Shown here one piece after another: positions 1 through 23,397 of a DNA stretch of 23,397 nt. The notes below the pieces were generated by a model. The model saw nothing but the letters and a program-made list of their open reading frames with translations, made no database searches and was not told the origin of the DNA. A program made the position numbers and the translations under genes. The stretch comes from a virus: the IMG/VR virus record IMGVR_UViG_3300035670_001268, positions 1-23,397 of that record, one strand, 5' to 3'. How positions within the stretch are numbered: the first letter of the stretch is position 1; each line of letters opens with the position of its first letter.

Positions 1-71
1 GGCGGTTAGAAATCTTGTCGGAATTAGCGGTTTTTGTCCAAAACGGCAGGGGGCGAAGGGATCGGTAGAAA

Positions 72-563
72 ATGACCAAGGAACGTAGGGCTGATCTTGC
101 GGTGTTCGGTGTGGTATCGGCGTTGCTGTCCATTGCGACGGTGTTGCCCGTCTGCGGGATTGCATACTCGCAGGTCACGTCGGCGTCAATCGAGCCGCAG
201 GAGGCAATTATCAAGGTGGAGGACGTGGTGCGTGCGGCGACGGAGCAGGAAAACGTATGGCTGGCGTTTGCCAAGGAGTTCGGCGTACCGACCGCCTGCG
301 TTGCCTTTTTTATTTGGGCGGGATGGGTCCGTGAGAAGGCGCTGGCGAGTCGGCTGCGAGAGGTAGAGGACCGTCAGGTCAACATGCTATCGGTAATTGC
401 CTCGTCGGCTGTCGAGGCGGAGATACAAGTGAAGGTCGCCTTGTGCGCCATGCTGGATGAACTCGCCTTGCATCCGTGCCTTGCGGACGAACCGACAGAG
501 GAAAGGCTTAAACAGATTCGCCTTCGGTTGGCGGCGGCACGGCCCAACAATCAATCGGCGTAG
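72..563 (+). CDS. Small two-helix membrane protein, holin-like at best
   Basis: This 163-residue protein has no enzyme motif I recognise. A long hydrophobic segment lies at about residues 9-32, and a second at about 66-86 (VPTACVAFFIWAGWV), followed by a charged region that looks helical or coiled-coil (residues 88-160). The start ATG has a purine-rich AAGGGA about ten bases upstream. Two membrane segments with a charged cytoplasmic tail fit a phage holin or a membrane-anchored accessory protein. However, no endolysin gene is seen next to it, so the lysis role is only a guess. It is the first gene in the window and is followed after 40 bases by the ParB-like gene, so it may belong to the same transcript. 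The membrane location is read from hydrophobicity; the function is unknown. Confidence 0.6.
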   Translation: MTKERRADLAVFGVVSALLSIATVLPVCGIAYSQVTSASIEPQEAIIKVEDVVRAATEQENVWLAFAKEFGVPTACVAFFIWAGWVREKALASRLREVEDRQVNMLSVIASSAVEAEIQVKVALCAMLDELALHPCLADEPTEERLKQIRLRLAAARPNNQSA

Positions 564-603
564 TTGGATTCCGACAAGTTCAAGCAGTGAGGTAGGTGTA
601 GGT

Positions 604-1287
604 ATGGCGACGAAAAAAAAGGTAGCCGAAAAACGGTCGACGCCCGCAGCGGAGACGGTGGAGGTCAAGCTGGATCCGCGCAACGTGAACCGTCACGGCG
701 AGCGGTCGCTTGGGGCCGTGGAGAAGTCGGTCAAGGATCTGGGCGGGGGCCGGTCGATCGTGGTTGACAAGACGGGGACCATCATCGGCGGGGAGGCGAC
801 GTACCACGCAGCCGTCAAGGCGGGGCTCCGCTTGAAACCAATCCACACGTCGGGAGACGAACTGGTGGTGGTTGTTCGTGACGACCTCGACCCAGATGAT
901 CCTCGTCGACGTCTGCTGGCGATCGCCGACAACCGAACCTCCCAGTTGTCGGACTTCGATCATGCCAAACTGGCCGCCGAGTTGGAGGCGATCGGGCAGG
1001 AGTCCGAGGCGGCTCTGGTCGAGGCAGCGGGTTTCAACGCCGAGGAGTTGTCGACCTTGCTCGGTAGTATGCGGTGGGACGGCGTTGCCGAGGAGGATAT
1101 GCCTGCCTTCAACAAGACGACGGCCGATGGTAACGCCGTGACATTGGTTCCCCTCAAGGTCACTGAGGAACAGTGGGCGGTGATCGACCAAGCCTGTCGA
1201 CGCCTGCGGACCCGCGAGTCCGACGCCGGTGTCTCGGTCGGGCGTTGTCTGGAATTGATTTGCGCCGATTACCTCGCAGGGGAGTGA
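604..1287 (+). CDS. ParB/Srx-fold nuclease-domain protein
   Basis: The 227-residue product begins at ATG 604, preceded by GTGAGGTAGG. The same frame is open further upstream, but that part overlaps the preceding gene and lacks a good ribosome site. Residues of about 18-100 resemble the ParB N-terminal domain: LDPRNVNRHGE (the NxR.H region), then a predicted helix, then SIVVDKTGTIIGGEAT, where the usual GHxR signature is degenerate (GGEAT). A helical region follows (LAIADNRTSQLSDFD). Phage ParB-like proteins of this type are commonly found beside DNA methylases and terminases and may act as nucleases or DNA-binding proteins. The D12 methylase gene begins four bases downstream, which fits that pattern. 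The domain call is fairly secure; the activity is not known. Confidence 0.75.
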   Translation: MATKKKVAEKRSTPAAETVEVKLDPRNVNRHGERSLGAVEKSVKDLGGGRSIVVDKTGTIIGGEATYHAAVKAGLRLKPIHTSGDELVVVVRDDLDPDDPRRRLLAIADNRTSQLSDFDHAKLAAELEAIGQESEAALVEAAGFNAEELSTLLGSMRWDGVAEEDMPAFNKTTADGNAVTLVPLKVTEEQWAVIDQACRRLRTRESDAGVSVGRCLELICADYLAGE

Positions 1288-1291
1288 TGCC

Positions 1292-2038
1292 GTGCCTGAC
1301 GTCGACCGCGTGCCACGTCTGTTTTCCTACTACGGTTCCAAGCACCGGATCGCGGGCAGGTACCCTGCCCCGCGTCCCGGCGATACGATCGTAGAGCCGT
1401 TTGCAGGAAGCGCGTCCTATGCGTGCCTGTACTATCGGCACGCCGTCAAACTGTTTGACGTCAACCCGCGAGTGGTAGGCGTGTGGGATTTCCTGATCCG
1501 TTCGACGCCTGAGGACATTCTGCGGCTGCCGCTGTTCAGCGACGGATACGAGGACGTCCGGCAGATGCCCGTCTGCCAAGAGGCGCGATGGTTGATCGGC
1601 TGGTGGGTGAACAACTGCACTTCCGAGCCGTGCAATGAGGCGAGCAAGTGGATGCGGTCAGGCTTGCGTCCGACGTGCCAATGGGGCGAAGTGACGAGGC
1701 AACGCGTAGCGGACGGCGCGGCTCGGATCAAACATTGGACAATCGAACAGCGGTCTTTTGCCACGCTGTCGGAACTCGACGGTCGGCTGGATATAACGTG
1801 GTTTATCGACCCGCCGTACCAAGGTTCGGCCGGTCGGCATTACACCTTCGATCGCCTGGACTACGGACTCCTTTCGCTGTGGTGTCGATCGCGGCGGGGG
1901 CAGGTAATTGTGTGCGAAAATTACGGCGAGGCCGATTGGCTGCCGTTCATGCCCTTGGTGCGCCAGCGGAGCGCGGTCAACGATGGGCGACGCAAGCGAG
2001 GCAAGGTCGAAGGCATCTGGCATCGGAGGTCCGCGTGA
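1292..2038 (+). CDS. D12-class DNA adenine N6-methyltransferase
   Basis: This 248-residue protein has the signatures of the Dam/D12 family, which transfers a methyl group from SAM to the N6 of adenine in DNA. FSYYGSK lies near residues 11-17, the SAM-binding motif EPFAGSASYA at about 35-44, and the catalytic DPPY at residues 173-176, followed by QGSAGRHYTF. A GTG start at 1292 is preceded by GGAG in the end of the ParB-like gene. The stop overlaps the start of the DpdA-like gene (GTGA at 2035-2038), so the two are probably translationally coupled. The target site cannot be read from the sequence. In phages such enzymes are often orphan methylases that protect DNA from host restriction, and coupling to a base-replacement enzyme supports that role here. 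Confidence 0.9.
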   Translation: MPDVDRVPRLFSYYGSKHRIAGRYPAPRPGDTIVEPFAGSASYACLYYRHAVKLFDVNPRVVGVWDFLIRSTPEDILRLPLFSDGYEDVRQMPVCQEARWLIGWWVNNCTSEPCNEASKWMRSGLRPTCQWGEVTRQRVADGAARIKHWTIEQRSFATLSELDGRLDITWFIDPPYQGSAGRHYTFDRLDYGLLSLWCRSRRGQVIVCENYGEADWLPFMPLVRQRSAVNDGRRKRGKVEGIWHRRSA

Positions 2039-3012
2039 ACCTGCTGGTATCCTACTACTTCATTCGGGCGACACGGGACTGGATTCGCTACCTGGACGCA
2101 TTATGGGGCGTGCCGTCAGTTCGTTGGCTGATGGACTCCGGGGCCTACTCCGTGGGCGAAGGTGGTCAGCCTATCACCGTCGAGGAGTACGCCGCCTTCT
2201 GCAAGGCGACAGAAAGGCATTGGTGGCAGTACATTACCTTGGACGTGATAGACAACAAGGTAGCCACAGCGGCGAATCTGGCCCGCATGGTAGAGGAGTT
2301 CGGCCTGCGTCCGATGCCTGTCTTGACGATTGACGAGGACGAATCCGTGTTTCCGTCATTGGTCGACGTGAATCCCTACGTATGCCTGTCTGGTGGCGTC
2401 ACGGAAAACACGACCGCCTATGGTGCGAGGATTGAACGGTGTTGGCGAATGGTGGGTGGCGAGTGCAAGATCCACGGGCTAGGGTTTACCCGGCCCGAAT
2501 CGCTTGCCGTGCGTTGCCACTCCTTTGATTCCTCGTCCTGGCGATCGCCGATTCGGTTCGGCAATTTGCACCTGTTCGACGCCGCCACGGGGCGTATCGT
2601 TGCGTACCCTTGGAGGAAGTGGGTCCGAGGTAACAGGTTCGACGCCTTGCCGATCGACCTCAAGGAGTTGCTTGTCGCCCACGGTGTTACCCCAGACCTA
2701 TACGCCTCTCGGCTTATCACGCATGGGGAATACAGTTTCGTCCAACTTGTAAGCCTGATGGCGTGGTTGCGGTACATGCGGCTTTGTCGGTCGCGAGGGG
2801 TGCGGCTGTTTTTGGCTGTTATGTTGCCTCGATTCCTCGGGGCGATTGCCGCCGTGTGCCGACACGCCGACGAGGCTATGCAATGGATTGACTGGCGATC
2901 CGCGCAGAAGGACGGGCGATGGTTGGAGGCAATGCGTAAGGAGAAATCCTACGGCGAGTTGGAATACATCCGACGCGCCTTTGAGTTCGAGGCTGGCAAA
3001 ACACGTTATTAA
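2035..3012 (+). CDS. dpdA: DpdA-like 7-deazaguanine DNA transglycosylase
   Basis: This 325-residue protein looks like a distant tRNA-guanine transglycosylase (TGT-fold) homologue of the phage DpdA group, which exchanges guanine in DNA for a 7-deazaguanine base. Features matching TGT in order are: MDSGAYS with Asp34 (general acid/base Asp of the DSGG motif), ITLDVID with Asp70 (base-recognition position), CLSGGV, KIHGLGFT (the MGVG-like strand), and SFDSSSW with Asp165, the candidate nucleophile. The C-terminal zinc motif of tRNA-acting TGTs is not evident, as expected for a DNA-acting paralogue. The GTG start has GGAGG five bases upstream and overlaps the methylase stop. The Gat-QueC gene starts 13 bases downstream. 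The alternative, a tRNA-acting TGT, is unlikely given the short length and phage operon setting. Confidence 0.82.
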   Translation: MNLLVSYYFIRATRDWIRYLDALWGVPSVRWLMDSGAYSVGEGGQPITVEEYAAFCKATERHWWQYITLDVIDNKVATAANLARMVEEFGLRPMPVLTIDEDESVFPSLVDVNPYVCLSGGVTENTTAYGARIERCWRMVGGECKIHGLGFTRPESLAVRCHSFDSSSWRSPIRFGNLHLFDAATGRIVAYPWRKWVRGNRFDALPIDLKELLVAHGVTPDLYASRLITHGEYSFVQLVSLMAWLRYMRLCRSRGVRLFLAVMLPRFLGAIAAVCRHADEAMQWIDWRSAQKDGRWLEAMRKEKSYGELEYIRRAFEFEAGKTRY

Positions 3013-3025
3013 AAGGGACGCCAAG

Positions 3026-4258
3026 GTGTGTTCAATCTTCGGAGCTTATTCACGGAACGGAAACGTGTCGTCGGCATTGCTATCGCGTATCCGCGACGCT
3101 GCACGGGATAGAGGTCGCGACGGCGGGAGGGTCGAGTGGTACAACCTACAGGCAGGCAACGCGTGCCTGGGGAACTGGCGAGCGACGCCTACGCCCGAGG
3201 TCGAGCAGGCGCCGTTGCAGCCTTATGACCGCCTCGTCCACAACGGGACGATTGCCAACGACAGGGACCTTGGAGCCAAGCCTGGGGAGGTCGACTCGAT
3301 GGCGTTGGCTCGACACGTCGACCGAAGATCCCTGCGGGTGTTCGTCAATTCTCTGGCACAGGTCAAAGGGTCGTATGCCATTGCCTGCGTTGCGGAGAAC
3401 TCGGGTACGGTGTACTTGGCCTGCAACTATAAGCCGATCCACTTCTTGACGGTTGGGGATTCGGTCTATTTCTCCTCGATGGAACGGCACCTGTCGCCGT
3501 TGTGTTCCTGGGGTGTGCGGCCTGTTCAGTTGCCACCATACTCGGCGGTCAACCTGTCGTCCCGTCAATTGCTGTTCATCCCTCGGGATCGTGCCGCAAA
3601 GGACCGCGTGGTCGTCGTCGCGAGTGCGGGCTTGGACTCGACGGTTGCGGCTACCAAATACGTCCGCGAAGGCAAGGACGTCTGCCTGTTGCACTTCACC
3701 TACGGCTGCCGAGCGGAGTCGAGGGAGGTCGATCGGGTGCGAAGGATTGCCGACGCCTTGGCGTGTGCCTGCCGAGTGCTGCCGCTGCCTTATGAGGATC
3801 TGAAAGGGAATTCGCCGTTGCTGTCCAAGGAGGCGAGAATTGCCGAAGGCATCGAGGGTTCGGAGTTCGCCCATGAATGGGTACCCGCTCGGAATCTGGT
3901 CATGCTGTCACATGCTGTCGCCTTCGCTGAGGCGCACGGCTACGGCGTCGTCGCCTTGGGGAATAACCTTGAGGAGTCTGGGGCATACCCAGACAACGAG
4001 GAGCAGTTTACGCACCTGTTGGACAAGGCAGTCGAGTATGCGGTCGCCGACGGGCATCAAGTGTCGATTGAGGCTCCGCTGGGCAACCTAATGAAACATG
4101 AAATTGCCAACCTGGGCATTGCACTTGACGCCCCGTTGGATCTGACGTGGTCCTGTTACAAGGATGGCGATTTCCATTGCGGCGAGTGTGGTCCTTGCTT
4201 CATGCGTCGGACGGCCTTTGCGCGGATCGGCTTGGTAGATCCCGTGTTTTCAACGTAA
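3026..4258 (+). CDS. gat-queC: Class II glutamine amidotransferase-QueC fusion (Gat-QueC)
   Basis: This is a 410-residue two-domain protein. The GTG start at 3026 puts Cys at residue 2, the position of the N-terminal nucleophile in class II amidotransferases. The same frame is open upstream, but only this start gives the required geometry, and AAAGGGA precedes it. WRATPTPE (51-58), VHNGTIAN (71-78) and EVDSMALARH match further amidotransferase motifs. From about residue 195 the protein is QueC-like: PP-loop SAGLDS (200-205), EWVPARNLVMLS, and zinc ligands Cys377, Cys385, Cys388 and Cys391. QueC makes preQ0 from 7-carboxy-7-deazaguanine with ATP and ammonia. Gat-QueC proteins are known in Crenarchaeota, where they are linked to archaeosine formation. 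Here the fused domain may supply ammonia or convert preQ0 to the amidine. Confidence 0.92.
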   Translation: MCSIFGAYSRNGNVSSALLSRIRDAARDRGRDGGRVEWYNLQAGNACLGNWRATPTPEVEQAPLQPYDRLVHNGTIANDRDLGAKPGEVDSMALARHVDRRSLRVFVNSLAQVKGSYAIACVAENSGTVYLACNYKPIHFLTVGDSVYFSSMERHLSPLCSWGVRPVQLPPYSAVNLSSRQLLFIPRDRAAKDRVVVVASAGLDSTVAATKYVREGKDVCLLHFTYGCRAESREVDRVRRIADALACACRVLPLPYEDLKGNSPLLSKEARIAEGIEGSEFAHEWVPARNLVMLSHAVAFAEAHGYGVVALGNNLEESGAYPDNEEQFTHLLDKAVEYAVADGHQVSIEAPLGNLMKHEIANLGIALDAPLDLTWSCYKDGDFHCGECGPCFMRRTAFARIGLVDPVFST

Positions 4259-4269
4259 GGAGTGGTCGG

Positions 4270-4986
4270 GTGCAACTGTTCAGGCTGGATCATATTGAGG
4301 CCATAATGCGAGCCTTGGACGAGGACGAATACAGCGACAGCGAACAGGATGTGGTGGCCGGAGTCGAGGAGATCCCAGACCATACTGCAACCATCCTGGA
4401 CCTGTACCTGGGCAACCTTGTGGCGTCGGACAAGGTATTAGAGGTCGGGTGTGGTAGTGGTGATCTGTTCGGGCGTTATGGCATTACGCATGGCGTGGAA
4501 CCTAACCCTCGCCGTTTTGCAGAGGCGACCAAAAAAGGAGCGGGATGCGTTGCCGTTGCCCGTGGCGTGTCGGAGTGCCTGCCTTATGGCGACGGCGAGT
4601 TTGCTGCCTTGATTATGTTGAACGGATTTTTCCAGGTTCGGAGTGAACTGGAATCCCTTATCGAGTTTAACCGCGTATTGAGGATCGGCGGTCGATTGAT
4701 CCTTAACCTCCTGACGGACGACCGTGTGGACGTGGTGTGCGGGCGTGTCGTCGGTTGGAGAAACGAGGTAAGGCTTGCAGGTCAATTCGGACTCGGCTTG
4801 TTGGCGGCACACACCCATGATGCCGGTCCTAGATTCCCCGATGGAAGCCAACAGGAAACGACCGTCTTGGTGTTTGAAAAGGTACGCCATTTCGATCCTC
4901 GCTACCTGCGTCTGCCTCAGGTTGTCGGCGATCCTACGGCGGTAATTCGCAACTATGTTCCCGAGCGGGATTGGAGGTTGATATGA
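4270..4986 (+). CDS. Class I SAM-dependent methyltransferase
   Basis: This 238-residue protein has a classic Rossmann-type SAM-binding site: VLEVGCGSG (residues 56-64, motif I), HGVEPNPRR (motif II acidic residue), LPYGDGEFAALIMLN and FNRVLRIGGRLILN (post-I regions), as in Methyltransf_11-like enzymes. The GTG start at 4270 has AAGGAG seven bases upstream; the frame stays open further upstream inside gat-queC, so the start was chosen by ribosome site. The stop overlaps the next start as ATGA at 4983-4986. The DPPY-type DNA-methylase motif is absent, so this is a small-molecule or general methyltransferase, not a standard DNA adenine methylase. Its place inside the deazaguanine operon suggests it acts on the modified base or on a sugar attached to it. 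The substrate is unknown. Confidence 0.85.
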   Translation: MQLFRLDHIEAIMRALDEDEYSDSEQDVVAGVEEIPDHTATILDLYLGNLVASDKVLEVGCGSGDLFGRYGITHGVEPNPRRFAEATKKGAGCVAVARGVSECLPYGDGEFAALIMLNGFFQVRSELESLIEFNRVLRIGGRLILNLLTDDRVDVVCGRVVGWRNEVRLAGQFGLGLLAAHTHDAGPRFPDGSQQETTVLVFEKVRHFDPRYLRLPQVVGDPTAVIRNYVPERDWRLI

Positions 4987-5789
4987 CCAAGAAGGTGGCA
5001 ATCGTTGGAATCAGCGGATTGGGTATGGCCCATGCCTGCGCGTGCGGTCGGGTTGGCTATCAGGTTGTGGCAATAGTCGACCGCAACCGGGAGGCGTTGG
5101 ATCGCGCGAGGAATCGGTGGGTCAACCGGTTCGACGGGTTGGAGGAGGAGACACCTGTGCAGGCAGGGTGTGTGTACGCGGAGACGTTCAGTTGGTTGCT
5201 GGGAGACACGAATCCCGATGCGGTGATTCTGGCGACGCCTCCGCATGTTTTCGAGCAACTGATTTGGCAGGTAGGGTCGGTATGGCCAAATGCTGTCGTT
5301 TGTTGCGAAAAACCTGTTTGGCTCTCCGAGCAGGCAATGGAGTTCATTGGGCAGCGGTTGCGCATGTCGGCCCCCTACGTCCACCTGTCAGGTCTCAAGG
5401 AGGCGTTGGCGTCGGCCGGCAATGTGACGATCCACAGTACCCGCCCGACAATGACAACGCGGTGGGGCTATCGCCTAACCATGCTGTCGGACTACATGCC
5501 GCACTTTGGCGCAATGTTGTGGCATCACCTTGGGCGAGTCGATCGGTACGGGTGGGAACGACTAGAGGCAGGCGTGGATTGGTTCAAGGGCGACCTTCGA
5601 TGGGGCGACCGTTTGTTTCACATCGACGCCAGGCGTGGCGAGGATGTGCCGTATGCCTGGTTCCTTGACGGGCAGCGGCTGGAATGGGAGTTGGAACTGT
5701 TCGATCGGCAAATGGTCGTTGGCAACTTCGGCATAGAGCCAGCGGGGATTCGGGCTGTCAACGATTTGGTAGGAGGGAAGGAGGCATGA
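4983..5789 (+). CDS. Gfo/Idh/MocA-like NAD(P)-dependent oxidoreductase, short form
   Basis: The 268-residue product begins with a dinucleotide-binding fold: KVAIVGISGLGMAHA (residues 4-18) and VVAIVDRNREAL, with an Asp after the second strand that favours NAD(H). AVILATPP and the EKP motif (Glu109-Lys110-Pro111) identify the Gfo/Idh/MocA family, whose members oxidise or reduce sugars, sugar nucleotides and related small molecules. It is shorter than the usual 330-400 residues, so the C-terminal sheet domain is probably reduced. GGAGG precedes the ATG. Both ends overlap their neighbours as ATGA, which argues for co-translation with the methyltransferase and glycosyltransferase. I infer a role in modifying a sugar or side chain for the phage base; the substrate cannot be read. 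Confidence 0.72.
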   Translation: MTKKVAIVGISGLGMAHACACGRVGYQVVAIVDRNREALDRARNRWVNRFDGLEEETPVQAGCVYAETFSWLLGDTNPDAVILATPPHVFEQLIWQVGSVWPNAVVCCEKPVWLSEQAMEFIGQRLRMSAPYVHLSGLKEALASAGNVTIHSTRPTMTTRWGYRLTMLSDYMPHFGAMLWHHLGRVDRYGWERLEAGVDWFKGDLRWGDRLFHIDARRGEDVPYAWFLDGQRLEWELELFDRQMVVGNFGIEPAGIRAVNDLVGGKEA

Positions 5790-6787
5790 ACAATGCACAC
5801 CCAAAGGTCTTGGTAGTCGGCAAACTTGGCTACCATGAAAGGAATATCACGGAGCCGATTCTGCGGGAGTTGAGGGAACAAGGCGCGGCCATTCATCGGG
5901 TTGGAGGCAGCCTGGACTTTTTCGTTCCTGACGCCTTCGACGAGGTCCGGTTGTCCGTTTCAATGGCTGCCCGTGTTGACGCCTCCCAATGGGACGTCGT
6001 GTTTTGCGTCGACTGGTGGAACTTCGCCGTACCGTCGCTGGCGTGGTCTGCGCAGCGAACATGGACGCCTTTGGTGGGCATCTGCCACGGGTCGGTCGGC
6101 CTTGAAAGTGACGTGGCATTGGACGTGCCTGGAGCGAAGGATTATGAGGCGTACCTTCTGTCCGTGTTCTCGGAAATCTATACCCATGCCCCGTGGGTAT
6201 CGGAGGCGGTCAAGTGTTCGGAATCTCCCAGATCCATTTGCCAATTGTCGCCGTTGCCGTTTCCCTACACCGAGCAACTGTCCCGGGTCCGAACCGATCG
6301 ACAGCCAACCAAGGCGGTAATTTACGCGCACCGCTGGGCTCCCGACAAAGGGAACGACGTATTTGCGGATTTTGCCCGCGAGGTTCGCAGGCAGGGCCTC
6401 CCTTTCCGATTGATCGTAACGGACGAGGCAGCCAGAACGGATAACCGGCTGGACGGCTTGAATGTCGAGGTCATGCCAAGAATGTCCCAACAGGCATTGC
6501 GGGAACTGGCATACCACGTCGGAGGCTACGCGTGGAGTTCTGCCCGCTCGGAGATTGCCGCCTACGCGGTACATGACCTGATTTCCTACGGACTTCATCC
6601 GTTGGTCAGCTACCATCCTGCCTACGATCACCTTCCCGCGTTGTCCCATTGGAACGACGTAAAGGAAGCGGCGAGGATCGTCGATGGCGGCGTCGGTATG
6701 TGGTCGCGAACCTGGGCACATATCACGGAAGGATGGCGTGATAATGCCCGCAACATAGCGGAGGCGATTTTGCGATGGACAAGGTAA
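5786..6787 (+). CDS. GT-B fold glycosyltransferase, possibly related to the queuosine mannosyltransferase type
   Basis: This 333-residue protein has the build of a GT4-like retaining glycosyltransferase. The N-terminal half begins VLVVGKLGYHERN. The C-terminal half opens with AHRWAPDKGNDVFADF (from residue 181), the donor-domain strand with the conserved R..(D)KG pattern. It contains SEIAAYAVHDL, in which Glu256 and Asp264 form an E-x7-D variant of the usual E-x7-E signature. The HRW..DK block and the following S.ARSE...G.HPLVSYHPAYDHLP pattern recall the tRNA-queuosine mannosyltransferase family (GTDC1), which glycosylates a 7-deazaguanine nucleoside. That link is from memory of the family and should be treated as tentative. 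A strong AGGAGGGAAGGAGG lies upstream, and the ATG overlaps the oxidoreductase stop. Confidence 0.78.
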   Translation: MNNAHPKVLVVGKLGYHERNITEPILRELREQGAAIHRVGGSLDFFVPDAFDEVRLSVSMAARVDASQWDVVFCVDWWNFAVPSLAWSAQRTWTPLVGICHGSVGLESDVALDVPGAKDYEAYLLSVFSEIYTHAPWVSEAVKCSESPRSICQLSPLPFPYTEQLSRVRTDRQPTKAVIYAHRWAPDKGNDVFADFAREVRRQGLPFRLIVTDEAARTDNRLDGLNVEVMPRMSQQALRELAYHVGGYAWSSARSEIAAYAVHDLISYGLHPLVSYHPAYDHLPALSHWNDVKEAARIVDGGVGMWSRTWAHITEGWRDNARNIAEAILRWTR

Positions 6788-7197
6788 CGGTAACGCGTCG
6801 GCTGACGTTTTGCGCAGGGCATCGACTGGTCGGGCATGACGGCGGCTGCGCCCATATTCACGGACACAATTACGTGGCGGAAATCGAGGTATCTGCGCCG
6901 TATCTTGACGAGGTCGGACGCGTTGTGGACTTCTCGGTCATCAAGGACAAGGTCGGATCGTGGATTGACGACAATTGGGACCATGCGTTTCTGGTCAATC
7001 GTTTGGACGATGATTTGTGCCAGTTCCTCGTGGTGCGTCGAAACCGTCTGTGGATATTCGACGGCAACCCGACCGCCGAGCGCATGGCCGAAATCCTGAT
7101 GGAAATATCGCGGGCTTTGCTGCCTCCCATGTTCACGGTCGAGTCCGTGACCGTCTGGGAAACGGAGAACTGTTGGGCAACGGTGAAAGGAGGCTGA
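6775..7197 (+). CDS. queD: QueD, 6-carboxytetrahydropterin synthase
   Basis: This 140-residue protein belongs to the PTPS/QueD family and is of typical length. It converts dihydroneopterin triphosphate to 6-carboxy-5,6,7,8-tetrahydropterin, the second step toward preQ0. Zinc ligands are His16 (in FCAGHRL), His29 and His31 (in CAHIHGHNY); the catalytic Cys is Cys25. RVVDFSVIK, WDHAFL (Asp69, His70), PTAERMAE and the substrate-binding Glu129 in VWETEN are all present, so the enzyme looks intact. The ATG lies inside the end of the glycosyltransferase gene (13-base overlap), and queE starts one base after its stop. The Cys-x3-His-x-His arrangement favours QueD over the eukaryotic PTPS type. Confidence 0.95.
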   Translation: MDKVTVTRRLTFCAGHRLVGHDGGCAHIHGHNYVAEIEVSAPYLDEVGRVVDFSVIKDKVGSWIDDNWDHAFLVNRLDDDLCQFLVVRRNRLWIFDGNPTAERMAEILMEISRALLPPMFTVESVTVWETENCWATVKGG

Positions 7198-7198
7198 C

Positions 7199-7792
7199 GT
7201 GTCGAAGGTGTACGCGGTCAATGACGTTTTTTATTCCGTGCAAGGCGAAGGCGAGCGGTTCGGGCTGCCGGTCGTGTTTGTTCGGCTGGCAGGCTGTAAC
7301 CTCGCCTGCGACTTTTGCGACACGGAATTTAACAGCCACGTCAAACGAACGGCGGCAGGCATTGTCGACCTTGCTCGGCACGTCGCGCACGAACATTGCC
7401 GACAGGTGATATTCACAGGCGGGGAGCCGTTGTTGCAATTGGACGCGGAGTTGTGTTCGGCGTTCAAGAAGGATGGCTGGTACGTGGCGATCGAAACGAA
7501 CGGATCAAAGGAGATCCCAGACGATGCCCACGTGGATTACGTGTCTTGCTCGCCGAAAGGCGCGGAGCATACGGTGAAGATCCAACGCGCGGACGAGTTG
7601 CGTTATGTTCGGGGTTACGGGCAGGGCATCCCGCGCCCCGCGTTGCGAGGAGTGTTGGCTCGGTTTATTTCGCCGAGGTTTGATGATGGCAAACTGCACC
7701 GCGACACGTTGGAGTGGTGCGTCCAGTTGGTAAAGGAGAATCCTGGATGGCGTCTGTCCTTACAAAACCACCAATTGTTGCGCCTGGCGTAG
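7199..7792 (+). CDS. queE: QueE, 7-carboxy-7-deazaguanine synthase (radical SAM)
   Basis: This 197-residue radical SAM enzyme makes 7-carboxy-7-deazaguanine from the QueD product. VFYSVQGEGERFG is the QueE N-terminal signature. The 4Fe-4S cluster ligands are Cys33, Cys37 and Cys40, in the CNLACDFC arrangement with the usual three- and two-residue spacing. TGGEPLLQ and the QueE-like C-terminus (WRLSLQNHQLL) follow. The GTG start follows AAAGGAGG at 7186-7193 in the end of queD. The last 46 bases overlap the start of the FolE fusion gene in another frame, a large overlap that suggests coupled translation. All visible catalytic features are intact. Confidence 0.95.
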   Translation: MSKVYAVNDVFYSVQGEGERFGLPVVFVRLAGCNLACDFCDTEFNSHVKRTAAGIVDLARHVAHEHCRQVIFTGGEPLLQLDAELCSAFKKDGWYVAIETNGSKEIPDDAHVDYVSCSPKGAEHTVKIQRADELRYVRGYGQGIPRPALRGVLARFISPRFDDGKLHRDTLEWCVQLVKENPGWRLSLQNHQLLRLA

Positions 7793-8661
7793 TATTTGAG
7801 GCAACGTGGAGCGGCGTGCAGGAGAGGTGTCACGCGTTGGTTCAACGTAGCCGCAAGCCTCGCTGTTTATTCGGCGTGCCGACAGGCGGTGCGATTGTGG
7901 CGTCCTATCTGGCGGGGATCTGGGATCTGCCGCTTGTCACCCAACCGAAAGGCGATTGCCTTGTGGTCGACGATTTGGTGGACAGCGGCAGAACCTTGCA
8001 GCCTTACGCGGAGCGAGGATTCAAGGTCGACGCGTTGTACCGCAAGCCGCACAGTCCTGCCGACCTTGCCCCGGACGCGACCTTGATAACCGGTTGGGTT
8101 CGGTTTCCGTGGGAGACGGACCACGCACCGACAGACGCGGTAACGCGGTTGCTCCAATACGTCGGCGAGGATGTGAACCGCGAGGGCTTGGCGGACACGC
8201 CACGCCGATACGTGAAGGCGTTGGCTGAGTTGACGCGGGGATACCGAGAAGACCCACGGGCGATCCTGTCGCGGACCTTTAGCGAGGACATTGACGAAAT
8301 GGTAGTGGTCAAAGGCATCGAGTTCCATAGCCTGTGCGAACACCACATCCTACCGTTTCACGGCATTGCCCACGTTGCCTACCTGCCAAATGACCGCGTT
8401 GTCGGTCTGTCCAAGATTCCCCGCTTGGTGCATTGCTACGCGAGGCGGTTGCAGATACAGGAGCGACTTACCTCCCAAGTCGCCGACGCCATCATGGCAC
8501 ACTTACAGCCGCAAGGCGTCGGCGTGATAGTCAGGGCGCACCACTCCTGTATGTCCATGCGTGGCGTCGGCTGTCATGGCGATATGGTGACGTCGACGCT
8601 ATTGGGGTCGTTCCAGCACACCGAAGTCCGAGCCGAGTTCCTGCGATTGATCGAGGTATAG
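7747..8661 (+). CDS. folE: Phosphoribosyltransferase-GTP cyclohydrolase I (FolE) fusion
   Basis: This 304-residue protein carries two domains. The C-terminal part, from about residue 130, is GTP cyclohydrolase I: DTPRRYVKALAEL, IEFHSLCEHHILPFHG with zinc ligands Cys197 and His200, VVGLSKIPRLVHCYARR, and HHSCMSMRG with Cys268. It makes dihydroneopterin triphosphate, the entry step to preQ0. The N-terminal part has VPTGGAIVASYLAG and the PRPP-binding motif VVDDLVDSGRT (residues 73-83), then RKPHS and GWVRFPWE. This order recalls bacterial xanthine-guanine phosphoribosyltransferase (Gpt), whose tail contains WIEQPWD. FolE alone is usually about 180-220 residues, so the extra domain is real. The ATG at 7747 has AAAGGAGA upstream, inside queE. 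The fused domain may return free guanine to GMP. Confidence 0.93.
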   Translation: MASVLTKPPIVAPGVVFEATWSGVQERCHALVQRSRKPRCLFGVPTGGAIVASYLAGIWDLPLVTQPKGDCLVVDDLVDSGRTLQPYAERGFKVDALYRKPHSPADLAPDATLITGWVRFPWETDHAPTDAVTRLLQYVGEDVNREGLADTPRRYVKALAELTRGYREDPRAILSRTFSEDIDEMVVVKGIEFHSLCEHHILPFHGIAHVAYLPNDRVVGLSKIPRLVHCYARRLQIQERLTSQVADAIMAHLQPQGVGVIVRAHHSCMSMRGVGCHGDMVTSTLLGSFQHTEVRAEFLRLIEV

Positions 8662-8665
8662 GCAG

Positions 8666-9223
8666 ATGGCGATACGCAAAGGTAACCGTCCCGGCCAGGG
8701 ACGCAAGAAGCAGCCGCCCGAGTTACACGTCCTCAAGGGAACGCACCGCGAGGACAGGCATGGACCTGTTGCCGCCGTGCTACCTATTCGCGGCGAGCGT
8801 CCGACGTGCCCTGACTACCTGTTGGAGTTCGACCCTGATTGCCTGGGGTACTGGGACGCGGTGTGCGACCGTATGGAACGGGACGGCTTGGGGTACGTGG
8901 CAGCGGCGGTTTCCTTGGAGGCTTTTGTTGCGGTGTATGCGAACTGGCGAAAGGTACTGAAGGCGCAGGCAAAGTCCGCAATCGTGTTGGCTCGAACCGA
9001 ACACCGCAAAGGGCTGAACGAAAAAGGCCAGGAAATCATCGAAAAGGTCGTGGAGTTCAAGCGGAACCCGATCACCGTTGAACTGCGGCACCACACGGAG
9101 CAGTTGGTTCGCCTGGCATCGGAACTCGGTCTGACACCCGCGTCCCGTGCCCGACTGATGGCGGACCTGAATATCGGCAACGTGCGCCGTGAAGGCGGTG
9201 TCCAACGTAGAATCCGAGGGTAG
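8666..9223 (+). CDS. terS: Terminase small subunit, P27 family
   Basis: This 185-residue protein starts RKGNRPGQGRKKQPPELHVL and continues LKGTHREDR, the basic N-terminal pattern of P27-type small terminase subunits (a GRKP...LKVLKGN-like motif). The middle is helical (YWDAVCDRMERDGLG...AFVAVYANWRKVL). Near the end the ELGLTPASRARL motif is typical of the family and precedes a basic tail. The small subunit binds phage DNA and directs the large subunit to begin packaging. It starts four bases after the folE fusion and ends three bases before terL. Packaging genes are therefore directly attached to the DNA-modification operon. Confidence 0.88.
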   Translation: MAIRKGNRPGQGRKKQPPELHVLKGTHREDRHGPVAAVLPIRGERPTCPDYLLEFDPDCLGYWDAVCDRMERDGLGYVAAAVSLEAFVAVYANWRKVLKAQAKSAIVLARTEHRKGLNEKGQEIIEKVVEFKRNPITVELRHHTEQLVRLASELGLTPASRARLMADLNIGNVRREGGVQRRIRG

Positions 9224-9226
9224 GCG

Positions 9227-11218
9227 ATGGTGCGGTTGCTGAACAGTCTGACGGACGTGGATCGTCTGGCAAAGGAATGTCTCCTGCGCCGAGAGGTTGC
9301 CGTGTGGCGCAAGGTCGACGAAACCACGAAAGCATGGTGCAGAAACGCCAACGATATACGGGCAGCGGTTGCGGGGCATCGCTTCCAGGTGGTACACGAT
9401 GAATGGGAGGGTGGGGCGTTTCCTGTCTGGTGGATTGAACGATACTGCCGCCTTTACGAAGGCGAGTTCGCGGGGCACCCGCTGCGGCTGCGAGGACAGC
9501 ATGGCGTGTCGCTGGACTGGCCTATTCACGACCGCTGGGATTCGGAGCAGGCGAAGGACTTTGCCGTCGCCCGAGCGGAGCGGTATGCCGAGGACTATTG
9601 GGATGGCGTGCCGGTGGATTGGCAGTACGAGGTAATTATGCGGCTGTTCGGCTGGCGTAAGTTTTCCGAGCGGTACGCGCGTTGGATACGTCGGTTTACC
9701 GAGGCGTCGATCTGGGTTCCAAAGAAGAATAAGAAGTCTCCGACGCTGGCCGCGCTCGGCTTGTATATCCTGATTGGCGAAGGGGAGCCCGGGCAGAAGG
9801 TGTTTGTGGCTGCAAAGGACGGCGGGCAGGCGCGAGGCATCGTCGGACAACACGCCTTGGAGATGATTCGGCAGTCGCCGGAACTGGACGAGGAGTGTGT
9901 TATCAATCTCCAAAAGATGCAAATTACCTACACGCCGACGCGGTCGATCCTGCTGCCGCTGTCGTCAGGCAGCAAAAGTCACCAGAAGGCCAAGGAAGGA
10001 CTCAATGGCAGCCTGCTTGTCGACGAGGTACACGTCGTCGACCGCGAGTATATGGAGCGCATCGGGCGGGCCGGGATCAGTCGAGCGGAGCCTTTGAAGG
10101 TCGAGGTAAGCACGGCAGGCGACGATCCTGATTGCTACGGCAAGGAACGGTATGACTATGGACAGCGAGTGCAAGCCGGGACCGTGCGGGATCTGGCCTT
10201 GTTGTTTGTGGACTACTCGATTCCGCAAGACCTGTCGCCCGACGACTTCGCCAATGACCCGATAGGGTACGGACAGAGGGCAAATCCAGCCTGGGGCCAT
10301 ACAATCGACCCGGAGGAGTTTCTCACGGATTACGACCGATCCAAGCTGTCGATCCGTACCATGATTTCCTTCCTGATGTACCGCTGCAATAAATGGGCAC
10401 GCACCGCGTCGCCGTGGCTGCGGATCAGCGATTGGGAACGCGGGCACACGGGACGAGAGTTGTCGGAATGGGACGGCTGTAGTTGCGTCCTGTCCCTGGA
10501 CAAGTCCAAAACGCAGGACATGACCTCGATTGTGGCAACCTTCTGGGAGGCGTCGGATCGACACGATTGGCAATGGGTGGAGGAGATCGGCACCAATGTC
10601 TGTGCCTTCTGCGGCGCTCAGGCGTATGCGGACGAGGAGGCCCCGGAAACGGGCTGCCCTGATTCCATCGACCTGTACCAGTATCCATTTTTCTGGCTGC
10701 CCGAGGCGACTGCTAAGGCCCGGGCGAAGGACGCGGACTTCCTCGGTTGGGCTGCGCGAGGCGAACTGAACCTCATTCCCGGCGAGGTAATTCAGGACGG
10801 ATACCTCAAGGCGACCTTGCGTTGGTTGTGCGAGAGGTTTCAGGTCGAAGGGATCTATTACGACCGGACCTACTGTGAGGACATAACACAATGGTGTGAA
10901 GAGGAGCTAGGCATTGACCGAATCGAGTTCCCGCAAAACTCTGGCACAATGTCCGAGCCAATCGTCACCTTCGAGCGACGCGTCCTGCAGGCGATGATCC
11001 TGCACCCTCGCCACAGTGTCCTCGATTGGCAGGCAGGGCATGTCACGGTCAAGGAGTATCCGAACGGTCGACGGATTCTGGTCAAGCCGACCGGAGACGA
11101 CGTCAAGAAGATTGACGGCATGGTCGCCAGCGTTATGGGGTCCGCTGCGGCTTTGGAGGCGATCAAGAATGACCCATCGCTGTTGGGCGGTGATTCCATT
11201 TCGGGCATGTGGGATTGA
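9227..11218 (+). CDS. terL: Terminase large subunit (ATPase and nuclease)
   Basis: This 663-residue protein is the packaging motor. The ATPase domain has a Walker A-like VPKKNKKS (residues 164-171) and a Walker B LLVDEVH (263-269, with Asp266 and Glu267). Phrases such as GVSLDWPIHDRWDSEQ and KVFVAAKDGGQARGIVGQHA fit the Terminase_1 family. The C-terminal nuclease domain begins around residue 420 (VLSLDKSKTQDMTSIVATF, first acidic residue) and includes IYYDRTYCEDIT (second acidic region). An unusual short insertion carries CAFC (Cys459, Cys462) and a third cysteine at 477, between the first nuclease strand and the region starting YQYPFFWLPE. The gene is close to typical length or slightly long. 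ATG 9227 follows terS by three bases. Confidence 0.93.
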   Translation: MVRLLNSLTDVDRLAKECLLRREVAVWRKVDETTKAWCRNANDIRAAVAGHRFQVVHDEWEGGAFPVWWIERYCRLYEGEFAGHPLRLRGQHGVSLDWPIHDRWDSEQAKDFAVARAERYAEDYWDGVPVDWQYEVIMRLFGWRKFSERYARWIRRFTEASIWVPKKNKKSPTLAALGLYILIGEGEPGQKVFVAAKDGGQARGIVGQHALEMIRQSPELDEECVINLQKMQITYTPTRSILLPLSSGSKSHQKAKEGLNGSLLVDEVHVVDREYMERIGRAGISRAEPLKVEVSTAGDDPDCYGKERYDYGQRVQAGTVRDLALLFVDYSIPQDLSPDDFANDPIGYGQRANPAWGHTIDPEEFLTDYDRSKLSIRTMISFLMYRCNKWARTASPWLRISDWERGHTGRELSEWDGCSCVLSLDKSKTQDMTSIVATFWEASDRHDWQWVEEIGTNVCAFCGAQAYADEEAPETGCPDSIDLYQYPFFWLPEATAKARAKDADFLGWAARGELNLIPGEVIQDGYLKATLRWLCERFQVEGIYYDRTYCEDITQWCEEELGIDRIEFPQNSGTMSEPIVTFERRVLQAMILHPRHSVLDWQAGHVTVKEYPNGRRILVKPTGDDVKKIDGMVASVMGSAAALEAIKNDPSLLGGDSISGMWD

Positions 11219-11227
11219 GGAGAAAGC

Positions 11228-11437
11228 ATGGAACGCTGGTTAAGTGTCGTGGACAGATGGACGGACGGCAGTACAATGCTGGCCGGCACCGGATTGATCG
11301 CCTGGGCGATTGGACGCCTACATTCGGTCGAGGCGTCGGTTCTGTTTGTCGGTGTGGCGCTGGTGACGGCCTCTGGTCTGTCGATTCTGGCAAGGCGTAG
11401 CAAGCCGAACAGGGAGCCGAAGGAGGACGGGATATGA
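11228..11437 (+). CDS. Small two-helix membrane protein between terL and portal
   Basis: This 69-residue peptide has two hydrophobic segments, about residues 16-31 (TMLAGTGLIAWAIGRL) and 35-54 (EASVLFVGVALVTASGLSIL), with a positive tail (ARRSKPNREPKEDG). GAGGAGAAAGC lies just upstream and the stop overlaps the portal start as ATGA, so it is very likely translated. I do not recognise a family. Its position between terminase and portal is unusual for a membrane protein. A holin-like, portal-docking or prohead-assembly role is possible but none is shown. Confidence 0.7.
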   Translation: MERWLSVVDRWTDGSTMLAGTGLIAWAIGRLHSVEASVLFVGVALVTASGLSILARRSKPNREPKEDGI

Positions 11438-13209
11438 GTTGGTTGTCGGGGTTGTTTTCGCCGCCCGTCGCTGCCGAGGTAACAGACAGCGATTGGTCCA
11501 CGGTGAATGTCGGCAGTTGGCGAAACCTCGCAGGCGGCCAGACCGTTGCGGGAGTTCACGTTGACCATGCCGAGGCAATGAACTGTGCCACGGCCTTCGC
11601 CTGCACGCGGGCCTTGGCTGAAACGCTGGCAACGCTGCCACCGATCGTCTATCGGGATCAGGAGGACGGCGTCAGGCAGCGGGCGTCAAATACGGACGCC
11701 TGGAACCTGTTGCACGATACGCCTTGCCCGTCGAGGCGGTGTGTCGGTTCCACGGGGTTTTACGACCAGGGCACCGTGCGAATAGTCAATCGAGGCAACG
11801 CCTTCGCCGAGATACAACGCGATGGACGCGACCGCCCGATAGGACTCTGGCCGGTACATCCCTCGCGGGTTCGCCCTTGGGTGGACGACAACGGCGACCT
11901 GGAATACCACGTATACCTGGACGAAGCGACAAGGCGCAATCCGGTCGGGTACACCTTCTACACCGTGCCTGCCCGCGACATGCTAAACGTGGTCGGTTTC
12001 AACAGCGAGGACGGTGTGCTGGCTCCCGGCGTCGTGGCGCACGCCATGCAGGAACTCGGCTTGGACATTGCCTCGCAGCGGTACGGATCGACGTGGTTCG
12101 GCAACGGGGCGCGACCGAACGGCGTGGTACGGCACCCAGGGTTCATCAAGAACAAGGATCGGCGGGATGAGTTCCGATCGGATATCAATCGCATCCACGG
12201 CGGCATTGACAACTGGAACAAGGTTGGCGTTTTGTGGGAGGGAGCCGAGTGGCAGAATATAGAGGTCTCGCCTGAGCAGGCGCAGTTCCTTGGCACTCGA
12301 CAATGGCAGGCGAAGGTACTGTGCCGTCTGTGGAACGTGCCCCCTGCGATTGTTCAGATATACGACGAATTCAAATTCTCCTCGGTCGACGCCATGATCC
12401 GGTGCTTCGTCATGCTGTCGATCCGCCCCCTTTGCGTCCGGTGGGAGCGTGCCATCAACTCGCAGGTACTTCGGACGGCTATCAACGGCGTGGAACTGTC
12501 AGCCTTCGACCAGCGCTACCTGTTGGAGTTCGCGCTGGAGGCGTTGCTGCGCGGCGATCCCGAAACGCAAGCCAAGGCGGACACGTTGTACGAACAATGG
12601 GGCGTCCTGACGGTAGACGAGATCCGCCGGCGCCACAACCTGAATCCGCACCCGAATGGCGTCGGGTCGGAGCCTATTGCTCCGCTGAATTACACCACCC
12701 TGGCTAAAATGATAGCGGGCTTAGTGCAAGGCAATCAGACGTCCTCGCAGACGTCCTCGCAGGCGAGCGAGAAGGCAGCGCTGGCGGGCGTTGGCTGCGG
12801 AGACGTGTCAACAGACGGAAACGCCGCTGACGCCGCCTACGCCCGATATACAGCCGAAGTGCTGAACGAGGCGTACCATCGCCTTATGGCTGTCGAGTCA
12901 CGCAAGGCGAGGGCCGCTGCGGCGGATAGCCGAAAATTCTTCGCCTGGATGGACGAGTTCTACGGCGACGACAAATGGCCGCAGACGCTGGCCGAGGCGT
13001 TGCGCGTCGGTGTACGCGGCTGGTGTGACGCCAACGGCGTTGACGGAAATCCCGACGCTTTGGCGAAGTCGATCGCCGACGCGCATTGCCGGGAGAGTCG
13101 GGAGCAATTGTTGCAGGCAGCCGAATCGCCGCCTGCGGAGTTTGTTCGCAAGGTCGCATCCACCACGACACGGTGGGCCGATCGAACTGTGGTTTTGCCT
13201 CCCGTTTGA
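11434..13209 (+). CDS. Portal protein, HK97 family
   Basis: This 591-residue protein matches the HK97-type portal fold. It opens MSWLSGLF, then NCATAFACTRALAETLATLPPIVYRD (helix and strand of the wing domain), WNLLHDTPCP, GNAFAEIQRDGRDRPIGLWPVHPSRV, the clip-region NPVGYTFYTVPARDMLNVVGF, GVVRHPGFI, and WQAKVLCRLWNVPPAIVQIYDEFKFSSVDAM in the stem and crown region. It forms the dodecameric channel through which DNA is packaged. After residue 430 a Gln/Ser/Thr-rich stretch with a small DNA repeat leads into a helical C-terminal extension. The gene overlaps the small membrane peptide gene upstream and is followed after 16 bases by the protease. Confidence 0.9.
   Translation: MSWLSGLFSPPVAAEVTDSDWSTVNVGSWRNLAGGQTVAGVHVDHAEAMNCATAFACTRALAETLATLPPIVYRDQEDGVRQRASNTDAWNLLHDTPCPSRRCVGSTGFYDQGTVRIVNRGNAFAEIQRDGRDRPIGLWPVHPSRVRPWVDDNGDLEYHVYLDEATRRNPVGYTFYTVPARDMLNVVGFNSEDGVLAPGVVAHAMQELGLDIASQRYGSTWFGNGARPNGVVRHPGFIKNKDRRDEFRSDINRIHGGIDNWNKVGVLWEGAEWQNIEVSPEQAQFLGTRQWQAKVLCRLWNVPPAIVQIYDEFKFSSVDAMIRCFVMLSIRPLCVRWERAINSQVLRTAINGVELSAFDQRYLLEFALEALLRGDPETQAKADTLYEQWGVLTVDEIRRRHNLNPHPNGVGSEPIAPLNYTTLAKMIAGLVQGNQTSSQTSSQASEKAALAGVGCGDVSTDGNAADAAYARYTAEVLNEAYHRLMAVESRKARAAAADSRKFFAWMDEFYGDDKWPQTLAEALRVGVRGWCDANGVDGNPDALAKSIADAHCRESREQLLQAAESPPAEFVRKVASTTTRWADRTVVLPPV
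12737..12760 (+). repeat. Two tandem copies of a 12-base repeat in the portal gene
   Basis: CAGACGTCCTCG occurs twice in tandem in frame and encodes QTSSQTSS, followed by a partial third unit (CAGGCG). It lies in the low-complexity linker between the portal core and its C-terminal extension and looks like a simple coding expansion. Confidence 0.8.
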
Positions 13210-13225
13210 CAGAAAGGGTACTCGA

Positions 13226-14098
13226 ATGTTCGGAAGTCCTGTTTTAATCGCTGCCTCGTACCTGCCCCGCTATTCGCGGCGGGCCAATCTGCGGCAAGAT
13301 TTGACCCCGTCCGATATCTCCCTGGAAGGGATCGACGTGGACAAGGTTCTGGCCGCGATGGACTCGCCTCGCCTGACGGTACGCAACGGCGTGGCAATCA
13401 TCCCTGTGACCGGGGCCATTGAATACAAGGCGTCCCTCTGGGGCTGGTTCTTTGGAGGGACGTCCATCACCGGCTTGCGGAGTCAGTTTCGAGCCGCGTT
13501 GGCGGACGATCAAGTTGACCGCATCCTGTTCGACGTCGACAGCCCGGGCGGCGAATACTACGGCCTGCCCGAGTTCGCCAACGAGGTATTCAAGGCACGG
13601 GACGTCAAACCGTCCACCGCAATCGTCAACCCGCTGATGGCGTCTGCCGCGACGTGGATCGGAACGTCTGCGGAGAAGGTCTATTCGATCCCGAGCGGCT
13701 TCGCTGGTTCGGTCGGCACGCTGGTCGTGCTGGCATCGTGGGCAGAGGCATATAAGGCGGCGGGGATCGACATTCGGATCATCCGCAACCCTGAATGGAA
13801 GGCAGAGTCGAATCCCTACGAACCGATCTCCGATTCCTTCGTGGAATACGAACAGGGCGTGGTGGACACGATAACGGCAGAGTTCCACAAGGCACTCGCG
13901 GATCGCCGGGGCGTGACAGCCAAGGAAGCGGCGGAGCAGTTCGGGCAAGGCCGCATGATGGACGCGAAGGCAGCGGTCAAGGCGGGTCTGTTGGACGGCG
14001 TCAAAACGGTGGACGAGGTCTTGGGAATGACGGTCAAGCGGTCGACCGTTTCCGCCTCGGGACGTCGCCGCAACATGGCCCCGCCTCGTCGGTATTGA
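13226..14098 (+). CDS. Head maturation protease, S49/ClpP-like
   Basis: This 290-residue protein resembles the SppA/S49 family used as prohead proteases by HK97-like phages. GVAIIPVTGAIEYK (residues 54-67) precedes DVDSPGGEYYG (Asp105-Gly109 oxyanion region). NPLMASAATWIGTSA follows, with Ser140 as candidate nucleophile, and then IPSGFAGSVGTLVV. RNPEWKAESNPYEPIS contains Lys192, the candidate catalytic Lys of the Ser-Lys dyad. DAKAAVKAGLLDGVKTVDEVL near the end is the typical family helix. It would process scaffold or the capsid N-terminus during head maturation. The ATG at 13226 has AGAAAGGG upstream; the frame is open further back but overlaps the portal. The basic end (SGRRRNMAPPRRY) may interact with nucleic acid or be removed. 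Confidence 0.88.
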   Translation: MFGSPVLIAASYLPRYSRRANLRQDLTPSDISLEGIDVDKVLAAMDSPRLTVRNGVAIIPVTGAIEYKASLWGWFFGGTSITGLRSQFRAALADDQVDRILFDVDSPGGEYYGLPEFANEVFKARDVKPSTAIVNPLMASAATWIGTSAEKVYSIPSGFAGSVGTLVVLASWAEAYKAAGIDIRIIRNPEWKAESNPYEPISDSFVEYEQGVVDTITAEFHKALADRRGVTAKEAAEQFGQGRMMDAKAAVKAGLLDGVKTVDEVLGMTVKRSTVSASGRRRNMAPPRRY

Positions 14099-14105
14099 AA
14101 ATTTG

Positions 14106-14146
14106 GTTGCCAATCTGTTGACAAACAATTGGCAACGGCGTATCTT
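14106..14146 (+). promoter_or_regulatory. Promoter-like site overlapped by a 9-bp palindrome
   Basis: A consensus -35 hexamer TTGACA (14118-14123) is followed by a 17-base spacer and TATCTT (14141-14146; 4 of 6 to TATAAT). The -35 sits in the loop between perfect inverted arms GTTGCCAAT (14106-14114) and ATTGGCAAC (14128-14136), which look like an operator. It would drive the capsid gene start at 14312. Assigned by eye from consensus; not tested. Confidence 0.6.
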
Positions 14147-14194
14147 TCCGGCTGGATCAAGTTATTGCCTCCCGTCGGAGGCGTCTAAAATTGC

Positions 14195-14254
14195 ACGCCG
14201 TGGCGTGTTACCGGGTCAAGTTTCACCACTTGGTCGGGTTGCACGCCACGGCGT
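14195..14254 (+). promoter_or_regulatory. Long hairpin with two palindromic boxes upstream of capsid gene
   Basis: ACGCCGTGGCGT (14195-14206) and its exact reverse complement ACGCCACGGCGT (14243-14254) frame an inner stem, 14210-14221 with 14228-14239 (one mismatch, two G-U pairs), and a six-base loop. Each outer arm is itself a near-palindrome (ACGCC/GGCGT). Four T residues (14254-14257) follow, and AAAA precedes, so it may be a bidirectional terminator, an attenuator, or a pair of protein-binding sites. It sits between the putative promoter and the capsid ribosome site. Confidence 0.65.
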
Positions 14255-14311
14255 TTTCTATTGCGGCTGAACGCAAGCGACCCGACCTCAACACCAAGGA
14301 GGATTGGGCGT

Positions 14312-15856
14312 ATGTTCAAACGGAAGATCCACAAGCGACAGATGGTTGTCGCCATCGCCGTCGTGTCTATCGTTGTCCTGTGCGCGATTGGATACCTCGA
14401 CCCGTTGAGCCTGGCAATGGCCGGTTCGATGGGGCTGGGCATCGTGACGGTTACCAAGACGGCGGAAGAACTGGCCGACAAACAGCGGCAGCGGGCATCC
14501 CTGCATGACCGATCGGTAGCCTTGTTCGAGGAGTCCGAGAGTCTACAGGACGAACTGGAAACGCTGACGGCGAAGGAGAACCCGACCGCAGAGGACACGG
14601 CGAGAGTCAAGGCGATCAAGGAAAGGCTGGCATCGGTCGAAACCGAGTACAAGGCGACGGAGGAAAGGATCGACAAACTGACCGCCGAAATCTCCGGCGT
14701 CCAGACTCGCCTCAATCGTGCCAACAGCCTGAACGCCCGCGAGGGTGCAATCCGGGTTCCGCAGGCGACGCAGGCGCAAACCAATCAGGTCGTGTCCCAC
14801 GTGCGGATCGAGGCAGCAGAGCCGACGAAGGAGCAAAACGAAAGGGACATTGCGGACTTCGTCAAGTGCGCGGCGGCGTCGGGCGGCATCCCCCAGTTGG
14901 CCTTGTCTCACGCTTCGGACGTCTTAGGCAACGAACGGCTCCGCAACGCGATGGAGGCAGGATCGTTTAGCGGCGGCGGGTTCGTCGTGCCTCCTAACTA
15001 CATGCCGACCTTGATTGGACTCCTGTCGGCGAAGGCGGTTATTCGTCGGATGCTGGGCGGGTCGACGGTGCCATTGGTAAACGGTTCCATGACCGTGCCT
15101 CGCATGACCTCGGGAGCCTCGGCCTCCTACGTCGGCGAAGGGGAGAACATTGCCACGACCAGCCTTGCCGGTGGTCAATTGACCTTGGTAGGAAAGGAAC
15201 TGGCCGCCATCGTGCCCGTGTCCAACAAGCTCCTGCGGATCAGCAACCCGAGCGCGGATGCCATGATCCGCAATGAGTTGATCCGCGCGTTGGCGTTGAA
15301 GGAGGACGTAACCTTTATCCGTGGCGCAGGCACGGGCGTCGCCCCGAAGGGTTTGCGGTACTGGGCTCCGTCTGCCAATGTCCTGACAATGACCTCAACG
15401 CCTACGCTGGCTACCGTGACCAGCGACTTGGGCAAGCTGGAACTGGCGTTGACCGGCTCCGACGTTGACCTCGTCGAACCCGCCTGGATCATGCCCCCGC
15501 GCATTAAGACCTACCTCAAGGATCTGCGCGACAGCAACGGCAATCGGGCATGGCCCGAACTGGACGGCGATATGCTGCGAGGCTATCCCGTGTTCACCAC
15601 GACGCAGGTGCCGATCAATCTGGGCGGTGGAACGGAGTCGGAACTCTACTTCGTGGAGTCCTCGGAAATCATCCTGGCAACGGATGAATCCATTTCGATC
15701 GACGCCAGCAACACGGCAGCCTACCACGACGGCTCGGCTGTTGTTGCCGCCTTCTCGAAAAACCAGACGGTCATCCGTGCGATCGAGTCCCACGACTTCG
15801 CGCCCAAGCATGTCGAGGCGATTGCTGTCCTAACCGGCGTGACCTGGGGTGCCTGA
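14312..15856 (+). CDS. Major capsid protein, HK97 fold, with N-terminal hydrophobic segment
   Basis: This 514-residue protein is the main shell protein. From about residue 210 it has the HK97 capsid pattern: GGGFVVPPNYMPTLIGLLS, ASYVGEGENIATT, VGKELAAIVPVSNKLLRIS, RALALKEDVTFIRGAGT, and late HDFAPKHVEAIAVLTG. Before it, residues of about 60-150 form a charged coiled-coil delta domain (ELETLTAKENPTAEDTARV...), usually removed by the prohead protease. Uncommonly, residues 11-49 are strongly hydrophobic (QMVVAIAVVSIVVLCAIGYL and AMAGSMGLGIVTV), preceded by MFKRKIHKR, as in a membrane anchor. ATG 14312 is chosen because AAGGAGG lies nine bases upstream; ATG 14418 would omit the first hydrophobic run but has no such site. 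It is followed by a strong terminator. Confidence 0.93.
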   Translation: MFKRKIHKRQMVVAIAVVSIVVLCAIGYLDPLSLAMAGSMGLGIVTVTKTAEELADKQRQRASLHDRSVALFEESESLQDELETLTAKENPTAEDTARVKAIKERLASVETEYKATEERIDKLTAEISGVQTRLNRANSLNAREGAIRVPQATQAQTNQVVSHVRIEAAEPTKEQNERDIADFVKCAAASGGIPQLALSHASDVLGNERLRNAMEAGSFSGGGFVVPPNYMPTLIGLLSAKAVIRRMLGGSTVPLVNGSMTVPRMTSGASASYVGEGENIATTSLAGGQLTLVGKELAAIVPVSNKLLRISNPSADAMIRNELIRALALKEDVTFIRGAGTGVAPKGLRYWAPSANVLTMTSTPTLATVTSDLGKLELALTGSDVDLVEPAWIMPPRIKTYLKDLRDSNGNRAWPELDGDMLRGYPVFTTTQVPINLGGGTESELYFVESSEIILATDESISIDASNTAAYHDGSAVVAAFSKNQTVIRAIESHDFAPKHVEAIAVLTGVTWGA

Positions 15857-15873
15857 TAGTACGCCTTAGGATC

Positions 15874-15915
15874 GGCAGTCGGTCGGTTAGCCCTGACCGG
15901 CTGCCTGCCTTTTTT
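15874..15915 (+). terminator. Intrinsic terminator after the capsid gene
   Basis: GGCAGTCGGTCGG (15874-15886) pairs with CTGACCGGCTGCC (15893-15905) as a 13-bp stem with G-U pairs and a six-base loop. Six T residues follow at 15910-15915. This should stop or reduce transcription after the capsid gene. Confidence 0.85.
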
Positions 15916-15958
15916 CTGTTTGCCACGATTTTGAACTCAACCCTTGGAGGGAATTGGA

Positions 15959-16420
15959 ATGGACGCTTTGGGATATGCAATTGGCGACCATCTGTTGGTC
16001 GAACCCGCCGCCGCGATTACCGACCTGACGGCAGCGGGCACAGGTGATAATACGGAAATCGTCGGTTCCTCGCTGGACATTACGGCGTTGGCGAGTCGCC
16101 CCGGCTCGGTCTGCTTCATCGTCCACGCAAAGGCGGTACTGACCGAAGCCAAAACGCTGGTCATTGTGGCGGACGTCGAATACAGCGCAGACGGGTCCAC
16201 GTGGACCTCGCTGGTTGCGGAGGCCACGATTATGACCTTGACCGGCGACACGGGCGGAAGCACCGAAGCTGACGCCGTGAAGGTCGAGGCTCGACTCGAC
16301 AAGGCCGACCTCAAGTATGTCCGCATCAACGCCACGCCCAACCTCAGCGCTACGGGCACCGATACGGCACGCGTGGCAATCGCCGCTATCTTCGGCGGCT
16401 TGCAAAACGTCCCTCAATGA
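15959..16420 (+). CDS. Small structural protein, likely capsid decoration
   Basis: This 153-residue protein is rich in Ala, Thr, Gly and Val and has no Trp-rich or enzyme motif. It has alternating beta-strand patterns (SVCFIVHAKAVLTEAKTLVIVADVEYSADGSTWTS) and ends IAAIFGGLQNVPQ, typical of beta-sandwich or head-fibre/decoration proteins. ATG 15959 has GGAGGG seven bases upstream; a TTG 15 bases earlier in the same frame lies within the ribosome site and is rejected. It directly follows the capsid gene, the usual place for decoration proteins. The assignment rests on position and composition only. Confidence 0.7.
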   Translation: MDALGYAIGDHLLVEPAAAITDLTAAGTGDNTEIVGSSLDITALASRPGSVCFIVHAKAVLTEAKTLVIVADVEYSADGSTWTSLVAEATIMTLTGDTGGSTEADAVKVEARLDKADLKYVRINATPNLSATGTDTARVAIAAIFGGLQNVPQ

Positions 16421-16447
16421 TGTGAGGTGAAAGGTGAAAGGTTAGGC

Positions 16448-16478
16448 CCCCCGGCGTTGCAGGCAGCAGCGCCGGGGG
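16448..16478 (+). other. Very strong GC hairpin without a T run
   Basis: CCCCCGGCGTTGC (16448-16460) and GCAGCGCCGGGGG (16466-16478) pair over 13 bp (one G-U) with an AGGCA loop. No T tract follows, so it is not a classic terminator. It may protect the 3' end of upstream mRNA or slow transcription between gene blocks. Confidence 0.75.
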
Positions 16479-16544
16479 ATCGGATCGACGAGTAAACAGA
16501 CCGCAACTCAAAAGCGGCTGTTGGATGTTTGCAGGATAACAAAC

Positions 16545-17120
16545 ATGAACGCATACCAAAAATCACAGCAACTTAGCCTCACTGGCACCGACGCTGAAAT
16601 CGTCGCCATGCTCCAATCGCTCGGCGCACGCGACATTCCATCAGCGGACGTAGCCGCGTGGATGCGCGAGCGTGGTCTGTGGCTGATGACTCCTGACGGA
16701 TCGGCAGGAGTACTGTACGACCTGTACCGATCCACGGGGAACGCTGACGTGAAAGCTGGCCTGTCCGAATGGTACGCTTCCGTACTCGGCGGGCAGTCTC
16801 AGTTCGTCCGCCTGACTCGCGTGGACATTGCGCAGCGAGTAGCGGGAATCGTCGCCGTGATAGCCACGGTTCTGCCTGATGGCGAGTCCATCGGCACGGA
16901 ACTCTACGCGATGGCTGGCGGGCGTCCGTGGGCGGATTTGACGGTCGAGCAATTTGCCGCTCAACGTGCTGAAGCGGAAGCCGACGCCGCACGTGAGGAA
17001 GCCTATGACGCTGTTGCACAACGAGTCAACGACGCAATCGCCGCAGCCGCAACAGCAAAAGACAACAGAGCAACCCCAACCGCAATCATAGCCGCCGCTG
17101 AAGCGGCATGGGGGGCGTGA
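16545..17120 (+). CDS. Hypothetical phage protein with Ala-rich helical tail
   Basis: This 191-residue protein is unrecognised. The N-terminal half (LTGTDAEIVAMLQSLGARDI and VAAWMRERGLWLMT, LYDLYRSTG) is mixed helix and looks globular. The C-terminal part (FAAQRAEAEADAAREEAYDA to the end) is Ala- and charge-rich and should be a long helix. Start ATG 16545 is preceded by GCAGGATAAC, a moderate ribosome site. The gene follows the strong hairpin and precedes the fibre-like genes with a one-base gap, so it may be the base of that accessory block. No function can be claimed. Confidence 0.7.
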   Translation: MNAYQKSQQLSLTGTDAEIVAMLQSLGARDIPSADVAAWMRERGLWLMTPDGSAGVLYDLYRSTGNADVKAGLSEWYASVLGGQSQFVRLTRVDIAQRVAGIVAVIATVLPDGESIGTELYAMAGGRPWADLTVEQFAAQRAEAEADAAREEAYDAVAQRVNDAIAAAATAKDNRATPTAIIAAAEAAWGA

Positions 17121-17121
17121 T

Positions 17122-17769
17122 ATGGCATTTCCAACGTATGTCGGCAGGTCTGCGATTAGCTATTACACTACACCGTACACACTACCACTTCCGTCTGGAA
17201 CCCAAGAGGGTGATTTACTGCTGGCGATAGTGACTCACTGGGTTGGGTCCACTTCTGTCCCTGCCGGTTGGTCTGTTGTTAGTACCACACCAACATCCGA
17301 TAATATATATGGAAAGGTGTGGTCAGCTATATATTCCACGGGCCTGTCCAGAGTTTTTACCGGCGTCGGGACTTACTGGAAAGATGGGTTTTTAGTCGCC
17401 ATTAGAAATGCCGGAACCGTGGAAGCAGCCGTTGCGCAAAATACGCAAGACCCTCCCGCCTTAACTCCAACTGGCGGGGCAGCAGATTATCTTTGGATAG
17501 CACTGTATCATTCTCGCGGCAGCATAGCTACAACTCCTCCAACAAATTACGTTAATTTTGAGAATCACAGCACCAGTTCAGACCACCAAACAACTGCATA
17601 TTCGCACCGATTTCTTAATGCTGCCAGCGAAAATCCATCTACTTATTTGCCCCTATACACAAGTCGGAGACGCACGGTTACTACGCTGGCGGTTGCCCCG
17701 GCATCAAGTAGCTCCAAGCTCTCCAAAGTCATCCAAGCCCATAAAGCCGTTGGAGGCATTTCACTATGA
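17122..17769 (+). CDS. Fibre or adhesin-like beta-sandwich protein, AT-rich gene
   Basis: This 215-residue protein has Gly/Ser/Thr-rich beta-strand patterns typical of phage fibre and receptor-binding modules: SGTQEGDLLLAIVTHW, VPAGWSVVSTTPTSDN and GKVWSAIYSTG. Such GDLLLA...PAGW blocks are seen in minor tail or fibre domains. The gene is visibly richer in A and T than its neighbours and uses codons such as TTA, ATA and TAT that they mostly avoid, a sign of recent acquisition or diversification. The end overlaps the next start as ATGA at 17766-17769. The location between capsid and connector genes leaves open whether it sits on the head or the tail. Confidence 0.65.
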   Translation: MAFPTYVGRSAISYYTTPYTLPLPSGTQEGDLLLAIVTHWVGSTSVPAGWSVVSTTPTSDNIYGKVWSAIYSTGLSRVFTGVGTYWKDGFLVAIRNAGTVEAAVAQNTQDPPALTPTGGAADYLWIALYHSRGSIATTPPTNYVNFENHSTSSDHQTTAYSHRFLNAASENPSTYLPLYTSRRRTVTTLAVAPASSSSKLSKVIQAHKAVGGISL

Positions 17770-18755
17770 CGGGAATCAAGCAGAAAGACTCCACTGGCAA
17801 TATCGCAGTAGTGCGAGTCCTCGACTCCGCAGGCGATCCGTGGACGGGAGTGGCGTATAACGAGACGGGGCTGGAAATCTACTACACACCGCTTGGCGGC
17901 ACACCCGTACAAATCACTCTGTCCAGCGGAAACTGGACCGAGACGAAACACGGGCACTACGAAATCGACGTGCCAGACGCTGCCTACCAGCAGACTGCGC
18001 CGCTCACAATCAGCGGAGCCATCACGGACGGGGTGGTAATCCCTGACTCGCATTTCATCGTGGACCATGATCCTGTGGAGAGTGTGCAGGATATTCAGGA
18101 TACAGTCGAGGCGATCACGCCGAGCGACGCGACGCTGGCGAAACAGGACGCGATTCTCGCCGCCATCGCGGCCTTGGAAGTCGGCACCGGAACCGGCCCC
18201 AACGAAATCACGATCACCATCGAAGACCAGGACGAAACCGCTGTCCAAGCCGTGACGGTCGGCGTGTACGATTCGGGCGTCTTGGCGGCGATCTCCACGA
18301 CCGACGCCGACGGCCAAATCACCATCAACCTCGCGGACCGCACCTACTCCGTCCGCGCGTGGAAATCCGGCTACCAGTTCACCACGCAATCGCTCACCGC
18401 GCCCGTCGTCGGCGATGATCCGACCTACACAATCACACGCCTAACGCCCACGCCGTCGACCGAACCCGACACAGTCACCGTGCGGTATCGCTGTCACGGC
18501 TCCGACCGCCTACCAGTTGCAGGCGTTGCGGTGTCAATGCAGGTCGGAGCGATTCCAGACGGCGACGTCGGAAACACCTGGTCAGACACGGCAGAGCAGC
18601 AATCGTCCGACGAGGCGGGTTGGGTCTATTTTACCGACGTGCCCGTCGGAGCGCGTTGCCACGTTCAGGTGAGCGACGGCGAGTGGCGAACCGTGACAAT
18701 TCCAGGCGACGCCGACGAGGACGGCGTTGTCGACGTTACCTCACTCCTCGGTTAA
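17766..18755 (+). CDS. Multi-domain structural protein with Ig-like domains
   Basis: This 329-residue protein has three parts. Residues of about 1-105 form a beta-rich module (NIAVVRVLDSAGDPWTG...GHYEIDVPDAAYQQTA) like N-terminal modules of phage fibre proteins. Residues 106-140 are a helical linker (VESVQDIQDTVEAITPSDAT). Two Ig-like or carboxypeptidase-regulatory-like sandwiches follow (TITIEDQDETAVQAVTVGVY...INLADRTYSVRAWKSGY and TVTVRYRCHGSDRLPVAG...VYFTDVPVGARCHVQV). Such domains bind carbohydrate or strengthen fibres. It is coupled to the preceding fibre-like gene by ATGA. A head-fibre or side-fibre role is likely but not proven. Confidence 0.68.
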   Translation: MTGIKQKDSTGNIAVVRVLDSAGDPWTGVAYNETGLEIYYTPLGGTPVQITLSSGNWTETKHGHYEIDVPDAAYQQTAPLTISGAITDGVVIPDSHFIVDHDPVESVQDIQDTVEAITPSDATLAKQDAILAAIAALEVGTGTGPNEITITIEDQDETAVQAVTVGVYDSGVLAAISTTDADGQITINLADRTYSVRAWKSGYQFTTQSLTAPVVGDDPTYTITRLTPTPSTEPDTVTVRYRCHGSDRLPVAGVAVSMQVGAIPDGDVGNTWSDTAEQQSSDEAGWVYFTDVPVGARCHVQVSDGEWRTVTIPGDADEDGVVDVTSLLG

Positions 18756-18769
18756 GGAAGGGCAGACCA

Positions 18770-19000
18770 ATGCCGGAAATGGTGCCAGTTGTTTTTGTGA
18801 AATCGTGGACGAGATACAACACCGGCGAGGTAGCAGGATTTGAGCCTGCTGTTGCGAAGGAATTGGTGGAGATAGGTGCGGCGACGTATCCTCTCAGGCC
18901 GTTCCCGCAAGTGGCGTCGCAGCCAGTGCCGCCCCCCAAGTCGCCAGCCCCGCCCGCTGCGAGGCGACAATCTCCGCGACGTCGTCCCAGATCGTCCTGA
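18770..19000 (+). CDS. Small conserved-looking phage protein with Pro/Arg tail
   Basis: This 76-residue protein has an N-terminal part (VPVVFVKSWTRYNTGEVAGF, EPAVAKELVEIGAATY) that resembles small proteins often found before phage head-tail connector genes. The last 35 residues are Pro- and Arg-rich (PPPKSPAPPAARRQSPRRR). ATG 18770 has AAGGAAGGG upstream. The connector gene starts 26 bases later. The role is unknown. Confidence 0.65.
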   Translation: MPEMVPVVFVKSWTRYNTGEVAGFEPAVAKELVEIGAATYPLRPFPQVASQPVPPPKSPAPPAARRQSPRRRPRSS

Positions 19001-19026
19001 CCGCCTGTTTATTCTCCGAGGAAACC

Positions 19027-19647
19027 ATGCGAGTTCGATCCACTATCCTGACCCGCCAAACGTCAGGCGGCGCCGTCGTTTGGCCGATATCCGTGTCCGA
19101 CGTAAAACGGAACGCGCAGATTGACCACGACCAGGATGATGCCTTACTCCTGTCCGTCGACGGCAAGGACGGCATCGTTGCCCGTGCCACGGACTTCGTC
19201 GAGGAGTATTCGGGACTGGCGTTTATCACCCAGACTCGCCGCGTGGTAATCGACGGCGGCTTTCCTGCGGAGTCGATAATCGAGTTGCCTTGTCCTCCGC
19301 TGCAAAGCGTAGAGGAGATCGGCTACCTGGATTCGGACTACGCGGAGCAGACGGTCGACACGTCCATTTACCGAGTGCTGACGAACGGCATTGGCCGCGT
19401 AGCGGCGAAGTCAGCATACGGCTGGCCGTCGGCTGTCGACGATGCCGAGTCCGTGTGGCTGGACATAACATGCGGCTTTGGAGACGCGGCAACCGACGTG
19501 CCTGCACGATGGCGAGGCGCGATTGCTGCCTTCGCCACGTACCTGTACGAACACCGCATGGCAGGCGAGTACAAGGACGGCGACCGAATGATGCGCGCCT
19601 TGACGCGGATTTTGGACTTGGCAGGAGCGGAGGCGAGGTATGTCTAA
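19027..19647 (+). CDS. Head-tail connector, gp6-like
   Basis: This 206-residue protein has the HK97 gp6/phage connector pattern: PISVSDVKRNAQIDHDQDD, ATDFVEEYSGLAFITQTRRV, ELPCPPLQSVEEIGYLDSD, and a late helix (WRGAIAAFATYLYEHR) before the end. Such proteins form a ring below the portal. ATG 19027 follows GAGGAAACC, a workable ribosome site. The stop lies eight bases past the start of the next gene, so translation is coupled. Confidence 0.82.
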   Translation: MRVRSTILTRQTSGGAVVWPISVSDVKRNAQIDHDQDDALLLSVDGKDGIVARATDFVEEYSGLAFITQTRRVVIDGGFPAESIIELPCPPLQSVEEIGYLDSDYAEQTVDTSIYRVLTNGIGRVAAKSAYGWPSAVDDAESVWLDITCGFGDAATDVPARWRGAIAAFATYLYEHRMAGEYKDGDRMMRALTRILDLAGAEARYV

Positions 19648-19966
19648 CCTGCGGGACGTAGGCAGAATCGAGTACCGATCGGAAGATCCAGGCAACCCCG
19701 TGCCGACGTGGTCGACCTTCGCCGGTGGTGTGCGGTGCGAGGTAATCAGCGTAGGCGGCGGCGAGAAGGTGCGAGGGCATCAGGTTGAGGAAACGACCAA
19801 GTTTGTCGTCCGGGTGCGATATCGGGATGGCATTACGTCAGCCATGAGGTTCGTACCCGAAACAGGACCATTTGCCGGTCGGACGCTGAACATTGACGCG
19901 GTTCAATTGGAGGACTTTCGAGTGTCGGGATCTCCGTTGTGCCTGCAATTGCATTGCAAGGAGTAG
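19640..19966 (+). CDS. Head-tail joining (head closure) protein
   Basis: This 108-residue beta-rich protein fits the phage head-tail adaptor family: MSNLRDVGRIEYRS, VPTWSTFAGGVRCEV, KFVVRVRYRDGITSAMRFV and RTLNIDAVQLED. It closes the DNA channel after packaging and offers the tail interface. The ATG lies inside the end of the gp6-like gene and GGAGCGGAGG precedes it. Confidence 0.8.
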   Translation: MSNLRDVGRIEYRSEDPGNPVPTWSTFAGGVRCEVISVGGGEKVRGHQVEETTKFVVRVRYRDGITSAMRFVPETGPFAGRTLNIDAVQLEDFRVSGSPLCLQLHCKE

Positions 19967-19972
19967 GACGTC

Positions 19973-20422
19973 GTGGGCAATCCAAGTGTGGTATGGGACG
20001 AGTCGGTCAGCAAAAAGGTGGACGCGCAACTCGCCCGCCTCGAAACCGTTGCCCGTGCTGGCGTGTTGCGGCGGGTCGTCCGTAAGGCAGGCGAGGTCGT
20101 GCGATCGGCTTGGCAGGCGAAGATCCCAGTAGGCAAGAGAGGTGCTCCGCACTTGCGGGACTCGCTGGCTACCAAGGTGATCGACTATCCCGATTCCGGC
20201 GTACTTGTGGCAATCGTCGGCGGCGACGTGGCGCAAGGTGCGAGGTACCTGCATCTGGTCGAGGAAGGGCACGAACTTTGGTTTATGGGGAGCCAGACCG
20301 GCCGCAGAACCAAGGCCGGGAAGTACCGGGACGACGCCATTGCGGAAACGGAAAACGAGGTCGAGACAATACTGGTTCAGGAAACCACGCGGATCGTCGA
20401 TAGCATCATGGGAGCAGGCTAA
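19973..20422 (+). CDS. Tail completion protein, HK97 gp10 family
   Basis: This 149-residue protein has the gp10 pattern: a long N-terminal helix (DAQLARLETVARAGVLRRVV), RSAWQAKIPVGKRGAPHLRDSL, and the family signature region GARYLHLVEEGHE, followed by a late helix. These proteins finish the tail end joining the head. GTG 19973 is preceded by AAGGAG at the end of the previous gene. The stop overlaps the next ATG by one base. Confidence 0.83.
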   Translation: MGNPSVVWDESVSKKVDAQLARLETVARAGVLRRVVRKAGEVVRSAWQAKIPVGKRGAPHLRDSLATKVIDYPDSGVLVAIVGGDVAQGARYLHLVEEGHELWFMGSQTGRRTKAGKYRDDAIAETENEVETILVQETTRIVDSIMGAG

Positions 20423-20844
20423 TGGCATGGACGACATGGGACGGCGACTTCGCAATCTTTACGCGGTCGATTAGCTCGGTAGCGGCAGCGATCGGCAGCG
20501 GTTCGTCGGCGAGGTTGTATCGGGGCGACGCCAAGCAGGGACAGTCCGTGCCGTTTGTGGTGTGGCAGTTGGTGTCGTCGGACACGTACCTGCACCACGC
20601 CGGCTACAACAACCTGCACCAAGAGGTAATCCATGTGTATTGCGTTGCGGCGTCTCCTGACGCTGCCGACGCCTTGGCAAATGCCATCCGCGACGCGTGG
20701 AGGGCAGTTGGCCGACAGACGGTGGGAGCGACGTGGGTGGAGTCGTGCTTCGCCTCAATAGCGGACACGGCGGAGGAGGGAGCAATCGACGCGGGCGAGG
20801 CTCTGTATTGGAGCCGTGTTGTTTTGCGAATTGCTAGGTCCTAA
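20422..20844 (+). CDS. Tail terminator/completion protein (DUF3168-like)
   Basis: This 140-residue protein follows the gp10-like gene with TAATG overlap. It has an N-terminal helix (GDFAIFTRSISSVAAAIG), RLYRGDAKQGQSVPFVVWQLV (strand around a Pro-Phe motif typical of the family), HQEVIHVYCVAASPDAADAL and a final strand (YWSRVVLRIA). This arrangement and gene order fit the tail terminator group that caps the tail tube. Confidence 0.78.
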   Translation: MAWTTWDGDFAIFTRSISSVAAAIGSGSSARLYRGDAKQGQSVPFVVWQLVSSDTYLHHAGYNNLHQEVIHVYCVAASPDAADALANAIRDAWRAVGRQTVGATWVESCFASIADTAEEGAIDAGEALYWSRVVLRIARS

Positions 20845-20860
20845 CAGGAGGATTGAGGAA

Positions 20861-21286
20861 ATGACGATTGGTACGGAACATGGGTTTGCCTTGACCCTCG
20901 GAACGCAAGGCGACACGTTGCTAATTATGAACATTGGCGGGCATCAGGAGTCGGTCGACGTCGTGGAAAAACACCACCACGGAACGACGGGCAACAAGCG
21001 TTACATGCCCGGCGACTTGACGGCCCTCAACCAGTTTGAGTTGGAGATCCAGTTTGACGGCGAGGACGGGCTGCCTGACTTGAAGGTAGAGGAAACCATC
21101 ACCATCACGCACCCGCTGGCGTCGGGCGAGTCGGTGGCAGCACAAATCGCTGGTGAGGGGTTCATCGTATCGAGGGAATGGCCTGGCGGTGCAGCAGGCG
21201 GCACGGGTTTGAAGCGAGGCAAGCTGACGATTCAATGGACCGGCGATACAGGGCCGACCTTTACCGCTGCCACTACCGGAACCTGA
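20861..21286 (+). CDS. Major tail tube protein
   Basis: This 141-residue beta-rich protein comes right after the tail completion genes, where siphoviruses place the tube gene. ALNQFELEIQFDG, VEETITITHPL and LKRGKLTIQWTGD are typical tube-protein strands, and the end TAATTGT is flexible. It is preceded by CAGGAGG, a strong ribosome site, and followed by a possible terminator, fitting high expression. It has no extra Ig-like domain. The assignment rests on position and strand pattern. Confidence 0.75.
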   Translation: MTIGTEHGFALTLGTQGDTLLIMNIGGHQESVDVVEKHHHGTTGNKRYMPGDLTALNQFELEIQFDGEDGLPDLKVEETITITHPLASGESVAAQIAGEGFIVSREWPGGAAGGTGLKRGKLTIQWTGDTGPTFTAATTGT

Positions 21287-21290
21287 TCGT

Positions 21291-21332
21291 AACCGCCGAC
21301 GGGCGGCTTGATCCTTTTGCGGTTGTGTTTTT
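21291..21332 (+). terminator. Possible weak terminator after the tail tube gene
   Basis: AACCGC (21291-21296) can pair with GCGGTT (21319-21324), followed by GTG and TTTTT (21328-21332). An alternative hairpin CCGCC/GGCGG near 21293-21306 competes with it. Modest support. Confidence 0.4.
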
Positions 21333-21355
21333 CCAGTATTTCTAGGGAGACGATT

Positions 21356-21733
21356 ATGTCGGCGAAATTACCTGACGGCTGGACCGTCACGTTGGAGCAA
21401 CACGTAGGACAGAAACGAGCCTACGACAGCGGCGGAAATGTCATCGGCATGGTGCCTGTGACGATTCCGCAAAAGCGTATCCGCGTGGACACGCCGGAGC
21501 GAAAGGAACAGGGGTTGGCTCCGTTTCTGTTTGGGCTGGTGTGCGACAAGCCCGGCACGCCTATCAACGTGTTGGCGACACTGCCCGACGAGGTCGTGGA
21601 ATCCATCGCCGAGGAGGTTCGTCGACAACTAGGGCAGAATCGTCCGTTGTCCACGCCGGTCGGTTTCGAGAATGCGCTACCGCCTGACGACGAGGACGAG
21701 GACGACGAGGACGAATCAGGCGAGGCGGAATAG
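21356..21733 (+). CDS. Hypothetical small protein with acidic tail
   Basis: This 125-residue protein, between tail tube and chaperone genes, has no family I can name. Residues 1-95 are mixed (EQHVGQKRAYDSGGNVIG, KEQGLAPFLFGLVCDKPG, LPDEVVESIAEEVRRQL). The last 17 residues are almost all Asp/Glu (DDEDEDDEDESGEAE), coded by GAC/GAG runs. ATG 21356 follows TAGGGAG. An acidic tail may keep a partner soluble or mimic nucleic acid. It is followed by a strong terminator. Confidence 0.7.
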   Translation: MSAKLPDGWTVTLEQHVGQKRAYDSGGNVIGMVPVTIPQKRIRVDTPERKEQGLAPFLFGLVCDKPGTPINVLATLPDEVVESIAEEVRRQLGQNRPLSTPVGFENALPPDDEDEDDEDESGEAE

Positions 21734-21768
21734 GCCACCTTGTCAGGGAGCGACACCAGGACGAGTTC

Positions 21769-21822
21769 GGGACTGGCGGTGTGCCGTGATTGCTCCCCAC
21801 GGTAGCCGCTGGTCCCGTTTTT
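21769..21822 (+). terminator. Intrinsic terminator before the tail chaperone gene
   Basis: GGGACTGGCGG (21769-21779) pairs with CCGCTGGTCCC (21806-21816) over 11 bp (two G-U), and an inner TGCCGTG/CACGGTA stem extends it. TTTTT follows at 21818-21822. It likely lowers transcription of the chaperone genes relative to the tube gene. Confidence 0.82.
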
Positions 21823-21839
21823 CATTGCAAGGAGGGAGT

Positions 21840-22265
21840 ATGTCGGTTTTAACCTTTGCCCAGATGCAGGCGGTGAGCCTGGAACGGGTATACCGAGAGT
21901 TTCAAGTCCCGTCGCCACACCCGACGATTATCCCTGGCCCTGTTACCGTGAGGCTGCGGAATATGTGGGCGGGCGAGTATTTCGACCTGATGGACTCGAC
22001 GGTCGGAAACGACGAGGAGGCGCAGTGGCGGTCGGACCACTTTGGCGAACTGATGGCCGCCTTCTGTTGGGTCAACGAGGAAGGCTGCCGGTGTATGTCC
22101 GACGAAGACCTGCAAACGGACGCGTGGCGCAAGACGTCCCCGGCCTTCCAGGCGGCGTTGCTTGCCAAGGTGCGAGAGGTCTGCGGCGAGATCCAGCAGG
22201 TTGGCGACGGCGTGGAGGACGAGTTAAAAAACTCCGAGACGGCGAGTGGCGAAAACTCTGCCTGA
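21840..22265 (+). CDS. Tail assembly chaperone, short (gpG-like) form
   Basis: This 141-residue zero-frame product is placed where siphoviruses code the tail chaperone. It has FAQMQAVSLERVYREFQVP, GPVTVRLRNMWAGEYFDLMD and a helical middle, ending GVEDELKNSETASGENSA. AAGGAGGGAG precedes ATG 21840. Near its end lies the slippery heptamer A AAA AAC (22226-22232), in the zero frame, with a hairpin eight bases downstream. Ribosomes that do not slip stop at 22265. It probably guides tape-measure packing and tail length. Confidence 0.82.
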   Translation: MSVLTFAQMQAVSLERVYREFQVPSPHPTIIPGPVTVRLRNMWAGEYFDLMDSTVGNDEEAQWRSDHFGELMAAFCWVNEEGCRCMSDEDLQTDAWRKTSPAFQAALLAKVREVCGEIQQVGDGVEDELKNSETASGENSA

Positions 22266-22630
22266 GAACCGCCGCCCGCTTTGGGTTTTGGCGTGTCGGC
22301 GTAGCAATCGACACGATGGGGATGGAGGCGTTCCGACAGCAACTCGCCTTGGTTGCGGTCGACGGATACGGCCAGGAGGTCGAGGTTATGCAACGGACAG
22401 CCGAATGGTCAACGGCGGCGATAATTGCGGAACTCCGAAACAATTTCGCCGACCTCTATGCAGGCATCTGCCGATTGCTCGGAGAGTCGGCACAGGAGCG
22501 AACTGTTTGGACGGCGTCGAAGGTACTCGGCAAAGACGGCGAGCAAGACAACGCCGGAAAGCCACGGCGAATGTCCAAGAAGCAACGGGCGGCAATGGCC
22601 GCTCGATTAAACGCGATGGCTGGCTTTTAG
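21840..22630 (+). CDS. Tail assembly chaperone, long form via -1 frameshift (gpGT-like)
   Basis: A predicted -1 slip on A AAA AAC at 22226-22232 joins the first 131 codons of the chaperone gene to the -1 frame starting at 22232, ending at 22630, for about 263 residues. The second part (AARFGFWRVGVAIDTMGMEA, FRQQLALVAVDGYGQEVEVM, TAAIIAELRNNFADL) fits the T-domain pattern of tail chaperones. It has no separate good start, and its frame overlaps the first gene. The downstream stem (22241-22251 with 22270-22280) supports the slip. Lambda-like gpG/gpGT pairs work the same way. The coordinates here span both frames. Confidence 0.82.
22226..22280 (+). promoter_or_regulatory. Programmed -1 ribosomal frameshift signal
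   Basis: The heptamer A AAA AAC (22226-22232) lies in the correct phase. After an eight-base spacer, GGCGAGTGGCG (22241-22251) pairs with CGCCGCCCGCT (22270-22280) over 11 positions with one mismatch and two G-U pairs. Slippery site, spacer and stem match the canonical arrangement. Confidence 0.85.
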
Positions 22631-22662
22631 TTTCATTCAGAAAGAGAAAGGACGGTGTGGAG

Positions 22663-23007
22663 ATGGCGACATTAAGGGAACGGTTGGCAGCGGCACGGGA
22701 GAATCGGGAGGAGAAGCGGGCAAGGCGTCGGTCCTTCGTCGAGGCGTTTATGGCGTCGGTAGAGGATGCGAGGGAAGCGGGCGAGATCTCCGACCGGGAG
22801 ATTGCCTTGTGCCGCCGCCTGTGTCTGCCGTGGAACGCGGACAAGCTGGCAGAGGTTCAAGGCTTCGTTTCGACCCAGGCGGTTTCGTTGGGATTCGTGG
22901 AATGTCTGGATGACCCGCTCGGTTTTGATTGGGCGAGCCTGCTGGTTTTGTTCCGTGAGTTGATGCCTTTGATTCTCGACCTGATCGACCGGATCATTAA
23001 CCGCTGA
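22663..23007 (+). CDS. Small charged protein of unknown function
   Basis: This 114-residue protein has a basic, helical N-terminus (TLRERLAAARENREEKRARRR), a middle with three Cys residues (ALCRRLCLPW, VECLDD), and a hydrophobic, amphipathic C-terminal helix (WASLLVLFRELMPLILDLID). ATG 22663 is chosen for spacing to AAAGGA; GTG 22657 in the same frame is too close to it. It follows the tail chaperone where a tape-measure gene might be expected. I do not recognise a family. It could bind membranes, tail proteins or nucleic acid. Confidence 0.65.
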   Translation: MATLRERLAAARENREEKRARRRSFVEAFMASVEDAREAGEISDREIALCRRLCLPWNADKLAEVQGFVSTQAVSLGFVECLDDPLGFDWASLLVLFRELMPLILDLIDRIINR

Positions 23008-23063
23008 CGGTCGACACAGGCAGGCCACGGAATCTACGGAATCGACAGAAAGGAGCAGCGGCG

Positions 23064-23397
23064 ATGAAAAGGTTATTGGCAATCGGTGTGGTGTTTGCGT
23101 TGCTGATGGACGGCAGTGTACGCGGCGAACTGGACATGCCCGTCGAGGTTGATGCCTACTCGCCGCTGGTTGTGCAGGTAACGGACGACGCCGACTGGAT
23201 TACCTTCGAGGTAGATCCGACGTGGAACGTGGTGTACGTCAACCAGTCCACGCTCCACGTCTGGGCACCGCCCGGCACGTACAAGGTGAAGGCTACCGCG
23301 TTGTCGATCGACATTACGGTGGACTGGGAAACGAAGGACGTCCAAAAAAAGGTCACAGGACAGACCTATCAACAAGTGGTGACGATCAAGGGGGCGT
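23064..23397 (+). CDS. Secreted or exported protein, start of gene (cut by window end)
   Basis: The reading frame opens at ATG 23064 after AAAGGAGCAG and runs off the window end without a stop; 111 residues are visible. MKRLLAIGVVFALLMDGSVRG looks like a signal peptide: basic start, hydrophobic core, and small residues near 18-21. Then come beta-strand patterns (SPLVVQVTDDADWITFEVDP, VYVNQSTLHVWAPPGTYKVK) like an Ig-like domain. Exported phage proteins of this kind may be adhesins, lysis helpers or superinfection factors. The function is unknown. Confidence 0.7.
   Translation, partial: MKRLLAIGVVFALLMDGSVRGELDMPVEVDAYSPLVVQVTDDADWITFEVDPTWNVVYVNQSTLHVWAPPGTYKVKATALSIDITVDWETKDVQKKVTGQTYQQVVTIKGA

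Follow-up and report, generated by a model that had tools for sequence, protein, structure and literature searches.

The 7-deazaguanines known from phage DNA are small, comprising preQ0, preQ1, G+, the amide and similar bases. In phage 9g, Gat-QueC acts together with DpdA to place dG+ in the DNA (PMC6884629), and the mannosyl- and galactosyl-queuosine of animal tRNA show that a 7-deazaguanine can carry a sugar (PMC8654956). Together with the glucosyl-hmC of T4, they are the closest precedents. The full-text literature searched contained no glycosylated 7-deazaguanine in phage DNA, with earlier mention outside the searched text being possible. Comparison of phage loci suggests, with a probability of roughly 60%, that the operon described here directs DNA hypermodification in which a sugar is added to 7-deazaguanine after the action of DpdA.

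Organization of the Deazaguanine Operon

The DNA analyzed is an IMG/VR virus record of 23,397 bases, referred to in its entirety as the window. The deazaguanine operon spans positions 604 to 8661 with all genes oriented on the positive strand, and terminase, portal, S49 protease and capsid genes are located directly downstream of folE. The first operon gene encodes a ParB-like protein (604 to 1287; PHROG 620, E = 3e-22) and is followed by genes for a D12-class N6-adenine DNA methyltransferase (1292 to 2038; PF02086, 25.4 bits with a cut-off of 22; PHROG 56, E = 9e-14), the DNA-guanine transglycosylase DpdA (2035 to 3012; PHROG 887, E = 1e-24) and a dG+-type Gat-QueC consisting of glutamine amidotransferase and QueC (3026 to 4258; PF06508, E = 1e-51; PHROG 10428, E = 5e-109). 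A class I SAM methyltransferase, a Gfo/Idh/MocA oxidoreductase (GFO) and a putative GT-B glycosyltransferase (GT), together termed the trio, come next, after which the operon ends with QueD (6775 to 7197; PF01242, E = 3e-30), QueE (7199 to 7792; PF04055, E = 8e-13; PHROG 2076, E = 7e-33) and FolE with an N-terminal phosphoribosyltransferase-like domain (7747 to 8661; PF01227, E = 2e-68; weak PF00156). The phages Cracklewink and Nicole72 encode ParB, DpdA, QueC (in Nicole72), QueD, QueE, FolE and terminase in the same order, without the trio.

The FolE, QueD, QueE and Gat-QueC pathway and DpdA are represented by a complete gene set with intact motifs. Over their alignment, Gat-QueC and the 9g enzyme share 45% identity, and the Cys2 nucleophile, the amidotransferase site (HNGTIAND) and the zinc-binding pattern C-x7-C-x2-C-x2-C are all retained. 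The P-loop of Gat-QueC reads SAGLDS rather than SGGLDS, a variant common to 14 other gat-queC loci. The catalytic Asp motifs of DpdA are present (DSGA with D34, LDV with D70, and DSSS), with D34, D70 and DSS invariant in the alignment.

The earlier placement of the trio is correct: in a complete operon for deazaguanine in DNA, its three genes are real open reading frames that separate gat-queC from queD at the positions given. The methyltransferase gene runs from GTG at 4270 to TGA at 4986, the GFO gene from ATG at 4983 to TGA at 5789, and the GT gene from ATG at 5786 to a TAA ending at 6787, each with a Shine-Dalgarno-like sequence upstream. Both expected ATGA overlaps exist (4983 to 4986 between methyltransferase and GFO, 5786 to 5789 between GFO and GT), as does the 13-base overlap of GT with queD, whose ATG lies at 6775. 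Relative synonymous codon usage of the trio has a cosine (RSCU) of 0.978 with the other deazaguanine genes and 0.965 with the structural genes; since the codon usage fits both the rest of the operon and the structural genes, nothing suggests that the trio was recently inserted from a foreign source, and this origin was rejected.

Properties of the Trio Proteins

The methyltransferase (4270 to 4986) scores over the Pfam cut-off for Methyltransf_11 (PF08241, 29.6 bits with a cut-off of 21.2) and carries the motif EVGCGSG, otherwise matching generic class I profiles only. A PDB sequence search gave generic matches only, and no match was found among 50,697 phage records. The DPPY/NPPY and PCQ motifs of DNA methylases are absent from its translation, and a role as a DNA methyltransferase was rejected.

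The NAD-binding Rossmann domain of the GFO (4983 to 5789) exceeds the Pfam cut-off (PF01408, 32.4 bits with a cut-off of 24). A glycine-rich loop, EKP (109-111), and D170 and H174 of the DxxxH motif (170-174) are invariant among the GFOs of the window, of two further metagenomic loci (L038 and L139) and of Xanthomonas phage PhiXhv-15; judged from the alignment, they correspond to the catalytic residues of active enzymes in this family. The C-terminal region has no match to a Pfam C-domain, and model confidence there is mostly under 50. The structure model as a whole is poor (pLDDT 56), and the UDP-sugar 3-dehydrogenases WlbA and WbpB are its top Foldseek matches.

The GT (5786 to 6787) falls below the Pfam cut-off, with a best GT4-like score of 19.2 bits against 29.7. 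Its relatives lie in L038 (two copies), L139, PhiXhv-15 and Erwinia phage Ep032. R183, W184, D187, K188 and E256 are invariant across five GTs, and the nucleotide-sugar motif takes the form E-x7-E in the L139 enzyme and E-x7-D in those of the window and L038, a pattern that, at the level of motifs, is as in retaining, sugar-nucleotide-binding GT4 enzymes. The top PDB Foldseek matches of the GT model (pLDDT 48, pTM 0.39) are the GT-B enzymes HepE and BshA, with T4 AGT lower in this list from a low-confidence model; because the structure predictions of both GT and GFO are poor, the Foldseek lists are taken as hints only. The GT had no Pfam match at E up to 0.1 to the T4 AGT/BGT families or to the queuosine tRNA mannosyltransferase family, and PDB sequence searches returned nothing useful. 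No match to the window GT was found among the 50,697 phage records, nor to the GT alignment among 84,980 genomes.

The GFO and GT Pair in Other Phages

Relatives of the trio beside deazaguanine genes were sought in 263 loci, most fetched around Gat-QueC and including 127 distinct gat-queC loci. A scan with the Gat-QueC alignment gave 80 loci, among them L038, in which a GFO (30% identity) and a GT (31%, nearly full length) directly follow Gat-QueC; this locus also encodes another copy of the GT and a transporter of the YhhQ type. A scan seeded with the L038 Gat-QueC yielded L139, where genes encoding FolE, Gat-QueC, GFO, GT, DpdA and ParB overlap or touch and the pair thus sits between gat-queC and dpdA. 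The three earlier GTs aligned to that of L139 in hhalign with 97% probability (E = 4e-11). Over the 263 loci, the GT profile matched L038 and L139 and no others, each match adjoined by a GFO, and the GFO profile matched the same two and gave two further, borderline matches (about 1e-4) in archaeal loci, both on the opposite strand. The pair is thus absent from most Gat-QueC phages, which counts against the proposed hypermodification. IMG/VR scans with the single GT, DpdA and GFO proteins found no relatives, and scans with GT and GFO alignments found L038 again and nothing else.

The phages carrying the pair are dissimilar, with GC contents of 59.5% (window), 52.6% (L038) and 32.8% (L139). Grouping of their Gat-QueCs as one clade was rejected (AU p 3e-40), the tested group having been chosen by presence of the pair and not from the tree; the quick Gat-QueC tree has some long branches, and no more than two changes are required by its starred branches taken by themselves. 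As these Gat-QueCs are not a clade and GC ranges from 33 to 60%, the pair appears to have joined different deazaguanine systems repeatedly or to have been often lost, and the linkage reflects more than common ancestry of a single phage line.

Among the 50,697 phage records, the L139 GT strongly matched four, from the Xanthomonas phages PhiXhv-12, 15 and 16 and Erwinia phage Ep032. The PhiXhv-15 locus (L264) contains genes for Gat-QueC (9855-11378), a PIG-L protein of the GlcNAc deacetylase type (11375-11983), GT (11986-13089) and GFO (13093-13941), and the same order of Gat-QueC, PIG-L, GT and GFO is found in Ep032 at 99.8-100% identity. The window GFO weakly matches those of PhiXhv-15 and Ep032, and the GFOs of L139 and L038 had no match in the 50,697 records. 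Both jumbo phages also encode QueD and FolE. A 568-aa TGT-type protein at 11630-13336 of PhiXhv-15 contains ADSGGFQ, LDTP, HALG, DSSS and CTCPIC, sequence motifs that characterize TGT/DpdA enzymes, although it matches its profile weakly and was missed by the DpdA profiles used. The cassette lies far from both queD and this TGT-type gene.

Recurrence of the pair bears on a quite unlikely alternative, in which virion proteins or host surface glycans are the targets of glycosylation and methylation by the trio, and the trio occupies the operon for co-expression with downstream structural genes. Those genes do lie directly downstream of the window operon, phage GT clusters often serve surface polysaccharide (PMC7824862), virion-protein glycosylation has been proposed for some actinobacteriophages, and in Rhodococcus phages pairs of GT and methyltransferase are taken as signs of virion glycosylation (PMC13313380). 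Across differing gene orders, however, the pair follows gat-queC and not the structural genes, being enclosed from gat-queC to dpdA in L139 and neighbored by Gat-QueC and PIG-L, and by no virion genes, in PhiXhv-15.

Other Sugar and Methyl Genes Beside gat-queC

The nearest relative of the window Gat-QueC by tree path is that of L010, at 60% identity. In the same slot, L010 encodes a Methyltransf_24 protein (10224-11057) and a GT2-family GT-A protein (11060-11863), both unrelated to the window's enzymes, and a radical SAM protein lies between its DpdA and Gat-QueC. The GT2 family (PF00535) occurs in 3 of 50 Gat-QueC records and adjoins gat-queC in L010 only. In L217, a methyltransferase and two unknown genes are situated between Gat-QueC and a TGT-type gene. 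Together, the neighbors in L010 and L217 indicate that sugar- or methyl-type enzymes entered the gat-queC slot more than once.

Methyltransferases thus recur near Gat-QueC in the window (PF08241), L010 (PF13578) and L217 (PF13489), and methylated preQ1 bases were reportedly found in phage DNA by Cui in 2023. Both points would agree with the methyltransferase alone serving the base, for example by forming an N-methylated deazaguanine, with GFO and GT as passengers; it is nevertheless GFO and GT, and not the methyltransferase, that are conserved between phages, and this explanation appears very improbable. The recurring methyltransferases are not evident homologues, and none adjoins the pair in L038, L139 or the jumbo-phage cassette. 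Of the glycosylated and methylated deazaguanine originally proposed, the sugar part has accordingly gained strong comparative support, from recurrence of GFO and GT beside gat-queC in unrelated phages and from the non-homologous pair of L010, the methyl part has gained little, and the whole remains a prediction.

Proposed Modification Pathway

In the favored reading of DNA glycosylation after base exchange, FolE, QueD and QueE would produce 7-carboxy-7-deazaguanine, which Gat-QueC would convert to preQ0 and then to the amidine G+, and DpdA would exchange guanine in the phage DNA for the deazaguanine, following the pathway established in phage 9g. The GT-B enzyme may then transfer a sugar from a host NDP-sugar to the 7-substituent, as T4 glucosyltransferases act post-replication, and the GFO presumably uses NAD(P) to oxidize or epimerize the sugar, either ahead of the transfer or following it. 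In the window phage, the SAM methyltransferase could add a methyl cap to sugar or base. In PhiXhv-type phages, the presence of PIG-L points to an N-acetyl-hexosamine as the sugar, which would then be deacetylated, as in bacillithiol synthesis. The resulting bulky base would shield the DNA from host nucleases, like glucosyl-hmC in T4. A host donor is proposed because no NDP-sugar synthesis family scored over the cut-off in the window, L038, L139 or L010, all of which are fragments. The same fragmentary contigs contain no thymidylate-synthase-type enzyme for hmC or hmU, and glycosylation of these bases was rejected for the window contig for lack of a thymidylate-synthase family.

Arginine glycosyltransferases glycosylate a guanidine nitrogen in proteins. 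The acceptor chemistry counts against glycosylation in one respect, as dG+ offers amidine nitrogens and no hydroxyl to a sugar; given the guanidine-nitrogen glycosylation known in proteins, glycosylation of the dG+ amidine is chemically possible. The missing hydroxyl and the weak matches of the GT to known families would also suit a pair acting before DpdA on the free base or an intermediate, giving a larger 7-substituent and not a simple glycoside, or a GT-B enzyme performing non-glycosyl chemistry. Linkage of the pair to gat-queC is constant and that to dpdA is not. In L112, moreover, a bacterial Gat-QueC is surrounded by GT2 genes, a PIG-L protein and a transporter of the YhhQ type, and DpdA is absent over 14 kb. 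Such activity is unlikely, however, since DpdA-type enzymes insert small bases and R183, K188, E256 and E-x7-E or E-x7-D are motifs of sugar-nucleotide-binding GT4 enzymes.

Returning to glycosylation after DpdA, a broader proposal, which we regard as evenly balanced between right and wrong, is that a mobile cassette of GT-B enzyme and GFO, sometimes with PIG-L or a methyltransferase, became attached in unrelated phages, repeatedly, to Gat-QueC/DpdA systems. From dG+ (or dPreQ0) in DNA, the cassette would make a base of a class so far unreported, namely a 7-deazaguanine bearing an oxidized or amino sugar and methylated in the window phage. If true, the two great ways in which phages protect their DNA, replacing a base and glycosylating the DNA, would be united on one base, representing new DNA-sugar chemistry and an additional target for modification-dependent host defenses. 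Because PhiXhv-15 and Ep032, both cultured and deposited, carry the cassette, and PhiXhv-12 and -16 have related GTs, the proposal is testable on existing isolates.

Comparison with Known Systems

The window shares with the dG+ system of phage 9g the same five enzymes (FolE, QueD, QueE, Gat-QueC and DpdA), the Cys2 and zinc sites of Gat-QueC and the DpdA catalytic motifs; however, its DpdA is only about 23% identical, and three extra genes occupy the interval between gat-queC and queD, where 9g has nothing. Mannosyl- and galactosyl-queuosine differ from the predicted base in belonging to tRNA and not DNA, and in carrying the sugar on a cyclopentene diol that is absent from dG+. The GFO resembles WlbA and WbpB, its top Foldseek matches, in possessing EKP and DxxxH, although it is shorter (268 aa) and the Foldseek comparison comes from a low-confidence model. 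The acceptor of T4 AGT and BGT is hydroxymethylcytosine, for which no pathway was found in the window, whereas that predicted here is 7-deazaguanine; the two systems would have in common a sugar on a modified phage DNA base and, as a prediction for the window enzyme, a GT-B fold. With respect to BshA (GT4) and the PIG-L deacetylase BshB, the window operon differs in having no PIG-L gene, a BshA identity of about 11% and another acceptor, yet BshA is among the top Foldseek matches of the GT, and a PIG-L gene adjoins the GT in PhiXhv-15 and Ep032.

The cultured Xanthomonas jumbo phage PhiXhv-15 encodes a 545-aa GNAT acetyltransferase-type protein (111596-113233; 5514-7151 of the extracted locus) and hypothetical proteins 5′ of its block of Gat-QueC, PIG-L deacetylase, glycosyltransferase and Gfo/Idh/MocA-type oxidoreductase genes, and a freed amino group may be the target of the acetyltransferase-type protein. 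In a 322 kb phage contig (L040), genes encoding a Gly_transf_sug-type protein and a second glycosyltransferase-like protein (10985-12368) are located approximately 1 kb downstream of Gat-QueC; these may serve surface glycans or represent another instance of sugar genes close to Gat-QueC. The phage locus L010 encodes a 484-aa radical SAM protein (7533-8987) flanked by DpdA and Gat-QueC, the C-terminal half of which, judged by eye, looks like a degenerate GT-A domain. In IMGVR_UViG_3300002219_000095 (7001-12347), Gat-QueC is followed by a hypothetical 314-aa protein, a SAM methyltransferase, a hypothetical 323-aa protein and then a TGT/DpdA-like gene.

The FolE protein of the window is fused at its N-terminus to a phosphoribosyltransferase-like domain (7747-8130), a fusion also found in other Gat-QueC phages, including NP1 and L010. 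In phage locus L038, the place of FolE, QueD and QueE is taken by a Vut_1 (YhhQ-type) transporter together with a small protein that weakly matches FolE/T-fold (7324-8365), and this phage may import its precursor. The P-loop of the window Gat-QueC (3623-3640, residues 200-205) reads SAGLDS instead of SGGLDS, a variant common to 14 other gat-queC loci.

A Gat-QueC/DpdA locus was also identified within the genome of Paraburkholderia adhaesiva, its Gat-QueC sharing 54% identity with that of the window; this locus is probably a prophage and a possible clue to the host of the window phage. A bacterial Gat-QueC is carried in a metagenome-assembled genome labelled Bacteroidetes (JABHCC010000078.1, 1257-10563), with DpdA absent within 14 kb. 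The operon is ordered APH, GH3, three GT2 genes, Gat-QueC, a GT2-like gene, a YhhQ-type transporter and a PIG-L deacetylase, and possibly represents a deazaguanine glycoside pathway outside phages.
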